DNA from: Clostridium rhizosphaerae
GTDB lineage: Bacteria; Bacillota; Clostridia; Clostridiales; Clostridiaceae
DNA: 64,000 bases
Reading direction: 5' to 3'
NCBI RefSeq assembly: GCF_016765585.1
Contig: NZ_JAESWC010000001.1
Location: forward strand, 124,001-188,000
Shown: positions 1 through 64,000 of the stretch, piece after piece
Position numbering within the stretch: position 1 is the stretch's first letter
How the letters are laid out: every line of letters begins with the position of its first letter
The notes under the pieces: model-generated
The model's database searches: none
Told to the model about the DNA's origin: nothing
What the model saw: the letters and a program-made list of their open reading frames with translations, nothing else
Made by a program: the position numbers and the translations under genes

Positions 1-237
1 ACTGATGTAGTTCTCCATGAATGTGCAGATAAAGGTAGAAATATAATAGACAAACTTATTGAAGAGACTTATGGCGCTACATATGCTATTGCTTTGCTAA
101 GTCCTGATGATAAGCTAGAGGATGGAAGTATCAGAGCAAGGAAAAACGTTATCCTAGAAATCGGATTTTTTTTAGGAAGATTAGGAAAGCAAAACGTTAG
201 ATTATTAGTAAAAGATGAAAGAAGCAGGTATAAATGA
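1..237 (+). CDS. TIR-like nucleotide-binding domain protein, 3' end only, possibly damaged
   Basis: This is the end of a gene that starts before the window; 78 codons are readable. The stretch RARKNVILEIGFFLGRLG is typical of the C-terminal part of TIR-like domains (PF10137 type) that act as NAD-consuming effectors in CBASS and related anti-phage systems. The Glu in NVILEIG is the expected catalytic residue; this is family knowledge. The frame stops at TGA soon after LLVKDE, some 40-50 residues earlier than family members. The +1 frame from 215 reads MKEAGINEAINKF, which resembles the K-E-x-K-x-A-G-x helix that normally ends this domain. I infer an internal deletion or frameshift. A natural early stop is the alternative. 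The next gene follows after 39 bp. Confidence 0.65.
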   Translation, partial: TDVVLHECADKGRNIIDKLIEETYGATYAIALLSPDDKLEDGSIRARKNVILEIGFFLGRLGKQNVRLLVKDERSRYK

Positions 238-276
238 AGCTATAAACAAATTTCAGATAATATTTGGAGGAAATAT

Positions 277-963
277 ATGTTTTGTACAGGCTGTGGCAAT
301 AGTATAAAAACTGTTGATAAGTTCTGCTCTAGTTGTGGTAAGAAGCTTTCAGCATTTAATGAAACTAATAATACAATTATTACTGGTGAAGGTAGTGTAA
401 GTATTGTTAGTAGTGGTAAAGGAAATATAAAAGTTGGTAATTTATATGCTACTATTAATTCAACTGAACAAGCAAAACAGCTTGAATATAGTTACACAAA
501 AAAAGGAAAGCCTTTTAGTCTTAATAAGGTAAGATATTTAAAGATTGTGTCAATGTCAGCAGGTGCAATCGGAACGGCTCTAGGACTTGTAGATTCAACT
601 TTAGGAATTCTAAATAATAGTTCAACAATGCTTGGAAATAATAACTCTTTTATAATTACTGCAGTTTCTGTTATTGTTCTTTTGATTAGTCTTTTGATAC
701 ACATTTTATATAAAGAGTTACTTACAAAAGGCTTTATTTGGATTAAACCTCATAATTTAATAAACTTGAAACTAAAGTGCAATAATGACGGTACAGCATC
801 TTTATTAGATCTTAGTGGAGTATGCCCTAAGCCAAAATGTGGTGGAAAGATAAAACTGTATAAAGATAACATCACTGGTAAGATAATTGGGTATTGTGAA
901 AAGAACCATGACCACAAGTTTACCTTTGACCATACTGACTTTTCTGGTAAAGATATAAAATAG
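277..963 (+). CDS. Zinc-ribbon membrane protein of unknown function
   Basis: The 228-residue product starts with a zinc ribbon of the double CxxC kind (Cys3, Cys6, Cys17, Cys20). A polar region, about two hydrophobic segments near residues 90-107 and 124-145, and a second Cys/His-rich module near the C-terminus (CPKPKCGG then GYCEKNHDH) follow. This suggests a membrane protein with metal-binding modules at both ends. A good ribosome site (GGAGG, 5 bases before ATG) fixes the start. It lies directly behind the TIR-like gene on the same strand, so it may be that system's partner, but I do not recognise a named defence family. The function is unknown. Confidence 0.75.
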   Translation: MFCTGCGNSIKTVDKFCSSCGKKLSAFNETNNTIITGEGSVSIVSSGKGNIKVGNLYATINSTEQAKQLEYSYTKKGKPFSLNKVRYLKIVSMSAGAIGTALGLVDSTLGILNNSSTMLGNNNSFIITAVSVIVLLISLLIHILYKELLTKGFIWIKPHNLINLKLKCNNDGTASLLDLSGVCPKPKCGGKIKLYKDNITGKIIGYCEKNHDHKFTFDHTDFSGKDIK

Positions 964-1077
964 AAATTTTTTTGCTTTCAGAAGGATATATACCCTTTTC
1001 GTTTTTTTAAATAGATTTGATAATTTAGATAAGCTAATATAGGTCAATCACTAAATTATGATTATCTTATCTTTTCA

Positions 1078-1179
1078 TTATTCGCCTAATATCATTGTAT
1101 CTCCGTCTCCTCTGAGCTGTCCCTCTTCGAAAATGTAGTTTACACCCAGTGAGAGCTGATCATATCGGACGGAGATGTA
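1078..1179 (-). pseudogene. Short coding-like remnant in the 964-1226 gap
   Basis: The 263-bp gap after the zinc-ribbon gene contains a 33-residue open stretch on the minus strand. It reads YISVRYDQLSLGVNYIFEEG and then QLRGDGDTMILGE before a TAA. It has no start codon and follows an in-frame stop, and its base composition is less AT-rich than its surroundings. It looks like the surviving C-terminal end of a deleted gene. The family is not recognised. A 9-bp inverted repeat (ATCTCCGTC / GACGGAGAT) brackets much of it. The call rests only on its protein-like composition. Confidence 0.3.
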
Positions 1180-1226
1180 TTAATATGTTAAGTAATCAAT
1201 GAAAGCTACAATTTAGATTAATCCAC

Positions 1227-1838
1227 TTATTTCAGCTTATACTTCTTGCACTCTCCATGCTTATTATAAATTGCGGATAGATAACTATTATCAACCATTC
1301 CAAAAATTGTATCCAGTAACCCACCTTTCAATTGTTTTGCCACTAATGCTTCAGACACATCTTCTAAAGAAACTACTCTTCTAGCTATACTGAATATTTG
1401 TTCAAAAAAATCACCTGTTCTTTCAATTTGTGCTCCATTAGCATCTAGTTCAATAACTATTCTCTTTGACATTTTGAAATGCCCTCTATCATACTCAAGT
1501 AGTATTAGAACTGGATTATATGGAAAATCAATATCGAAATCCTGTTCCAGTTTCATCAAAAATTCAAGAAAGATCTCACGTTTAAAGTAATAATCTTTGC
1601 CTTTAATAGTTATTTTCTTTTTGCTCTCATACATCCCCTCTTCCATATAACCTGGTAAATAAAAATTTATATATTCGCCAGATTTATAGTTAAAAACATC
1701 AATATAATTTAATATATACTCTTTGCACTTTCGTTGGTCAAAATCTGCAATTAGTAACCCAAAAGTAACAGGTAAGTCGGGATTCTCTCTTCTTTTAATT
1801 TCATAAACCAATCTTTCATAACTTCCTAACGCCCACAT
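1227..1838 (-). CDS. Hypothetical protein, 203 aa, in probable defence island
   Basis: The product has 203 residues, is soluble, mixed in charge, and has no signal peptide or membrane segment. The N-terminal half is rich in aromatic residues (FNYKSGEYINFYLPGY), and the C-terminal half contains a helix-rich segment (RVVSLEDVSEALVAKQLKGG). I do not recognise a family. The start ATG follows AAAGGGGAAATATAC, a moderate ribosome site. It is transcribed alone on the minus strand between the TIR/zinc-ribbon pair and the PLD-helicase gene, so a role in phage defence is possible by location only. Confidence 0.6.
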   Translation of the reverse strand: MWALGSYERLVYEIKRRENPDLPVTFGLLIADFDQRKCKEYILNYIDVFNYKSGEYINFYLPGYMEEGMYESKKKITIKGKDYYFKREIFLEFLMKLEQDFDIDFPYNPVLILLEYDRGHFKMSKRIVIELDANGAQIERTGDFFEQIFSIARRVVSLEDVSEALVAKQLKGGLLDTIFGMVDNSYLSAIYNKHGECKKYKLK

Positions 1839-2194
1839 GTATATTTCCCCTTTCTACTTCAAACCGATATCTATTTAACTTTTTCATTATTTCACATAAC
1901 CATGGGTCTACTTGCACTTCGTTCAGCATGATATTATGATACTAACTCCACATTATAGACATTATTTGAACCTTTTATTTCACTTATCTTATTTTTCTAC
2001 TCTATAAATACCCAATATTTCCTCTGTAACCTGGATATTTAATATTTGCAAATAGATTCAAACAAAAATATGATTTACTTAAATAGTAGTTTTTCTATCG
2101 CTTTTATAATTTCAGGCCGAATTTACACTGGTTATTAGCCATTGAATAGTCATCAAGCCTCTGTAACTGCTTTTTATATACTTTCTCCAACATA
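1839..2194. other. 356-bp gap with a possible 29-aa reading frame at 2104..2193 (minus)
   Basis: The gap separates the helicase stop from the start of the 203-residue protein. An ATG at 2193 lies 1 base beyond the helicase stop (GTATAATATG) and opens 29 codons (MLEKVYKKQLQRLDDYSMAN and onward) before TAA at 2104. The peptide has a natural composition and could be a small gene or the head of a truncated one. No ribosome site is visible. The rest of the gap is AT-rich with no hairpin or repeat that I could see. Confidence 0.25.
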
Positions 2195-5100
2195 TTATAC
2201 AATACTTTTATTCGCCACCCTCATCATCCCAGCCGGCATCTCCTCTTTCATCTCCCAAACAAAACTAATCGGCATATCCCCCTCATGCTTCACATACTCC
2301 ACCTCACCCAAATAAACATAAGGCGAAGTCACACCATCCTGTTTCTTATTCTCCCTAACAAACAGAACTATCCTATTGCCAGTTCTCAAATGGTTAATAT
2401 ACCTCTGTCCAGTCTCACTGTCTACTGAAGTCCTACTCTGACTCTGCCAGTGAAACAGCCTTTCATTTATTGCATAATCCTCGTAGAGGGTTGATGGCGA
2501 ATATTCCTTCTCACTTTTATTCAAAGTTACAAAGAAAGCATCAAGCTTCTTCTCATTAAAATACTTAACTCCCTCTCTAAAGGCCGGCTTCTTGCTTTCT
2601 TCAAAATAGCCGAAGGCAGCCATAATTTGATCCACACTATAACTGCAGTGCAAATCCAGCGGACACTGAAATCCTAAATCCACCTGCTTATCAACAAAAT
2701 CAATGTGCAGATAGTTATATTGAAGTATCTCTAAAGCCTCTTTCATAAGCTCCTTGTTATTTACACAAAGCTCACTTAAGCATTCTTCAAAAGTAGCGAA
2801 TCCTTGCTTTTCTGGCGCCTCTAAATAAAAGCTATAATATAGCATTCCAAGCATAAGCTTCTCTTCTGTACTAAACACCTGTGCTTTAATATCCTCACCT
2901 AAAGCCAGCACCCTAGTTGCAAATTCAATAAGTTCTCTAGAATTTATATGAAACAAATTCTTAAATCTCTTATTTATTACTTCCTCATCTTTATTATCAA
3001 AGCTCTCCATAATACCGGCTTCAACTTTCATTCTGCTAAAGCTTCTGTCTCCATTCTTGCCATATACATCAATTAAGCTATAGCCATAGTGTTCCATGAA
3101 GTTAGCCAAGATAAGCTTATGTCCTGTATCAGCTTCAAAATATTTAATCTTGCTTATTAAAGCAGCCTTTGTAAGCCTTGCATCCTTTATGTTTCTAAGT
3201 ATGTATTCCTTAGCCTGCTTTTCTAAATGTATATAGCAGCCCTTTGGAAGGTTTAAAAATCCATTGTTAATGCTGTATTCTACTGAATGCTTTGATTTGC
3301 CTATCAAGGCTTTAAACTTCTGTTCAAAATCATAGTTTTTGTGAGCCTGACCAACAAAGTCCAAAACTGTTAGGCATTCTTTTCCTTCGCTAAGTCTTAG
3401 ACCTCTTCCAAGCTGCTGAAGGAATATGGTTAAGCTTTCTGTAGGTCTTAAAAACAGCACAGTGTTTATTTCAGGTATATCTACACCTTCATTATAAAGG
3501 TCAACTGTAAATATGAATTTTATTTCTCCGCTTACAAGCCTTTTCTTAGCGCTGCTTCTTTCTTCATCGCTGCTCTCACCAGTTAAAGCAATTGATGCTA
3601 TGCTATTTTTATTAAACCTGTCAGCCATGTATTTAGCATGTTCAACACCAACGCAAAAGCCTAGTCCAACAATCTCATTCATATCCGTTACATACTTTTG
3701 AAGGCTAGTTATAATTTGATTTACTCTAATATCATTGCTTGTATAAACCTTCTCAAGCTCCTGTTTGTCATAGCCTCCTCTAGTCCATTTAAGCTTTGAT
3801 AAATCAACTAAATCAGACACAGCAAAATATTGAAAGGAGCTTAAAAGCTTTCTGTCTATAGCTTCAGGAAGTCTCATCTCTGCTGCAATCCTATCATCAA
3901 AGCGCTCTAATACATTTTTGCCGTCCATTCTTTCAGGGGTAGCAGTTAATCCTAATAGTATTTTAGGATTATAGTAATCTAAAAGCCTCTGATAAGATGG
4001 AGCTTCAGCATGATGAAATTCGTCAACTATTATAAAATCATAAAAATCCGCTGTAGTCTTTTCATAAAGCTTAGCAGAGTTAAAGCTTTGTATGCTCATA
4101 AATAAATGGTCTAAGGAAGAAGGTACACTTCCTCCAACATACAAATCTCCAAAATTGCTGTCCTTTAAAATAGCTCTAAAGGTATCCCTGCTTTGCTTAA
4201 GTATTTCTTCTCTATGAGCAATAAAAAGCAGCCTGTTCTTATCTCTTTTATGTTCACGAACAAAATCCTTATAATCAAAGGCAGCAATAACTGTTTTTCC
4301 TACTCCAGTTGCAGCAATCAAAAGGTTTTTATGCCTGTTAAATAAAACTCTCTCAGCCTTAAGTTTCTCAAGTATTTCCTTCTGATAAAAATAAGGCTTT
4401 ATATCAAAGTTAAATATAGATTCACCCTCACCATCTGTTCTGCTTTCCTTATTAAGTGAGGTTTTAAGCCTTTCTTTATCCTCCTGAGCCTCTCCGTTAA
4501 ATACTATAAACTCACCATCATTCCAATAGCTTTCAAAGGTTGCTTCAAACTTCTTAATAATATCAAAGGAATCTTTCTCCGTTACTTTAAGGTTCCACTC
4601 AAGTCCTGAGGTTATGGCAGCACTTGATAAATTGGAGGAACCAATATAGGCCGTAGTAAAGCCAGTTTCTCTTTTGAAAAGATAGGCCTTTGCATGGAGT
4701 CTTGTTCTCTCCGTATCATAGGAAATCTTTATTTCTGTGTTCTTTAGCCTACTTAATTCCTCTATGGCTTTATAATCCGTTGCTCCCATGTATGATGTAG
4801 TTATTATTCTAAGCCTATGCCCCTCCTGCTCTGTAAACTCCTTAAGCTCCTCAATAATACACCTAAGACCGCTCCACTTTACAAAGGACACAAGCATATC
4901 TATAGAATCACAGCATAAAATCTCCTTCTTAAGCTCACTCATCATGTTAGGTTCCTGAACAGAGCCTGTAAATAACGAGCTTTGATAAAGAGGAGTTACA
5001 GGTCTTACAGACTTGCTTTCCTTCACAGCCTTTATGATGTTTATCTTAGAATACAGAGCTGTCATCACTTCTCCCTCTTCTTCGATCTTAAAGTCCTCAA

Positions 5101-5377
5101 TATTCCTTTCCCGGGCAATATTCGCTAACATTTTTATAAGTTCGTTGCAGGCTTCTATCTGTGAAAGCAGTGCTTCCTTATCATTTTGCTTGCTGTTTTC
5201 TCTTATAAATCGGAGTGCCTTTTTAACTACTGAGGATATGTAGGCAGAGAGTATTGTCTTTGCCTCTTCTACATCAAGCTCTTCTTTTTCTATAAGATAT
5301 TTATCTAAACTTAATTGTTTAAGCTTTTGTTTTAATTCTCTATTTATGATCTGCTCATAAACTCCTTCTTTTAGCAT
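2195..5377 (-). CDS. PLD-nuclease / SF2 helicase / DUF3427 protein
   Basis: This large single-chain nuclease-helicase probably acts on DNA, and similar proteins often lie in defence islands. From the chosen start (1060 residues) the order is: a helical N-terminal region, a phospholipase D domain with one HxK motif (LHAKAYLF near residue 227, then GSSNLS), an SF2 helicase core (Walker A ATGVGKT near 357, DEFHH near 452, GLTATPERMDG near 477, QQLGRGLRLSEG as motif VI), and a C-terminal DUF3427-like region. One HxK motif implies that PLD sites form in a dimer. The start at 5377 has GAGGTG six bases upstream; an ATG nine codons earlier has no ribosome site. It stands alone on the minus strand. 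Confidence 0.88.
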   Translation of the reverse strand: MLKEGVYEQIINRELKQKLKQLSLDKYLIEKEELDVEEAKTILSAYISSVVKKALRFIRENSKQNDKEALLSQIEACNELIKMLANIARERNIEDFKIEEEGEVMTALYSKINIIKAVKESKSVRPVTPLYQSSLFTGSVQEPNMMSELKKEILCCDSIDMLVSFVKWSGLRCIIEELKEFTEQEGHRLRIITTSYMGATDYKAIEELSRLKNTEIKISYDTERTRLHAKAYLFKRETGFTTAYIGSSNLSSAAITSGLEWNLKVTEKDSFDIIKKFEATFESYWNDGEFIVFNGEAQEDKERLKTSLNKESRTDGEGESIFNFDIKPYFYQKEILEKLKAERVLFNRHKNLLIAATGVGKTVIAAFDYKDFVREHKRDKNRLLFIAHREEILKQSRDTFRAILKDSNFGDLYVGGSVPSSLDHLFMSIQSFNSAKLYEKTTADFYDFIIVDEFHHAEAPSYQRLLDYYNPKILLGLTATPERMDGKNVLERFDDRIAAEMRLPEAIDRKLLSSFQYFAVSDLVDLSKLKWTRGGYDKQELEKVYTSNDIRVNQIITSLQKYVTDMNEIVGLGFCVGVEHAKYMADRFNKNSIASIALTGESSDEERSSAKKRLVSGEIKFIFTVDLYNEGVDIPEINTVLFLRPTESLTIFLQQLGRGLRLSEGKECLTVLDFVGQAHKNYDFEQKFKALIGKSKHSVEYSINNGFLNLPKGCYIHLEKQAKEYILRNIKDARLTKAALISKIKYFEADTGHKLILANFMEHYGYSLIDVYGKNGDRSFSRMKVEAGIMESFDNKDEEVINKRFKNLFHINSRELIEFATRVLALGEDIKAQVFSTEEKLMLGMLYYSFYLEAPEKQGFATFEECLSELCVNNKELMKEALEILQYNYLHIDFVDKQVDLGFQCPLDLHCSYSVDQIMAAFGYFEESKKPAFREGVKYFNEKKLDAFFVTLNKSEKEYSPSTLYEDYAINERLFHWQSQSRTSVDSETGQRYINHLRTGNRIVLFVRENKKQDGVTSPYVYLGEVEYVKHEGDMPISFVWEMKEEMPAGMMRVANKSIV

Positions 5378-5506
5378 GGAATTCACCTCGGTTGTTTGAT
5401 ACATGGTATATTCTGTATTAGGATGTGGAAATCCTGCTAAAGTATTTATATAAAAGTTAAAGGAACTTTAATTCATTATTTATATACTCCGTATTAAGAC
5501 AAAAAA

Positions 5507-5537
5507 CCTCCCAAGGCAGTTATACTACCCAAGGAGG
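5507..5537 (-). terminator. Weak terminator-like hairpin after the MFS gene
   Basis: On the minus strand a short CCTCC/GGAGG stem with a 21-base loop is followed by six T residues. It lies about 60 bases beyond the stop of the OFA carrier. The stem is only 5 bp, so confidence is moderate. Confidence 0.45.
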
Positions 5538-5594
5538 CTTATATTATAATCAAATTTGTTTACAAGTTGCCTTTATACAGCTAATACTTTTTTT

Positions 5595-6812
5595 CTAAGC
5601 AGCTTTTATAACAGCTTTTGAACCTATTCTAGTTTGTTTTATAGTTACCGGAGCCTTTATAGCTGCAATTATTATAATTGAAACTAGGCATAATATTCCT
5701 ATAACCATGAAGGTAGGCTTGAAACCACCTGCAGCGGCAGATATAAATGATCCTGAAAGAGCACCTATTCCAAAACCTTGATAAATAATTCCGTAGTTTT
5801 TAGTTTGGTTTTTCAAACCGAAAAATTCACCTACTATAGGAGGGAATATCGTGATGTTTCCTCCAAAGCAAAAGGCTATCCCAGCAACACAAGCAAAGAA
5901 AATTCCAAAATTCAAATGTGCAAAACTTAATACAAATACGCTGATTGCAGTAAGTGTAAAGGTAAATGCTATTACTTTTAGTCTGCCTATTTTATCTGAC
6001 AGTGCTCCTAAAATTATTCTTCCAGCAGTATTAAATATTGCTACCATTGCAACTGCATTTGCAGCTACAGCAGGGGTGAGACCAGCTAAGCTGACACCTA
6101 TATCTTTTACAATTCCTATTAGATAAAGACCGCTCATGCATGCTGTAAAGAATATTATAAACAACATATATGCTTGCTTAGTCTTTAACATTTCTTTCAC
6201 CGAATAGTTATGCCCTTCTGAAGCATTATTAGCTTTAACAGTTTTAATTGATGCATCCTTTAGTAATTGAGCACCTGTAAAAACTAAAGCTATTACAATA
6301 ATCCCCCAATATAGAAATGCTGTAGAAACACCTTTTGAAGTTATTAATCCTGCATTTATATATTTAAAAATCAAGCTTCCTGTTCCATAAGCTCCAACTG
6401 ATATACCTGAAATAAGCCCTTTTCTCTCTGGAAACCACTTTATACAATTAGTAAGAATAGTGATATATGCAATACCATCTGCGGCTCCAACAATCACACC
6501 AGCAGTAATATATAACATAGGTAATGAATTTACTTTAGATGTTAGTAAAAGACCAACTCCAAGTATTATTCCACAAATTGATACAAGCTTTCTAATCCCT
6601 AGCTTGTCTTGAAGCTTACCAGCAATTAATGTAGAAAATGCTAAAGCAAAGCTTGTAATAGAAAATGTCATGGATACCTTGCTTAATCCCCAGCCAAACT
6701 TATTAACAATAGGCTGATTAAATAAACTCCAAGTATAAATTGTCCCTAAACCAATCTGGGCAATTATTGTACCTAATACTATTAACAATCGTTTTTCTGG
6801 TGTGTTTTTCAT
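5595..6812 (-). CDS. OFA-family MFS carboxylate transporter
   Basis: This 405-residue, 12-segment major facilitator belongs to the oxalate/formate antiporter (OFA) group. Its N-terminus (LGTIIAQIGLGTIYTWSLFN) is the group's signature, and the first-half loop KLQDKLGIRKL matches the MFS loop 2-3 motif. Related carriers include OxlT and E. coli YhjX, so a small organic acid such as pyruvate, formate or oxalate is the likely substrate. The LytS/LytTR pair lies directly upstream on the same strand, which mirrors YpdA/YpdB control of yhjX in E. coli. A paired direct repeat in the upstream region fits this. GGGAGGG upstream of the ATG supports the start. Confidence 0.87.
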   Translation of the reverse strand: MKNTPEKRLLIVLGTIIAQIGLGTIYTWSLFNQPIVNKFGWGLSKVSMTFSITSFALAFSTLIAGKLQDKLGIRKLVSICGIILGVGLLLTSKVNSLPMLYITAGVIVGAADGIAYITILTNCIKWFPERKGLISGISVGAYGTGSLIFKYINAGLITSKGVSTAFLYWGIIVIALVFTGAQLLKDASIKTVKANNASEGHNYSVKEMLKTKQAYMLFIIFFTACMSGLYLIGIVKDIGVSLAGLTPAVAANAVAMVAIFNTAGRIILGALSDKIGRLKVIAFTFTLTAISVFVLSFAHLNFGIFFACVAGIAFCFGGNITIFPPIVGEFFGLKNQTKNYGIIYQGFGIGALSGSFISAAAGGFKPTFMVIGILCLVSIIIIAAIKAPVTIKQTRIGSKAVIKAA

Positions 6813-6901
6813 TGTGAAGCCCTCCCTTTATTTTTTCTGTTAAAATAATGTTTATTTAAAACGTTTATCATTTTTGAAAACCTTTCCCTAATCTGATTCA
6901 A

Positions 6902-6970
6902 ATTATATATCAAAGCAAAATAAAGAGATTAAATACTGAATGAAATGCAAAAAATAGTGCATAAAATGCA
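6902..6970 (-). promoter_or_regulatory. LytTR-type direct repeats and promoter upstream of the OFA carrier
   Basis: Read on the minus strand, TGCATTTTAT (6961-6970) is followed after exactly 11 bases by TGCATTTCAT (6940-6949). E. coli YpdB binds GGCATTTCAT-N11-GGCATTTCAT, so each half matches at 8-9 of 10 positions and the spacing is identical. A TATAAT (6902-6907) lies downstream with no good -35 box, as expected for an activated promoter. The site is about 130-160 bp before the carrier start. Confidence 0.7.
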
Positions 6971-7074
6971 TAGTTTCGACAACTAGTTACATAGCTTCAT
7001 TACACAATGAACATTATCAATCTTTGTATAATTTATAACAAAAATGCAGCCTTCTAATTTTTTTCAATAAAAAA

Positions 7075-7101
7075 ATCAGATGTGGCAAAACCTCATCTGA
7101 T
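7075..7101 (-). terminator. Terminator after the LytTR regulator gene
   Basis: An 8-bp stem (ATCAGATG/CATCTGAT), extended by a partly paired inner part, is followed on the minus strand by a run of seven T. It lies 12 bases past the regulator stop and ends the kinase-regulator operon before the carrier gene. Confidence 0.8.
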
Positions 7102-7112
7102 ATAAATTTCAA

Positions 7113-7835
7113 TTAAATATTCATAAGCTGTTTAAATTCCTTTAGATTGCTTCTGCTTACTGGCACTTCATAGTCAATATCTTGAAGCTTCAAGTTATAA
7201 GTATTGTTAAACCAAGGAATGATTTCTTTTATTTTAGTTATATTTACTATATAAGATCTATGACATCTAAAAAACTTATCCTTTGTCAAATTGTTATAAA
7301 ACTCAGATATACTAAGATTTACCGAATACTCTTCCTTTTTAGTATAAACATAAGTTACTCTTTCTTTTGCTATACAATAATAAATATCATTCATATCCAC
7401 AACTATTATCTTATCATTCTTCCATAAGTTTATCTTATCTGTAATACTTCCTTTTTTAGGAATTTCTTTTTGCTGTCCATAGCTCATTTCAAGCTTTTTA
7501 AGCATAGATATAATTCTAGTTTCTGAATAAGGTTTTAATATATAGTCAAAAGCTTCTATTTCAAAGGCCTCCGCAGCATGTTCTTTATACGCAGTTATAA
7601 ATACTATTTGCGGCTTTTTAGCAAATTTACTAATACTTTTTGCAAGCAGAACTCCATCAAGTAAGGGTATGTTAATATCTAAGAAAATAACGTCCACTAC
7701 ATTTTCCTGCATAAATTTAAGCACTTCTATTCCATCTTCAAACTCATCCACAATATCTATACTGCTGTAATTTTTAATAAAATATTTAAGTTCTTCCCTT
7801 GCTAAAACTTCATCTTCAACTATTATTGCTTTCAT
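7113..7835 (-). CDS. LytTR-family response regulator
   Basis: This 240-residue two-component regulator has an N-terminal receiver domain with the phosphate-accepting Asp53 (IFLDINIPLL), the acidic patch VEDE at 6-9, and the Thr and Lys of the active site (FITAYKEH, DYILKPY). A LytTR DNA-binding domain fills residues from about 135 to 240 (FFRCHRSYIVNITKI and the VPVSRSN end). The kinase gene ends 4 bases before this start, so the two are co-transcribed. The probable target is the adjacent OFA carrier, given the repeats at 6940-6970. It is the counterpart of YpdB/BtsR-type regulators. Confidence 0.9.
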   Translation of the reverse strand: MKAIIVEDEVLAREELKYFIKNYSSIDIVDEFEDGIEVLKFMQENVVDVIFLDINIPLLDGVLLAKSISKFAKKPQIVFITAYKEHAAEAFEIEAFDYILKPYSETRIISMLKKLEMSYGQQKEIPKKGSITDKINLWKNDKIIVVDMNDIYYCIAKERVTYVYTKKEEYSVNLSISEFYNNLTKDKFFRCHRSYIVNITKIKEIIPWFNNTYNLKLQDIDYEVPVSRSNLKEFKQLMNI

Positions 7836-7839
7836 ATCC

Positions 7840-9525
7840 TTACCTCTTTATATAGAATTGTACCTTAGTTCCTTTATCAAGTCTTTCTATTATAAGCCCT
7901 TCTCCATAAATAAGTTTAAGCCTTGAATGTACATTATAAACTCCAATTTTGTTTTCAGGCATACTTCCATTATAAACTCTTTCTATAATTTCTTCGCTTA
8001 TGCCGATACCGCTATCAACTATTTCTATTTTAACCTTTTCTTTTTCATCTTTTACATTGATTTTTACAGTTCCCCCGCCTTTACAGTTCAAAATGCCATG
8101 TACTATGGCATTCTCTACTAAAGGCTGTATTATAAGACTAGGAATCTTAATTTCCACTTCATCTATATCATAAACTACACTAAGCTTATTACCAAATCTA
8201 GCTTTTTCTATTTCTACATAATCCATAACTTGTTTTAGTTCTTTCTTTATATCTATAAACTCACCGTTTAACTCTAAATTATATCTTAAATAACTAGATA
8301 AGGTTGTTATAAGTTCTCTTGCCTTATCAGGATTTATTCTAATAGATGAAGTTATAGCGTTTAACGCATTAAATAAAAAATGGGGATTTATCTGAGTTTG
8401 AAGAGCTTTTATTTCCGCTTTATTTGCCATTTCCTTCATTTGTTCAATCTTAGACACTTCCATCAAAGTAGAAATAATCTGTGAAAGTCCTATTGCTAAA
8501 GTTTGTAAGGAATACGTTATTTTATACTCCTTTAAATAATATATCTTTAAAGCACCTATAATATCATTCTTTTCTTTAAGAGGTATTACAATAGCAGATT
8601 TTAACCTAGTACTCTTGTCACCAAGATCTTCATTTCTAATAATTATTTCTCCGCTGTTTATTGCTTTTTTAGTTACATCAGTAATTATTTCATGGCCAAT
8701 ATTATAGTATTCTTCCCCAACTCCTACATAAGCCAATATATACTTTGTATCAGTGATAGCTACTGCATCTGCTTGTATATCTTCTTTTATTATATTACAT
8801 ATTTTATTTAAAGAGTCGCTGTTTATATCTCTAAAATATGGAAGAGTCTTATTGGCAATATCCAGTGCTAATTTCGCCTGTTTTGCAGCTATCTTTTCTT
8901 TGTCGTCTTCAACGCTTTGAACCAGCAGAACAATAAATCCAACGCTGATTTGTCCCAAAATCATTGGGATAGCTATTTTAGATACTATATCATACCCTAA
9001 GGCATGAGGCTTACTTAATAGAAGTATAAGTGTCATTGTAATTGTCTCACTAAGCATACCTGCTGCTATACCTGCAATCCACCTATATTTTCTCTTAACC
9101 TTTTTATTTATATATCCGGAAACAACACCTGCTGCTATACTGCTTATAAGACAGGGTATTGAGGTTATGCCGTTTATATCTATGAGGTATCTGTGAACAC
9201 CTGATATAAGTCCAGTTACTATTCCTACAATCGGCCCAAATATTATTCCTCCAGACACTATAGTAATGGTCCTTACATTTACTAAAGATCCTTCTACATT
9301 TAGTCCTGTATAAGTTGCTAGTACAGCAAATAAAGAAAACACTACACAAATAAAAACATAATCTTTTCTTTCGTAATTTTCTTTTATGAATATGTCTTTA
9401 AAGACTCTCATTCTTGTAATAATAAATAAACATATAAGAAGCAAGGTAGCTCTATCGACATATTGAACCAAAATAGTATATATATAATTCAACGTAAATC
9501 CACTTCTTTCTTTAGGCATCTTCAA
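7840..9525 (-). CDS. LytS-type sensor histidine kinase
   Basis: The 561-residue kinase has about six N-terminal membrane segments forming a 5TMR-LYT sensor region (to about residue 205), a GAF-like domain (about 225-350), a His_kinase domain with the phosphorylated His382 in NPHFLFNALN, and an HATPase domain (LVENAIVHGI, then DSGIGI). The family includes YpdA and BtsS, which sense pyruvate, and LytS. The start is uncertain: a TTG opens the frame at 9525 and an ATG follows two codons later, neither with a clear ribosome site. It is translated just ahead of the LytTR regulator. Confidence 0.88.
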   Translation of the reverse strand: MKMPKERSGFTLNYIYTILVQYVDRATLLLICLFIITRMRVFKDIFIKENYERKDYVFICVVFSLFAVLATYTGLNVEGSLVNVRTITIVSGGIIFGPIVGIVTGLISGVHRYLIDINGITSIPCLISSIAAGVVSGYINKKVKRKYRWIAGIAAGMLSETITMTLILLLSKPHALGYDIVSKIAIPMILGQISVGFIVLLVQSVEDDKEKIAAKQAKLALDIANKTLPYFRDINSDSLNKICNIIKEDIQADAVAITDTKYILAYVGVGEEYYNIGHEIITDVTKKAINSGEIIIRNEDLGDKSTRLKSAIVIPLKEKNDIIGALKIYYLKEYKITYSLQTLAIGLSQIISTLMEVSKIEQMKEMANKAEIKALQTQINPHFLFNALNAITSSIRINPDKARELITTLSSYLRYNLELNGEFIDIKKELKQVMDYVEIEKARFGNKLSVVYDIDEVEIKIPSLIIQPLVENAIVHGILNCKGGGTVKINVKDEKEKVKIEIVDSGIGISEEIIERVYNGSMPENKIGVYNVHSRLKLIYGEGLIIERLDKGTKVQFYIKR

Positions 9526-9669
9526 AAAATAAGTCTTATACTGAAGTATTATGTATTAATTCTGCAAAAACATTCCTTTCAGGCTTCAAACAACTCAAAG
9601 CTAATGTAAAAAGGTTTTACTTTCAGCAAGTTATCATTTAATGCAGAATATAATTATTGCAAAGCAAAA

Positions 9670-9687
9670 GGCGCCCTATAGGACGCC
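9670..9687 (-). terminator. Terminator after the DUF1846 gene
   Basis: On the minus strand GGCGTCC TATA GGGCGCC forms a 7-bp stem with one G-T pair, followed by TTTTGCTTT. It lies 8 bases past the stop codon. Confidence 0.85.
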
Positions 9688-9695
9688 ATATCATT

Positions 9696-11204
9696 TTACA
9701 TACTGTAGTAAAGGTTGTTTGTTGGATATTCCGGATCACTTGTAACATCTATATCCACTCTTCTGAAGGTTTCTTCATCGCTTCTTGCAAGGATAGCTGT
9801 TGAGTGAGCCTGACAGCCCTTTAGCATTGAAAGTTTTGATAAAGCGGCTTCAGCCATTGTATTTGTTGCTGCACATATGCTTAGCGCAATAAGCACCTCT
9901 TCACAACTTAATGCAGTGTTTTTACTGCCAAGATCTTTTGATTTTAACTTTATAATAGGCTCAAGTATAACAGGAGAAATTAAATGCATATCATCTGCAA
10001 TATTAGCAAGATACTTGATGGCATTTATAACTACAGCCGCAGATGCCTCCATAGTTTCCGAGCTCTTTCCTGTTAAAATTGTTCCGTCAGGAAGCTCAAG
10101 TGCTACAACTGGACATGCTTCATTGTTTCCGCAAGCTTTCTTTAACTCTGCAGAACGCTCTCTTGCAGGCATAACAACCCTTCTGTCCTCCTGCTTTAAG
10201 TTAAGCTCATCTAAAATAAGCTTTATTCTTTGGAAGGTTTCCTTGTCCACATAACCCTTCTTATATTCACAGCCTACCTTAAAGTATCTTCTGATTATCT
10301 CTTGCCTTGAAGCTTCTTTAATAGCTTCATCATCAATTATTCCAAAGCCAACTCTGTTAACTCCCATATCTGTTGGAGATTTATAAACTGATTCTTTTCC
10401 TGTTATCTTCTCAATAATTCTCTTTAAAACAGGGAAGGTTTCAATATCACGATTATAGTTTACTGACACTTCATTATAAGCATCAAAATGGAAGGAGTCT
10501 ATCATGTTAACATCCTTTAAATCTACTGTAGCAGCTTCATAAGCTGTATTTAACGGATGCTTTAAAGGTACATTCCACACAGGGAAAGTTTCATATTTTG
10601 AGTAACCTGCAGTAATCCCTCTTTTATTCTCATGATAAAGCTGACTTAAGCAGGTAGCCAGTTTTCCGCTTCCTGGCCCTGGTGCAGTTACTACAACTAT
10701 TGGCTTTGTTGTTTCGATGTATGGATTTGCTCCATACCCCTCATCGCTTACTATAGCATCAACGTCTGCAGGATATCCTGGAATTGCCTTATGCTTATAA
10801 ACCTTTATGCCTCTTCTTTCAAGCTTGTTAATAAACATAGTTGCAGCAGGCTGCCCATCATAACGTGTGATTACAACACTGTTTATATCAAGATCATAGC
10901 TTCTTAGATCATCTATAAGCCTTAGAACGTCCATATCATAGGTAATGCCAAAGTCTCCTCTTATCTTGTTTCTTTCAATATCTCCGGCATATACGCAGAT
11001 AACTACTTCGAGCTTATCCTTTAGACTATGCAGCACCTTAATCTTTGCATTTTCATCAAAGCCAGGCAAAACTCTTTTGGCATGAAGATCAAACAGCAGC
11101 TTTCCACCAAACTCTATATAGAGCTTGTCGTAATTATTAACTCTTTCCAAAATAAACTTAGACTGTTCTTCTAGATATTTTTCATGATCAAATCCTTTTT
11201 TCAT
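9696..11204 (-). CDS. DUF1846 domain-containing protein
   Basis: This 502-residue soluble protein belongs to the DUF1846 family, widespread in clostridia, streptococci and related bacteria, with solved structures but no settled function. Recognisable family segments are [19 protein letters not shown] near the N-terminus, the glycine-rich [20 protein letters not shown] loop near 175-195, which looks like a nucleotide-binding loop, and [13 protein letters not shown] later. The start at 11204 has AAGGAG eight bases upstream; a GTG three codons earlier would overlap that site. It is a single-gene unit with its own terminator. Confidence 0.9.
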
Positions 11205-11317
11205 AGCTTCCACTCCTTCAATTATTTGCGATATTAATTTATATATAATGTCATAAAACTACATAATTCTTCAACCTTTTTATTATCCCACAAATATAGA
11301 TGTAAGTAAAACAAAAA

Positions 11318-11361
11318 TACCCTATAATATAGACCTTTTTAAGTGCCTATCTCATAGGGTA
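11318..11361 (-). terminator. Terminator after the PocR chemoreceptor gene
   Basis: Inverted repeat TACCCTAT (11318-11325) and ATAGGGTA (11354-11361) flanks a 28-base loop. On the minus strand it is followed by TTTTTGTTTT. It starts 4 bases after the receptor stop. Confidence 0.75.
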
Positions 11362-11365
11362 ATTT

Positions 11366-12409
11366 TTATTTATGATTCGCCATACCATTTAATTCCTCGG
11401 CTAAATTAGAAACATCTGATACGCTGGCTGCCACTTCTTCAATTGCTGCTGACTGCTGCTCTGTTGTTTCAAGGGTTGCATTTGATGTTTCAATAGTTTT
11501 ATTTACTGATTCCTGGATCTTACTTGTAAGGTCCATTATTCTTACAGCTGTTTCCTTTGAATTCTCGGACAGCTTTCTTATTTCGCTTGCAACTACTCCG
11601 AATCCTCTTCCTGCATCCCCTGCTCTTGCAGCTTCAATTGCTGCATTTAAACCAAGCATTTTTGTTTGGTCAGCTATGCTTTTAATGGAGTCTAATATTG
11701 TATTTATCTCTACGGAAATTTGCTTTACATTATTTATTTCATTATTTAAATTAAGCTGATTATTAGTAACATTTACTGAAGATGCACTTAACTCTTCTAA
11801 TGTAGCAGATATTTGACTGAAATTTTCTGAAAGAGTTTTTGACATAGTACTTAATCTAACCCGTTCATAACCACCATTAGAAAGTGCATTTGCTACTATG
11901 AACAAAACTTCAGCTGCTGATCTTACATTTTCTTCTTTTGTCATATAAACATTATTTGCTGCTTTAACATAACCTTCAGGGTCCACACCAATTTCTGAGG
12001 CTGTTTTTCTAAATTTCTCTTCTTCAGGCTTGGAAGTTAGAATTTGTCCACCTAAAATTGTGCCTATTAAATGTCCATTAATTATTATCGGTGCCGCAAA
12101 GTCTATAAGCCCTGCATGACAGGTATAAATATATGGTCTTCCGGTTCTAGCTGCTTCTTCTCCGCCTTTCTTGTGAGATAATGCACATCTGTCGTCTCCA
12201 CGCTTAGTAGAATGTGTAAAATCCATACAAAATTTTGTGTAGGAGCTTGGCCTAGTAACTGGGTTTCCTTGTCTATCCACTGTAACGCTTGCTATATTCA
12301 TTCCTGTTGCGAAATTATCTTGAAAGGTTTGTAACAAACCAATATCTATTACATCACCGATTTCAAGTACGTCTAAGTCTAGATCTCCATTTTCTAATAA
12401 CTTAATCAA
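11366..12409 (-). CDS. Soluble chemoreceptor with PocR ligand-binding domain
   Basis: The 347-residue protein has a PocR-type sensor domain (about residues 10-175; the Cys/His-rich segment around [21 protein letters not shown] and [14 protein letters not shown] is characteristic) joined to a methyl-accepting signalling domain with the hairpin sequence [22 protein letters not shown]. It has no membrane segment, so it is a cytoplasmic receptor. PocR domains are known to bind small hydrocarbon derivatives such as propanediol. The TTG start at 12409 has GGAGGG seven bases upstream; an upstream ATG would place this ribosome site inside the coding region. It is transcribed alone. Confidence 0.85.
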
Positions 12410-12774
12410 TGCAAAGCCCTCCAATATAAAATTATATTCTATGATTATTTTAATGAATAACAATGATATTGTTTAGGTGTGATATGATAACAATTATTTT
12501 AGGGTTCTGATCATATTTATGACATGTCCAAAAACTAAATTATTAGGAATTATTGATTTCTATTTTCTTAATCTTTAAAGCTTCTTTTTGCTAGCTAGAC
12601 TACGGTGAAATATAGATTATTAAACGCTTACCAGTCTTACTAATATTATAATAGAAGTATTGAATACGTTCAATAAAAATTTTAAGTTTTCGTCAAATTT
12701 CTACTTTTTTCGAGCAACTTTATTAACCTAAAAATTGCTTTACGCAATTGCTTGAAAATCCTAAGGTTGAAATC
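12410..12774. other. 365-bp gap, with a terminator hairpin for the LysR gene at 12733..12749
   Basis: Between the LysR stop and the chemoreceptor start. AATTGC (12733-12738) and GCAATT (12744-12749) form a small stem that on the minus strand is followed by TTTTTAGG, a weak terminator for the LysR gene. The remainder is AT-rich; I see no gene, repeat or clear promoter. Confidence 0.45.
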
Positions 12775-13620
12775 TCAGCTTTCAAAAAGGACATCGATAA
12801 AATTATTAATCAAAGTATTTACATTTAAGTCTTTACGTATAATAAAGTTTATTGGAAGTTTATTATACTCATTAGATAACTCATGTGTATATACTTTATT
12901 GCTATCTTTAATGACACTCTTGGGCAAAAGAGAAATCCCCATTCCATCTGATACACACTTTAAAATAGCCTCTAGAGAATCAATCTCCATAACTCTGCTT
13001 AAATTTCCATTGTTAGCTATAACCCATTTTTCTAAAAGCACACGATAAGGGCAATTAATATCGTTTTTTATAATAATAGGCTTTTTTAATACTTCATCTA
13101 CTTCTTTGATATCTGTAGAAGATACAATTGCTAGTTCTTCATTAAAAGTAAACACTGATTTAATATTCTGATGCGTAAATTGGCTATTTATAAATGCACC
13201 ATCCAGTTCTCCATTTATAAGTTGTTCAATTAATCCCCTTTGATTATCTGTTTTTAATGATAATGATACATCGGAATATCTTTCAGAATATATGCTTAAC
13301 CATTTTGGTACAATTGAAGCTGCTATTGTTTGAGTTGCACCAATTTTTAAATAGTTATTGTTATCATTATTTTTTAAAGCTTTCACAGCTTCATCTAGTA
13401 TCCTAATAACTTGGTCTGCATAAACCAGCAGCTTTTCACCACCAGGGGTAAGTGAGACACCCTTGCTATGTCTTATTAACAGCTTAGTTCCAAGCTCATC
13501 TTCCAGTGTTTTTATGCGCAATGTTACATTTGATTGAACATATCCCATTTTTAAAGCTGCCTTAGAAATAGACCCTTCATATGCAACTACTTGAAATATT
13601 CTTAAATCATTACTTTCCAT
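12775..13620 (-). CDS. LysR-family transcriptional regulator (partner of DUF4865 gene)
   Basis: The 281-residue protein has the LysR winged helix-turn-helix at residues 3-62 (FQVVAYEGSISKAALKMGY and SNVTLRIKTLEDELGTKLL) and an effector-binding domain with the periplasmic-binding-protein fold. GAAGG precedes the ATG. It is divergent from the DUF4865 gene, and the shared 186-bp region contains a perfect dyad typical of LysR operators, so it most likely controls that gene and itself. The inducer is unknown. Confidence 0.88.
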   Translation of the reverse strand: MESNDLRIFQVVAYEGSISKAALKMGYVQSNVTLRIKTLEDELGTKLLIRHSKGVSLTPGGEKLLVYADQVIRILDEAVKALKNNDNNNYLKIGATQTIAASIVPKWLSIYSERYSDVSLSLKTDNQRGLIEQLINGELDGAFINSQFTHQNIKSVFTFNEELAIVSSTDIKEVDEVLKKPIIIKNDINCPYRVLLEKWVIANNGNLSRVMEIDSLEAILKCVSDGMGISLLPKSVIKDSNKVYTHELSNEYNKLPINFIIRKDLNVNTLINNFIDVLFES

Positions 13621-13695
13621 AGTTTTATTACCTTCTTTACTATGTATTAATCATAATTTTAACATATTTTTATTATTAGTACTCTCATTTATATT

Positions 13696-13716
13696 GATAT
13701 TATTTTAATTAATATC
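13696..13716. promoter_or_regulatory. Perfect inverted repeat, probable LysR operator
   Basis: GATATTA (13696-13702) and TAATATC (13710-13716) are separated by 7 bases, giving a 21-bp dyad. LysR regulators bind such T-N11-A type dyads between divergent genes. It lies 76 bp before the LysR start and 90 bp before the DUF4865 start. Confidence 0.55.
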
Positions 13717-13806
13717 TGCTATCATTTATAACTATTATTAATATTATTTAGATGGATATATAATGAATTTAAAGTTACTTAATTAATATAAAGGAGTGAT
13801 TGTCAA

Positions 13807-14346
13807 ATGATCGCAACACAATACAAAATTACACTTCCAAGTAATTATGACATGAACATAATCAGAGAAAGAGTAAAGAATAACGGTTATAAAACTGATG
13901 GATTTGAGGATTTAAAATTTAAACTATATTTAATAACAGAAAAAGGAGAAAACGACAGCTTGCAGAATAGCTATTCTCCTTTATATCTTTGGAAAGACAG
14001 CAATGGCCTAAATAAGTTCTTATTCAATGGTTTTTATGACAATATAATAACTTCTTTTGGATGGCAGCAAGTAAATATAGGAATACCTTTAATTGATACA
14101 ACCACCGATAAAATTAAAAATATTAGATACCTGTTTGAAATTACAAGAGAAATCCAGCCACAAGAAAGCCTAAATAATTTCAAGGATAAAATAGAGCAGG
14201 ATATTCCTAAAATTAATGATGCAGAATATATAGTTATTTATAATCCTGACAAATGGAAATATCATGTATTCTTCTTTATAGATGACTTAGGAAAAGTAAA
14301 TGCAGAGAAAGGAACGATTTATAATATACTTCATATATCATGCTAA
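13807..14346 (+). CDS. DUF4865 family protein
   Basis: This 179-residue protein resembles the DUF4865 family: MIATQYKITLPSNYDMNIIR at the start, then SPLYLWKDSNGLNKFLFNGF in the centre are family landmarks. Members are small, soluble, possibly of the dimeric alpha/beta barrel kind, of unknown function, and commonly sit next to a LysR regulator, as here. AAGGAG ten bases before the ATG marks the start. It is the only gene on its transcript. Confidence 0.8.
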   Translation: MIATQYKITLPSNYDMNIIRERVKNNGYKTDGFEDLKFKLYLITEKGENDSLQNSYSPLYLWKDSNGLNKFLFNGFYDNIITSFGWQQVNIGIPLIDTTTDKIKNIRYLFEITREIQPQESLNNFKDKIEQDIPKINDAEYIVIYNPDKWKYHVFFFIDDLGKVNAEKGTIYNILHISC

Positions 14347-14488
14347 AAGCTTCATAATATTATACTTAAACGAGATCTTATAAGCCTCTACAGACGCTTT
14401 TTACTTTCGCTATATACATTAATATTAAGCGTTTATCTAGAAATAAAATTATTGAATTAAGCTGCTTGAAATAATTAAATTATAGAGC

Positions 14489-14532
14489 TATACTTATATC
14501 AGACACTTTTAAAAGTATCTGATATAAGTATA
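14489..14532. promoter_or_regulatory. 44-bp near-perfect palindrome before the ROK gene
   Basis: Left half TATACTTATATCAGACACTT and its mirror pair over 22 bases with one mismatch, centred on TTTTAAAA. It ends 14 bp before the GTG start of the ROK repressor. I infer an operator, possibly for autoregulation, or a leader hairpin. It could also terminate the DUF4865 transcript, but no T-run follows. Confidence 0.55.
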
Positions 14533-14546
14533 ATGGAGATGATTTT

Positions 14547-15617
14547 GTGGCCGGCTTTACAGGCAAACCAAAGACCATGAAGGAAATTAATGTTGCTTTA
14601 ATAAAAAATGAACTAAAGAAAATAGGCGCAGCTACTAGGGCGGAATTATCTGAAATTACAGGAATAAGCCAGACTACAGTGAGATCATTGCTTGAAGAGT
14701 TACTTCAAAATAACGAAGTGATTAGATTAGGCTTGGATAAATCCAGCGGAGGCAGAAGAGCCGAGAGGTATGCTCTGAACTTAGAGGAAAGTCTCGCATT
14801 AGCTTTTTATATTAGAGACAATTTTATTGAATATGTGATATCAAACCCTTTACGTGAAATCATTGAAAATGCAAGAGTTGAAATAGGCAGCACTGACTAC
14901 CTTTATGAAATAGAAAAAATCCTTGATGATATTATGAAGAGTAAAAGCAATATTAAAGCTATAGGAATTGCAGTACCCGGTGTAGTAGATATAGAAAAGA
15001 GAAAATACTTATTCGGTAAAAACCTTAAGGTATGGGAAGAAAGCAATATTGGAGAATATATCGAGGAGAAATATAACATTCCTGTGGTTCTGGAAAATGA
15101 TTTAAATGCTATGGCGTTTGGTCACAGTATATGCCTTATGGATAGGCTTGATGTGGATGATCTTCACATACTAAATATGATATATATACATTTTACTAAA
15201 TCAGGAGTAGGATCAGGAATCATTTTAAACGGGGAGCTTATTCATGGCGGCAGTAATTTAGCTGGTGAGATAGGATTTATTCCATTAGGTGATGGACAAT
15301 ACCTAAATTCTTTTATAGAAAGCGAACCTGAGGATTATTCCTATATCGATACTGTTTCTCGAGTTATTGCAACCACTAACTGTGTGATTAATCCCGATTT
15401 GGTTGTTGTTGGCGGGGAGACATTTAGAGAGAACCTAATAAATCAAATTATAGAAAGATGTGAAACCTATATTGCAAATAAAGTCATGCCTGAAATACTC
15501 ATAGCTGAAGACAGCAGAAGAGATTGCCTTACAGGTATTATTGAACTTACTATTAAGCTTATGTATTCAGGTGTGAAGCTAGTAGATAATACGAAACGCA
15601 ATATTAACAGAGTTTAA
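14547..15617 (+). CDS. ROK-family transcriptional repressor
   Basis: This 356-residue protein joins a MarR-like helix-turn-helix (about residues 12-65; AELSEITGISQTTVRSLLEE) to a ROK sugar-kinase-like domain (IAVPGVVDIE, ENDLNAMAFG with the usual catalytic Asp at 185, and SGVGSGIILNG with NLAGEIGFIPLG). The zinc site of typical ROK proteins, a CxCGxxGCxE motif soon after the EIG segment, is absent; here the chain reads LGDGQYLNSF. It therefore looks like an NagC/XylR-type regulator with a changed effector site. GGAG precedes the GTG start. The HAD phosphatase follows on the same strand. Confidence 0.87.
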   Translation: MAGFTGKPKTMKEINVALIKNELKKIGAATRAELSEITGISQTTVRSLLEELLQNNEVIRLGLDKSSGGRRAERYALNLEESLALAFYIRDNFIEYVISNPLREIIENARVEIGSTDYLYEIEKILDDIMKSKSNIKAIGIAVPGVVDIEKRKYLFGKNLKVWEESNIGEYIEEKYNIPVVLENDLNAMAFGHSICLMDRLDVDDLHILNMIYIHFTKSGVGSGIILNGELIHGGSNLAGEIGFIPLGDGQYLNSFIESEPEDYSYIDTVSRVIATTNCVINPDLVVVGGETFRENLINQIIERCETYIANKVMPEILIAEDSRRDCLTGIIELTIKLMYSGVKLVDNTKRNINRV

Positions 15618-15654
15618 AAGTCACGCTTTATTAAAAAATTAAATGTTTTCGGAT

Positions 15655-15780
15655 GGAGGTTAAAGTCATAAATTATTCCTAGTTCGGCAAAAAGGAGGCG
15701 AAAACCCTAAATGGGTCTTTGCGGGCATTTACGAGCGGAAGCGAGTGGGCTTTTGCCCAGTGTTTCCGACTAAAAGGAGG
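15655..15780 (+). repeat. SD-flanked hairpin repeat, copy A (degenerate plus complete unit)
   Basis: The complete unit runs from AAAGGAGG at 15691 to AAAAGGAGG ending at 15780. It contains hairpin 1 (GCGAAAACCC, loop TAAAT, GGGTCTTTGC) and hairpin 2 (GGGCA ... TGCCC) and the conserved tail AGTGTTTCCGACT. A shortened unit (15655-15690) precedes it: GGAGGTTAAAGTC then TTCGGCAAAA. The last AAAGGAGG is the ribosome site of the HAD gene at 15786. Confidence 0.8.
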
Positions 15781-15785
15781 AAAGT

Positions 15786-16409
15786 ATGTACGACTATATT
15801 ATATTCGATATTGATGGTACTCTTTTGGATACAGAGTTTGCAGTTCTTTCATCTCTCCAAAAATTAGTGTTTGAAGAGCTCAATAAAAATTTAAGTTTTG
15901 ATGAATTAAGCTTTGCTCTAGGAATTCCAGGAGAAATTTCATTAAATAGGCTCGGAATAAGTAACGTTTCAGACTGCAATGTAAAATGGAATAAATACTT
16001 AATGGAATATTTTCATCATGTGAAAGTTTTTAATGGTATTAAAGATACTTTAATTAAGTTAAATGAAATTGGAATTTCAACTGGTATAGTTACTTCAAAA
16101 ACTAGAGAAGAGTTTATAGATAACTTTCTACCATTTGAGCTTAATGATTTTTTTAACATAGTAGTTTGCGCGGATGATACAGAAAAGCATAAACCTAATC
16201 CAGACCCAATTTTAAAATTTATTGAACTTTCCGGTGCTGATAAATCAAAGGCAATATATATTGGCGATACTAAATATGATATGGATTGTGCATTGGGCGC
16301 TGGCATAGATTTTGCACTAGCGTTATGGGGTGCTAAATCATCAGTAGGAATTGATGCAAAATATATTCTTGAAAATCCTAAAGAAATATTAAAGCTTATA
16401 AAAGCTTAA
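15786..16409 (+). CDS. HAD-family hydrolase (phosphoglycolate-phosphatase type)
   Basis: This 207-residue phosphatase has all four HAD motifs: nucleophile Asp8 and Asp10 in FDIDGTLLD, the Ser/Thr motif TSKTREEF, the Lys motif HKPNPDP, and YIGDTKYDMDCALGAG. The helical cap between motifs I and II is of the Gph/PpaX type, so small phosphate esters are likely substrates. The ribosome site, AAGGAGG five bases before ATG, is supplied by the repeat element upstream. It may be read together with the ROK gene; the gap is 168 bp. The specific substrate cannot be told from the sequence. Confidence 0.88.
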   Translation: MYDYIIFDIDGTLLDTEFAVLSSLQKLVFEELNKNLSFDELSFALGIPGEISLNRLGISNVSDCNVKWNKYLMEYFHHVKVFNGIKDTLIKLNEIGISTGIVTSKTREEFIDNFLPFELNDFFNIVVCADDTEKHKPNPDPILKFIELSGADKSKAIYIGDTKYDMDCALGAGIDFALALWGAKSSVGIDAKYILENPKEILKLIKA

Positions 16410-16459
16410 TTTACGTTCTTCTTATTAAGAGTCGTAAAGTAAAATATGACAAAACAAAG

Positions 16460-16493
16460 GCACCGTAAAATTCACTTTTGAATAATACGGTGC
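16460..16493. terminator. Bidirectional terminator between convergent genes
   Basis: GCACCGTA and TACGGTGC form an 8-bp stem over an inner ATTCA/TGAAT pairing. T-rich sequence follows on both strands. A close sequence copy occurs at 18333-18372. Confidence 0.8.
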
Positions 16494-16510
16494 TTTAAAT
16501 CAGTATGCTA

Positions 16511-16753
16511 TTACCTTTTCCACATATCTTCAAGAAAAAAGTCAAATCGCACTATCGCTTTTTCAGGCTTTCCATCTATAATAAAGCTAACACAATAGAG
16601 TTTTTCCCTTGTAGTTAATTTTTCTATATCAGTCACTTGTCCACCAAGATTACTTATATGGTTATATATTTTTTTCTCACAAATCTTTGGGCTTACCACA
16701 TACTCATATATTAGCAACGGTGTAAAAATTATAACTAAAAATATAAAGGCCAT
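16511..16753 (-). CDS. Small single-pass membrane protein
   Basis: From the chosen start the product has 80 residues: an N-terminal membrane segment (MAFIFLVIIFTPLLIYEYVV) and a short outer or cytoplasmic domain with a beta-rich pattern. AAGGAGAG lies about ten bases before the ATG at 16753; an ATG 14 codons earlier has no ribosome site. It follows the 59-residue membrane peptide gene on the same strand, and the two probably form one transcript from the promoter at 17079. No family is recognised. Confidence 0.6.
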   Translation of the reverse strand: MAFIFLVIIFTPLLIYEYVVSPKICEKKIYNHISNLGGQVTDIEKLTTREKLYCVSFIIDGKPEKAIVRFDFFLEDMWKR

Positions 16754-16845
16754 AGTATATACTCTCCTTATAAACACGAACTTAATTTTGTTCATATTAT
16801 TTTGGAATCATTACAGAATATAAGAATTGCATTTAATAATAAACT

Positions 16846-17025
16846 TTATACTAAATTCTCATTATGGTCCTCATTTGCCGTTGTTTTTCTTATATTAAAT
16901 TCGTCAATAAAGTCTTCTTTAAGTTCAATTGATGCTCTTTCTACACCATTTTTGATTGCAGCTAAAATAATTATAAACAAGCAAATCGGCCCTAATATTA
17001 TTGCCATTATTGCTATAATTTCCAC
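16846..17025 (-). CDS. Small membrane peptide, 59 aa
   Basis: A GTG at 17025 preceded by AAAGGAG opens a 59-residue product with one N-terminal membrane segment (IIAIMAIILGPICLFIIILA) and a charged tail. The ribosome site and the extended -10 promoter 54 bp upstream make it a likely real gene. Function is unknown. It may work with the next small membrane protein downstream. Confidence 0.6.
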   Translation of the reverse strand: MEIIAIMAIILGPICLFIIILAAIKNGVERASIELKEDFIDEFNIRKTTANEDHNENLV

Positions 17026-17078
17026 ATCAACCACTCCTTTAGTGCAACATGATATAAATGCTAAATTCACTTTATATA

Positions 17079-17094
17079 ATTATACCATATAATG
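17079..17094 (-). promoter_or_regulatory. Extended -10 promoter, repeat-promoter family copy 1
   Basis: On the minus strand CATTATATGGTATAAT carries TGGTATAAT, an extended -10 box. The same 16 bases occur at 18181 and 18945 before two other single genes. ATTATA and TATAAT also form a dyad around CCA, so a shared regulator is possible. Confidence 0.65.
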
Positions 17095-17124
17095 TAAAAT
17101 AATGCATCGCTATTGCTGTACCTA

Positions 17125-17267
17125 TTACATATATGCATTCAATATAATGTTTCTATATTCGTTCAATAGAGGAAACTTATTGTATATTGCTATATTAATA
17201 ATCTCATCTACAGGGTATGTAATGCTACTCCATTTCCATGAATATCAGATAAAACTGCTCCCTTCAT
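17125..17267 (-). pseudogene. Remnant of a metallophosphoesterase gene
   Basis: A ribosome site (AAGGGGGA) and ATG at 17267 open MKGAVLSDIHGNGVALHTL and then a stop. SDIHGN is the first metal-binding motif of calcineurin-like phosphoesterases. The other frame then continues as PVDEIINIAIYNKFPLLNEY and onward to a stop at 17125, which reads like the end of the same protein. The middle, with all other metal ligands, is missing. This is a deletion product with a frame change. Confidence 0.65.
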
Positions 17268-17382
17268 AAAAATCCCCCTTAGTTATAATATACTTAATCT
17301 ATTTATAACGTCTTGCTCTTGTACAATATGAGAACATTACAAATTAATTCTTAAATTTGGTTCTGCATTTTCTTACTGCTAA

Positions 17383-18093
17383 CTATTCTTTTATTTGCCC
17401 AAATCTACGGTCTCTTTTAGAAAATTCATTTACTGCCTTTTTCAATTCTTCTTCACTAAAGTCAGGCCATAATATATCGGAAAAATAAAACTCAGTGTAC
17501 GCCATCTCCCACAATAAGAAATTTGATAATCTTTTATCACCGCCAGTTCTTATAAACAAGTCTGGCTCAGGAATATCCCTTGTATCCAGATAAGATGAAA
17601 ACTCAGCTTCAGTAATGCTATTCAAATGTTCTTTACATAAAAGAATTTTATTAACTGCTCTTACTATCTCATCTTTCCCACCATAATTTACAGCTAATTG
17701 CAAATTTAAGCCATTGCATTTTCTTGTTGCTTCTTCCATATCTTCTATCTTTTGAAGAATATCATTATCTAAGCCATTTCGATTTCCTATAATCCTAACA
17801 CGCATGTCATTTTGAATACATTTATTCTTTTTATCTACTAAATACTTTCGAAATAGATTCATAATTCCATTAACTTCATCATTTGGTCGATTCCAATTTT
17901 CAGTTGAAAAGGCGTATACTGTAAGATATTTAATTCCAAGTTTATAAGAACTCTCGCAAATACTTTCAAGCCTTTTACTGCCCTCTAAATGTCCTATTTT
18001 ACGCGGCATCAGTCTTTTTTTCGCCCATCTTCCATTACCATCCATCATAATAGCAACATGCTTTGGAATATTGTTATTTATTTTCTCCATCAT
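17383..18093 (-). CDS. uppS: Isoprenyl transferase (undecaprenyl diphosphate synthase type)
   Basis: The 236-residue cis-prenyltransferase condenses isopentenyl diphosphate onto an allylic primer to give polyprenyl diphosphate for cell-wall lipid carriers. Asp18 in VAIMMDGNGRWAKKR is the catalytic residue. RTGGDKRLSNFLLWEMAYTE and the acidic WPDF segment are the other conserved parts. Length matches the family. It is not next to cdsA or dxr, the usual partners, so it is probably an additional copy in this genome. AGAGGA precedes two consecutive ATG codons. It is a single-gene unit with the repeat-family promoter at 18181. Confidence 0.92.
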   Translation of the reverse strand: MMEKINNNIPKHVAIMMDGNGRWAKKRLMPRKIGHLEGSKRLESICESSYKLGIKYLTVYAFSTENWNRPNDEVNGIMNLFRKYLVDKKNKCIQNDMRVRIIGNRNGLDNDILQKIEDMEEATRKCNGLNLQLAVNYGGKDEIVRAVNKILLCKEHLNSITEAEFSSYLDTRDIPEPDLFIRTGGDKRLSNFLLWEMAYTEFYFSDILWPDFSEEELKKAVNEFSKRDRRFGQIKE

Positions 18094-18180
18094 TATCTAT
18101 CCTCTTTTCAAGATACATTAATATGTTCTTTTAAGATATTTTGTTTGACTATTTCTTACAACTTCTAACCAATTAAAGCA

Positions 18181-18196
18181 ATTATACCATATAATG
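18181..18196 (-). promoter_or_regulatory. Extended -10 promoter, repeat-promoter family copy 2 (prenyl transferase)
   Basis: Same CATTATATGGTATAAT as at 17079 and 18945, 88 bp before the uppS start. There is no recognisable -35 box, which fits an extended -10 promoter. Confidence 0.65.
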
Positions 18197-18252
18197 CAAG
18201 ATAGAAAATCATTATATTTATGCCTAAGGAAGGGCTTTTATTATTTAGCATT

Positions 18253-18275
18253 TTATTATTCAATTTCTAAAGATC
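18253..18275 (-). other. boxA-like sequence upstream of the uppS promoter
   Basis: On the minus strand GATCTTTAGAAATTGAATAA resembles the GATCTTTGAAAACTGAATAA segment found in rRNA operon leaders and spacers of Firmicutes, where it serves antitermination. A closer copy lies at 19018. The 18094-18422 gap holds this, the promoter and the terminator at 18333, and nothing else that I can identify. Confidence 0.4.
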
Positions 18276-18332
18276 ACTGTTTGTTTTACTCTTCACTTAT
18301 GTTATTACGCCATAGTTTTGTATTGGGAAACA

Positions 18333-18372
18333 AAAACACCGTAAAACTCAATTCTGAATAGTACGGTGTTTT
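18333..18372 (-). terminator. Terminator after the GNAT gene
   Basis: AAAACACCGTA (18333-18343) and TACGGTGTTTT (18362-18372) form an 11-bp stem; on the minus strand TTTTTG follows. It is a sequence relative of the hairpin at 16460. Confidence 0.8.
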
Positions 18373-18422
18373 AAATAAATATTCTATTTTTATGCTATTT
18401 TACAATATAAAAAAATAGCGTA

Positions 18423-18872
18423 TTATTTAATTTTCTTTATATATTCAATTTCATCCTCATTTCTTGCAACTTCTATATACCCAAATTTTTTATATAAGTG
18501 TTGATTACCTACACTAAATACGGGTGTAGAAAGTTGCCACTCATTAATATGTGGATATATTTTTTCAACCAATTCCATTACTATATAACCATATCCTTTT
18601 CCTTGAAATGATGGTTCTATTACAAAATCTTCAAAGCGCATCTTACTATCATTCAAAGGAATAAGAAACAATGCACCTATAATTTGATTATCTAATTCAA
18701 TCTTATAAGCAATAAATTTCTTTATAATATTAATTTCAGACTCCACCTTATCATATCCTGGGGGACCTCCATCTCTTCCTAAATATGTATTAATTTCTTT
18801 GTTGAATGCTTTTGTTTTTATATCAGTAATTAATTGAGCATCCTCAATTTTTGCCTTCTTTATCGCTAACAA
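18423..18872 (-). CDS. GNAT-family N-acetyltransferase
   Basis: The 149-residue enzyme has the GNAT fold: the acetyl-CoA pyrophosphate loop is FQGKGYGYIVM in motif A, preceded by the strand FEDFVIEPS, and the C-terminal HLYKKFGYIEV is motif B. The acceptor substrate cannot be read from the sequence. The TTG start at 18872 has AAAGGAG eight bases upstream; an in-frame TTG six codons earlier would overlap it. It is transcribed alone from the promoter at 18945 and has its own terminator. Confidence 0.85.
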   Translation of the reverse strand: MLAIKKAKIEDAQLITDIKTKAFNKEINTYLGRDGGPPGYDKVESEINIIKKFIAYKIELDNQIIGALFLIPLNDSKMRFEDFVIEPSFQGKGYGYIVMELVEKIYPHINEWQLSTPVFSVGNQHLYKKFGYIEVARNEDEIEYIKKIK

Positions 18873-18944
18873 TCCCCATTCTCCTTTCAAATAAAAAGAT
18901 TATATTAGTAATCCTAATTCGCTTTCATTTACAATTTCGAATTA

Positions 18945-18960
18945 ATTATACCATATAATG
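18945..18960 (-). promoter_or_regulatory. Extended -10 promoter, repeat-promoter family copy 3 (GNAT gene)
   Basis: Third identical copy of CATTATATGGTATAAT on the minus strand, 73 bp before the GNAT start. The 18873-19188 gap also holds the boxA-like segment at 19018 and a hairpin at 19094. Confidence 0.65.
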
Positions 18961-19017
18961 TAAGACTGGGCATTATTGTGCTTATACTATAAAGAAATAA
19001 TTTAATTATTTAACACC

Positions 19018-19040
19018 TTATTATTCAGTTTTCAAAGATC
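19018..19040 (-). other. boxA-like sequence (GATCTTTGAAAACTGAATAA)
   Basis: This is an exact match to the boxA-region sequence that clostridial rRNA operons commonly carry in leaders or spacers (recalled, not searched). It stands about 60 bp upstream of the GNAT promoter, with no rRNA gene near. It may be a remnant of an rRNA operon or a duplicated regulatory block. Confidence 0.45.
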
Positions 19041-19093
19041 GTTCGTCTTATTTTCTACTAAGACTATTTCGAAATAGTTTCATAAAACGAACC

Positions 19094-19120
19094 AAAGGAG
19101 GTCAATAATTGACCTCCTTT
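19094..19120 (-). terminator. Perfect 12-bp hairpin after the LysR gene
   Basis: AAAGGAGGTCAA and TTGACCTCCTTT with loop TAA. On the minus strand it lies 69 bases past the LysR stop, followed by a T-rich stretch. Probably the terminator of that gene. Confidence 0.65.
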
Positions 19121-19188
19121 AATGATTCCATAAAATCGGCAGTATTTTTTAACATAGCCTGAATTCAAACGCCGAAATAGAATTTTTT

Positions 19189-20049
19189 TTATGTTATCTC
19201 CTTAATAAACTTCCTTAAATGCTCCAAAAAAGCTGTAACATATTTACTATTTATAGAATGATGATTCTCAATAGCGTAAATAGTACGACTGCATTCCGGT
19301 TCACTAATTGTAAGAAGTACTGCATCCTTTGCTGTTAGCTTTCCCCAGGAGTGTTCCGGCCAGAAAGCAACCCCTAAGTTAGAGTCAATCAAATTACGAA
19401 CCGATTCCTGATTATCACTTTCAAAGACAATCTTAGGTCTAAAGCCAGCTTGCTTACAAAAATCATCACATATATTTCTGAAGGGTCTCGCCTCAGAAAA
19501 GCTGATAAAGCCTTCCTGTTCTACCTGCTTTAAAGCTATGTTCTTTTGCGATGCATATTTACTACTGCTTGGAACTGCCAGCAATATTTTTTCCTTAACA
19601 AGTGGAATACCGCCTTTAGGAACTGCATCAAAACCTACACAGGAAATGCAAAGATCAAACTCTCTCTCATCCGCATGCTGCAATAAACGAAAATTCACTT
19701 CAGGAAATAACTTTTTGAAAGAAATGATTGATTTCGTAACCATTACAGAAACAGCAAGGATATTTAATTGTATAGTGTAAGAAGCTTGCTTCTCGGACTC
19801 TTTTAATTTAGCAGGCAATGAATCAAGTGTATTTATTATTGGAAGTAATTCACTTTGCAGGAGTCTGCCTGAAGCATTCAAGCGTATACTTCTGTTTTTA
19901 CGGTCAAAGAGCTGCACTCCCATTTCCTCTTCAAGGTGCTTTATTGATTGTGACAAAGCAGGTTGTGCTATGTGCAGAGAATGTGCAGCCTTAGTCATAT
20001 GCTCATATTCAGCAGCAGCAAGAAAATATTTTAGTTGAAGAATATCCAT
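19189..20049 (-). CDS. LysR-family transcriptional regulator (partner of YoaK-like gene)
   Basis: The 286-residue LysR protein has its helix-turn-helix in residues 1-60 (LQLKYFLAAAEYEHMTKAAH, then QPALSQSIKHLEEEMGVQLF) and a C-terminal effector domain. GGAGG five bases before the ATG at 20049 fixes the start; an ATG four codons earlier overlaps the ribosome site. It is divergent from the YoaK-like membrane protein gene, which is its likely target. Confidence 0.88.
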   Translation of the reverse strand: MDILQLKYFLAAAEYEHMTKAAHSLHIAQPALSQSIKHLEEEMGVQLFDRKNRSIRLNASGRLLQSELLPIINTLDSLPAKLKESEKQASYTIQLNILAVSVMVTKSIISFKKLFPEVNFRLLQHADEREFDLCISCVGFDAVPKGGIPLVKEKILLAVPSSSKYASQKNIALKQVEQEGFISFSEARPFRNICDDFCKQAGFRPKIVFESDNQESVRNLIDSNLGVAFWPEHSWGKLTAKDAVLLTISEPECSRTIYAIENHHSINSKYVTAFLEHLRKFIKEIT

Positions 20050-20129
20050 GTCATCCTCCATAAATCCATAAGCATTTTATTATCAATTTAATAAATATTA
20101 TATATTTCTATTTATTAATAAACAACGTT

Positions 20130-20148
20130 ATAATAAAAATATGATTAT
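20130..20148. promoter_or_regulatory. Possible LysR operator between lysR and the YoaK-like gene
   Basis: ATAAT (20130-20134), nine bases, then ATTAT (20144-20148) form a dyad of LysR-box size in the 139-bp divergent region. The region is so AT-rich that chance is a real alternative. Confidence 0.3.
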
Positions 20149-20188
20149 AAAAATAATAATTATTATAAAAGAATCAAGGTGATCCATT

Positions 20189-20899
20189 ATGAAAGACAAA
20201 AAAGTTGATATAGAGATAACTGAAAAATTAGGCTTTGGAATGCTTCTTGCCTCAGCTGGCGGATTAATGGATGCTTATTCTTATACAGTCCGCGGAAAAG
20301 TATTTGCTACAGGCCAAACCGGTAATTTTGTGCTTGCTGCAGCTCAGTTAGTAGAAAAAAATTATATAGGATTTTTTCACGCTTTAGTTCCCATTGTAGC
20401 TTTCTGGGCAGGTATTTTTTCAGCATGGCATATATTTTATTCTATTTGCAAAGAAAAACAGCTTGCATGGAAACGTGGAATACTTGTATTTTCAATACTG
20501 ATTTTATTTATTACAGGTTTTATTCCATTATCTTATTCAAATGTAATAGCTGATTCTCTTGTGGCTTTTGCTGCCTCTCTTCAGTACTGCGCATTTCGAA
20601 GATTTGGCACAAGTGAAAATTATGCCAATATATTTTGCAGCGGAAATATGCGTTCCTGCGCAGACAATTACTATAAAGGTATTGTAAGAAAAGATAAGGA
20701 AGCTTTAAGAAAGGCATATAGATATAGCTGCATTCTCCTTTCATTTTTCTTAGGAGCAGGCATAGGAGCCATAGAAGCAGGATTCTTTCACGAAAAAACA
20801 ATATGGACTGCAGTTATAGTACTTTCCGTAGCATTGACAATTTCCTATGTATCAGATGTAAATGCACATAAAAATGCAGTTTTGACAAGCAAGGCATAG
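20189..20899 (+). CDS. YoaK/DUF1275 family membrane protein
   Basis: The 236-residue integral membrane protein has about six membrane segments. The N-terminal sequence LLASAGGLMDAYSYTVRGKV followed by FATGQTGNFVLAA is the family signature, and the central QYCAFRRFG and NIFCSGNMRS match its second half. The function of the family is unknown; it is often placed next to regulators, as here with the divergent LysR gene. AAGGTG before the ATG supports the start. A very long hairpin lies 12 bases past its stop. Confidence 0.87.
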   Translation: MKDKKVDIEITEKLGFGMLLASAGGLMDAYSYTVRGKVFATGQTGNFVLAAAQLVEKNYIGFFHALVPIVAFWAGIFSAWHIFYSICKEKQLAWKRGILVFSILILFITGFIPLSYSNVIADSLVAFAASLQYCAFRRFGTSENYANIFCSGNMRSCADNYYKGIVRKDKEALRKAYRYSCILLSFFLGAGIGAIEAGFFHEKTIWTAVIVLSVALTISYVSDVNAHKNAVLTSKA

Positions 20900-20910
20900 A
20901 TATAAGATCT

Positions 20911-21173
20911 AATAACAAAGGGGGATGTAGCAAAACAGCCTAAACCTCTCGCGTGGTATTTGAATTCTATGAAACGTTCGCTTCGCAGATAAGACTAATA
21001 ATTAAAAAATTTATAAATCCTAAATCCTATAAACTCGCTTTGCTCAGACAGTATAGGATTCTTAACGGCTTTATAAATTTTTTAATTAAAGTCTTATTGC
21101 TGCTTGCTCAAATGTTTCTACGTATTCAAATACCACGCTAGGTTTGGCTGTTTTGCTACATCCCTTATTTATT
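20911..21173. repeat. Giant palindrome, about 115-bp arms
   Basis: The arms run from AATAACAAAGGGGGATGTAG to its mirror ending near 21173. They pair through GCAAAACAGCC, GCGTGGTATTTGAAT, TAAGACT and TTAATTAAAAAATTTATAAA, down to ATCCTATA/TATAGGAT, with roughly 90 percent identity. It fills the whole space between two convergent genes, so it will end transcription from both sides. The inner loops (CGTTCGCTTCGC, CTCGCTTTGCTC) resemble loops in the SD-flanked repeats. It may be a MITE-like element. Confidence 0.85.
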
Positions 21174-21178
21174 TGTTT

Positions 21179-21931
21179 TTATATACCTATCCTGCTTTTC
21201 ATATATTCACAATACTCTATAGCAATTACAGGATCAAGCTCCATTTCTACATCTGAAATATAACATTTAAGCGCACTTTCTATTAACACCTTATATTTTT
21301 CATCAACATTTTTTATTCCCCATTCTCCGCCTTCTTTTTTGGAAAGCACCAAGCTATCTTGTACATAGGCAAGTACTCTGCAAAGATTCAAAACAATGTA
21401 AATAGGATTATGTGCTATATCATCTTTTGCATCCATGATGTCCTTTTTAATACTGTCCAAATACGCTTCTGAAGGAATATTTCCAAAAACCTCACTGATT
21501 GGTTTTCCGTATAAAGTAATACCTCTATTCTTTGTAATCACAAAGTGAGCTGCCAAGTCATGGTCTGTGCCCTTCATTTTTCTAATGTATTCCTCCGGAT
21601 TGCTTCTATACCAATTCAAATGCATATTTGAAAAATGCAAATCAAAAGGTGTTGGATAAACAAAAATTTTACAGTGCTCACTCCTAACTATGCTCATTTC
21701 TATACCTTTAGAAGGAGCATTATCATTTAACTCAACAATAAAATCCATAAATCTCTTCTTCTGCAAATCTGTAATTGCGTTTTCCACAACAATTAAAATA
21801 TCCAAATCACTTTTTATTTGATTGTAACATCCCATAGCCATAGAACCATGAAGATAGACTCCAACCAGGTTATTTTCAAAAATATTTGAGCTTTCCTTAA
21901 CCAGTTTATCTAACAATTCTTTGTTTTCCAT
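21179..21931 (-). CDS. Aminoglycoside-adenylyltransferase-like nucleotidyltransferase
   Basis: The 250-residue product resembles AadA-type enzymes. The N-terminal nucleotidyltransferase domain has YLHGSMAMGCYNQIKSDLDI (GS and DxD metal ligands), and a C-terminal helical DUF4111-like domain follows (NLCRVLAYVQDSLVLSKKEG). Relatives inactivate streptomycin or spectinomycin by adenylation, but many family members in soil bacteria have no tested activity. GGGGG five bases before the ATG at 21931 gives the start; neighbouring ATG codons are alternatives. Its 3' end meets the giant palindrome. Confidence 0.82.
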   Translation of the reverse strand: MENKELLDKLVKESSNIFENNLVGVYLHGSMAMGCYNQIKSDLDILIVVENAITDLQKKRFMDFIVELNDNAPSKGIEMSIVRSEHCKIFVYPTPFDLHFSNMHLNWYRSNPEEYIRKMKGTDHDLAAHFVITKNRGITLYGKPISEVFGNIPSEAYLDSIKKDIMDAKDDIAHNPIYIVLNLCRVLAYVQDSLVLSKKEGGEWGIKNVDEKYKVLIESALKCYISDVEMELDPVIAIEYCEYMKSRIGI

Positions 21932-22109
21932 CATATCCCCCATATTAAATAGTTTTATCTTTTTGCGATGCGTTCTTTTACTTTAAAAGAAACCTTATTT
22001 AAACTAAATTGTAACACTTTTGATACTATTAGCAAGTGGTATCAATGTTAAAATATGGGTAATAATATATATTATCGGATAAGTGTATAGTAAAGGAAGG
22101 ATGAGAATT

Positions 22110-22646
22110 ATGAGAAAAAAAATATTAAATTTAGCACTAGCAATTATTTTCATAAGTACATTTTTTCTTGGATGCGGCAATGTAAATAGGCTTGCAGCTG
22201 AAAATAGCGGTATTGGCCTAATGAGTACAAATGACGGCACTGAACAAGGCATCCCATTTAAATGCGTTTATTCAGGGTTCTTAATTAACTATACAAATAA
22301 GATTGAGCAGGGATTTTTACCAAGGAATAATATAATCTTTGATACACAGGAAAAGTGGGACGCTTTTCAAAAAGAGTATCTTCATGATGACAGTGCAATT
22401 AATTATGTATTTAATTACCCTATAGATTTTACTAAGCAGTCCTTAATATATCACCCTATAGTTAGTGCAAAGCAGGGCGTTTATAGTACAGCAAATAAAA
22501 TAACAAAAATTACAAAACAAAACAATGAATTAAAATATGATATTGAGGATATGAATATCAGTGTATCCAGCCTGCATGATACAGACTTTTTATTTGCATC
22601 AATTATTGCCATAGATAATGAATATCTCAAAGATATAAAAAAATAA
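22110..22646 (+). CDS. Putative lipoprotein
   Basis: The 178-residue product has a lipoprotein signal: basic MRKK, a hydrophobic stretch and the lipobox FFLGC with Cys near residue 21. The mature part ends in a domain (FDTQEKWDAFQKEY, then YPIDFTKQSLIYHP) whose pattern recalls PrcB-like protease-inhibitor domains; this is a weak resemblance. GGAAGG nine bases before the ATG at 22110 supports this start over one nine codons earlier. It is probably anchored on the outer face of the membrane. The DUF1906 gene lies 76 bp downstream. Confidence 0.7.
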   Translation: MRKKILNLALAIIFISTFFLGCGNVNRLAAENSGIGLMSTNDGTEQGIPFKCVYSGFLINYTNKIEQGFLPRNNIIFDTQEKWDAFQKEYLHDDSAINYVFNYPIDFTKQSLIYHPIVSAKQGVYSTANKITKITKQNNELKYDIEDMNISVSSLHDTDFLFASIIAIDNEYLKDIKK

Positions 22647-22722
22647 TACTTCATAGGTTTACATTTAGCTGAGAAAATCCTTCTTATATATTGAAAATAA
22701 AAATTATAAGGAGGATTTTATT

Positions 22723-23397
22723 ATGGCAACATTATCAGGCAATGTAGTTTCAGGTACATCTCTAAAAACTAATAAGGGATTTGATACTGCAACAAGACTT
22801 ACTGTACAAACTGCTCAAACCTTAGCAAACAACGGCTATTCGTTTTGCATAAGGTATCTTTCAAGGCAATCAGGTCAACAAAGTGGAGACTTAGACAACA
22901 CTGAGGCTGGCGCAATTTTACTTACAGGTCTTGCTCTCATGGCCGTTCAACACTGTGAAGGTGGATATTGGATCGCAAATGGCTCTAAAGGTACTACTTA
23001 TGGTGCAAACGCAGCTGCAAATGCTCAGTCAATTGGTCTTCCTAAAGGTGTTACTTTATGGCTTGACCTAGAACAGGTTTCATCCAGCTGCAGCTCAACT
23101 GATATTATTGCTTATTGCAATAATTGGTATGATCAGGTTAATGCTTCTGGCTATGAGCCTGGAATATATGTAGGTGCTAACTGCGGACTAACAGGTACTC
23201 AGCTGTATAATAATCTTAAATTCCAACACTACTGGAAGTCTATGAGTACAGTTCCAAGCATACCTACAAGAGGCTATCAAATGACTCAATCTGCAACAAC
23301 AACAGTAGGAGGTATCTCTATCGATCCTGATACAATTACTGCTGATAGTCTTGGTGGAACCCCGCACCTCATTTATCAGCCGGGAACTAATGTATAG
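22723..23397 (+). CDS. DUF1906 (glycoside-hydrolase-like) domain protein
   Basis: This 224-residue single-domain protein belongs to DUF1906, a TIM-barrel group related to glycoside hydrolases and known as Rv2525c-like. Landmarks are KGFDTA near residue 18, YSFCIRYLSRQ, the acidic VTLWLDLEQV strand and GYEPGIYVGANCG. Such proteins are thought to act on cell-wall or other glycans. There is no signal peptide, so export would need another route or release from the cell. AAGGAGG precedes the ATG. A strong terminator follows. Confidence 0.85.
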   Translation: MATLSGNVVSGTSLKTNKGFDTATRLTVQTAQTLANNGYSFCIRYLSRQSGQQSGDLDNTEAGAILLTGLALMAVQHCEGGYWIANGSKGTTYGANAAANAQSIGLPKGVTLWLDLEQVSSSCSSTDIIAYCNNWYDQVNASGYEPGIYVGANCGLTGTQLYNNLKFQHYWKSMSTVPSIPTRGYQMTQSATTTVGGISIDPDTITADSLGGTPHLIYQPGTNV

Positions 23398-23414
23398 AGT
23401 ATTATAATTTATGA

Positions 23415-23461
23415 AAAAAGCTGCTGCACTAACTAATTAATTAATTGTGCAGCAGCTTTTT
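23415..23461. terminator. Strong bidirectional terminator
   Basis: AAAAAGCTGCTGCAC and GTGCAGCAGCTTTTT form a 15-bp stem with a 17-base loop. It serves the DUF1906 gene and the convergent lipoprotein gene. Confidence 0.9.
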
Positions 23462-23486
23462 GATTTTGCATACAACTATATTTTAT

Positions 23487-24998
23487 CTAATGTGCTGAAT
23501 CAATCCCTGGTGTTTTAAAAGTTGAATTAACATGAGAAACTATTGAATTATAGCTATCTTTTTGGCTTAAAGGATATTTAATAATAAATGTATTTATTGA
23601 ACCATTTCCTACAACTGTTTTTTGATAAACAATTTTATCTCCTTCAATCCAGGATACTATGTGCCAATTATTTTGCTGTGTTTTATATGCAGCATCACTA
23701 TGCGCCTGTAGTAGTTTGTTATAATTAGAAGTTACAGTTTCATCTAACACATTATTGATTCCCGACACAGTAAGTTCTGCGCTGCCATCCTTAGATGATA
23801 AAACTATTCCATCGTTATTATCTGGAGTCAATTTAACTACAAACGTACCTGGATATTCTATTGAAAATCCAAATCTATCATTTATATACTTTTTATAGGA
23901 TTGCTGCTGATCCTGTTCTACTGATGAACCGCTGTTATCTTCTTTACTTTGGGCAGCTTGAATATCTGTTTCCTTCTTTACTTCCTCCTTCGGCAAACCT
24001 ATAGAAGTCTTTTCTGAGCCATCTAGTTTAATTTTATATAGCGTTCCGCCGCCAACACCTCCGGTAAAAACCTTGTAATAAATCCAGTCTCCTGCCACGC
24101 TTATATTCTCCGGCATATCATCATTTAATTTGGTTTTTTCAGTACCGTCTGTTTTTATTTTATATAGTTTTCCCATATCATTATAATTCGCGTAGAAGAT
24201 CCAGTCTCCCGATATATTTATATAGTCTGACTGATTGTCATTAATCTTTGTTTCTCCCGTGCCGTCAATTTTCATCCTGCTTAAGTTTCCGCCTTCTTTT
24301 CCACCAGGATTATTGCGCGTATAATTAGTCATATAATAAATCCAGTCATCAACAACATTTACATATTGTGCATCTTCATTCAGTTTTGTATCCTTACTTC
24401 CATCGGTTTTTATTTTATATAGCTGTCCTCTGTTATTAACAATTTTAGAATAGTAAATCCAATCGCCTGATATATTTATATACCACGCTCTATTGTCACT
24501 TAACTTTGTTTTTTTAGTACCATCTGTTTTTATTTTATACAGTTTATCCATATCATCATAGTTGGAGTAATAAATCCAGTCACTTGATATATTTATATAA
24601 CCGGCTTCATTATCACTCAGTTTGGTTTTTCCACTGCCGTCTGTTTTTATTTTATATAGTTTTCCGCCATAAGTCCCAGCAGAACTGCCGCTGGTGTAAT
24701 AAACCCAGTCGCCTAATACATTTATATAAGTTGAATGATCGTCATTCAGCTTGGTTTTTTCAGTGCCGTCCGTTTTTATCTTATATAATTTTCTATTATC
24801 ACTAAAATTACAATAATAAATCCAATCACCCTGCTTAGCAATTACACCTCGATTTGTTATATTGCCGCCTGTGTTTCCAACTTTGCTTTCTGCGGCACTT
24901 CCGCTTGTGGTAGTTTTTGAAGAACTGCAGCCTGCTAAAAGCCCTAAAATTAAAATAGTTGAAATCAAGAAACTGATTATTTTTCTCCCTTTCATCAT
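23487..24998 (-). CDS. DUF5050-type beta-propeller lipoprotein
   Basis: The 503-residue lipoprotein has the signal LISTILILGLLAGC with lipid-bearing Cys near residue 23. Residues 45-335 hold about seven repeats of roughly 40 residues (pattern GDWIYY...LYKIKTDGTEKTKL), as in DUF5050 propeller proteins. The last 140 residues form a separate domain with FGFSIEYPGTFVV. The DNA repeats with a period near 120 bp reflect this protein structure. It probably binds a ligand or the cell wall outside the membrane. GGGGG precedes two ATG codons. It has no operon partner. Confidence 0.85.
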   Translation of the reverse strand: MMKGRKIISFLISTILILGLLAGCSSSKTTTSGSAAESKVGNTGGNITNRGVIAKQGDWIYYCNFSDNRKLYKIKTDGTEKTKLNDDHSTYINVLGDWVYYTSGSSAGTYGGKLYKIKTDGSGKTKLSDNEAGYINISSDWIYYSNYDDMDKLYKIKTDGTKKTKLSDNRAWYINISGDWIYYSKIVNNRGQLYKIKTDGSKDTKLNEDAQYVNVVDDWIYYMTNYTRNNPGGKEGGNLSRMKIDGTGETKINDNQSDYINISGDWIFYANYNDMGKLYKIKTDGTEKTKLNDDMPENISVAGDWIYYKVFTGGVGGGTLYKIKLDGSEKTSIGLPKEEVKKETDIQAAQSKEDNSGSSVEQDQQQSYKKYINDRFGFSIEYPGTFVVKLTPDNNDGIVLSSKDGSAELTVSGINNVLDETVTSNYNKLLQAHSDAAYKTQQNNWHIVSWIEGDKIVYQKTVVGNGSINTFIIKYPLSQKDSYNSIVSHVNSTFKTPGIDSAH

Positions 24999-25228
24999 GT
25001 GGCCCCCTTTATAGTAATCAAGCTATAAATTCGACATGTTATTGTAAATTCCTTCGTTCAGGTGAATTAGATACTTCTTGCAATTGTTCATGAGTTTTAT
25101 AATAATATTTAAAAACATTGCCATTACTTCACTGATTAAGTTAAAATTAATAATAATAATATGTAATATTTGTAAAATAAATCAGATATATTATATCATC
25201 TTATTAAAACTTGATTGGAGTGAGTAGA

Positions 25229-25573
25229 TTGAAGCTTTCAAGAGCAATCTTAATTATGGTTATCCTATTAATTTTATCAATACCAGCTTTTTTTATATAC
25301 ACGAGATTTTGTTTAGATAAATTTGAGATGAATGATAATGGTAATACCTTAATAATAAATAACATTATTTATAATCGCAGTAATTCCTTATCTGCTTCAG
25401 ACGAAGAAAACCTTGGGAAAACTATAGGTATAGCAATAGAAGGTAAAAGGGTTTTGTCTGATTATATTTGGCCCTTTTGGGTTATTGAATATAAGAATGA
25501 CAAAGAACATAATCGTATTTTTGTGAGAGGACTCATGGGATCTGGTGGAGTATATATTAAAAATTCTAGATGA
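25229..25573 (+). CDS. Small membrane-anchored protein, 114 aa
   Basis: A TTG at 25229, eight bases after GGAG, opens a 114-residue product with one N-terminal membrane segment (ILIMVILLILSIPAFFIYT) and an outer domain of about 85 residues with a Gly-rich end (FVRGLMGSGGVY). No family recognised. It is a single gene followed by a strong hairpin. Confidence 0.6.
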   Translation: MKLSRAILIMVILLILSIPAFFIYTRFCLDKFEMNDNGNTLIINNIIYNRSNSLSASDEENLGKTIGIAIEGKRVLSDYIWPFWVIEYKNDKEHNRIFVRGLMGSGGVYIKNSR

Positions 25574-25610
25574 TGCTTCGTACAAATTTCTTATATGAAC
25601 TGTAAAAAAC

Positions 25611-25652
25611 TATCGCGATATCTTCCTTTCTTGAAAAGAAGATATCGCGATA
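25611..25652. terminator. Bidirectional terminator, 15-bp perfect stem
   Basis: TATCGCGATATCTTC pairs with GAAGATATCGCGATA over a 12-base loop, between convergent genes. The outer TATCGCGATA is itself self-complementary. Confidence 0.85.
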
Positions 25653-25657
25653 AGAAA

Positions 25658-27124
25658 TTAACTAGATAACTTTTCTAGCTCTAAAGACACTTCATTTAAT
25701 TCATTAAATGCATTAATAGTTTCTGCTATTCGATTATCTTGCTCTTCAACCCTTAAGAATACTTCTTGAATTGATGATGTAGTTTCCTCAACAGTGCTTG
25801 TTATTGTTTCCAATCCTTTAAGAATAGTCTCTGAGGATTGCTTCACATTCTTTATTCCACTTCCAACATTTTGTGCTTCATAAGCAACCTTCTCGCCATT
25901 ATCGGAAATGTCTTTAAATATTGTTTCTACCCTGGTTGTTGACTGTAGACTGGAATTAACGGCATTTTGCGTTAAAATTATTTCGCTTGTAACCTGTCCT
26001 GTCTTTACTTGAATATGTCCTAAAATATCTGCTATTCTTTCTGTTGAATCCTTCGAATCTTCTGCCAGCTTTCTAACTTCCTCTGCTACAACTGCAAATC
26101 CTTTCCCAGCTTCTCCAGCTCTTGCAGCTTCGATTGCAGCATTTAATGCAAGAAGATTTGTTTGTGCTGCAATACTTGTTATTGATGATAAAATTTCCTC
26201 AATCATCTTTGTTTGTTCATTTAATTCAGCCATAAGTCCAACAGTATTATCTATAGTGTTCTTTACTGAATCCATGTCCTTAGACAGGTTTAATACTAGT
26301 TCATCTCCATTTTTTATAGCAGCAACTGTTTGGTTAGAAATACTTTTCATTTTACTTGAGGCTACAACTACGCTTTCTATTTCATTATTCTCATCATCCA
26401 TAAATTCTGTAATTTCAACTACTGCTTTAGCCTGGTCATCTACCACTGAGGCTATTTCAGAAAAAGTCTTTGTAATCTCTCTTGATATATCCCCAGTTAT
26501 TTTAATATTATCAATAGAGTCTCCAGAAAACTTATTTAACTGCTTAACTGAATTTCTGATCTTAAAAAACATATTCTCTAGAATTTTCTTTCCTTCTTCT
26601 GTTTTTCTGTTGCTTTCATATAATGTTTTTCTTAAGTTTTCACTAAATATACTTTGAAATACAAGAATGCTGGTTACAAGAATTATATAAAGAATAAAGT
26701 TAATAAGGCTTACAGTATTACAGCTTGGAAACATCTGATTATAATTAAAAAAGAAATATATGGTGAGTGCTATATTAATTCCACCTGATAAAATCATAGG
26801 TTTCCAATCTTGATAAAGCGCCACCAAAACCATACTATAGTAAATTACAACATATGTAGTAATATGCGGTGTTCCTCTCATCATAAAGAATGAAAGAGCT
26901 GCCAAACCAACAACAACTACATACATAACTTCATTAACAATAATTTTTTTATAAGTCAAAAAAGTAATAATAATACTTGTTCCAACTCCACCATACACCA
27001 AGCTCAGCAAAGTTCCGGCAGGCTTTTTTGTAACAATGGAAAGTGCGATGCTCAAAAAAGCAGAAAACCATAAAAGTTTAACAAGCAGCCGATTTCTTTC
27101 ATGATTAATCTTCATTTTATCCAT
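25658..27124 (-). CDS. Methyl-accepting chemotaxis protein with polytopic membrane domain
   Basis: The 488-residue chemoreceptor has an N-terminal block of about six membrane segments (residues 12-170) without a large outer sensor domain, then the long coiled-coil signalling domain. The hairpin tip is [20 protein letters not shown], which binds CheA/CheW, and EVRKLAEDS follows. Receptors of this form may sense membrane-related signals. GGGGGG before the ATG at 27124 marks the start. There are no chemotaxis kinase genes nearby. Confidence 0.9.
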
Positions 27125-27287
27125 AAATAATCCCCCCTATTAGCATAATACTTATACATTTTATGAATAATTAATCAGATTTTACCATCCAATCCATTAA
27201 GAATCAACCTTTTTTGATATATTCTTACATTTTTTTCATTTTCTAAAAGCCTTGTTAAAGCTTTAAGTACTGCTCTTTCCCTGATTA

Positions 27288-27671
27288 TTAGGCACATGCC
27301 CATGCATCTACTTCAACCTTAAAGGATGGATCAGCTAAAGAAGCTACATAGAGCATTGTCATACAAGGATTGTGATCTCCTAAAAATTTTGAAACAGCTT
27401 CACGTCTCTTGGCATTATCTATAGGTCCAACCATATAGAAGGTTATTTTAACTAAGTCCTTAATTCCCATGTTAGCTGCCTGAAGATTTCTAACGAGGTT
27501 TTCCATAGCATTTTCTATTTGTTTTATAGGGTCCTCAGGAAGATTTCCGCTTTCATCTTTTCCAAGCTGCCCTGATAAAACAAGCCATCGGTTGTTTCCG
27601 GTGACCTCTATTTGATGTGTATAAGCGGCTACTGGTGCGTGTACAGTTTCAGGGTTTCTAAATTGTTTCAT
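27288..27671 (-). CDS. RidA/YjgF family protein
   Basis: The 127-residue protein has the RidA family form (LVLSGQLGKDESGN, then NLQAANMGIKDLVKITFYM). Canonical members hydrolyse reactive enamine/imine intermediates, using a conserved Arg near the end; here the equivalent region is HNPCMTMLYVASLADPSFKV with no R-x-A-V motif, so this is probably a Rid subgroup with another activity. The start at 27671 follows AAGGAGG, which is the end of a repeat element. Confidence 0.85.
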   Translation of the reverse strand: MKQFRNPETVHAPVAAYTHQIEVTGNNRWLVLSGQLGKDESGNLPEDPIKQIENAMENLVRNLQAANMGIKDLVKITFYMVGPIDNAKRREAVSKFLGDHNPCMTMLYVASLADPSFKVEVDAWACA

Positions 27672-27680
27672 TTTATAATT

Positions 27681-27909
27681 CCTCCTTTTAGTCGGAAGCA
27701 CTGAGCAATTAAAAACTCTCGCTCCCCTTCGGGCACAGGGTAACTTAAGACATTCGCTTCGCTCATAAGTTACCCGCTAAAGTCCATTCAGGACTTTAGC
27801 CTCTAAAATTGCTCGTTAAAGCCCATTTAGGGCTTTAGTTCGGGGTAACTTAAGACGCTCGTTTCCACTCACAAGTTACCCGTTAAAGCCCATTTAGGGC
27901 TTTAACCTC
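27681..27909 (-). repeat. SD-flanked hairpin repeats, copy B (tandem and nested)
   Basis: On the minus strand there are three hairpin-1 sequences: GTTAAAGCCC/GGGCTTTAAC, a second TAAAGCCC/GGGCTTTA, and GCTAAAGTCC/GGACTTTAGC. GGGTAACTT/AAGTTACCC stems follow the first and the third. The third unit lies inside a larger stem GAGCAATT/AATTGCTC, so one unit appears inserted in another's loop. The block ends in CTTCCGACTAAAAGGAGG, the ribosome site of the RidA gene. Confidence 0.8.
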
Positions 27910-27915
27910 TATTTA

Positions 27916-28593
27916 TTAATTTATATTTGTTCCTTCTTTTTTATTAGTTAAAGCTTCTTTAATGACTTTTACGTAGTCATCTATAAATTGATGCTCTACA
28001 TCTCTTACATCAAATTTTAGCACTTTGAAGGCAAACTGTATAAAATATCCGCCGAAAACTACCATAATTACAGTTCCAAATCCTACACTTCCTCCTAATA
28101 AATAGCCGATTATCAAAGGCACAGCTTCAATGCAGCTTCTTATTAATTTAACTGGTTTGTTGGTCTTCTTGGCTAATGCCACCATAAGCCCATCTCTAGG
28201 TCCGGAGCCTAAGCCAGCACCAATATAAAAGTAACAGGCAATTCCTATAATAAGCATTCCAAGAAGCATCATTATTATTCTGGCTGCAATATTATCAAAA
28301 GAAGGTATTAGATGGTTAAGCATCAAAAGATCCATAAAGATACCTATAAACAGCATATTGAATATAGTTCCGATTCCGACCTTCTCCCCTGCTGCCCAGT
28401 CTATAACTACAATAATTAATCCAATTACAATACTTGCCTGTCCCATTGTAATACCCGTATGTTTAGAAATCCCCTGATGAAAAGTATCCCATGGTGATAG
28501 TCCTAAATTAGCATTAATAGTAAAAACTATCCCAACTGCATAAAGAAAGAGTCCTATAAATAATCTAACCAAAGTTAAAGCATATTTTTTCAC
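27916..28593 (-). CDS. YczE-like membrane protein
   Basis: The 225-residue integral membrane protein has about five membrane segments and the YczE family signature ANLGLSPWDTFHQGISKHTG, then YIGAGLGSGPRDGLMVAL. The biochemical role is unknown; B. subtilis YczE affects antibiotic production. It is divergent from a MocR-type regulator (28871), a pairing known for yczE genes, so it is the probable target of that regulator. The start has a weak ribosome site (GGAGG about 10 bases upstream). Confidence 0.87.
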   Translation of the reverse strand: MKKYALTLVRLFIGLFLYAVGIVFTINANLGLSPWDTFHQGISKHTGITMGQASIVIGLIIVVIDWAAGEKVGIGTIFNMLFIGIFMDLLMLNHLIPSFDNIAARIIMMLLGMLIIGIACYFYIGAGLGSGPRDGLMVALAKKTNKPVKLIRSCIEAVPLIIGYLLGGSVGFGTVIMVVFGGYFIQFAFKVLKFDVRDVEHQFIDDYVKVIKEALTNKKEGTNIN

Positions 28594-28651
28594 TTAACAA
28601 GCCTCCATTAATTTTAATTTGATCTGTGATATGATTATAAAACAAAACACT

Positions 28652-28780
28652 GTATAACAGTCAAGCGTCAAGTATAACAGTTGAATCATGAAAAACTTAT
28701 GTTTTAATGGTATTTAGAGCTAAATTAAGATATGATGTTATTATAATTTAAATAAGTTATATTAAAACTGTGTATAACAC
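28652..28780. promoter_or_regulatory. Probable MocR operators: repeated GTATAACA
   Basis: GTATAACAGT occurs at 28652-28661 and 28672-28681, spaced by 20 bp (two helical turns), and GTATAACAC at 28772-28780. All are in the same direction within the 277-bp region between yczE and the MocR gene. The first pair overlaps the likely yczE promoter (TTGACT and TTTATAAT on the minus strand). MocR regulators typically bind such direct repeats. Confidence 0.6.
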
Positions 28781-28786
28781 CTCTGC

Positions 28787-28862
28787 AGTTAAAAGCCCTA
28801 AATACACTTTTACAGCTGCCTAGCCAATGATTTAATTTCTCGGTGTATCCGACTAAAAGGAG
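28787..28862 (+). repeat. SD-flanked hairpin repeat, degenerate copy F
   Basis: GTTAAAAGCCCTAAATACAC resembles hairpin 1, and the end GTATCCGACTAAAAGGAG matches the repeat tail. Hairpin 2 is eroded. The final AAAGGAG is the ribosome site of the MocR gene at 28871. Confidence 0.6.
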
Positions 28863-28870
28863 AATTATAT

Positions 28871-30364
28871 ATGATTATTGAAATTGATAGAAACAGTATA
28901 ATAACTATAACTCAACAGCTATTTGAATTTTTTTCTGATAGAATTTTATCCGGATTATTTAAAGACGGTCAGCAGCTTCCTTCAATTAGGACTCTGTCAA
29001 AGGAATTAAATATTAGTCCAATGACTATAGTAAAAGCTTACAATGAATTGGAGAAAAACGGGCTTGCGGTTACTATACAAGGCAAAGGAACTTATGTTAA
29101 TCAAAGAAATAATATAGAAAAACTTAACAGCTTCCCGGAACATAACGATTTTCAATGGCAGATGGGGATTCCAGACTATTTATCAAGATCACAATTTCAA
29201 AGCAACAGTAATTTAACCTATGGCAATAATATGTACAACCTATCAATCGCCTCAATTAATTATAAACTTCTGCCTACTGCTGATATTTTAAAGGACTCCT
29301 TAAACTTAACGGAGCGTAATATTGAGTATCTTGCTCAATATCCTCCTGTTCAAGGAGATCATGAATTTAGAAACGTGTTAAGCAATTATTTAAAATCAAA
29401 AGAAATATCAACTGCACCTGAAAATATTTTGATAACAAGCGGTTCTCAGCAGGGAATAAGCCTTATAGCCAGTACCTTTGTCGGTCCTGGAGACATTGTT
29501 GTTATGGAAACTCCAACTTACCCCGGAGCTATAGATTTGTTTAAAAGCAGAGGAGCTGTAATTTTAACAGTACCTGTTGATAATGAGGGCATGAGAACTG
29601 ATATTTTAATAAGTTTATGCGACAAACATTCACCAAAAATTATATATACTATGCCAAATTTTCATAATCCAACGGGTTGCAGCATGAGCCTTAGGCGAAA
29701 GATTGAACTTCTTGATATAGCTAAATTTAATAATAGTATCATTGTTGAGGATGATCCTTGGAGTGAAATTTCCTATAAAAAGGAAAAGATAAAATCAATA
29801 AAATCTATGGATACTGATGGACATGTTGTTTATATAAAGGGTTTAAGTAAAATCCTTGGTCCGGCATACAGACTCGCAGCAATCGTAGCTGAAGGCTCAA
29901 TACTTTCGAGGCTTATAAATGCAAAAGCTAATCACGACCTCGGAACTTCAATGCTAAACCAAAAGACGCTTTTAGACTTTATTAAGTCGAATAAGATGAA
30001 CTCTTATCTAGATAATCTGAACAAGAAATTATTAAGAAGACGTGATAAGGTTATTAATTTATTAAAGCATAATGCGCCCTCAGGAGTAAACTGGACTATA
30101 CCTGAAGGTGGAATAAACCTTTGGATTACTCTGCCTAAAAGTTTAAATGTAGAAAAACTATTATATCATTCAGTAACAACAAAAAATATTTCATTCCTGC
30201 CCGGAACTATATGCTATCCTAATGAAGTTGAGTTCAATCATCTTAGAATATGCTTTACCTATTTAGATGAGGAGCATATAGAAAATATAATAATAGAGCT
30301 GTGCAACCTAATGAAGCTCCTAAATTCAGATGAAAAGGGCAGCTGCTATGTACCTGTTATTTAG
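28871..30364 (+). CDS. MocR-type regulator (GntR HTH plus aminotransferase domain)
   Basis: The 497-residue protein joins a GntR winged helix (residues 10-76; LPSIRTLSKELNISPMTIVK) to a class I aminotransferase-like domain (about 110-490). The PLP-binding Lys327 lies in YIKGLSKILG. Other cofactor contacts are present: MPNFHNPTGC near 261-270 and VEDDPW near 292. Such proteins regulate genes in response to PLP or amino-compound ligands. The divergent yczE gene is the likely target, and repeats at 28652-28780 the likely sites. The start has AAAGGAG from a degenerate repeat element. Confidence 0.9.
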   Translation: MIIEIDRNSIITITQQLFEFFSDRILSGLFKDGQQLPSIRTLSKELNISPMTIVKAYNELEKNGLAVTIQGKGTYVNQRNNIEKLNSFPEHNDFQWQMGIPDYLSRSQFQSNSNLTYGNNMYNLSIASINYKLLPTADILKDSLNLTERNIEYLAQYPPVQGDHEFRNVLSNYLKSKEISTAPENILITSGSQQGISLIASTFVGPGDIVVMETPTYPGAIDLFKSRGAVILTVPVDNEGMRTDILISLCDKHSPKIIYTMPNFHNPTGCSMSLRRKIELLDIAKFNNSIIVEDDPWSEISYKKEKIKSIKSMDTDGHVVYIKGLSKILGPAYRLAAIVAEGSILSRLINAKANHDLGTSMLNQKTLLDFIKSNKMNSYLDNLNKKLLRRRDKVINLLKHNAPSGVNWTIPEGGINLWITLPKSLNVEKLLYHSVTTKNISFLPGTICYPNEVEFNHLRICFTYLDEEHIENIIIELCNLMKLLNSDEKGSCYVPVI

Positions 30365-30489
30365 TTTTATAGGTTCAACCTTCCTGAAAGAGAGTTATAT
30401 TAATGTACAAACCTTGATAGTTTCTATATAATAGAGTTAGCTTATTTTCAGCTGATTCCTTTATGATTTTAAAGATAGGGAGATAAATT

Positions 30490-30900
30490 ATGTTAAAGAA
30501 GATCTTTTATTGGATATCCATAATACTACAAGTACTTTTTGTGATTGCAGCTTATGTAATACAATATTTTTCTATGAAAAGAATGGGAATGATGAGGTAT
30601 GTGGTATTTAAAAATCATGAATGGGAAGCGCAATATCCTATAACTGCACTAAAATATGCTGCAATTATATTTTTAATAATACTATGCGTTGCTGCTATTT
30701 TATATGTAAAAACCAAAAAAGGTAATTATATTAAGGATAAAAAGGCTTTGCCAATGTTACTAGCAGGCATAGTGCTTACTCTCATATTTGTGCTTTTCAC
30801 TCTAATATTTTCTACTGGAAACTATCGTTCCTACTATTTTACCAGTTTGATATTAGCAATTATTACACTTATACAGCATATAAAAATACTTTTAATTTAA
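30490..30900 (+). CDS. Small polytopic membrane protein, 136 aa
   Basis: The 136-residue product has four predicted membrane segments (about 5-27, 52-72, 85-106, 113-135). AAGATAGGGAG precedes the ATG. There is no recognisable family. It lies 125 bp after the MocR gene on the same strand and ends at a bidirectional terminator. Confidence 0.65.
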   Translation: MLKKIFYWISIILQVLFVIAAYVIQYFSMKRMGMMRYVVFKNHEWEAQYPITALKYAAIIFLIILCVAAILYVKTKKGNYIKDKKALPMLLAGIVLTLIFVLFTLIFSTGNYRSYYFTSLILAIITLIQHIKILLI

Positions 30901-30913
30901 TTTCTACGTAAAA

Positions 30914-30946
30914 AATGTCTGAAAGCCTTTTAGGCAATCAGACATT
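30914..30946. terminator. Bidirectional terminator
   Basis: AATGTCTGA and TCAGACATT, with an inner GCC/GGC pairing, followed by TTTTA on the plus strand and a T-rich stretch on the minus strand. It separates convergent genes. Confidence 0.85.
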
Positions 30947-30956
30947 TTTATTAAAC

Positions 30957-31970
30957 TTATTTATGTTGAGCTGCGGCCTCTTGTGGTGTTATAGCTTGCA
31001 CTGGATTCTTCTGATCCATCTGCCATACAAACCATCCGCCATCATATAATTTTATGTTTGTCCAACCGTTCTCATAAGCCATTAAAAATGGAATGGTAGC
31101 TCTCCAGCCAGTACCGCAGTAAAATGCGATTTCGTTATCTTTTGTAACTCCTTGTTCTTTCCACATTCCTACAGCTTTATCGAAACTAATAAAGGTTCCA
31201 TCGGCATTGCGGTAGTCAGTTTCATCATGACCCCATACAGCTCCTTTAGGTTCTCCTGCTCTTTTTATATAGTCATATCCGCTTTTTTTGCCTTCAAATT
31301 CATCAAGGCTTCTTATACTTACCAATCTAAACTTATCATTTTTGGACATTTCAGCCTGTACATCTTTAGGCATAGCTAAAACATACTCAGGATGAGCAGG
31401 TACAGCTGAACCAAACTCTTTAGTAGTTGCCTTTGGCTCTTCTATATCTTTGTTAGTAGCATATCCTGCTTTTGTCCATCCATTTAAGCCGCCATTAACT
31501 ACTTTTACATTTTCAACTCCAGCCCAAAGGCATGTAAATGCAACCCTAGTAGCACCTGAGTCAGCACCATAAACAATAACAGTAGTATCTTTTGTTATGC
31601 CATAATTAGCCATAACCTTTTTAATCTCATCACCTGTTCTTATATTCCAGTAAGTTGATTCTTCAATATCATCTGTATTCAGATGCACTGCCCCTGGTAT
31701 GTGTGCAGCTACGTAGTCTTTATCATCCTTAGCTGGACCCCATGCTGCTTCGATGATTTTGTAATCTTTTGATTCTGATTGTTTACCATCAATTACACTT
31801 TTTACCCATTCTGGTGATACAAATACCTTTGTCTTTGCAACAGACTCAACAGCCTTAGTATCTGCTTTAGTATCTGCTGGACTAGTTGGTTGGCTCTTAG
31901 AAGCACATCCAGTTGCAAATGAAGAAACCAAAGCTGCAAAAAGAAGGCCTATAAGTATTTTCTTTTTCAT
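30957..31970 (-). CDS. YnjE-like rhodanese lipoprotein (sulfurtransferase)
   Basis: The 337-residue lipoprotein (lipobox ATGC, Cys near 22) has two rhodanese domains. The second holds the active-site Cys285 in the loop CGTGWR, the same loop as in E. coli YnjE; the first (VIVYGADSGATR) lacks the Cys and is structural. It should move sulfane sulfur from thiosulfate or a polysulfide outside the cytoplasm. It lies beside a CDP-alcohol transferase and near a YnjBCD-like importer, as in the E. coli ynj cluster. AGGGGTG precedes the ATG. Confidence 0.9.
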   Translation of the reverse strand: MKKKILIGLLFAALVSSFATGCASKSQPTSPADTKADTKAVESVAKTKVFVSPEWVKSVIDGKQSESKDYKIIEAAWGPAKDDKDYVAAHIPGAVHLNTDDIEESTYWNIRTGDEIKKVMANYGITKDTTVIVYGADSGATRVAFTCLWAGVENVKVVNGGLNGWTKAGYATNKDIEEPKATTKEFGSAVPAHPEYVLAMPKDVQAEMSKNDKFRLVSIRSLDEFEGKKSGYDYIKRAGEPKGAVWGHDETDYRNADGTFISFDKAVGMWKEQGVTKDNEIAFYCGTGWRATIPFLMAYENGWTNIKLYDGGWFVWQMDQKNPVQAITPQEAAAQHK

Positions 31971-32171
31971 AGTGTCACCCCTTAAAAATTTTCATATCAA
32001 ATATATTTATAACTTGAATTCCCAATGCATTATGATACACTATTGTCGAAAAATGGTCTAATAGATTTTTTTTATAGTACTATAGCCCACTATTTATTTT
32101 TTTAATAAAGCTTGTACTAGAATATAGAAATAGCACTTTTAAGGATATTTCTCCGTAACTTCAATACTATA

Positions 32172-32756
32172 TCAATTTAATATTCGTTTTGCTTCAACTA
32201 TACGCTGAGCAGCTGTAAAAAACACTGCTGCTGAAAACAGATTTGTTATCAAAACCAGCCACGGAGTAAACAAGCTCATTAAAGAAAACATTATAAAGCC
32301 CTCTGTTCTTTCCGCCAAGCCTGCCTGGTAATAAAAGGACTTTATTCCTTTTTGATCTGAAAGAGCTCCTACTGTAAGGAAAATTGTCATTGAAAACAAA
32401 ATGCATATAGTTAATATTAACAAATAAATTCTTGAACTTGGAAATCTCATAGCCAACGCTATCACAATTGACATTTCAACTACCCTGTCAAAGGTGATGT
32501 CCATAAGAGTTCCTAGTGCTGAAGTATTTTTACTTATTCTTGCCATTGAGCCGTCTACAGCATCTAAAAAGCCAGAAACCCAAAGAAGTATTACACCTAT
32601 TAAGCTTAAGTCTAAGTATACGAAAACTCCGGACAATACTCCTACAAAAAAAGCAATACCTGTTACATGGTTAGGCTTTAAATTAAGCTTCAGCAGGTCT
32701 TTTGCAGTTTTATCTATTATCGGGTTTACATATTTTCTTCCATATGTATCCAGCAT
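32172..32756 (-). CDS. CDP-alcohol phosphatidyltransferase (YnjF-like)
   Basis: The 194-residue membrane enzyme has the complete CDP-alcohol transferase motif DAVDGSMARISKNTSALG then TLMDITFD, with all the metal-binding Asp residues. Several membrane segments follow. It transfers a phosphatidyl or similar group from a CDP-linked donor to an unknown alcohol. Its ATG overlaps the stop of the VTT gene by one base (TAATG), so the two are translationally coupled. In E. coli, ynjF likewise belongs to the ynj cluster. Confidence 0.9.
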   Translation of the reverse strand: MLDTYGRKYVNPIIDKTAKDLLKLNLKPNHVTGIAFFVGVLSGVFVYLDLSLIGVILLWVSGFLDAVDGSMARISKNTSALGTLMDITFDRVVEMSIVIALAMRFPSSRIYLLILTICILFSMTIFLTVGALSDQKGIKSFYYQAGLAERTEGFIMFSLMSLFTPWLVLITNLFSAAVFFTAAQRIVEAKRILN

Positions 32757-33445
32757 TACAAGTTCTCCTCTCTGGTTTTATTTATATCACCAATAATTCT
32801 TTGAGAAATTTTCTTCTTAAACAGTGCTGAAACGACTAAAAGTATTATAAGCAGCGCTATGGATATATAAAACTGAAAACTTCCTATCTCTAAAGACTTG
32901 TCGCCTATATTTGAAAATACCATTACTCCAGGAATTATTCCTAATAAAGTAGCTAATAAAAAATCTTTATACTTCACTTCAGATAAGCCAGCACTGTAGC
33001 TTATTACATCAAAAGGTACCAGTGGTATTAGCCTTAAAACAAGTATAGCCCAGAAGCCCTTTTCCTGAGTATGCTTGCCTAATATAGAAATATCCTTCTT
33101 TATAATTCTTTTTATAACATCCTGTCCTAGATATCTTGCTATAAAGAAAGCCAGAGTTCCTCCGCATAAGGCTCCTATTATAGTTAACAGACTGCCTTTA
33201 ATAAGTCCGAAAGCCATCCCACCCGCAATAGCAAGCACTGAATCCGGGAAAAAGGTTAGCGGCACAAAGGTAAAAAGCACTATATAAACTATAGGGGCAA
33301 GCAGTCCAAGAGAATCTAAAAACTGCTTAATATCCCTAGAGCTATAGTTTTTAAATACATCAAGTCTGTTTAGAAAATACACAGCCAAAGCTATAACTGC
33401 TATGAGGCTAATATATTTAATTCCTTTCACATAATTCTTTTTCAT
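32756..33445 (-). CDS. TVP38/TMEM64 (VTT domain) membrane protein
   Basis: The 229-residue membrane protein has the VTT/DedA-like domain: FVPLTFFPDSVLAIAGGMAF, GALCGGTLAFFIARYLGQ, and LVLRLIPLVPFDVISYSAGL, which contains the conserved proline and acidic residues. Such proteins are thought to transport or scramble lipids or small ions. It stands between the Fe-S protein gene and the CDP-alcohol transferase in a three-gene operon. A second VTT protein is encoded at 38974. Confidence 0.88.
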   Translation of the reverse strand: MKKNYVKGIKYISLIAVIALAVYFLNRLDVFKNYSSRDIKQFLDSLGLLAPIVYIVLFTFVPLTFFPDSVLAIAGGMAFGLIKGSLLTIIGALCGGTLAFFIARYLGQDVIKRIIKKDISILGKHTQEKGFWAILVLRLIPLVPFDVISYSAGLSEVKYKDFLLATLLGIIPGVMVFSNIGDKSLEIGSFQFYISIALLIILLVVSALFKKKISQRIIGDINKTREENL

Positions 33446-33461
33446 AACTTTAAATCTCCTG

Positions 33462-34607
33462 TTATTTATTGATCTTATTTATAAGTCTCACTCCATTATA
33501 TCTATTAATCCAGCTTTTTAAAGTGCCTTGACTGCTTTGACCAAAATTCTTGCTTGTATATATTTCTTCATTAAATAGCAAATCCAGAATATGAACAGCC
33601 TGCGTTCCTCCTCTTATAAGAGATTGCACACACTCTTCACAATAAGTTACAAAATAATTTGATTCAGCTTGATTAGCTACCTTTTTCATGTGTTTTAGCG
33701 CCAGCTCATTATTGGTTACACTGAGCATCCCGCCTGATCCACAGCATAGAGTGTTATTTCTCGTATATTTCAACTCTTCTATTTCAATGCCAAGCATAGT
33801 TAATATATTTCTTACAGAAGTATGAATTTTATCTTCCTTTCTAGTTGGACAAGGATCGTGAAGAGCAAATCTAATGCCTAACTCTCTGCCTCTATTTTTT
33901 ACACCGCTAGGAACGCCTTCCTTTGCAATAACCTCCCATAAGGAGGTAACCTTTATATCTGGACTGTGCTTAGAGATTATTTTATAGCAGTTTTGGCATG
34001 CTGTTATAACTTCTTTAACCTTTCCTGCTTCAAAGTCAGCCTTAACCTTTGAATAATAATGCTCAAAGGCAGCTTCATCTCCCATAGATTGAGTTGGCTT
34101 TCCACAGCACTTCAATAGTATTCCTGTGCCCGGAAGCTGTTCATTTAAATATTCATAAACCTTTAAAACTAACTCTGGGCTATAAGCAGTTAAGCTGCAG
34201 CCAGGAAAGAATACTCTTTCAGCGTTTGAGCCTTGCTGGCTCTTTATACTAGTAGTAAACGGCTTTGAAAAACTGTTTTTTTGATGGTAATTCACTGTAG
34301 TTCTGCCAAATTCCTTTGGTACTCCTTTATTTTGAAGTACAATAAACCTTCGAAGATCAAAAAAGAGTTCATTAAGATCAACCTTCTTTGGACAAACCTC
34401 AGTGCAGTAACCGCATAAAGCACAAGAGTAAGGTATTTCGGTCTTTATTGCTTTATTTTCCACTGCATCCTTTAATAATTCTTTTGGAGTATTGCAATAA
34501 GTATCTAACATAGGACAATTCTTCATACACAGCTTGCAACCACTACATTTATCCTGTTCAACTTTTATCTTTTCTATAACTTCCCTGGATAGTTTCAGCT
34601 CTTTCAT
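33462..34607 (-). CDS. Fe-S oxidoreductase with two CCG domains
   Basis: The 381-residue protein starts with two [4Fe-4S] motifs (CSGCKLCMKNCP near 22 and CALCGYCTEVCP near 61), followed by two CCG domains (KCCGKPTQ near 165 and LCCGSGGM near 285). This layout matches HdrD/GlpC-type subunits that handle electrons between ferredoxin or quinol and thiol/disulfide or similar substrates. It is the first gene of the operon with the VTT and CDP-alcohol transferase genes. Context with a rhodanese suggests sulfur redox chemistry; that is inference. Confidence 0.88.
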   Translation of the reverse strand: MKELKLSREVIEKIKVEQDKCSGCKLCMKNCPMLDTYCNTPKELLKDAVENKAIKTEIPYSCALCGYCTEVCPKKVDLNELFFDLRRFIVLQNKGVPKEFGRTTVNYHQKNSFSKPFTTSIKSQQGSNAERVFFPGCSLTAYSPELVLKVYEYLNEQLPGTGILLKCCGKPTQSMGDEAAFEHYYSKVKADFEAGKVKEVITACQNCYKIISKHSPDIKVTSLWEVIAKEGVPSGVKNRGRELGIRFALHDPCPTRKEDKIHTSVRNILTMLGIEIEELKYTRNNTLCCGSGGMLSVTNNELALKHMKKVANQAESNYFVTYCEECVQSLIRGGTQAVHILDLLFNEEIYTSKNFGQSSQGTLKSWINRYNGVRLINKINK

Positions 34608-34633
34608 ATTTTCCCTTCCATTAACAAAAATAA

Positions 34634-34684
34634 GCCTCTATTAGTTCAGCACGAATCCGTAGCTAAATAGAGGCCCTTTTATTC
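34634..34684. promoter_or_regulatory. Hairpin in the leader of the Fe-S operon
   Basis: GCCTCTATTAG and CTAAATAGAGGC pair over 11 bp with a bulge. On the minus strand TTATTTTTG follows and the hairpin ends about 26 bases before the Fe-S gene start, so it looks like a terminator inside a 5' leader (attenuation possible). It may instead stop reading into the divergent ABC operon. Confidence 0.5.
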
Positions 34685-34887
34685 CATTAATCTAGAATAA
34701 ACTAAATATCAAATACCAAAACTATATTAACACAGCTTGGCTATAATTCACTATAGAAGTTTTTAATAAATAACTTATCAACTATTAATTTTATCTATAC
34801 TTCAATTTTGTTATCAATATGTAAAATTATGATATAATTACTAAGGTTTCTTTATGTAACACTATTATTTATTTGGGGGTAGTAAAT

Positions 34888-36123
34888 TTGAAACGATTAT
34901 TATCTTTTATTCTATCTTTAATTATTGTATTTTCTTTAATCGGATGCAGCAGTAAGACTTCTAAAACCGCTGAAAACGTTGATCTTTCAAACTGGGATGC
35001 TGTTCTTAAGGCTTCTAAAGGAACAACTGTTACCTTCTATGGATGGGGTGGCAACGAGCTTACTAACAAATGGGTTGACAATTACCTTGCAAAAGCAGTT
35101 AAGAACAATTATGATATAACGCTTAAAAGAGTTCCCATGAACATTGATGATATCTTACATAAGCTTTTGGCTGAAAAACAGGCAGGAAGCAAGAACGGTT
35201 CAATCGATATAGTTTGGATAAATGGAGAAAACTTTTATAATGCAAAAAAAGCTAATTTGCTATATGGGCCTTTTTCTGAAAGCCTGCCAAACTTTAAAGA
35301 AAAGGTGGACACGGCTTCTCCTGAGGTTACTTATGACTTTGGATTTCCTGTGGAGGGCTATGAGGTACCTTTTGGAAAGGCACAGTTTGTTATGCTTTAT
35401 AATTCTGATAAAGTATCAAAAACCTTTAACAATACCAAGGAGCTTATGGATTTTGTTAAAAGCAATCAAGGGAAATTTACATACCCAGCCCCTCCCGACT
35501 TTACAGGAAGTGCTTTTGTAAGAACTATAATATGTAATCTGGTGGATCCTAATAAGCTTTCAGATATTAAAGCTGATAAGGCTGAAGTTCAAAAGGTTAT
35601 TCAGCCAGCCTTGGACTATTTAAATGAATTAAAACCTTATTTATGGAATAAGGGAAAGAGCTATCCTGCTACTATTGCTCAGCTTGATAGCATGTATTCT
35701 GATGGACAGCTTTTGGCCTCAATGACCTATAATCCTTATGGTACTACAAGCAGAATAGAAAACGGCGAGCTGCCATCTGGAACAAAGAGTTTGCTTTTAG
35801 ATAAGGGTACAGTAGGTAATACTCATTTCCTTGCAATTGCAGGAAATTCGCAGAATAAAGCCGGTGCAATGGCTGTTATTAATCAAATACTAAGTGCTGA
35901 AGCTCAGGCCCTTAAATATGATCCTAAAAACTGGGGAGATCTTCCTGTAATTTCTTATGATAAACTACAAACCGATGAGAAAAAACTTTTTGACAATATT
36001 AAGCTTGGACAGGATTCCATACCTCAGAATATAATGCTTCAGCAAAGAATTCCTGAGCTAAGAGCAGAACTTGTACCAATAATAGAAAAACTTTGGCTTG
36101 AAAATGTGGCAAAGGGAGATTAA
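34888..36123 (+). CDS. ABC transporter substrate-binding lipoprotein (YnjB-like)
   Basis: The 411-residue solute-binding protein has a lipobox (FSLIGC, Cys near 19) and the two-lobed binding fold of YnjB: TVTFYGWGGNELTNKWVDNY, IDIVWINGENFYNAKK and EVPFGKAQFVMLYNSDKV. The ligand is unknown; E. coli YnjB has been loosely linked to thiamine-like or sulfur compounds. The TTG start at 34888 has GGGGG seven bases upstream. It heads a four-gene importer operon plus a VTT gene. Confidence 0.88.
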   Translation: MKRLLSFILSLIIVFSLIGCSSKTSKTAENVDLSNWDAVLKASKGTTVTFYGWGGNELTNKWVDNYLAKAVKNNYDITLKRVPMNIDDILHKLLAEKQAGSKNGSIDIVWINGENFYNAKKANLLYGPFSESLPNFKEKVDTASPEVTYDFGFPVEGYEVPFGKAQFVMLYNSDKVSKTFNNTKELMDFVKSNQGKFTYPAPPDFTGSAFVRTIICNLVDPNKLSDIKADKAEVQKVIQPALDYLNELKPYLWNKGKSYPATIAQLDSMYSDGQLLASMTYNPYGTTSRIENGELPSGTKSLLLDKGTVGNTHFLAIAGNSQNKAGAMAVINQILSAEAQALKYDPKNWGDLPVISYDKLQTDEKKLFDNIKLGQDSIPQNIMLQQRIPELRAELVPIIEKLWLENVAKGD

Positions 36124-36124
36124 A

Positions 36125-36982
36125 TTGAAAGAAAAACTAAAACCTTATATACTTCTGCTGCCGGCGCTTGTCATAATTTTGGGCATACTTATTCCGGGAA
36201 TAATCAATGCTCTCTTTGAGAGCTTTGGTTATTCAAAAGCTTATGGAATGGGAAGTATAACTCTTAATTACTACAAGGAGATTTTGCTTGACGGTGATTT
36301 TATAAGTTCTTTAAGGTTTAGCCTTATAACTTCACTGACTTCCTCTCTTACAGCCTTAGTCTTAGGCACTGCTCTTGCTTTCTGTGTCTACATGAGCAGC
36401 AGCAGAAGAATCCTAGAAAAGTTTATTTTCAGGTTGCCTGTAATAGTACCTCATATTATAGCTGCTGCCGCAGCATTTAGTATTTTGTCTCAAAGCGGTA
36501 TTTTAGCAAGGCTGCTTTTTAAGCTTGGGCTTATAAAGACTATGGAAGACATGACTCTTTTTATTTTTGACAGGCAAGGTATTGGCATTATGCTAACCTA
36601 TCTTTGGAAGGAGATCCCTTTCACAGCGATGGTTGTGTATACTGTGCTAAAAGATATAAATGATAAGCTTTATATTGCCGCAAGGAATCTTGGAGCAACC
36701 AAAAGGCAGGTTTTCTTTCATGTAATGCTTCCCCTTTGCTTGCCTTCCATATTATCGGCTTTTGTAATCATATTTGCATTTTCCTTTGGAGCCTTTGAAG
36801 TTCCTTATCTCTTAGGACCTACTTTCCCAAAAGCTCTGCCAGTTAAGGCTTACATGGAATATACAGGTGCAGACCTAAGCAGCAGGCCTTATGCTATGGT
36901 TATAAACATAATACTTGCCTGTATTTCAACTATTTTAATATATATCTATTACAAAATCGTTAAAGCCTCTAAACAATATTAA
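36125..36982 (+). CDS. ABC transporter permease 1 (N-terminal half of YnjC)
   Basis: The 285-residue permease has six membrane segments and the EAA loop (AARNLGATKRQVFFHVMLPL) that contacts the ATPase. It matches the first half of the long fused E. coli YnjC; here the halves are separate genes. The TTG start at 36125 is one base after the preceding stop, with GGGAG inside the end of the binding-protein gene, so translation is coupled. Confidence 0.87.
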   Translation: MKEKLKPYILLLPALVIILGILIPGIINALFESFGYSKAYGMGSITLNYYKEILLDGDFISSLRFSLITSLTSSLTALVLGTALAFCVYMSSSRRILEKFIFRLPVIVPHIIAAAAAFSILSQSGILARLLFKLGLIKTMEDMTLFIFDRQGIGIMLTYLWKEIPFTAMVVYTVLKDINDKLYIAARNLGATKRQVFFHVMLPLCLPSILSAFVIIFAFSFGAFEVPYLLGPTFPKALPVKAYMEYTGADLSSRPYAMVINIILACISTILIYIYYKIVKASKQY

Positions 36983-36991
36983 AGACGTAAC

Positions 36992-37048
36992 AATACAGGA
37001 GGCATAGAAATTAATAATCTCTATGTGCAGCATAAGGAATACAGGAGG
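36992..37048 (+). repeat. Duplicated ribosome site with hairpin between the two permease genes
   Basis: AATACAGGAGG occurs at 36992-37002 and again at 37038-37048. Between them CATAGA and TCTATG form a small hairpin. The second copy is the ribosome site of the permease at 37054. The layout resembles the SD-flanked repeats, but the sequence is different. Confidence 0.5.
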
Positions 37049-37053
37049 GTTAT

Positions 37054-37863
37054 ATGAATAAAATATTTAAGCATACTGCAAATTGTTTTGCCTTAAGCTT
37101 TGCCTTTCTAGGTCTGCTCCCTATAGCTGTACTCCTCTTATGGAGTATTTCTGGCAAGTGGAACTGGCCAAATATTTTACCCCAAAATTATAACCTCAGA
37201 GCTTACAGGTATATATTAGAAAATGGTCATCAGCTGTTAAAAGTAGTTTTCTTCAGCATAGGACTTTCTCTCTCTGTAACCTTTATTACAATTTTATTCT
37301 CCATACCTGCTGCAAAAGCTCTTGGCACCTTCAACTTTAGGGGAAAGCGGCTTGTTGAGATACTTATTTTGACTCCACTTATAATTCCTTCAATAACTAT
37401 TGCTACAGGCATACACATATTTTTTATAAGGCTAGGTCTTGCAGATACCCTGCTGGGAGTTATTATAATTCATCTATTTCCATGTCTGCCCTATGGAATC
37501 AGGATTCTTAAAAATGTATATGAGGTAATCGGAAACAGCTATGAAGTTCAGGCTAGAGTTCTTGGTGCTTCAAGACTAAAAACTTTTTTAAACATCACTC
37601 TACCTCTTTTAATGCCTGCAATTGTTTCTGCTTCCAATCTTATATTTGTTGTGTCCTTTAGCCAGTATCTTCTTACGTTGATAATTGGCGGTGGCAAGGT
37701 TATGACTTTAGCAATTATTATGTTTCCTTTTATTCAAGATGGAGACCAGACTATGGCTGGGGCTCTCAGCATAGTTTTTATATCTGTTTCCTTTGTTTTT
37801 CTTCTTATATTTGAGAAAATGCTTAAGAACTACTATAAAATAGAAGGACATCTATACATTTAA
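37054..37863 (+). CDS. ABC transporter permease 2 (C-terminal half of YnjC)
   Basis: The 269-residue permease has six membrane segments and an EAA loop (ARVLGASRLKTFLNITLPLL). It pairs with permease 1 to form the channel. ACAGGAGGG six bases before the ATG is the second copy of a duplicated ribosome site. The ATPase gene follows after 12 bases. Confidence 0.88.
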   Translation: MNKIFKHTANCFALSFAFLGLLPIAVLLLWSISGKWNWPNILPQNYNLRAYRYILENGHQLLKVVFFSIGLSLSVTFITILFSIPAAKALGTFNFRGKRLVEILILTPLIIPSITIATGIHIFFIRLGLADTLLGVIIIHLFPCLPYGIRILKNVYEVIGNSYEVQARVLGASRLKTFLNITLPLLMPAIVSASNLIFVVSFSQYLLTLIIGGGKVMTLAIIMFPFIQDGDQTMAGALSIVFISVSFVFLLIFEKMLKNYYKIEGHLYI

Positions 37864-37875
37864 GGTGATTAAATT

Positions 37876-38931
37876 ATGAAGAAAATAGAACTTATTGATA
37901 TTTCCAAAAGCTTTAATGGGCAGAAGGTGCTTCGTTACATTAATCTTTCTGTTAAAGAAGGAGAATTTCTCTCTCTTCTTGGCCCATCCGGTTCTGGCAA
38001 GAGCACCTTGCTGAAAATCATAGCTGGAATTCATAAGATAGAAGCTGGCGATATACTTGTTGATGGCAAATCTATTAAGGAAGTTCCTATAAATAAGAGA
38101 GGAACCGTTATTGTTTTTCAGGAATCTCTGCTTTTTCCTCATTTAAATCTTGAGGAAAACATAGGCTTCGGACTTAAGATGGCTGGAGTTAATAAAAAAG
38201 TACGAACTGAAAAGGTCCAAGAAATAGTTGAGCTTCTAAAGCTTCAAGGCTGCGAAAAGAAATATTCTGACGAACTTTCCGGGGGACAAAGGCAGAGAGC
38301 TTCTATAGGAAGAGCCCTGGCTGTAAATCCAAGCCTGCTTCTTTTAGATGAACCCTTCTCGAGCCTTGATATAACTCTAAGGCAGGAAATGCGTGAGCTT
38401 ATTAGGAAGCTTCACCAAAAGCTTTACATCACTACTATTTTAGTTACTCATGACAAAGAAGAAGCTTTTATGCTTTCTGACAGAATTGCACTGCTGCTTA
38501 ATGGAAGTATTAATCAGTGCGATACTCCACAAAGAATTTATGAACGCCCTGAAAGCCTGGAGGCTGCTGATTTCCTTGGTGAAAAAAATTATATAGAAGG
38601 AACTATAGAAGATAGTGTATTCAACTGCTGTTTAGGAAGCTTTAATATAGGAGACAATTATGAAGTTTTAGGCAAAGGTTCCGCTCATTATAGAGGTGAA
38701 GTTACAGCAATGCTTCACAGGGAACATATACATATTTCTAAGGAAAAGCTCCCTGATTCTATTGAAGGAGTAATTTCCAGCTTAAGATATGCTGGCGATA
38801 GAAGTTATTATTCTATAACTGCTAAAGATATTGAACTAAAAGGTTTTACTTCAGACACAAATTTTTCTCAGATTAATTCTTTAGTAAGTGTAGTTTTAGA
38901 TTTTAGCAAAGCAGTATTTTATGCACGCTAG
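37876..38931 (+). CDS. ABC transporter ATP-binding protein (YnjD-like)
   Basis: The 351-residue ATPase has Walker A GPSGSGKST (near 38), the Q loop VFQESLLFP, signature LSGGQRQRASIGRAL (near 134), Walker B LLLLDEPFSSLD and the switch His in VTHDKEEAF. A C-terminal TOBE-like domain of about 120 residues is longer than in E. coli YnjD and may serve regulation. It powers uptake with the two permeases and the YnjB-like protein. Confidence 0.9.
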   Translation: MKKIELIDISKSFNGQKVLRYINLSVKEGEFLSLLGPSGSGKSTLLKIIAGIHKIEAGDILVDGKSIKEVPINKRGTVIVFQESLLFPHLNLEENIGFGLKMAGVNKKVRTEKVQEIVELLKLQGCEKKYSDELSGGQRQRASIGRALAVNPSLLLLDEPFSSLDITLRQEMRELIRKLHQKLYITTILVTHDKEEAFMLSDRIALLLNGSINQCDTPQRIYERPESLEAADFLGEKNYIEGTIEDSVFNCCLGSFNIGDNYEVLGKGSAHYRGEVTAMLHREHIHISKEKLPDSIEGVISSLRYAGDRSYYSITAKDIELKGFTSDTNFSQINSLVSVVLDFSKAVFYAR

Positions 38932-38973
38932 TTTGCTTTAAAGAGACTTTCATTAAAATTTGGAGGGATTATA

Positions 38974-39669
38974 TTGACGCTTAAAAAATCCACTTTAATC
39001 AAATTAGGTTTCCTGCTGCTAATTATTTGCCTTTATTTATTTGTTCCACAGGTAAATACAACGGTAAAGAAGCTAGTTGTTTTATTTTCCATGCTGGATA
39101 TAAGCACCATGAAGGAATATATTAAATCCTTTGGAGCATGGGCACCAGTTGTATCACTTGTACTTATGATGTTTCAATCCATTGCAGCACCTCTTCCTGC
39201 CTTTATAATAACCTTTGCTAATGCATGGCTGTTCGGTTGGTTCTTTGGCGCAATATTATCCTGGAGCGGTGCTATGCTTGGAGCCATCCTTTGCTATTAT
39301 ATCTCAAAGCTTTACGGAAGACCTGCTGCTGAAAAGTTTGTAGGCAAGAAAGCTCTTGATATCTCAGATAAATTTTTCAATAAGTACGGTCCTTATGCAA
39401 TCTTAATTGCAAGGCTTCTGCCTTTTATATCCTTTGATGCAGTTAGTTATGCTGCCGGACTTACTAGCATAAGTCTCTGGAGTTTTTTATGGTCCACAGG
39501 AATCGGACAACTCCCTGCAACAATTGTATATTCTGTACTAGGACAAAACATAGACAAGGCTTCCAAGCTTGGACTTTGGGTTATATGCGGAGTGGCGGCC
39601 CTAATTGCATTTGCGTTAGCGGTTAAAAAGTATATTGATGAAAAGCATAAAAATAAACAAAACTTCTAA
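38974..39669 (+). CDS. Second TVP38/TMEM64 (VTT domain) membrane protein
   Basis: The 231-residue VTT protein has APLPAFIITFANAWLFGWFF, SGAMLGAILCYYISKLYG and IARLLPFISFDAVSYAAGL. Its start is a TTG with GGAGGG six bases before. It is the last gene of the importer operon, 42 bp after the ATPase. The presence of two VTT genes in this locus, one per operon, suggests that both operons serve one process. Confidence 0.88.
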   Translation: MTLKKSTLIKLGFLLLIICLYLFVPQVNTTVKKLVVLFSMLDISTMKEYIKSFGAWAPVVSLVLMMFQSIAAPLPAFIITFANAWLFGWFFGAILSWSGAMLGAILCYYISKLYGRPAAEKFVGKKALDISDKFFNKYGPYAILIARLLPFISFDAVSYAAGLTSISLWSFLWSTGIGQLPATIVYSVLGQNIDKASKLGLWVICGVAALIAFALAVKKYIDEKHKNKQNF

Positions 39670-39690
39670 AAGAAAACAAGGCTCAGGAAT

Positions 39691-39720
39691 AAATGCTTAG
39701 TGTTGCAACACTAAGCATTT
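39691..39720 (+). terminator. Perfect 12-bp hairpin after the importer operon
   Basis: AAATGCTTAGTG and CACTAAGCATTT with a 6-base loop (TTGCAA), 21 bases after the VTT stop. The T-run is short. Probable terminator. Confidence 0.7.
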
Positions 39721-39724
39721 ATAG

Positions 39725-39780
39725 AAAAACCTCAATTACTTATGATACGGTTCTCCGTAAACTTATTATCGGAGGTTTTT
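39725..39780 (-). terminator. Terminator after arcA
   Basis: AAAAACCTC (39725-39733) and GAGGTTTTT (39772-39780) pair, with inner ACGG/CCGT pairing. On the minus strand the stem ends in TTTTT. It lies 27 bases past the arginine deiminase stop. Confidence 0.65.
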
Positions 39781-39807
39781 ACCTGTTTATTATCAAACTT
39801 TAAAATA

Positions 39808-41070
39808 CTAATACCTGATCTTGTTCTTGTTTTCTTTGCTAAATTTTTCCCTAATTAAAGGCATGCTCATACATCTTGGCCCTCCACGGCCTCTAGATAA
39901 TTCATAGGAATCAAACTCTAGCACTTCTATATTATTTTTCCTTAAGGTTTCGTTGGTTACATGATTACGATTATAACAAATTACTTTGCCGGGAGCTACA
40001 GCAAGTGTATTGCTTCCGTCATTCCATTGCTCTCTGCTTGCTGCAATGCGATCACCATTACCGCACCTTATTAGATTTACTGCGGTTAGGTTTAGATGTC
40101 TTTTCAATATACTAGACAACTCTTCATATTCATACTTTATTTTGATTTCATCATTTTTTCCTTTATGAATACTATATACATCTAAAGGGTCCTCAATACC
40201 GGAATATATAGTAAACTGATCATAATCCACCATAGTAAATACTGTATCTAAATGCATATAGGCTCTTGTTTTAGGAATATCAAAAGCTAAAACTGTTTCA
40301 AAAGGCTCCTCTGAACTTAACAGTTTATGTGCTAGCCTTTCAATTGCTATTGGTTCTGTTCTGTCACTTATTCCAATAGCTAAAACCTTATCAGAAAGAA
40401 CTAAAATATCTCCACCCTCAATTGGATGAGTTTTGTTTCTGTTATACCACCTTGGCACATTCTTGAATCTAGGATGATTATCAAATATATATTTTGCAAA
40501 TATAGTTTCTCTATTTCGTGTCTCATTGGCCATAACATTTAAAGAAATACCCGATCCAATAGATGCAAAAGGGTCCCTTTGAAAATACATATTAGGAATA
40601 GGATCCAGATAAAAAGGATATGGATTTTTAACCATATCACCCAGTGACTTGGGTTTAATATGATTAAGCTCTTCTTTTCTAATACCAGCTATGCATTTTC
40701 TTATTAGCTCCTGTGGTGAACAACCGCTAAACAGCTCAATAATAGCTTCCTGAAGCCCCTCAGTAACCACTTTTCCTTCTTCCATAAATTCTTTCAAAAA
40801 CTCATCTCTAACCTTATGGTCCTCTAAAATATCTGCCATAAGATCAGTAAGATATAGAACTTCTACACCTTCATTGCGCAAAATATCTGCAAATTGATTA
40901 TGCTCTTTTTTTGCCTGTTTTAAAAAAACAATTTCATCAAATAATAATCTTCTTAAATAATCCGGAACTATATTCTCAACCTCTTCTCCAGGGCAATGAA
41001 GAAGTACACACTTTAGATTTCCTATTTCACTATAAACAGAAATATTAGAATTAGAAACCACGAAATTCAT
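39808..41070 (-). CDS. arcA: Arginine deiminase
   Basis: The 420-residue enzyme converts arginine to citrulline and ammonia. Family hallmarks are FQRDPFASIG (substrate-binding Asp), HLDTVFTMVD with the catalytic His, and the nucleophile Cys400 in GRGGPRCMSMPL. Length matches the family. No arcB, arcC or arginine-ornithine antiporter gene lies nearby, so the pathway is split or the gene works alone. AAGGAAGGG lies directly before the ATG; a GTG three codons later is the alternative start. It is a single-gene unit. Confidence 0.95.
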   Translation of the reverse strand: MNFVVSNSNISVYSEIGNLKCVLLHCPGEEVENIVPDYLRRLLFDEIVFLKQAKKEHNQFADILRNEGVEVLYLTDLMADILEDHKVRDEFLKEFMEEGKVVTEGLQEAIIELFSGCSPQELIRKCIAGIRKEELNHIKPKSLGDMVKNPYPFYLDPIPNMYFQRDPFASIGSGISLNVMANETRNRETIFAKYIFDNHPRFKNVPRWYNRNKTHPIEGGDILVLSDKVLAIGISDRTEPIAIERLAHKLLSSEEPFETVLAFDIPKTRAYMHLDTVFTMVDYDQFTIYSGIEDPLDVYSIHKGKNDEIKIKYEYEELSSILKRHLNLTAVNLIRCGNGDRIAASREQWNDGSNTLAVAPGKVICYNRNHVTNETLRKNNIEVLEFDSYELSRGRGGPRCMSMPLIREKFSKENKNKIRY

Positions 41071-41347
41071 CCCTTCCTTTAGTAATCTAATCCTTAGTGT
41101 TCCGCTTTTCTTTAATATTATGTTTTAGGAAGTGTTTTACAGGGCATATAACTATCAGTAGGTTATGTTTAGAATGGCATTGGTATTAGTTTTAGGATGT
41201 ATGCATTTAGCAATATGAATATTTAAGTTATAAAAACCGCAGAATAATGGTATAAAGTAATTACTCTGAATACTTGAAGGATTTTATAGCAATCTATCGC
41301 GAATTAATCTATAATTAACTATGATATAAAAAACAGGAGGTGTTAAT

Positions 41348-41884
41348 ATTCCTAAATTACCTAGAAAAGAAAATTTATCTAATATATTCACATTTGGCAA
41401 TCTAATCTTTGGTGTGCTTTCTATACTAATGGCATCCGAGAGAAATTTCCTTTTTTCCAGTTTATTCATTCTTATTTCAGCCCTATTTGATAGATATGAC
41501 GGACGCGTTGCACGTTTTTTTGGAGTGGAAAATACTCTAGGAAAAGAGCTGGATTCACTGGCGGATGTAATATCATTTGGTGTGGCCCCGTCTGTGCTGA
41601 CATTCTATATTTGTAACCTTATTTCCTATTCTTTAATCGGGTATATTATAACTATTCTCATGCCGATAGCTGGAGCTTATAGGCTGGCAAGATATAATGC
41701 ATTTGATTTTAATGGGGTATTTACTGGAGTGCCTATTACTGTGGTTGGATGTTTTATGGCAGTATATTATCTTATTTATATTTTCATTAATGCAGCTATA
41801 ATGATTAATATTATTGTTATTGCAATAATATTATGTATTGCTTCGTATTTAATGATTAGCAACATCAAACTAAAAAAAATATAG
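41348..41884 (+). CDS. pssA: CDP-diacylglycerol-serine O-phosphatidyltransferase, ATT start
   Basis: The membrane enzyme makes phosphatidylserine from CDP-diacylglycerol and serine. The CDP-alcohol motif is complete (DRYDGRVARFFG, then KELDSLAD), and SFGVAPSVLTFY is typical of PssA. The first ATG (41414) lies inside the first membrane segment, while the frame continues upstream as PKLPRKENLSNIFTFGNLIFG, the expected N-terminus. An ATT at 41348 stands seven bases after a perfect AGGAGG, and no ATG, GTG or TTG lies between the in-frame stop at 41327 and 41414. I therefore take ATT as the start (178 residues). Confidence 0.85.
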   Translation: MPKLPRKENLSNIFTFGNLIFGVLSILMASERNFLFSSLFILISALFDRYDGRVARFFGVENTLGKELDSLADVISFGVAPSVLTFYICNLISYSLIGYIITILMPIAGAYRLARYNAFDFNGVFTGVPITVVGCFMAVYYLIYIFINAAIMINIIVIAIILCIASYLMISNIKLKKI

Positions 41885-42021
41885 TAATTAATTCACTTTT
41901 GCTCAAAAACAATTATGGATGTGAAACAATAATTAAGGGTAAGCCACTGGCATGCCCTTTAATTCTTTACGATAAGCAAAAGTTATAATTCTATTCTTAT
42001 AAATTTTATAAGCAACTAAAT

Positions 42022-42402
42022 ATGAAACAGAAAAAGTACAGTTCAAAATTAACAGCAGTTCCACCAATAATGAACGTAAGTTTGGATCCATTCACATTCT
42101 GGGCCACACTTATGTTGGCTTTTAGCTATTTCTGCTTTGCCGTCGGCGTCTCCTATCCGATTTATCTCAAATTTTCCTTTGCGAAAGCCTACGTTTTCAC
42201 GATGCTACCGATGTACGTAATCGCGGTGTTAATCTTATTCATGACGAAAAAAACGAATTTCATTAGCAATCTAGGCCAAGTCATGCGGTATTTCACGGAA
42301 AATCAAGTTCTGATCCCCATATTTGGCATTCTGATCGGACTGGTGTTACTGACAATTTCTGCACTGATTGCAAACCTGATCTACATGAAAAAAGAAATCT
42401 GA
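42022..42402 (+). pseudogene. C-terminal fragment of an ABC-2 type permease, foreign composition
   Basis: The 126-residue open frame has three membrane segments and reads like the last third of an ABC-2 transporter permease (MNVSLDPFTFWATLMLAF, then VSYPIYLKFSFAKAYVFTML). There is no ribosome site and no N-terminal part. The GC content is clearly above the surrounding DNA, and codons such as GTC, GGC and CCG are unusually common. The segment is flanked by 13-bp direct repeats CACTTTTGCTCAA at 41894 and 42497. It is probably a transferred gene remnant. Confidence 0.6.
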
Positions 42403-42469
42403 GGAAAGAAGGATTATAAATGGCATCATCAAAAATCTCTATTTCTTCTATAAAACCCCACAAAAAATA

Positions 42470-42496
42470 GGGCTGAAAAATGCACTTTTTCAGCCC
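42470..42496 (-). terminator. Terminator after helD
   Basis: GGGCTGAAAAA and TTTTTCAGCCC with a 5-base loop; on the minus strand TATTTTTTG follows. It lies 64 bases past the helD stop. Confidence 0.75.
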
Positions 42497-42560
42497 CACT
42501 TTTGCTCAATTTTTACTTCGAAACCACAACAGATTGAGGTAAGGTTCTCAATAGTTAATC

Positions 42561-44762
42561 CTAAGCTATTCTGTCTAGCAGTGGAGTCAGCTTTCCTGTG
42601 TAGTATACACTTAACTTATGAAGTGCTCTTGTGCAGGCTGTATAAAACAGCAGTCTTTCCTCTTCGCAGCTGTAGTTTTCATCTCCTGCATTATAGATAA
42701 GTACTACGTCAAACTCCAGACCCTTTGCAAGATGGGCGGGTATAACAAGGGCGCCGTTTATATACTCATCATCATCTTTTATTAGAGCTTTAACCTCTGT
42801 TTTGTCTTTTAAGAAGCTGTATACTCTGTCTGCTTCCTTTGTAGTTCTTGTTATAATGCCAATGGATTTATACCCCTGCTCCCTGTACATTTCAATATCT
42901 CTAAGAATTCTTTCATTTATAGGCTCTTCATCATTAAAACCAAGCACTATTGGCTTATCCCCTCTTCTTTCCACATACTCTGCATTGACCTCATGATTGA
43001 GAATCCTTCTTGAAAACTCAGTAATCTCCATTGTAGATCTATAGCTCTTCGTAAGGTTTATTATGCAGGTATTATCCTGTGGAAATATATGCGAAATATT
43101 ATCATAGCTCCCCACATTCATAAATGGATTAATGGATTGATTAAGATCTCCCAGCATTGTTATACTTGCTTGATTAAAAAGCTGATAAAAGATTTCATAC
43201 TGCAGAGGTGTGTAGTCTTGAGCTTCGTCTATAATTACATATTTAATGTCCGAGGTTTTAGGAAGGTCACCAAAAACCCCTTTTAGATATAACAGCGGGG
43301 GCTGGTCCTCGTAGTTAAGAATGTTAGCTCCTAAATTCTTTAAGGTATATTCTTTGACTTCACTGTCTAGATTTTTAAACAGCTTCCTGTATATATTCAT
43401 TAAATCAAACCTTGTAATCCTGCTAACTTCCTCATATATATTCTTTGTTTCTTCCCTAACTGAAGCAATAGCTTTTTCTTTAGCTTCCATCTCATCTACA
43501 AAAGAACCTGTATTCCAAAGTTCATCATAAATTTCATTTATCCTTTCTTTTTCAAAAGGCTTTAGAAGGAATAAAGCTCTTTCTTTAATCTTATCAAGCC
43601 TTCTTTTGAAAGGAAGGTTTATATAATCCTTATAATACAGCTCCTCAAGTTCATTTTTAGATATTACTAATTTATCTCTAAAGACTATATCCTTAAAGTT
43701 TCTACCAGCCTTTTCTACTTTTGCTGCATATTGCTTTAGTACATCTATAAACTCAAGTGAAGACTTGTATTTTATATTTTTAATTCTCTTTTCATAATCC
43801 AAATGCTTTTTTGAGGTAAGAATATATTCCATCATATCAGAATAATTTTCTTTAATAAATTTATTCCCTAAAGCCTTATGCATATATTCCTTAAAGGTTG
43901 TCTGGAGCATGTTGTCTTCTCCAAGCTGAGGCAGAACGTTTGATATATAATCATTAAAGATATCATTGGGTGAAAATATTACTATATTTTGAGGCGTTAT
44001 CTTAGCGCGGTGCTTATAAAGAAGATATGCTATTCTATGAAGAGCAATAGAGGTTTTTCCGCTTCCTGCAGGCCCCTGAACAATTAGGTTTTTGTATTCT
44101 TCATTGCGGATTACCTTGTTCTGCTCCATTTGAATAGTTGTTACTATGGCCTTCATCTTATTGTCGGTGCTTTTACCTAAAATGTCCTGGAGTATTTCAT
44201 CATCTATCTTAAGGTTACTGTCAAACATATATTCAATATTGCCATTACTTATTTTATACTGTCTTTTTAAGGTCAGCTCTCCTTCTATAGTCCCTTCAGG
44301 ACATTTATAGCTTGCCTTTCCTATTTCATAATCATAAAACATGCTTGAAGCCGGAGCTCTCCAGTCATAAATAAGAAAATCATAATCTTCATTTATAAGA
44401 TTTGATAATCCAATATAGCACTTCTCAACTTTATCCTCCCCGTTTTCAAGAAAATCAATTCTTCCAAAATAGGGAGACTTAAGCATTCTCTCATAGGTTT
44501 CCTGAAGCCTTCTTGTAATTTCATGATTTCTCTTTTGATATTTCATTCTGTCGATGAAGCCCATAAAACTTACAATCTGCTCCAGACCGTTGGTTACAGA
44601 AACAGAGCCGAGCTCCTCCCATAACTCCTTTTGAGTTTCAAGTGCATCTTTTCTAAACCTATCCTTGTAGTGAAGCTTTTCGTCAAGCTGCCTTTGTGCC
44701 TCTTTAAGTACCTTCTGAAGCCATTCCTTTTCTGATTTCCATTCAAAGTCGTTAATGCTCAT
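42561..44762 (-). CDS. helD: RNA polymerase recycling motor HelD / UvrD-like helicase
   Basis: The 733-residue protein has the HelD layout: an N-terminal coiled coil (residues 1-80), a helicase 1A domain with Walker A VQGPAGSGKTS near 228, a long inserted region (about 290-500), the Walker B motif VIIDEAQDYTPLQYE, YRSTMEITEF, and the C-terminal motif AHLAKGLEFDVVLIYN. HelD removes stalled RNA polymerase from DNA by ATP hydrolysis. The GGAGG ten bases before the ATG marks the start. It is a single-gene unit. Confidence 0.9.
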   Translation of the reverse strand: MSINDFEWKSEKEWLQKVLKEAQRQLDEKLHYKDRFRKDALETQKELWEELGSVSVTNGLEQIVSFMGFIDRMKYQKRNHEITRRLQETYERMLKSPYFGRIDFLENGEDKVEKCYIGLSNLINEDYDFLIYDWRAPASSMFYDYEIGKASYKCPEGTIEGELTLKRQYKISNGNIEYMFDSNLKIDDEILQDILGKSTDNKMKAIVTTIQMEQNKVIRNEEYKNLIVQGPAGSGKTSIALHRIAYLLYKHRAKITPQNIVIFSPNDIFNDYISNVLPQLGEDNMLQTTFKEYMHKALGNKFIKENYSDMMEYILTSKKHLDYEKRIKNIKYKSSLEFIDVLKQYAAKVEKAGRNFKDIVFRDKLVISKNELEELYYKDYINLPFKRRLDKIKERALFLLKPFEKERINEIYDELWNTGSFVDEMEAKEKAIASVREETKNIYEEVSRITRFDLMNIYRKLFKNLDSEVKEYTLKNLGANILNYEDQPPLLYLKGVFGDLPKTSDIKYVIIDEAQDYTPLQYEIFYQLFNQASITMLGDLNQSINPFMNVGSYDNISHIFPQDNTCIINLTKSYRSTMEITEFSRRILNHEVNAEYVERRGDKPIVLGFNDEEPINERILRDIEMYREQGYKSIGIITRTTKEADRVYSFLKDKTEVKALIKDDDEYINGALVIPAHLAKGLEFDVVLIYNAGDENYSCEEERLLFYTACTRALHKLSVYYTGKLTPLLDRIA

Positions 44763-44861
44763 ACCTACATCAGCCTCCTTTTAGTGTTTGAAGCCTTCAT
44801 AAAATGCTTTTTAAGTATACTCGCAAAATGACCTAAATAACAGTCTGTAAATATTTTTTTG

Positions 44862-44874
44862 GATATGGTATAAT
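44862..44874 (+). promoter_or_regulatory. Orphan extended -10 promoter, possible small RNA
   Basis: GATATGGTATAAT carries the same ATATGGTATAATTA core as the promoters at 17079, 18181 and 18945. On this strand no gene follows; the next hairpin is at 45001-45031. A transcript of about 150 bases could result, starting near a small GGAGA/TCTCC hairpin at 44882. Confidence 0.35.
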
Positions 44875-45000
44875 TAAAGTAGGGAGAGTAGATCTCCTAA
44901 TATAACCTGCCTTAATATGAAATTTACATACATTTAAAGATAGGTTCCTCTATATCATCTCACCCTTGTAAATTCCCACACTGTCAAAACTATAAATAAA

Positions 45001-45031
45001 AAGCCTTCATAATATAAAATTATGGAAGCTT
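45001..45031 (-). terminator. Terminator of the sigma-factor operon
   Basis: AAGCCTTCATAA and TTATGGAAGCTT pair with one mismatch; on the minus strand TTTTTATTTATAG follows. The stem overlaps the stop codon of the last gene. Confidence 0.75.
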
Positions 45032-45238
45032 ATTAGTGTCTTTATTTCTATTTAATATTATTCTTGTTACAATTAAATAAACAATAAGTGATTGAGGAAC
45101 GTTTATAAGGCCAAAAAGTCCCCAAAGCCAGTAGTACTTTTCCTCTCTTTTTCGTGCATCTGAAAATATCCAGGCAGCCTGTGCCAATAGTAAAGGGCTT
45201 ACAATAATCAAAACTAATATCAGCTGATTTCTTGTCAT
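45020..45238 (-). CDS. YxlE-like small membrane protein (PLDc_N type)
   Basis: The 72-residue protein has two membrane segments and the PLDc_N pattern (LAQAAWIFSDARKREEKYYW, then LWGLFGLINVPQSLIVYLIV). In B. subtilis the sigY operon contains YxlD and YxlE of this kind, which restrain sigma Y. It overlaps the preceding gene by four bases (ATGA). It is the third gene of the sigma operon. Confidence 0.8.
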   Translation of the reverse strand: MTRNQLILVLIIVSPLLLAQAAWIFSDARKREEKYYWLWGLFGLINVPQSLIVYLIVTRIILNRNKDTNKLP

Positions 45239-45633
45239 CTTTGAACCCCCTTTAGTTTAACCCTTGCAGCTATTGGTATTAGAGTTAGAGGAAGAAAAAC
45301 AGATATTGCAACTTCTGCATATATTATAATTTTTATATCTACATTAAATGCAAGGAAGATAAATGAAGATACTATTACGAGACAAATAGAAATAAAAATA
45401 AGGTATTCCTTTCTAAGCTTTTTCTTAGCTTTTATTGCCTCTGCATTATTTATAACTTCTAAAATATTAATATCCATAGGAAAATCTAAAGAATCTACTA
45501 TATCCATCTTTTCTAAGGAATTATTAAGCTTCTTGTTAAACAGCTCATCAGTCTCTGAAGTTAAATGTTCCGAATAAGAAGCTTCTTTATAATAGTTATC
45601 AATTATATTATTTTCTATGATGTCTTTCTTCAT
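45235..45633 (-). CDS. YxlC-like membrane protein, probable anti-sigma factor
   Basis: The 132-residue product has a cytoplasmic N-terminal part (residues 1-75, acidic with helices) and two membrane segments at 78-97 and 103-122, as in YxlC/DUF5345 proteins. It starts within the sigma factor stop (TAATG overlap), so the two are made together. I infer that the N-terminal part binds the sigma factor. Confidence 0.75.
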   Translation of the reverse strand: MKKDIIENNIIDNYYKEASYSEHLTSETDELFNKKLNNSLEKMDIVDSLDFPMDINILEVINNAEAIKAKKKLRKEYLIFISICLVIVSSFIFLAFNVDIKIIIYAEVAISVFLPLTLIPIAARVKLKGVQR

Positions 45634-46163
45634 TAGACCAGCTTCCTCCTCTCTAATTCATGAATTATATATTTTATAGTGTTATGAAGTCTTGAACGAA
45701 CTGTGCCAACAGGACAATCCAATATCTTTGCAATCTCTTCATATTTATAACCATAATAATGTTTTAGTATAAATACAGCTCTCTTTTCATAGGGTATAGC
45801 TTTTAAAATTTCTATAATATCCTTATACTGAAGCTTGCTTATAGTTAGCTCTTCGGGACTCATTTCCTTTGAAGGAATACACTCGTCTATGAGCTCAAGC
45901 TCTTTATTTTTTCGGAGGTAATCCCTATAAACATTAGTAGCTATTGTAATTAGCCAAGTTGAAAACTTTGCCTCTGGCTTAAATTTATGAATATTCAGCA
46001 CCGCCTTAAGCATGGCTTCTTGAATAATATCCTGAGAAAGTTCGGCATTGCCGGTCATTTTTATTATGTAACCTTTAAGCAGCGGAAGGTTATCAGAAAG
46101 AAGTGTATTAAGAGCACTTTTGTTTCCCTGCTTTGCTTTATTTATTAATTCTATTTCATACAA
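45633..46163 (-). CDS. ECF RNA polymerase sigma factor, SigY-like
   Basis: The 176-residue ECF sigma factor has region 2 (AELSQDIIQEAMLKAVLNIH, then FSTWLITIATNVYRDYLRK) and region 4 (AVFILKHYYGYKYEEIAKIL, then VGTVRSRLHN). Its operon (sigma, YxlC-like, YxlE-like) beside an ABC transporter matches the B. subtilis sigY-yxlCDEFG locus, although here the transporter is divergent. The start is TTG with GGAG five bases upstream. A promoter with the same -35/-10 elements lies before both this operon and the transporter, indicating autoregulation. Confidence 0.88.
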   Translation of the reverse strand: MYEIELINKAKQGNKSALNTLLSDNLPLLKGYIIKMTGNAELSQDIIQEAMLKAVLNIHKFKPEAKFSTWLITIATNVYRDYLRKNKELELIDECIPSKEMSPEELTISKLQYKDIIEILKAIPYEKRAVFILKHYYGYKYEEIAKILDCPVGTVRSRLHNTIKYIIHELERRKLV

Positions 46164-46193
46164 GCACTCTCCGCCTCACCTTCCTAATACTTT

Positions 46194-46218
46194 AACGTAT
46201 TTAAACGAAAAAAGTTCA
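46194..46218 (-). promoter_or_regulatory. ECF-type promoter of the sigma operon
   Basis: On the minus strand TGAAC (46214-46218), 16 bases, then CGTT (46194-46197). It shares TGAACTTTTTTC and TACGTT at identical spacing with the divergent promoter at 46318. The start of transcription would be about 24 bases before the TTG codon. Confidence 0.75.
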
Positions 46219-46317
46219 TCTACTGAAATAAGTATATTATTAATTATTATTATTATTCAAGTGATTATTATATATTAATTCTCTTTCATATGCTTATCTA
46301 ATAAATTAAATATTTTT

Positions 46318-46342
46318 TGAACTTTTTTCACGATTGTACGTT
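46318..46342 (+). promoter_or_regulatory. ECF-type promoter of the ABC exporter operon
   Basis: TGAAC (46318-46322), 16 bases, CGTT (46339-46342): the same elements and spacing as the sigma operon promoter. The leader of about 150 bases contains repeat copy C. This places the exporter in the regulon of the neighbouring sigma factor. The rest of the 339-bp gap between the operons is AT-rich with nothing else visible. Confidence 0.75.
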
Positions 46343-46391
46343 TAATAATTGTAAAAATAAAGTTGTTAATGGAGTTTAATGGATAGATTCT

Positions 46392-46496
46392 CAGTGTTTC
46401 GAGTGAAGGGAGGTTAAAGGTCTAAATGACCTTTAACGGGTAGTTTGCGAGTGATAACGAGCGTCTTAAACTACCCAGTGTTTCGAGTGAAAGGAG
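46392..46496 (+). repeat. SD-flanked hairpin repeat, copy C
   Basis: The unit is bounded by direct repeats CAGTGTTTCGAGTGAA (46392 and 46476), each running into AAGGGAGG or AAAGGAG. Inside are hairpin 1 (GTTAAAGGTC, loop TAAAT, GACCTTTAAC) and hairpin 2 (GGGTAGTTT ... AAACTACCC), both perfect. The last AAAGGAG is the ribosome site of the ATPase gene at 46503. Confidence 0.88.
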
Positions 46497-46502
46497 AAAA
46501 AA

Positions 46503-47420
46503 ATGAATGCAATAAATGTAGAAAATCTTAAAAAGTCCTATGACGGTCAGACTAATGCTTTAAACAATATAAGTTTAAGCATACCAAAAGGTGAGATATT
46601 TGGCTTTCTTGGCCCTAATGGTTCGGGGAAGACCACTACAGTTAGAATTCTTAATGGAATTCTTTCAAAAACCTCAGGGCATGCTGAAATCTTAGGAATA
46701 CCTGTGGGGGAAAATAATCTTGAGATTCACAGATTATGCGGGGTAATGACTGAAAGTTCCTCCTGTTATGAAAATCTTACTGCAGAGCAAAATCTTATGT
46801 TCTTTGGGAGAATGCATGGAATTGAAGAAAAAGCGCTTAAAGAACGTACTGGTTTTATATTAAAAAGACTAGAGCTATTTGATGTAAAAGATAAAAAGGT
46901 AAAGTCTTTCAGTACAGGAATGAGAAAGAGAGTTTCCTTAGCACTGGCCTTAGTTCACAATCCTCAAATTTTATTTCTTGATGAACCTACTTCCGGACTG
47001 GACCCGGAAAATGCGCTAAATGTTACTAGGCTTATAAAAGAACTCGCAGAGGAAAATCAGGTTACGATCTTTCTTTGTACCCATCAATTAAAATATGCTG
47101 AAGATATTTGTACACTTTATGGTTTTATAAACAATGGCAATGTCCTTGGCTTAGGCAGCTTTGACGAGCTTGCTTCAAGAAAAAATGCTTCCCTTCAATT
47201 AAAAATCAGAGGCAAAAATATTTCTGATAAGTTTGGATTTATCCATGAAGGTAATGATATGTACAGCAAAGCTATTTTAGGAGACAAAGATGTAAATACT
47301 CTACTGCAAGGTATACTGACAAGTGGCGGAGAAATTTATGAAGCAGTGCAGCAAAAATGGTCACTAGAACAACTGTACTTTAAATACATCAAAGGTACAT
47401 CCGAGGATGTAACCATTTAG
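46503..47420 (+). CDS. ABC exporter ATP-binding protein (YxlF-like)
   Basis: The 305-residue ATPase has Walker A GPNGSGKTT near 40, signature SFSTGMRKRVSLALAL, Walker B ILFLDEPTSGLDPE and switch His in CTHQLKYAED. The type (ABC-2 exporter ATPase with a 90-residue C-terminal extension) fits YxlF and drug or peptide exporters. It is co-transcribed with the permease after 17 bases and is preceded by the ECF promoter and repeat copy C, whose end supplies its ribosome site. Confidence 0.9.
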   Translation: MNAINVENLKKSYDGQTNALNNISLSIPKGEIFGFLGPNGSGKTTTVRILNGILSKTSGHAEILGIPVGENNLEIHRLCGVMTESSSCYENLTAEQNLMFFGRMHGIEEKALKERTGFILKRLELFDVKDKKVKSFSTGMRKRVSLALALVHNPQILFLDEPTSGLDPENALNVTRLIKELAEENQVTIFLCTHQLKYAEDICTLYGFINNGNVLGLGSFDELASRKNASLQLKIRGKNISDKFGFIHEGNDMYSKAILGDKDVNTLLQGILTSGGEIYEAVQQKWSLEQLYFKYIKGTSEDVTI

Positions 47421-47437
47421 ACTTAGGAGGGTAGAAA

Positions 47438-48232
47438 ATGAATAGAAGTGAAAAAGCCTTGATAGATAAAGATATAAATGAAATAACAAGTTCAAAACAG
47501 GTTATTATGCCTATGACTATTGTACCAATTGTGCTGATGGTAATTATACCACTGGCAATACTTATAGGTGCCAGCTTTATTGGAAAGGATTCAAGCATGA
47601 TCACAAAGCTTGGTCCTCTTATAAAAAAATTACCTTCTGAGTATACAGCCTATACTCCGGCACAGCTTTTAATAAAAGTAACCATAAATTATATGTTTCC
47701 ATCTTACTTTCTAATAATTCCAATAATGTGCTCAGGAGTTATCGGAGCCAGCAGCTTTGTGGGAGAAAAGGAACATAAAACTATGGAGTCTCTTCTTTAC
47801 ACGCCAATATCTATGGAACAGCTTTTAAGGGCTAAGATTTTAGGAGTTTTTATTCCATCTTATATCATAACCTTGCTTTCCTTTATAGTCTTTGGCATTG
47901 TATTTAATATAGGAGGGTTCATATATTTTGGAGGGCTTATTTTCCCTGATATAAAATGGCTCATAATTATACTATGGATTTCACCTGCAATCAATTTGTT
48001 ATCCCTAATATTTACTGTGATGGTATCTGCAAAATCAGAAACCTTCCAAGAAGCCCAGCAGGTAAGTGGTCTTCTTGTTCTTCCAGTGCTTCTTTTATTG
48101 GTAGGTCAAATGACAGGTGTATTACTCCTTAGCAGCCTTGCAATGTTTATAGGGGGCGGAGTTCTCCTAGTACTTGATTATATATTGATAAAAAGGATTT
48201 CCTCTAAGTTTATTGCAGAGAAACTAATTTAA
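47438..48232 (+). CDS. ABC-2 type permease (YxlG-like)
   Basis: The 264-residue permease has six membrane segments and the ABC-2 family block GASSFVGEKEHKTMESLLYT followed by PISMEQLLRAKILGVF. It forms the exporter with the ATPase upstream. The substrate is unknown; in B. subtilis the sigY locus is linked to stress and a toxic peptide. TAGGAGGG before the ATG supports the start. A strong terminator follows. Confidence 0.88.
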   Translation: MNRSEKALIDKDINEITSSKQVIMPMTIVPIVLMVIIPLAILIGASFIGKDSSMITKLGPLIKKLPSEYTAYTPAQLLIKVTINYMFPSYFLIIPIMCSGVIGASSFVGEKEHKTMESLLYTPISMEQLLRAKILGVFIPSYIITLLSFIVFGIVFNIGGFIYFGGLIFPDIKWLIIILWISPAINLLSLIFTVMVSAKSETFQEAQQVSGLLVLPVLLLLVGQMTGVLLLSSLAMFIGGGVLLVLDYILIKRISSKFIAEKLI

Positions 48233-48262
48233 AGCAGCACTAGGCTTCTCATAAAAACTACA

Positions 48263-48285
48263 GCCGTATCTTAATCAGGTACGGC
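48263..48285 (+). terminator. Terminator after the exporter operon
   Basis: GCCGTA and TACGGC with an 11-base loop, followed by TTTTTTATTT. It separates the exporter from tldD. Confidence 0.85.
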
Positions 48286-48415
48286 TTTTTTATTTGTTTC
48301 TTATTAAAGCTTCATGAAATATTAATTTTGCAGCTACTTCAATAGATAAACAAAATTTCTATAATATTTCTTTCACTTCCACCACATATTGTAAAATGAT
48401 ATAATATTTGTATTG

Positions 48416-48506
48416 AAAGGAGGCTAAAGTCCTAAATGGACTTTAGCGGGTAGTCTGCGAGTGGGAACGAGCGTTTTAGACTGCCCAGTGTTCCGACAAA
48501 AGGAGG
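48416..48506 (+). repeat. SD-flanked hairpin repeat, copy D (cleanest copy)
   Basis: It is bounded by AAAGGAGG (48416-48423) and AAAAGGAGG (48498-48506). Hairpin 1 is GCTAAAGTCC, TAAAT, GGACTTTAGC; hairpin 2 is GGGTAGTCT ... AGACTGCCC with one G-T pair. The tail is AGTGTTCCGAC. A TATAAT at 48400-48405 would place the RNA start a few bases before the unit, so the unit would form nearly the whole tldD leader. Confidence 0.9.
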
Positions 48507-48514
48507 AATTAAAT

Positions 48515-49894
48515 TTGATTCTAAAAAACTTAAACAAGTATTCAAGCTTTATATCTCAATATACCGAGCTGAGAGTTCAGGAGAATAGGACACTTAATAT
48601 AACCTTCCTGAATGGAAATTTAGTAGGAAACGCTAAGGATATTACAAATGGGGTTAGTGCGAGAACATATAAAGGAGGTTCCTGGGGCTTTGCTTCCAGT
48701 GCCGAGGTTGACGAAGAAAGTATAAAATCTGTAATAAAAGCAGCTAGTGATAATGCTGTTTTCCTTGATTCCAGAGAGAAAAGAAACAAAGCGTTTTTTA
48801 ATGGAACAGCAGATTCCTTTGAAAAAAACTTTGGCACACAGAAGACAAGATTATCACAGCAGGAGATTATGGATTTCATAAGAGAAGTTGATTCCTATAT
48901 GGCATCCAAGTATCCAAACCTAAGCGAAAGAGTTGTTAGCCTTAGATGTCTTGACATGGAAAAATCGCTCATAACCTCTGATGGTGCTTGCCTTTATTCT
49001 CTTTTGCCTCGTTCTAACTTTATTATCTCTATGACTGTAGTAAAAAATGAGGAACCTATAAGTTTATACGATGTTTTCGGAGGACTTGGCCAGTTTGAAG
49101 ATAACTTTTCATCTCCAAAGGACTTTTACAAAAAAATAGACAGCTTATATGAACACTTAATAAATAAAAGTGAAGGTATTTATGCTGAAGCAGGCTTAAA
49201 GGAATGTGTGCTGCATCCTAACTTAGCTGGAATTCTTGCACATGAAGCTATTGGACATACTACAGAAGCTGACCTCGTACTTGGGGGTTCAATTGCAGGA
49301 AGCTATATGAATAAGCAGGTGGCAAGCCCTCTTGTAAGCCTTGTTGACTATGCTCATACCTATGAGGGGAAAATATGCCCTGTTCCTATTTTTATGGATG
49401 ATGAAGGAACTACAGCAGAAGATGTTGTTATCATAGAAAATGGAACTCTTAAAGGATATATGCACAACAAAGAAAGTGCAAGGCATTTTGGGGATGTTCC
49501 AAAGGGCAATGCAAGAGCTTTTAAATTTAATGATGAGCCCCTTATAAGAATGAGAAATACCGCAATTCTTCCCGGAACAAGCAAGCTTGAGGACATGATT
49601 GCCTCCATAGAAGATGGCTATTATCTTATGAATACAAACAATGGTCAGGCTGATACAACAAGCGAGTTCATGTTTGGGATTGTGCTGGGCTATGAAATAA
49701 AGAACGGCAGGCTTGGAAGAGCTATAAAAGATACAACTATATCAGGAATTGCCTTTGATGTTTTAAAGAGTACAACTATGGTTTCCGATGATATGGTTTG
49801 GCTAAACGGCGGAATGTGCGGCAAGAAACAGCCTATAACTGTTGGAATGGGCGGCCCTGCCATCAAATGCAAAGTTAATATAGGGGGTAGATAA
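48515..49894 (+). CDS. tldD: TldD metalloprotease subunit
   Basis: The 459-residue TldD has the zinc motif HExxxH in LAHEAIGHTTEADLVLGG and the conserved C-terminal NGGMCGKKQP segment. TldD and TldE form a peptidase that trims peptides, including microcin-type RiPPs. The TTG start at 48515 is eight bases after AAAAGGAGG, which is the end of repeat copy D; the frame stays open further upstream through the repeat, but no ribosome site supports an earlier start. tldE follows after one base. Confidence 0.9.
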   Translation: MILKNLNKYSSFISQYTELRVQENRTLNITFLNGNLVGNAKDITNGVSARTYKGGSWGFASSAEVDEESIKSVIKAASDNAVFLDSREKRNKAFFNGTADSFEKNFGTQKTRLSQQEIMDFIREVDSYMASKYPNLSERVVSLRCLDMEKSLITSDGACLYSLLPRSNFIISMTVVKNEEPISLYDVFGGLGQFEDNFSSPKDFYKKIDSLYEHLINKSEGIYAEAGLKECVLHPNLAGILAHEAIGHTTEADLVLGGSIAGSYMNKQVASPLVSLVDYAHTYEGKICPVPIFMDDEGTTAEDVVIIENGTLKGYMHNKESARHFGDVPKGNARAFKFNDEPLIRMRNTAILPGTSKLEDMIASIEDGYYLMNTNNGQADTTSEFMFGIVLGYEIKNGRLGRAIKDTTISGIAFDVLKSTTMVSDDMVWLNGGMCGKKQPITVGMGGPAIKCKVNIGGR

Positions 49895-49895
49895 C

Positions 49896-51191
49896 ATGAT
49901 AGATAGAGAAATAGTAAGCTATTGCCTAAATTCTCTTAAAGATTTTGGAGCAGATAAGGCTCAATGCATGCTGTATAGAAATAAAAAATATGAAATGAAT
50001 GTTGAAAGCGGAGCAATATCACTTTTACGTACTACCCTTGATACTGCTTTGGTTTTAACCGTAATAAAGGATAATAAGAAAGGCACCATTTCTATAAATA
50101 AAACCGATGAAGCTTCAATAAAGGAAGCGGTAAAAACTGTTTTTGAATTAAGCTCAAACTCAGATGCTGACGAAGCTTACGATATAGCTCCTTATCAGGC
50201 ACCTAAGGAATTTACAAATGGAGACAGCGAGCCTGTCATGGACAGAATGTATGATCTTCTCAAAAGTTATATAAGAACTGTTAAAGAAAATTATCCATCT
50301 ATAAATCTCATGGATACCATTATGTCCTTTGATTCAGGTGTTATGTATTTAGCAAATTCTAATGGAGTAAATTTTAAAGAGTCCACAGGAGTATATAACT
50401 TCAGCTCTATGTTTGCTGCTAAGGAAGGAGAAAAGAGTTCCTCCTTTAATGCCAGCGGAAGTTCAATGCTCAAACTGGAAAAGGAATTAATGGACTGCGG
50501 AAGTGTAAAGACTCTCTTAAAGCAATCTGTTGAACAACTAGATACAAAAACCTTAGAAGGAAAATTCCAAGGAGATGTTATTATAACTCCAGATTGCCTA
50601 AGCGAGCTTTTAAATGCATATATTGATACCTTCTTAAGAGACGGCTCCTTAATATCAGGAACAAGCATACTTAAGGATAAGCTGAACGAAAAGGTTGCAA
50701 GTGAAGTACTTTCAATACATTCAAAGCCTGTTTCTAAGGAAATAAGCGATGGCTATCATGTAACCTCTGAGGGTTTTGAAGCTGAGGATGTGACAATAAT
50801 TGATACTGGAATTTTAAAGAGCTTTATGCTAAGCAATTACGGCTCAAAGAAAACTGGTCGTGAGAGAGCTAAAAATGAAGGTGGCTGTTATGTTATAGAT
50901 CCTGGAACAGAAAGCTTTAATGATATTGTTAAAGGTATTGAAAAAGGCATACTGCTTGCAAGATTTTCTGGCGGTCAGCCAAGCTCCAACGGCGACTTCT
51001 CAGGAGTTGCAAAAAACAGCTACTATATAGAAAACGGAGAAATTAAATATCCTATAAGTGAAACTATGGTTTCCGGAAATCTTTATGAAGCCTTCAATAA
51101 TATAAGGAGAATTTCATCTGAAACAATAGACTACGGCTCTACAGTTCTACCTTATATATGTGTTTCAGGGATAACTATTTCTGGAAAATAA
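49896..51191 (+). CDS. tldE: TldE/PmbA family subunit
   Basis: The 431-residue partner of TldD belongs to the same fold but lacks the HExxxH zinc site, as usual. The C-terminal segment LARFSGGQPSSNGDFSGVAK is typical. It starts one base after the tldD stop with GGGGG about seven bases before the ATG. The pair may mature a peptide; no precursor gene was seen next to it, though the SigY-type exporter is immediately upstream. Confidence 0.9.
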   Translation: MIDREIVSYCLNSLKDFGADKAQCMLYRNKKYEMNVESGAISLLRTTLDTALVLTVIKDNKKGTISINKTDEASIKEAVKTVFELSSNSDADEAYDIAPYQAPKEFTNGDSEPVMDRMYDLLKSYIRTVKENYPSINLMDTIMSFDSGVMYLANSNGVNFKESTGVYNFSSMFAAKEGEKSSSFNASGSSMLKLEKELMDCGSVKTLLKQSVEQLDTKTLEGKFQGDVIITPDCLSELLNAYIDTFLRDGSLISGTSILKDKLNEKVASEVLSIHSKPVSKEISDGYHVTSEGFEAEDVTIIDTGILKSFMLSNYGSKKTGRERAKNEGGCYVIDPGTESFNDIVKGIEKGILLARFSGGQPSSNGDFSGVAKNSYYIENGEIKYPISETMVSGNLYEAFNNIRRISSETIDYGSTVLPYICVSGITISGK

Positions 51192-51192
51192 T

Positions 51193-51459
51193 TAAATTTA
51201 GTGACTCTGCATTTTCTAATTGCAGCAATTTGACAAATATTACGCTCCCTAAAAGTGTAACTGTTATTAATTATGGAGCATTTTCATATTGTAATAACTT
51301 GACTGCTGCAAAGTTTTTAGGAAATGCCCCGTCTGTAGAGCCAAAGGTATTTGGCGGCATTACCCCGCAATTTAAAGTGTACTCATTAATAGAAGCCACC
51401 CTACCTGGGATTTTGCAGCAGATAGGATAACCTCAGATACAACCTTATATGCAAAGTGA
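51193..51459 (+). pseudogene. Remnant of a BspA-like LRR / InlB-repeat surface protein
   Basis: The open segment directly after tldE reads FSDSAFSNCSNLTNITLPKS and VTVINYGAFSYCNNLTAAKF, two LRR_5 (BspA-type) repeats. A shifted frame then gives WDFAADRITSDTTLYAK and a stop, the hallmark of Listeria-Bacteroides (InlB B) repeats. There is no start codon or signal peptide, and at least one frameshift. It is the tail of a lost cell-surface protein. The rest of the 51192-51707 gap holds a terminator and nothing else visible. Confidence 0.75.
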
Positions 51460-51530
51460 CTGGATATATATATATGTTCTCAATAAGTACATTCCTGCGA
51501 ACTTAGGTAGTTTTGCAAATAAATAATATC

Positions 51531-51568
51531 AGCAGCACTAGATTAATCTAACTTAGTCTAGTGCTGCT
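51531..51568. terminator. Bidirectional terminator between tldE and the yhf cluster
   Basis: AGCAGCACTAGA and TCTAGTGCTGCT pair perfectly over 12 bp with a 14-base loop, in the convergent intergenic region. Confidence 0.75.
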
Positions 51569-51707
51569 TATTAATTAATTTTTTATGTTTATAACAAGTA
51601 TCTGTAGCTGAGGTACATATTGAATCGTTATACTGGGTTTTATAACTTGAATAATTGCAACTATCTTTAACTGAAAAAATGTAATAATTTTTATTTTTTG
51701 ATTATAC

Positions 51708-52901
51708 TTAAAGAAAAGACTGCCCATTCTCCAGTCCTTTCAGTCCAAAATAATCAACCACCGTAGCACCAACATCAGAAAGACTGCCCCTATATCCAAT
51801 AAATCCTTTTTTAAAGTTGCTGCCATGAACCAAAACCGGTACTTTTTCTCTTGTATGGTGGCTGTGGCCTATGGTTGGGTCATTTCCGTGATCAGCCATA
51901 ATTACTAAAATATCTTCTTTATTCATATACTTTATTATTTCGCCTATATATTTATCTGCAACAGTAAGCTTTTCCGCATATCTGTAAGGATCTTCAGCGT
52001 GTCCTGAAAGATCTGTTTCCTGCACATTGGTACATATAAAGCCATCATTAGTTCCTTCTATAGCCTCAATTGTAAACTTCATAACCTTTTCAGTATCTAC
52101 ACAGGGTATGCTGGTTCCGTATCTGTTTTCAACTATATCAGCAACTTTTCCTAGAAGTACAACAGGGATACCTGCCCTGCCAAGTATAGTTGGAGCCTGC
52201 GTTTCCGAATTAACCCCATAGCCTAAATGAATAACCTGGTAGGTTTCATTATACACTCCTGATTTAGGAGCATTTATTCCAATATACTTATCTTCTTTTA
52301 TCTCCACCGCCTTAAATATATCATCAACAGTTACTTTCTTTCCTCCGAAGGGTATAACCCTTGATACATCAACAGCGCCTCTAACTACCCTTCCAATTTT
52401 GAGTACTTCTTGATAATCTATAAGGTCTAAGGCCGCGGTGAGGTTATAGATTTGTCCTAAGTCTGCCTCAAGGTTATCCGCAACGGTTACACATCCGTTT
52501 ACGAGCAGGAATTTTAGTTTGTCTCCCACATATTCTACTTTGTACCCTGCTGAAATCAATGCTTCATACACCCTATCAATAACCTTTGAAAAAGGCTGTA
52601 TCTTTGGCCTTTTAGGCTTCGTACCCATGATTTCCTGATGCCCTTGAAAGGTATCTGCTCCAAAATGCATCAGCCCGGAAACTCCATAGGTTGCCTTAGG
52701 ACTGTATTTCATTTCTTTAGATTCGCTGCCCAAGGCATTCATTACTCCCATTCTTTCTAGTGTGGGAAGCTTAAGACCTGGAACTTTCATCAGTATATGC
52801 TGAAAAGTGTTAGCTCCTAAGTCTTGGGGCCTTACTTCCATAACATCATCTGTATATCCTACACCAAAACCATCTAAGACAATAACTATAAACCTGCCCA
52901 C
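51708..52901 (-). CDS. yhfW: YhfW-like phosphopentomutase-family enzyme
   Basis: The 397-residue protein belongs to the alkaline-phosphatase-like metalloenzymes of the phosphopentomutase type: FIVIVLDGFGVGYTDD holds the first metal ligand, FQGHQEIMGTKP follows the active-site region, and IMADHGNDPTIGHSHHTREK is the second metal cluster. Its place at the end of a yhf-type cluster identifies it with E. coli YhfW rather than DeoB. It probably moves a phosphate on a sugar or analogue. It starts with GTG after AAGGAGGG and overlaps yhfX by 16 bases. Confidence 0.88.
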   Translation of the reverse strand: MGRFIVIVLDGFGVGYTDDVMEVRPQDLGANTFQHILMKVPGLKLPTLERMGVMNALGSESKEMKYSPKATYGVSGLMHFGADTFQGHQEIMGTKPKRPKIQPFSKVIDRVYEALISAGYKVEYVGDKLKFLLVNGCVTVADNLEADLGQIYNLTAALDLIDYQEVLKIGRVVRGAVDVSRVIPFGGKKVTVDDIFKAVEIKEDKYIGINAPKSGVYNETYQVIHLGYGVNSETQAPTILGRAGIPVVLLGKVADIVENRYGTSIPCVDTEKVMKFTIEAIEGTNDGFICTNVQETDLSGHAEDPYRYAEKLTVADKYIGEIIKYMNKEDILVIMADHGNDPTIGHSHHTREKVPVLVHGSNFKKGFIGYRGSLSDVGATVVDYFGLKGLENGQSFL

Positions 52902-54070
52902 TTAGCATCCCTCCTTATCGATTTACCCAAGCTGCTATATATACCTATAAGCTCGGGTTTTCCAGCCTTCACTCCTTTAATTACGGCAACCTCGCTTCTT
53001 GTTACAAAAATCTGAGTTCTAAAAGCAAGCACCGCAGTACTACCAATCTTTGAATTGCCATTAAAGGTTAAATAATAATCTATACTCTGGCTGTCCATTT
53101 CACTTAATGTGAATTTATTTGAAGCCTCAAAGGAGCTGCCTATTAAAGCTTCCTTCATATGTGAGCGCCTGTAATGCCCCCCCCCATAGATATAGCCATG
53201 ATTATCCAAGTTGTGAGAAACCTCGCTTACATAGACCACAGCCGGTATTTCCTCTTCATCCTTAGCTGCATGAAAAGGGGTAGTACCAAGCAGCCCATGC
53301 CCCGGCTCTCCATGAGTTCCACCGAATTTAGCAATTTCCTTTATACTGCTTACGCAGGTTGCTGATGGAAGATTTACCTGGCCTAACTTAATAGATAGCT
53401 TTTTTTCTAATATATCCTTAGCTTTTAAGACTGTGTTTATATTTCGAGTTTCTTTTATCTGCCTTGACTCCTCATCATATAAGAAACATGGAAAGCTTGT
53501 TATTCCATGTATGCCTATATTAGGAAGCTCCATTATTCTTCCTGCCTCCTGTTCAAGGATTTCCAAATAAAAACCGCCGTACTGGGCCGGATATAGGATA
53601 TCATTGTAATCCAGCACTCGAAGCATAAGCTTTTGGTTTATACCAAGCCTGCGGGCAGCTTTTGAAATATCCCTTGCTTTTTCATAAGAGTAAACTGTAA
53701 TAACTTCTGGTCTTTTCATTAATATGCCTTCTATCCTATTAGAAGGGATTTGAACCAAATGACCGACATGGCCAAGCTTAACCCCGGCTTCTCCTAGAGC
53801 CTCTGCTTCTCTGAAATCTACTGCTACAGCCCCATCATATCCAAGCTTCATTAGCTCATTGGCTACATAGGGATTTCTTCCAAACTGCTTTGTCATGAAA
53901 TATAGTTTTACTCCGTAATTATCAGCTTCAGACTTTATTTTCTTCGCGTTGATTATAATCGCATCTAAATCTAAAACATAAGTATCAGGGCTAATTTTGC
54001 CTTCCTGATGTAACTCAAAGGCTGCTTTCATTAAATTTGGATTTCTTCGCATGGTTACATCTAAAAACAA
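52886..54070 (-). CDS. yhfX: YhfX-like PLP enzyme (alanine racemase fold)
   Basis: The 394-residue protein has the PLP TIM barrel of alanine racemase-type enzymes: VLDLDAIIINAKKIKSEADN, with the PLP-binding Lys in YFMTKQFGRNPYVANELM. It corresponds to E. coli YhfX; the substrate is unknown. The start is a TTG seven bases after AGGAGG. Its end overlaps yhfW, so the two are tightly coupled. Confidence 0.88.
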   Translation of the reverse strand: MFLDVTMRRNPNLMKAAFELHQEGKISPDTYVLDLDAIIINAKKIKSEADNYGVKLYFMTKQFGRNPYVANELMKLGYDGAVAVDFREAEALGEAGVKLGHVGHLVQIPSNRIEGILMKRPEVITVYSYEKARDISKAARRLGINQKLMLRVLDYNDILYPAQYGGFYLEILEQEAGRIMELPNIGIHGITSFPCFLYDEESRQIKETRNINTVLKAKDILEKKLSIKLGQVNLPSATCVSSIKEIAKFGGTHGEPGHGLLGTTPFHAAKDEEEIPAVVYVSEVSHNLDNHGYIYGGGHYRRSHMKEALIGSSFEASNKFTLSEMDSQSIDYYLTFNGNSKIGSTAVLAFRTQIFVTRSEVAVIKGVKAGKPELIGIYSSLGKSIRRDAKWAGL

Positions 54071-54089
54071 ATCTACCGCCTCCTTTAAG

Positions 54090-55181
54090 CTACACTCTAT
54101 CTAACGCTTCATTTAATATCCTTAATACGCCATCTGCTCCTGCTCTCATTGGGTTTATTCTGATCATCCTGTTTTCCAAGGCCTTATCTGCTGCTCTGAA
54201 GGTACCTGATACCCTGTAAAACATAGGCACAAATTCATACTTGGATTCTGCTCCCACTGGATTTGGTGCAGCTCCTAGAAGCTCTGCTTCTCTAAGTACA
54301 TCTTTTGCAATATCCTTTTCAAATTCTACCAACACAACCTTTGACTGTGCGTTAGCTATGAAAGCATTTTTAACTCCCTCAATTTCACCCTTATTAAGTC
54401 TTCTTACTATTTCCTCGCTTACCTCAGCTTGGATTGCAAGGGCCACAGGAGCATATGCAAGCCCTCTTAATAGTTCCATAGCCTCATGTCCTTGAACCTG
54501 TCCGCCTCCTGAATAATTCCAGCTAATTATCTTATCTATATATTCCTTCCTGCCAACAACACAGCCTATACCTTCAGGCCCTAAAAGCTTAAACAAGGAA
54601 AAGGCGGAAAGCTCAGCCCCGCACTGAACTCCAATGTTTCTTACCTTCATAACAGCATAATTGTCATCAGTTAATATAGGCAGACTTTTATCAAAGCCTT
54701 TTATTGTTTCTATTACTTTGGTGATATCATAGCTGTCATCAATTTTCTGCCTCGTATACTGTATTAATACTCCATTCACCTTATTTACCTTTAAAGCTTC
54801 CAATATATTATCAGTGATGTTAAAATCGGCTTTTATAAGGTTAAGTCCCATAGAGTCAATAGTAACCTTAGTTGTAGGATAAATTGGAGCATCATGTACG
54901 AGAAGGTTTTGTCCCGGTCTAATCATACTTAAAAGTCCCCATCTTATAGCTGCTGTTCCTGCTCCTCTAACTAACACTACTTCCTCTGCTTCAAAAAATT
55001 TGGCTAGGACCTTTTCCGCCTTTAAAGTAGCTGTAGGCTTGTTTATACCTGATGTCACCCCTAGGTCTCCTAAGGACAATATTTCTTTTCCTCTAAATTC
55101 ACTTGTTATCAAATCAATTAGCTTAAACTGAAGTGTTTTAGCCTGTTCAAGGGTAATAGACTCTAGTGGATAGGTATTCAT
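54090..55181 (-). CDS. yhfS: YhfS-like PLP-dependent aminotransferase-fold enzyme
   Basis: The 363-residue protein is a fold-type I PLP enzyme related to cysteine desulfurases and threonine aldolases, matching E. coli YhfS: VRGAGTAAIRWGLLSMI binds the cofactor phosphate, ILTDDNYAVMKV holds the Asp, and the Lys is in AFSLFKLLGPEG. The ribosome site AAAGGAG before ATG is the end of repeat copy E2. The repeats separate it from php by 170 bp. Confidence 0.88.
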   Translation of the reverse strand: MNTYPLESITLEQAKTLQFKLIDLITSEFRGKEILSLGDLGVTSGINKPTATLKAEKVLAKFFEAEEVVLVRGAGTAAIRWGLLSMIRPGQNLLVHDAPIYPTTKVTIDSMGLNLIKADFNITDNILEALKVNKVNGVLIQYTRQKIDDSYDITKVIETIKGFDKSLPILTDDNYAVMKVRNIGVQCGAELSAFSLFKLLGPEGIGCVVGRKEYIDKIISWNYSGGGQVQGHEAMELLRGLAYAPVALAIQAEVSEEIVRRLNKGEIEGVKNAFIANAQSKVVLVEFEKDIAKDVLREAELLGAAPNPVGAESKYEFVPMFYRVSGTFRAADKALENRMIRINPMRAGADGVLRILNEALDRV

Positions 55182-55187
55182 CTTTTT

Positions 55188-55360
55188 CTCCTTTCATTCG
55201 AAACACTGGGTAATCTATAGTGTTCGTTATCACTCACAGATTACCCGTTGAAGTCCATTTAGGACTTCAACCTCCTTCCAGTCGGAAGCCTGAGCAATTA
55301 AAGATTACTCGCTTCTGCTCGCTAATTGTTCCTTAAAATTCATTTAGGACTTTAACCCTC
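55188..55360 (-). repeat. SD-flanked hairpin repeats, copies E1 and E2 in tandem
   Basis: E2 (55188-55279) has perfect stems GTTGAAGTCC/GGACTTCAAC and GGGTAATCT/AGATTACCC. E1 (55271-55360) is more worn: GTTAAAGTCC/GAATTTTAAG and ACAATTA/TAATTGCTC-type pairing. They share GGAAGGAGG at the joint. The start of E1 (GAGGGTTAA) supplies the stop codon of the php gene, and the end of E2 the ribosome site of yhfS. Confidence 0.88.
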
Positions 55361-56230
55361 AAAAAACTTAACTGGATTATACTTAGTCATAAGGTCTATA
55401 TGCTCTTGACTAATGCCGTTTTCTTTTATATATGGAATAAAGCTATTTAATAAATAATCGTAACCCAGTCCATTTTGATTCTTAAGATGTGATTTTCGTG
55501 TTATATCCATTGACATCATCACTCTGTCAGAAAGCCCTCTTCGACAGATCTCCTTAAGCATTTCAAGCCTTTTTTCCTCAGGCATATAGTTAATCTTTCC
55601 CACTGTATCAAAGGCGACATATACTCCTGAATCTATAATCCTTAAAATATATTCAATATCTCCACTTAAATCAACATGGCCAATAATAACCTTATTTAAA
55701 TCCACTCTATATTTTTTAAAAAGGTTTATCTGTTCAAGTGCTACTGTTCCAAGAGTTGTATGAGTTGATATAGGCTTTCCTACTTCACAATGCGTACGGG
55801 CCGCTGCTTCTAATACCTTCTCTTCCATCTCAGTAATTCTATTAAGGCTTGTTCCAACTTCACCAATTAACTCTGCCTTTACAGAACTTCCTTCTATACC
55901 ATGAAGAATTTCATTACACATAATCCTGCTTAATTCCTTCTCTGAAAGCCTATAAACTTCCTCAGGAAGAAAGGGTTCCTTGTAATAACCTGTTGAAAAA
56001 ATGATATTTATTCCGCTTGCCTCCTGTACTCTTAATGCATATTCTATATTTCTTCCCATTCCTCTATTAGTAACATCAACAACATTTGCTGTTCCCTGTT
56101 TTTTTAGTCTAATAAATTCCTCGATGGTTTCCTTTTCACAATCAAGCCGGCAGTCTAAATCCTGCTTAATGCCTGACAAATCAATGGTTATATGCTCATG
56201 GATATAGGTTATACCTTCCTTTAACTTCAT
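55352..56230 (-). CDS. php: Phosphotriesterase homology protein
   Basis: The 292-residue amidohydrolase-fold enzyme matches E. coli Php (YhfV). It has the HxH metal motif in TYIHEHITIDL, a Glu in KAELIGEVGTS where true phosphotriesterases carry a carboxylated Lys (Glu is the Php state), His in ISTHTTLG and VIIGHVDLSGD, and the last Asp in MMSMDITRKSH. The natural substrate is unknown. It starts two bases after the amidase-like gene. Its stop lies inside repeat E1. Confidence 0.9.
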   Translation of the reverse strand: MKLKEGITYIHEHITIDLSGIKQDLDCRLDCEKETIEEFIRLKKQGTANVVDVTNRGMGRNIEYALRVQEASGINIIFSTGYYKEPFLPEEVYRLSEKELSRIMCNEILHGIEGSSVKAELIGEVGTSLNRITEMEEKVLEAAARTHCEVGKPISTHTTLGTVALEQINLFKKYRVDLNKVIIGHVDLSGDIEYILRIIDSGVYVAFDTVGKINYMPEEKRLEMLKEICRRGLSDRVMMSMDITRKSHLKNQNGLGYDYLLNSFIPYIKENGISQEHIDLMTKYNPVKFFEG

Positions 56231-56232
56231 GT

Positions 56233-57348
56233 CTAAACTCCTCTCAAAGAAAATATAATATTGTCCTTCCTTCTCCTATATGACTCTTCAAAATAATTTT
56301 TATATAAAACAGGCATTTCATAAATGTCTTTTAATTGCTCTGCCAGCTTTAAAGCAGAGAGGCCATCCTCAATTCCATCTCTTGCACAAATAACTACTCC
56401 TGAGGAAACTTCGTCAGAGGGTATGGTTATAGCTGTAGCATTAACCATGTTTGCTATCTTTACCATGTATTTTCCCGATTGATTTTGTAGTGATTTTGCA
56501 AAGCTTCCCAGCATCCCAAAGACAGAATCTCCAGTGCCTAATAAATCTACTGGCCCCTCATAGGTTATGAGCATGGAATAATTTTTGTATAATTCCTTAA
56601 CTCTTTTAATAGCTTCTTCCCTGTTTTCAAAATCCGGAAAATTCTCCTCATTAATCTCAATTCCGAGGCTCTCTATTTTTCTAATTATTGGTGCTAACTT
56701 TTCTCTCATGTCTTCTTTTGTTGGAAGGATAGTATTTTTCCTAGTACAAACTGCAATTTTAATTTGTTTGTTAATTTCTAGCTTGTCCTCTATATTCAGC
56801 ATGCTTAAGATGCTTTTTTTCGCTATTTTAAAGGAATGGCTTATTACTCCAATCCCAGGAACAAAGGATATATTGTCTGTAGAAACCTTTTCGTCCGAAC
56901 CTTTTAAGCCTAGACCCTTTGCCATGATAGAAAACAAATTCAAGCTTAAAGCCGGTGCTAGTACTGAACCGCCTCCATCTGTCCCAATGCCCAAGTCATT
57001 AATGCCATAAAGCACATTGATAGCCGAGGCGCTGGAAGAACCAGTCATAACTCTTCCTGTGATAGGATTGATAAGGTTTATATCTATCGCCCTTCCTCCA
57101 TCTGACATGCCGTCAATGGTATGCCATATAAAATCTTCAGTATCTATTAATCTTTTTACATATAATCTATCTATCTGCTTTGTATTTTTTACCCCTACTG
57201 TTATCAACCTATCTTTTATCTTCAAGCTTTCCGCTTCCTGAATTAATAAATCCTCATTAATGCTTACAACAGTTTTTCCTAAAAGCTCTCTTGCTTTTAA
57301 AGTTCCTTTTGCTATTTTAAGATATTGTTCAAGTACGTCTTCTTTCAT
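56233..57348 (-). CDS. Amidase-signature-like protein, extra member of the yhf cluster
   Basis: The 371-residue product has the amidase-signature core TGSSSASAINVLYGINDLGI then GTDGGGSVLAPALSL, which holds the nucleophile and cis-Ser positions. It is shorter than usual amidases (about 450-500), the Arg after GGS is Leu, and I cannot place the catalytic Lys, so activity may differ. E. coli yhf clusters have no such gene. It is followed by php after two bases, so it should be a pathway enzyme, perhaps cutting an amide in the substrate. Confidence 0.75.
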   Translation of the reverse strand: MKEDVLEQYLKIAKGTLKARELLGKTVVSINEDLLIQEAESLKIKDRLITVGVKNTKQIDRLYVKRLIDTEDFIWHTIDGMSDGGRAIDINLINPITGRVMTGSSSASAINVLYGINDLGIGTDGGGSVLAPALSLNLFSIMAKGLGLKGSDEKVSTDNISFVPGIGVISHSFKIAKKSILSMLNIEDKLEINKQIKIAVCTRKNTILPTKEDMREKLAPIIRKIESLGIEINEENFPDFENREEAIKRVKELYKNYSMLITYEGPVDLLGTGDSVFGMLGSFAKSLQNQSGKYMVKIANMVNATAITIPSDEVSSGVVICARDGIEDGLSALKLAEQLKDIYEMPVLYKNYFEESYRRRKDNIIFSLRGV

Positions 57349-57375
57349 TTTTCACTCCACTCAAAATTATTTATC

Positions 57376-57398
57376 AAAGGAGGCACTAAGCCTCCTTT
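57376..57398 (-). terminator. Hairpin inside the yhf operon
   Basis: AAAGGAGGC and GCCTCCTTT with loop ACTAA, between yhfT and the amidase-like gene. No strong T-run follows on the minus strand. It may lower downstream expression or protect the upstream message. Confidence 0.5.
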
Positions 57399-57424
57399 AT
57401 AATGTATTCTATAGTTTATTAGCT

Positions 57425-58717
57425 TTATTTAGCTGCAGGTGGTAAATATAATCCTACAAGATATAAAATGTTTATTAACACTCCTACCAGAATTGCTCCG
57501 ATAGGTCCTACTGCCATATCAACAACTGCTTTCTTAGAAGTCTTATTTAATAGATACAAACCGCCTACTACAAGGAAGCCGAAGTTTGGAGCCATAGCAT
57601 GAGCAGCCATCATTCCGCCTACAAGCAATGCTATTTCAAGGAGCTTTGACATGGCTGTTCTAATATTATCCCCGCATTTTCTAACGCCTGGGAACCTATC
57701 AAGAAGCTTAGCAAGTGCATCGAGTAATAAAACTTCAAGTGTAATAACAACAGCACCTAAAACAAAGGAAAGTATGGGGTTTTTAACAAGAAGACCAACA
57801 ACAAATACAAAGGTCATTCCTACAGGTCCGTATACACCTGTTGCTATAGCTGTAGTTCCAACTAAAGGAATAAAGCCTATTCCTCTAGCCAAAGCTGTTA
57901 AAGCAGCTTCTACATTTTTGCCTTTAGCCAGTAAATTTAGGGATATAGGATCTCCGGCAACTAAAGATAAGCTTGTAGCTGCTGAAACAAGTCCACCCAT
58001 TACAGCAAGGTAAGGTATATTCTTTCTTATTCTTTTAACTCTTTCGCTAAACAGAGCTGTCAAATCTACAGTTTGCGCCTTTGGATCTGGTTTTTCCTTA
58101 ATTGCAAATGCAAGCATAACAATCATACCGGCTAAGAGGGCCATACCTTCTGGATTTAAAGCTACTTTTGCTGTTCCTATATTAAAGCTTCCATAGTATT
58201 GAACTATCTGTCTAATTACGAAGGTTACTACAAGAGTAATTCCGCCTTTCTTAAAGCCATATTGATAAGCCACAACCAAAGCTGGGAATGCAGCAAAGGC
58301 TGCAACTATAGGAGTACCTACTGTGCCTAATTGAGATAAAAAGTTTACTGGCAATTTAGCAAACAGGTCTACGACAAACTTTAAGCCAACTGCTATACCA
58401 ACACCATAAACCGCACCCACAATACCTGATGCGATAACACCCTTCCTGCCTGAAGGAATCCAAGTACCTATAATATCAGTTCCCAGAAGTATACTATGAA
58501 TTAATATAATTGCTGCTGCTACGGACATTGGGAGTCCAAAGCCTATAACAAGTCCAAAGCTTAATGCAAAGCTTGTTGCTGCCAGCGCCTTTTTGTCCAT
58601 TCTTCCTTCCAGGTATTCAGGCATAATAGGCCTAAGTCCATCATTGAAGACTGCTACACCTTTGTTCGCTAAAATTGAAGCTAAAGCTCCAATCAAAGCC
58701 ATTAATACATACTTCAT
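57425..58717 (-). CDS. yhfT: YhfT-like transporter
   Basis: The 430-residue integral membrane protein with about ten or more segments matches YhfT of the E. coli cluster. Landmarks are LIGALASILANKGVAVFNDG and LRPIMPEYLEGRMDKKALAA near the N-terminus. The family has no known substrate; its place with catabolic-type enzymes suggests uptake of the pathway's substrate. GGGGGAAAGG precedes the ATG. yhfU lies 17 bases upstream. Confidence 0.88.
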   Translation of the reverse strand: MKYVLMALIGALASILANKGVAVFNDGLRPIMPEYLEGRMDKKALAATSFALSFGLVIGFGLPMSVAAAIILIHSILLGTDIIGTWIPSGRKGVIASGIVGAVYGVGIAVGLKFVVDLFAKLPVNFLSQLGTVGTPIVAAFAAFPALVVAYQYGFKKGGITLVVTFVIRQIVQYYGSFNIGTAKVALNPEGMALLAGMIVMLAFAIKEKPDPKAQTVDLTALFSERVKRIRKNIPYLAVMGGLVSAATSLSLVAGDPISLNLLAKGKNVEAALTALARGIGFIPLVGTTAIATGVYGPVGMTFVFVVGLLVKNPILSFVLGAVVITLEVLLLDALAKLLDRFPGVRKCGDNIRTAMSKLLEIALLVGGMMAAHAMAPNFGFLVVGGLYLLNKTSKKAVVDMAVGPIGAILVGVLINILYLVGLYLPPAAK

Positions 58718-58734
58718 AACCTTTCCCCCTTTAA

Positions 58735-59094
58735 TTAACCTAATATTTTATTCATGATAACAGGAATAACCTGTTCAGCATGCTCCGGAGTAAACCCGAA
58801 GGCTTTCTTTCCCTTTTCTATTTCCTTTACTATTTCTTCATCGCTTCTTATCTTCCCAGGCATTGATACTGTTGCACACTGGTTATAGCCTAATAGTGCA
58901 ATAGCCATTGCTAGAGCTCCGCCACCCCCTGTGTTGCAGGCACCGAAATAGTAATCAGCTTGATTGGTTTTTATCGCAAGAGCAGCTTCAATATCCGATT
59001 TAATTACAACTGTTACTTTATCACCTCCTATTTTTTTAATAATCCCAGCCACCATGTCCTTGTCAATTTGTCCTCCGACTACAATCCTCAGCAT
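58735..59094 (-). CDS. yhfU: YhfU-like DUF2620 protein
   Basis: The 119-residue protein is DUF2620/YhfU: MLRIVVGGQIDKDMVAGIIK, then DYYFGACNTGGGGALAMAI, which looks like a ligand-binding glycine loop. It resembles a small partner subunit for the YhfT carrier (always next to it), but no function is proven. GAGGGGGAG precedes the ATG. Confidence 0.9.
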   Translation of the reverse strand: MLRIVVGGQIDKDMVAGIIKKIGGDKVTVVIKSDIEAALAIKTNQADYYFGACNTGGGGALAMAIALLGYNQCATVSMPGKIRSDEEIVKEIEKGKKAFGFTPEHAEQVIPVIMNKILG

Positions 59095-59119
59095 TTAAAA
59101 CTCCCCCTCAAAGATTTGT

Positions 59120-59488
59120 TTAAACCTTTACATCATCCCCGCCAAGTAAAGCGCAAAGATGCATTAAAATAAACCATTGTTCTCCTTTTTGAAAATGTAT
59201 CTTTAAATTTTTTTCAAGTTCACAAAGTACTTTTTCAGCTATGTAAAACTTATGATGCGCTTTGATTTGCCCATGCATATCCTCATCCTGAAATTCAATA
59301 AACTCCTCCTTTTTAATTCTTTCGATAGCAATTGCCATATGGGTAATGAGCATTGAACCATTTTCCTCATTAAGTTTTATGCCGCAAAGCTTATCAATTA
59401 CTTCAATGGTTTGCAGCATTTTATTCATGGTATCGTCGCTTATCTGACTACTGTTTTTAAGTATTTCTAATCTAAAATTCAAATCCAT
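59120..59488 (-). CDS. yhfY: YhfY-like PRD-domain regulator
   Basis: The 122-residue protein is a single PTS regulation (PRD) domain, as in E. coli YhfY. The His in LITHMAIAIERI and in LMHLCALLGG are the likely phosphorylation positions in such domains. It suggests control of the cluster by a PTS-type phosphate signal, although no PTS gene is present. CGGAGG before the ATG at 59488 sets the start; an ATG five codons earlier overlaps it. Confidence 0.85.
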   Translation of the reverse strand: MDLNFRLEILKNSSQISDDTMNKMLQTIEVIDKLCGIKLNEENGSMLITHMAIAIERIKKEEFIEFQDEDMHGQIKAHHKFYIAEKVLCELEKNLKIHFQKGEQWFILMHLCALLGGDDVKV

Positions 59489-59524
59489 TTTAGTCCTCCG
59501 CATTACGTATTACTTATTTTTAAG

Positions 59525-60451
59525 CTAATAATTAGGGATTATTTCACCTTTTATAACTTGTCTTTGATAATTAATAACCTTAGCATCACTTATAAACTGC
59601 TTTAATATCTTTGTTATAAGCTCATTTCCACTGCAAACGACCAGAACAGCTTCTGTATCATTTTTTTCATAGTTATTTTCGTTTAAAGGGCAATATTTGA
59701 TATTGATTTTTCTTTCAATAATCTCATCCAGATTCCATACAGCCGCATCAATTTCTCTGTTAAGCAGCTTAGAAATTATTTGATTATAGGGCATCTCAAC
59801 CAATTGAATATTTTTACCTATACATTGATTTAAAGTTAAAATGTAATGATCAATGGAGCTCTTGTCTATTCCAACCTTCATACCATCTTCGATAAGCTTT
59901 TTACTGCTGTCGCCAAAAGCAATTACATGCTCATTAACATAACTATATTTGCCAAACTTCATTGCTACTTCCAAATTTATATTCTCTTTTACTCCCTGCA
60001 GAGCTGCCAGCTTTGATACTATTGCAAAGTCATATCTTCCTTTTTCTAGAGCTCTAAGTCTTGTTTCCGCCCCTCTCATATAGGCAAGACCAAAGGAAAT
60101 TTTTTTATCCTCCACAGATTTATACAATCCTGTTGCAAGCCCTTCATAAAGCTTTGAATATGGTAGAGGCATTACCCCCATTATTGTACCTATATCCGCA
60201 AACTCGCAAAGCTTCTCATAGTCTATTGATGTAATAAAGGTTCCTAAATGTCCTCTTGGCTCAAGTCCTATAGCTCTGCTTTTTTCCAGTAGCTTTATTG
60301 CAGCCTGAACAGTACCTCTTGCAACCTCAAACTTCTCGGAATAGTCCCTTACCGTTCCTATCCTGTCCCCTTCCTTTAATGTCAAAAGCTCTTTTGCTAT
60401 GTTTATAGTTACCATGCCGCTCTTTTGCATAAGTTTTACATCTGAATTCAT
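59525..60451 (-). CDS. yhfZ: YhfZ-like transcriptional regulator (GntR-type HTH)
   Basis: The 308-residue regulator has an N-terminal GntR-like winged helix (residues 15-70; GDRIGTVRDYSEKFEVARGT, then VQAAIKLLEKSRAIGLEPRG) and a periplasmic-binding-protein-like sensor domain (about 85-300), the YhfZ form. It is the first gene of the operon. A 16-bp palindrome overlaps its leader just before the ATG and recurs upstream of the serine hydrolase gene, so it probably represses both units. AGGTGA precedes the ATG. Confidence 0.88.
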   Translation of the reverse strand: MNSDVKLMQKSGMVTINIAKELLTLKEGDRIGTVRDYSEKFEVARGTVQAAIKLLEKSRAIGLEPRGHLGTFITSIDYEKLCEFADIGTIMGVMPLPYSKLYEGLATGLYKSVEDKKISFGLAYMRGAETRLRALEKGRYDFAIVSKLAALQGVKENINLEVAMKFGKYSYVNEHVIAFGDSSKKLIEDGMKVGIDKSSIDHYILTLNQCIGKNIQLVEMPYNQIISKLLNREIDAAVWNLDEIIERKINIKYCPLNENNYEKNDTEAVLVVCSGNELITKILKQFISDAKVINYQRQVIKGEIIPNY

Positions 60452-60464
60452 TTAATCACCTAAT

Positions 60465-60480
60465 GTACAAAATTTTGTAT
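60465..60480. promoter_or_regulatory. Operator palindrome before yhfZ
   Basis: GTACAAAATTTTGTAT, 15 of 16 positions symmetric, 13 bp before the yhfZ start. The perfect form lies at 62247 before the serine hydrolase gene. Probable YhfZ binding site. Confidence 0.7.
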
Positions 60481-60563
60481 TTTGTTTTCTAGTAATATGT
60501 CTATGAATAAATGAGCTGATTAATTACTAAAATTTATGTCATTGGTATCAAAATAAAAAATTA

Positions 60564-60611
60564 AGGGCTGTTGCAAAACACGGAAGATTTATGGTGTTTT
60601 GCAACAACCCT
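60564..60611 (-). terminator. Long-stem terminator after the serine hydrolase gene
   Basis: AGGGCTGTTGCAAAACAC pairs with GTGTTTTGCAACAACCCT over 18 bp with one G-T pair. T-rich runs follow on both strands. It lies 13 bases past the hydrolase stop. Confidence 0.85.
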
Positions 60612-60624
60612 ATTTTTATTTTGT

Positions 60625-62220
60625 TTAATTATTAATGGATTGGTAAACTAAGTTAGAAATATTTTTACAGAAAGTAAATGTGCTTGGATATGACTGCTTG
60701 CTATTTAAACCATTATTTTGCTTATTAGTAAGAACGATGATTTGGAGATTATATTGAGGGTCGAATATAACGTGTGTTCCTGTGAAACCATTGTGTCCAA
60801 AAGCAGTTGATGAAGGCTTACCTCCCTCCATAAAGGAACCCATATAGGACATATCAAACTCAAAACCATATCCCCGGTTGCTGTAATGACGTGTAGCAAA
60901 CTCATCAATAACAGCTTTATCATATACCTTTGTTGTATCATAGCCGCCACCGTTAAGCATTGCCTGACCTAATACAGCCAAATCTCCTGTAGTTGAGAAT
61001 AAGCCTGCGTGCCCTGCTACACCACCATTTGCATAAAAGCTGTTTCCATCATTAACTTCACCAACTAGTGTATATTTTCTCCATTGAGTAAAATCTTCAA
61101 AATTAACATCTACAGGATACGGCTTGCCTGTCTTTACCATATTCTCTTCATATGGATTTCCCCAAGAGGTAGCTGCTATTCTATCTCTTAGACTTACCGG
61201 AGGAGTAAACATGCTGTCCTTCATTCCAAGAGGTGAGTAAATTTTATTCTCCACATACTGATCTAAGGTCTGTCCTGTTATTTTTTCAACTACAAACCCT
61301 AGTGTCATAAAGCTAAAGTCGCTATATTTATACTGTGATCCAGTTGGATACTCCAAAGGAAGGTTGCAAATAAACTTCAATTCATCCGCTGGGGTATTAC
61401 CATAATACCAGGTTGGCTTCCAAGGTGTCAGTCCAGAGGTATGAGTCAGCAAATCTTTAATTTTTACATTTTCTTTTCCATTCTTTGCAAATTCGGGTAT
61501 ATACTTAGTAACCGTATCATCAACATTTAACTTACCTTCCGAAACTAATTTCATTATGGCCTGTGTTGTCGCCATTACCTTGGTACATGAAGCCATATCG
61601 AAAAGCGTATCGGTTGTCATCACTCTAGGATTATCTAATAACTTTCCCATATCATATTTTTGCGCATAACCATAAGCGGCATTCTTAACGATAATACCGT
61701 TTCTAGCAACTAGCACTACTGCTCCGGGAGTAATTCCGCTATTTATGCCATCATTTACTGCAGAATCTATTTTATTTAATATATCGCTATTCATGCCTGC
61801 TTCAGATGGTACACCATCCTTCAATGTCAAATACGGAACAACAACCTTTGTACTGTCTTTTCCTGTTGTTCTTATTTCTATTTTATTTTCACCTTCATTG
61901 ACATATTGACCTATATTAACTTCAATTACCTCCCCTGAGGGCTTATGAATATACGGTGAAACGTTTACTTTCTGATCATTAACATACAAAAGCATAATTC
62001 CCTTTTGCTTATCCTGAATATATATCTTTCCTTCACCTTTGTGTCCTAGAAATTTGCCTGAATACTGTGTGTTCTCTCGATCCAAGCTAACTACAATCTG
62101 ACCTGACAATTTTGAGAAATCATTTGTATTTGCAGTTCCAGCATGAGAAGGTGTAGCTACAGAAGTTGTAAGGACTAGTGCAGCAGCTACTAAAAGACCA
62201 ATAACCTTTTTCTTTAACAT
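60625..62220 (-). CDS. Secreted beta-lactamase-family serine hydrolase
   Basis: The 531-residue protein has a signal peptide (KKKVIGLLVAAALVLTTSVA, cut near ATPSHA), an N-terminal beta-rich domain of about 110 residues, and a class C beta-lactamase/PBP4*-type domain with nucleophile Ser in SCTK, the second motif YSD and the third motif HNG. Such enzymes act as D,D-peptidases, esterases or peptidases rather than drug-degrading lactamases. It lies directly upstream of the yhf operon and carries the perfect copy of the yhfZ operator, so its product may release the substrate of that pathway outside the cell. Confidence 0.9.
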   Translation of the reverse strand: MLKKKVIGLLVAAALVLTTSVATPSHAGTANTNDFSKLSGQIVVSLDRENTQYSGKFLGHKGEGKIYIQDKQKGIMLLYVNDQKVNVSPYIHKPSGEVIEVNIGQYVNEGENKIEIRTTGKDSTKVVVPYLTLKDGVPSEAGMNSDILNKIDSAVNDGINSGITPGAVVLVARNGIIVKNAAYGYAQKYDMGKLLDNPRVMTTDTLFDMASCTKVMATTQAIMKLVSEGKLNVDDTVTKYIPEFAKNGKENVKIKDLLTHTSGLTPWKPTWYYGNTPADELKFICNLPLEYPTGSQYKYSDFSFMTLGFVVEKITGQTLDQYVENKIYSPLGMKDSMFTPPVSLRDRIAATSWGNPYEENMVKTGKPYPVDVNFEDFTQWRKYTLVGEVNDGNSFYANGGVAGHAGLFSTTGDLAVLGQAMLNGGGYDTTKVYDKAVIDEFATRHYSNRGYGFEFDMSYMGSFMEGGKPSSTAFGHNGFTGTHVIFDPQYNLQIIVLTNKQNNGLNSKQSYPSTFTFCKNISNLVYQSINN

Positions 62221-62246
62221 TCCCTTTCCCCCTAAAAATTTCTATC

Positions 62247-62262
62247 GTACAAAATTTTGTAC
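62247..62262. promoter_or_regulatory. Operator palindrome before the serine hydrolase gene
   Basis: GTACAAAATTTTGTAC is a perfect 16-bp palindrome 26 bp before the ATG. It matches the site before yhfZ at 15 of 16 bases. Confidence 0.75.
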
Positions 62263-62397
62263 TTTGATAAAGGAGATATACTCCTATAACATATTTATGA
62301 GTCATTCTTAAAATTAATGACCCTAACTCTTTTTTTTACAAACTTATTGGAATAACTCTATGTTTATATTTATTAATGTTGTTATGCAAAAACAAAA

Positions 62398-62435
62398 GAC
62401 TGTACTCAAAGCCCATAATACAGCTTAAAGTACAG
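62398..62435. other. Inverted repeat in the 62221-62878 gap
   Basis: CTGTACT and AGTACAG, about 22 bases apart, form a stem downstream of the regulator remnant. No T-run of note. The 658-bp gap otherwise holds the operator at 62247 and the remnant at 62524-62759. Confidence 0.3.
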
Positions 62436-62523
62436 CCCATTCATCCCGATTTATAAATATATCACTTAACACGCAAGCCTGTCCTCCATATTCTTATCTC
62501 AATATCCCCTTAACCTTTTATAT

Positions 62524-62759
62524 CTATACTATGAATCTATATCCCGCTACCCATACAGTCTCAATATACTGCGGATTAGATATATCCGATTCTATCTTAT
62601 TTCTTAATCTTGCTATATGAATTTATATCTTATTAGTTCCGTGCCTTTATACAATGCTCTGCGGGTTCTCTTGAATCCAGTTTGACTACAGGGGCTTAGA
62701 AATAAATCTTTTAAATTTTCTATAACTGTAGTAGAATCTTCAGTGTAAAACTCTAGCAT
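62524..62759 (-). pseudogene. Remnant of an OmpR-type response regulator
   Basis: The distal part (62524-62622) reads IHIARLRNKIESDISNPQYI and then ETVWVAGYRFIV before a stop, the typical C-terminal end of an OmpR-family winged-helix domain. Upstream a ribosome site (AGGAGG) and ATG at 62759 open 48 codons (MLEFYTEDSTTVIENLKDLF and onward) in another frame, not recognised as part of that family. The receiver domain is missing. This is a deleted or rearranged gene. Confidence 0.7.
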
Positions 62760-62878
62760 ATATGCTTCCTCCTATCATTAAGATTGGGCGTGCTTTTTTA
62801 ATGATAAGTTAGCATGATTACTAGAGTTTTTCTATTTGTAAATAATGCTATTGATTTTAACTAGCATAATAACTTAAT

Positions 62879-63106
62879 TTAAAATAACAAAATAATATGA
62901 TATAAAACATAAACTGCAGCAATTAAAATTAGAGTAGCTCCTGCAAGAATTCCAACAGCCTTGATTGGATTCTTAACTTCATTTTCATCATAGTGTTTTG
63001 AAGCTCTGTTAGACTTTTCTTTAACGATATTGCCTGTCATAGCATGAATTCCCGAGTAGTTTCTTCTTGTCTGTTCCGATACTTCTTTTCCCTTGTCTTC
63101 TGACAC
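62879..63106 (-). CDS. Small tail-anchored membrane protein, 75 aa
   Basis: The 75-residue product has a polar, charged N-terminal part and one C-terminal membrane segment (VGILAGATLILIAAVYVLYH). The GTG start follows TTGGGGATGG, a usable ribosome site. No family is recognised. It stands alone on the minus strand. Confidence 0.55.
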   Translation of the reverse strand: MSEDKGKEVSEQTRRNYSGIHAMTGNIVKEKSNRASKHYDENEVKNPIKAVGILAGATLILIAAVYVLYHIILLF

Positions 63107-63186
63107 AAAACCATCCCCAATACTTATTTACCAAATTATAACATACTGGAATATAAAATCAAATGGGATTTCCTGTCAGCATCTAT

Positions 63187-63495
63187 TTATTTCTTAGCTG
63201 CAGCATCCTTTGCTTTGTAAAAAAGCTTCTTTTGCTTCATATAGTCAATAGCCTTGGTTTTATTCCTTTGCTCTGAAACATATTCTCCCTCGTTCTTAAC
63301 TCTGTAATAGTAATTAAACCTTTCCTCAGACAAGATCCCTACTGAAACTGCTTCTTTAACTGCGCAGCCAGGTTCAATAGTATGAGTACAGTTAGAAAAT
63401 CTGCAATTCTTAGATAATTCCAGTATATCCTCAAACTCATCCTCTAAGTTTTCTACTGAATCTAAAATTTCCAATACCTTTTTATTAAATCTCAC
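63187..63495 (-). pseudogene. rsgA: C-terminal fragment of RsgA-type ribosome GTPase
   Basis: The 102-residue frame reads FEDILELSKNCRFSNCTHTI and then EPGCAVKEAVSVGILSEERF, the zinc-binding C-terminal domain of RsgA/YjeQ (Cys-x4-Cys-x-His-x5-Cys). The OB-fold and circularly permuted GTPase parts (about 200 residues) are absent upstream. It starts with GTG and a modest ribosome site, so a short product is possible, but it cannot act as the GTPase. Most likely it is a truncated second copy. Confidence 0.75.
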
Positions 63496-63550
63496 CCTTC
63501 AACCACCTTATATAACTTAATAATACCTTACAGTTATTAATTGAGAAGAA

Positions 63551-64000
63551 TTATTTTACCCAGCTGACTACATATTCTGTATTTTCGTCCAAAGCTTTAA
63601 TGTCAGGCTGAACCTTCTTAAAGCTTCCGTTAATACCAGCTTCTTTTAAAGTTAAATCAAGATGGCACATAGCAATCCCAATATCTACTCTCTGCATATC
63701 GAATCCCATACCCTTGCTGTAACCTGGTGTATGTTTAATATAGATATGAAGGCTGTCCCCTTCTTTTACTATTCTCCAAGGCTGCTTGTTTGAAGCTGAA
63801 GGAGCAAGTTTTACCATTTCTAAAGCATCTTTATAAACTCCGGCTTCACTTTCTGTCAAAGTCTTATCGAAGCTTTCATTATAGAACAATTCTTCAAAGC
63901 TTTTTCTGTTCTTTGAACCTGCTACAGTTCTCATTAAAGAACCTATTACTCCTTCCTTTTCTCTAGGGTAGCCTATTGGTGTTACTATAGGTAAAATTTC
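63551..64000 (-). CDS. Nitroreductase-family protein, N-terminus beyond window
   Basis: The last 149 residues of a flavin-dependent nitroreductase-like protein (TM1586 type). KLAPSASNKQPWRIVKEGDS is the typical FMN-binding region, and GFDMQRVDIGIAMCHLDLTL is the conserved helix near the end. The frame is open to the window edge, with PIVTPIGYPREKEGVIGSLM upstream of the first ATG, so that ATG is internal. Partner substrates cannot be told. Confidence 0.85.
   Translation of the reverse strand, partial: EILPIVTPIGYPREKEGVIGSLMRTVAGSKNRKSFEELFYNESFDKTLTESEAGVYKDALEMVKLAPSASNKQPWRIVKEGDSLHIYIKHTPGYSKGMGFDMQRVDIGIAMCHLDLTLKEAGINGSFKKVQPDIKALDENTEYVVSWVK

Follow-up and report, generated by a model that had tools for sequence, protein, structure and literature searches.

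The window (the whole 64,000-nucleotide stretch of Clostridium rhizosphaerae DNA analyzed here) contains a family of two-hairpin units that stand before genes, one of them a TldD/PmbA gene. A cmsearch of the window with a covariance model built from 31 units gave seven matches on both strands. The model alignment included the window units 15693, 46408, 55188, and 48418 (as L001), and their matches are partly by construction. In total the window holds four good stand-alone units, one composite array, and eroded pieces at three places (Table 1). The genes behind the units match HAD, Ribonuc_L-PSP (RidA), GntR plus aminotransferase (MocR type), ABC ATPase, TldD/PmbA, and YhfS-like domains, which confirms the gene assignments of a preliminary description of this DNA, and they are functionally unrelated.

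That description had listed the repeat family at six places. A repeat or a piece of one is present at all six, but several boundaries and unit counts were wrong. The interval 15655-15780 holds one good unit, preceded by a mere eroded fragment. The copy at 27681-27909 does contain units and is actually a composite of nested and tandem pieces. The copy at 28787-28862 is unit-derived and only a relic, and of the two units given for 55188-55360 the first is good and the second is eroded. Separately, intergenic palindromes at 19097-19117 and 57379-57395 carry AAAGGAGG..CCTCCTTT on both strands and so present GGAGG without any unit.

Table 1. Units, parts of units, and eroded pieces located in the window
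Feature	Position	Strand	Evidence
Unit before the TldD/PmbA gene (start TTG at 48515), the unit under study	48418..48506	+	cmsearch 48418-48505, 104 bits; sequence read
Hairpin 1 of the 48418 unit, 10-bp stem, loop TAAAT	48423..48447	+	sequence, covariation, fold
Hairpin 2 of the 48418 unit, inner GCGAG..CGAGC part	48448..48486	+	sequence, covariation, fold
3' SD of the 48418 unit (AAAAGGAGG), taken as the element's own	48498..48506	+	left/right SD comparison, empty sites
Unit before the ABC transporter ATPase gene; short tail-like stretch on its left	46408..46496	+	108 bits
Unit before the YhfS-like gene	55188..55276	-	107 bits
Eroded second unit, in tandem with and upstream of the 55188..55276 unit	55277..55360	-	read directly; absent from cmsearch matches
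Unit before the HAD hydrolase gene	15693..15779	+	76 bits
Eroded unit fragment preceding the 15693 unit	15655..15692	+	read directly
Composite array of nested and tandem units before the RidA (Ribonuc_L-PSP) gene	27672..27911	-	27822-27911, 76 bits; 27718-27805, 72 bits
Decayed unit (relic) before the MocR-type gene	28784..28862	+	17 bits, E 0.013

Structure of the unit

Alignment of the units defines about 85 bp of DNA with two hairpins and a Shine-Dalgarno sequence (SD) at the 3' end. The order is GGAGG, hairpin 1, a second hairpin, a tail, and AAAGGAG(G/A) at the 3' end. Hairpin 1 (TTAAAGTCC-TAAAT-GGACTTTAAC) has a 10-bp stem and the loop TAAAT. The last G of GGAGG takes part in the first pair of this stem; GGAG forms the foot of the hairpin, with zero sequence between the presumed cut site and hairpin 1. 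The outer stem of hairpin 2 is GGGTA/TACCC or, alternatively, GAGTA/TACTC, and its inner part reads GCGAG-Y-GNRA-R-CGAG in many copies. The tail is AGTGTTYCGACT (AGTGTTYCGA). The ends of the unit are two separate palindromes and not terminal inverted repeats.

Both stems had been described as keeping their pairing while their sequence changes, and this is borne out by the alignments, including that of 80 copies outside the model. Among the 31 aligned units, pairing is kept in 94.4% of cells, and double-sided changes occur in 16 of the 22 pairs. The 80 matches from loci outside the model (79 distinct) have 97.2% of cells paired in an alignment made to fit the structure and so biased in its favor. 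This set contains 286 double-sided changes compared with 75 in shuffles, and its covariation score is 0.478 compared with 0.212 in shuffles; the scores of slid controls are 0.094 and 0.091. Centroid folds of three window units form both hairpins and leave the 3' SD mostly unpaired; the second half of a C. drakei unit folds otherwise. Stem covariation is no proof of RNA function because palindromes can be corrected by strand switching.

Copy number and arrays in the host genome

The C. rhizosphaerae genome contains about 150-190 copies of the unit. BLAST with one unit found 64 matches, and the covariance-model search found at least 153 (150 of them listed), confirming the family. A hairpin 1 pattern with one mismatch allowed matched 192 times compared with one match for the reversed control pattern, and chance is therefore excluded as the origin of the recurrence. 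The 150 listed units form 110 groups of 1-4 units (77, 27, 5, and 1 groups), and neighbors in arrays are spaced 83-86 bp from start to start in 37 pairs. Units are 92% identical (median), and at most 99%, to their closest relatives elsewhere in the genome, so the copies are of mixed age.

The 14 host places with a hairpin 1 match and no listed model match are all nested or variant units. Nested units sit in the hairpin 2 loop of other units, directly behind GAG, as seen by comparing C. magnum L290 with C. carboxidivorans L277; the nested C. magnum unit has a different tail, CCCGAAGGGGAG. The host examples are L189, L190, L198, L199, and L200, and the composite array of the window is another. 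A nested hairpin 1 in L196 (near 2217-2241) has an inverted loop, ATTTA for TAAAT, as hairpin strand switching would give.

Placement before start codons

For 104 of the 150 listed units, what follows is the start codon of an ORF with 60 codons or more, in 95 of these cases 5-11 nt behind the unit; for 39 it is another unit. The remaining seven, judged by eye, run into further unit sequence (four) or into an ATG with an ORF below the length rule (three). All 150 listed host copies are sense-oriented and precede a start codon or more unit sequence, and the gene behind a unit has an SD at the usual distance from its start codon. The placement directly before start codons claimed in the preliminary description is thus upheld, with none of the listed copies lying away from starts. 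In other genomes, named or metagenome-assembled, 28 of 33 pattern matches lead into the start codon of an ORF with 50 codons or more, three into another unit, and two (L218 and L226) into an ATG that fails the length rule. The genes behind units that were read appear functionally unrelated. Many units are inside operons, since 49 of 111 first units lie -100 to +60 nt from the end of an upstream same-strand ORF.

GGAGG also occurs outside units. In 184 kb (the window plus sequence of G001, the nearest relative compared), it is found as 29 SDs between genes, 33 SD-like sites within coding sequence, 23 sites between genes without a start codon, and 139 sites in coding sequence; the corresponding counts for GGAGGAA are 3, 6, 3, and 28, which are small numbers. 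None of the 150 listed copies occupies an intergenic GGAGG that is not an SD, though such sites exist, and motif targeting alone is therefore not the whole story. Placement is narrower than the GGAGG 5-mer gives, so selection or a longer signal must help.

Filled and empty sites

The preliminary description proposed that the element enters ribosome sites and restores them. Filled and empty orthologs and paralogs support this proposal. In C. drakei L263, 85 bp separate AAAGGAGG from AAGAG; in C. carboxidivorans L264 the two adjoin, with 0 bases between them. The 400 nt behind the site are 99% identical and the 400 nt before it are 71% identical ungapped; despite the latter figure, the stretch adjoining the site is nearly identical by eye. 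The same site is empty in C. thailandense (L274) and carries an array in C. muellerianum (L267). Paralogs within one genome differ in the same way. C. drakei L270 is filled and L283 is empty, with 96-98% identity over ~120 nt around the start and 48% ungapped over 400 nt, and C. carboxidivorans L287 is filled and L292 is empty, with 99-100% identity. Some units are shared by descent, as in C. drakei L288 and C. carboxidivorans L271. Apparent unit remnants are present in C. muellerianum L279 and L289. The empty site of C. carboxidivorans could also have arisen if the two AAAGGAGG copies recombined and a unit was lost precisely, and such loss is possible at other single sites; two of the empty sites examined, C. 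thailandense L274 and C. carboxidivorans L264, agree.

Two further loci were noted. C. drakei L276 lacks a short segment, kept in C. muellerianum and C. thailandense (L273, L280), that lies between the SD and a GAG upstream of it; the unit starts at this GAG. C. magnum L266/L286 was rejected as a filled/empty pair, as the coding starts agree and the upstream flanks do not.

Comparison of 26 unit-bearing host genes with G001, reading 220 nt per gene, matched 12. One of these (L184) was dropped because its match spanned two joined query pieces, one is filled in both genomes, and ten are unfilled. Thus 10 of the 11 usable host-filled genes are unfilled in G001, all with GGAG before the start. The reverse case also exists, with L166 filled in G001 and host L112 empty. 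The tldD gene has no unit in G001, where its leader differs by more than the unit, and only the tldD stretch of the window aligned with G001 over 120 kb. Occupancy of orthologous loci therefore differs, and the unit is not identically present everywhere.

These comparisons bear on the possibility that the unit is a dispersed cis-regulatory or mRNA-stabilizing leader RNA whose hairpins and doubled SD act on translation or stability, with selection keeping a regulon. Conserved loops, covarying stems, the sense orientation of all listed copies before genes, and the absence of copies from non-SD GGAGG sites among the 150 listed are as expected of such an RNA. The 10 unfilled genes in G001, the unrelated functions of the genes read, and the first units close behind upstream ORFs argue against it. 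Rfam likewise gave no gathering match in the window; seven loci searched at E <= 0.5 matched nothing but rRNA and, below threshold, one miRNA. A regulatory RNA is disfavored as the primary explanation because occupancy is patchy, and we consider it unlikely; the unit may have a secondary regulatory effect. The filled and empty sequences support the identification of the unit as a mobile element.

Origin of the second SD

The SD at both ends of the unit had been interpreted as a target duplication. This interpretation is not supported, because the left and right SDs differ too often and a filled/empty pair speaks against it. The two ends were compared in 51 isolated host units; 28 of 79 were omitted with GGAG inexact at one end. 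The left and right 8-mers agree in 12 of the 51. AAA stands before GGAG in 17 of the left and 39 of the right copies; GGAG continues with G in 48 left copies and with A in 17 right ones. The 3' SD is often GGAGA where the 5' SD is GGAGG. In the C. drakei pair, the empty L283 site is AAAGGAGGAATTG (GGAGG^AATTG), and the filled L270 site reads AAAGGAGG, the unit ending in AAAGGAGA, and then AATTG. From the unequal SDs and this pair, the 3' SD seems to travel with the element, and its assignment to the element itself, not to a target duplication, is strongly supported.

GAA or AAA follows GGAG in 82 of 107 unit SDs compared with 20 of 136 native host SDs, and in 11 of 13 unit SDs compared with 10 of 108 native SDs of G001. 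AA is found behind GGAGG at the empty sites L264, L283, and L292 and also at the distant L268, L274, and L275; it is absent at the distant empty sites L280, L281, and L284 and at 8 of the 10 unfilled G001 sites. The exact right boundary is uncertain because GAA/AAA is enriched at units, yet most of the unfilled G001 sites have no AA. The preferred target may be GGAGG^AA, or the AA may be contributed by the element; both are possible.

Distribution among genomes

The host belongs to the same family as C. drakei (G007). Nine of 30 genomes, the host included, match the unit at E <= 0.001, with 0 to 53 matches per relative and 53 in G001. The best matches of G011 and G025 lie in rRNA spacers and the best match of G018 lies beside a 5S gene, and therefore fewer genomes have true SD units. 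The weaker matches L069:1501-1595, L070:1501-1591, and L067:115-204 (37, 31, and 64 bits) are two-hairpin units of similar layout in the 16S-23S spacers of G025 and G011 or just before the 5S gene of G018; these are either related to the SD unit or look-alikes.

A strict pattern run over genome contigs returned 28 stretches, from which records near the window may be left out. Clostridium sp. OS1-26 has 10, C. carboxidivorans five, C. drakei and C. magnum three each, and C. thailandense, C. lacusfryxellense, C. manihotivorum, and C. muellerianum one each; three are in metagenome-assembled genomes labeled Clostridia, Clostridiales, or Bacillota. Seven of the strict-pattern genomes have 0-28 tail matches per genome. 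The known distribution of the unit is narrow.

Search for a mover

No cognate transposase was found for the unit. The host has one intact Y1 transposase gene (L031:946-1914, minus strand), whose 322-aa product is RAYT-like by length. This gene lies between inverted GGGACGGTTAACAA-type repeats other than the unit, and its 3.3-kb locus contains no unit. Relatives of the protein are multi-copy in other genomes, with 28 matches in G028, a genome without units; RAYT-like proteins number one each in the host (G000) and G001. C. drakei (G007) and G011 have no Y1 match (PF01797, Pfam), and C. drakei has units. Y1/RAYT is not supported as the mover, since the host Y1 does not track the units and C. drakei has units without Y1. 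Movement by a Y1 (HUH) transposase, as for REP-type or IS200/IS605-type elements, is accordingly improbable. Features in its favor are the hairpin at each end, a GGAG that forms the foot of the first one, and insertion 3' of a short motif without target duplication; the foot, however, reads GGAG and not GT[AG]G.

A longer, gene-carrying version of the unit was also sought and rejected. The extra hairpin 1 places of the host were accounted for by nested and variant units. A tail search of six Clostridium genomes gave 53 matches, 30 of which were read. Among these, 27 follow a recognizable hairpin 1 and three (L295, L299, and L304) follow eroded units. All 30 run, by eye, into a start-like codon or another unit, and none has a gene inside. 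No unit match was found in the plasmids, phages, or viral contigs searched.

The result that no enzyme was found, the 8-base repeat at both ends, and copies seen only in SDs would fit an enzyme-free spread in which short homologies at AAAGGAGG recombine and selection favors SDs in good positions. Recombination on its own would hardly be expected to yield about 150-190 copies in a single genome or an insertion of exactly 85 bp, and this route is very unlikely. RNA-mediated insertion, in which the unit RNA enters the SD of mRNAs or exposed DNA and is then reverse-transcribed, would suit a structured, covarying unit found only in SDs and only in sense orientation among the listed copies. GGAG in coding mRNA should be hit too, and the Rfam searches of the window and seven loci matched no ribozyme, which makes this route exceedingly improbable. 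The question posed is what moves an 85-bp two-hairpin unit into SDs with no transposase seen alongside.

Proposed mechanism

The unit is probably a non-autonomous mobile DNA element of ~85 bp that inserts 3' of GGAG(G) in SDs and rebuilds the SD. Units stand directly 3' of GGAG(G) in the SD of a gene, and the gene would keep a usable start signal through the 3' SD that the element most likely carries. Insertions in coding sequence are presumably lost, and SD insertions would be tolerated because the signal is rebuilt. The carried 3' SD would also serve as a fresh landing site behind which later copies insert, and the 83-86 bp period of the arrays would follow from this. The structured ends may be recognized by a trans-acting transposase or recombinase. 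This mover perhaps acts on single strands, much as in IS200/IS605 transposition, as suggested by a cut after GGAG(G), no target duplication, hairpins at both ends, and a GGAG at the 3' end. Nested copies in hairpin 2 loops behind GAG are compatible with cleavage of exposed single strands after GAG. A wider and more tentative proposal, which we hold to be possible but somewhat doubtful, is that the unit represents a new class of small element that homes to functional ribosome-binding sites and not merely to GGAGG, stays harmless because it brings along the SD that it displaces, provides this SD as the next landing site, and is moved by an enzyme or through RNA.

Two stable hairpins, and sometimes several SDs, stand before ~100 unrelated genes of one genome. 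The natural pairs with and without the unit allow its effect on mRNA stability and translation to be measured.

Comparison with known systems

Streptococcal BOX, Neisserial Correia, and other MITE-like repeats are small structured mobile repeats between genes. They are not known to be tied to the SD or to carry one. The unit does not fit a MITE in the strict sense, as its ends are two separate palindromes and its right SD is no copy of the left. The kind of element is thus known. SD targeting with self-repair was not found described in the available portions of the open-licence literature searched (PMC6006769, PMC2267715, and PMC4227781 included), and neither this literature nor Rfam yielded a family with the unit layout, consistent with the preliminary description, which knew of none.

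REP sequences and BIMEs with RAYT (TnpA-REP) are, in the relevant passages of PMC6006769, like the unit: short, imperfect repeats that form hairpins, scattered in large numbers as single copies or clusters, with a short motif at the hairpin foot. The definition given there requires a GT[AG]G tetranucleotide at the hairpin foot; the unit has GGAG instead, is SD-sited in all 150 listed copies, and brings an SD that is most likely its own. Units were not seen on either side of a Y1 gene. IS200/IS605 ends and their non-autonomous copies share with the unit, according to the same passages (PMC6006769), insertion 3' of a short motif, an equivalent motif at the right boundary, hairpins close to each end, and no target duplication. 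The unit differs in its 85-bp size and in a hairpin 1 that abuts the presumed cut site and would leave no room for an internal 5' guide, and C. drakei has no TnpA by Pfam.

IS607 and group B IStrons, as portrayed in parts of PMC4227781 and PMC6188088, target GG and have neither terminal inverted repeats nor a target duplication, as appears true of the unit, and one Turicibacter intron homing site in these sources is GGAGG. IStrons are also, like the unit, harmless by design (PMC4227781; PMC6188088). The unit contains no intron and no gene, and its neutrality would come from the carried SD and not from splicing. If this is true, rebuilding the translation signal that it interrupts is another route to a harmless selfish sequence.
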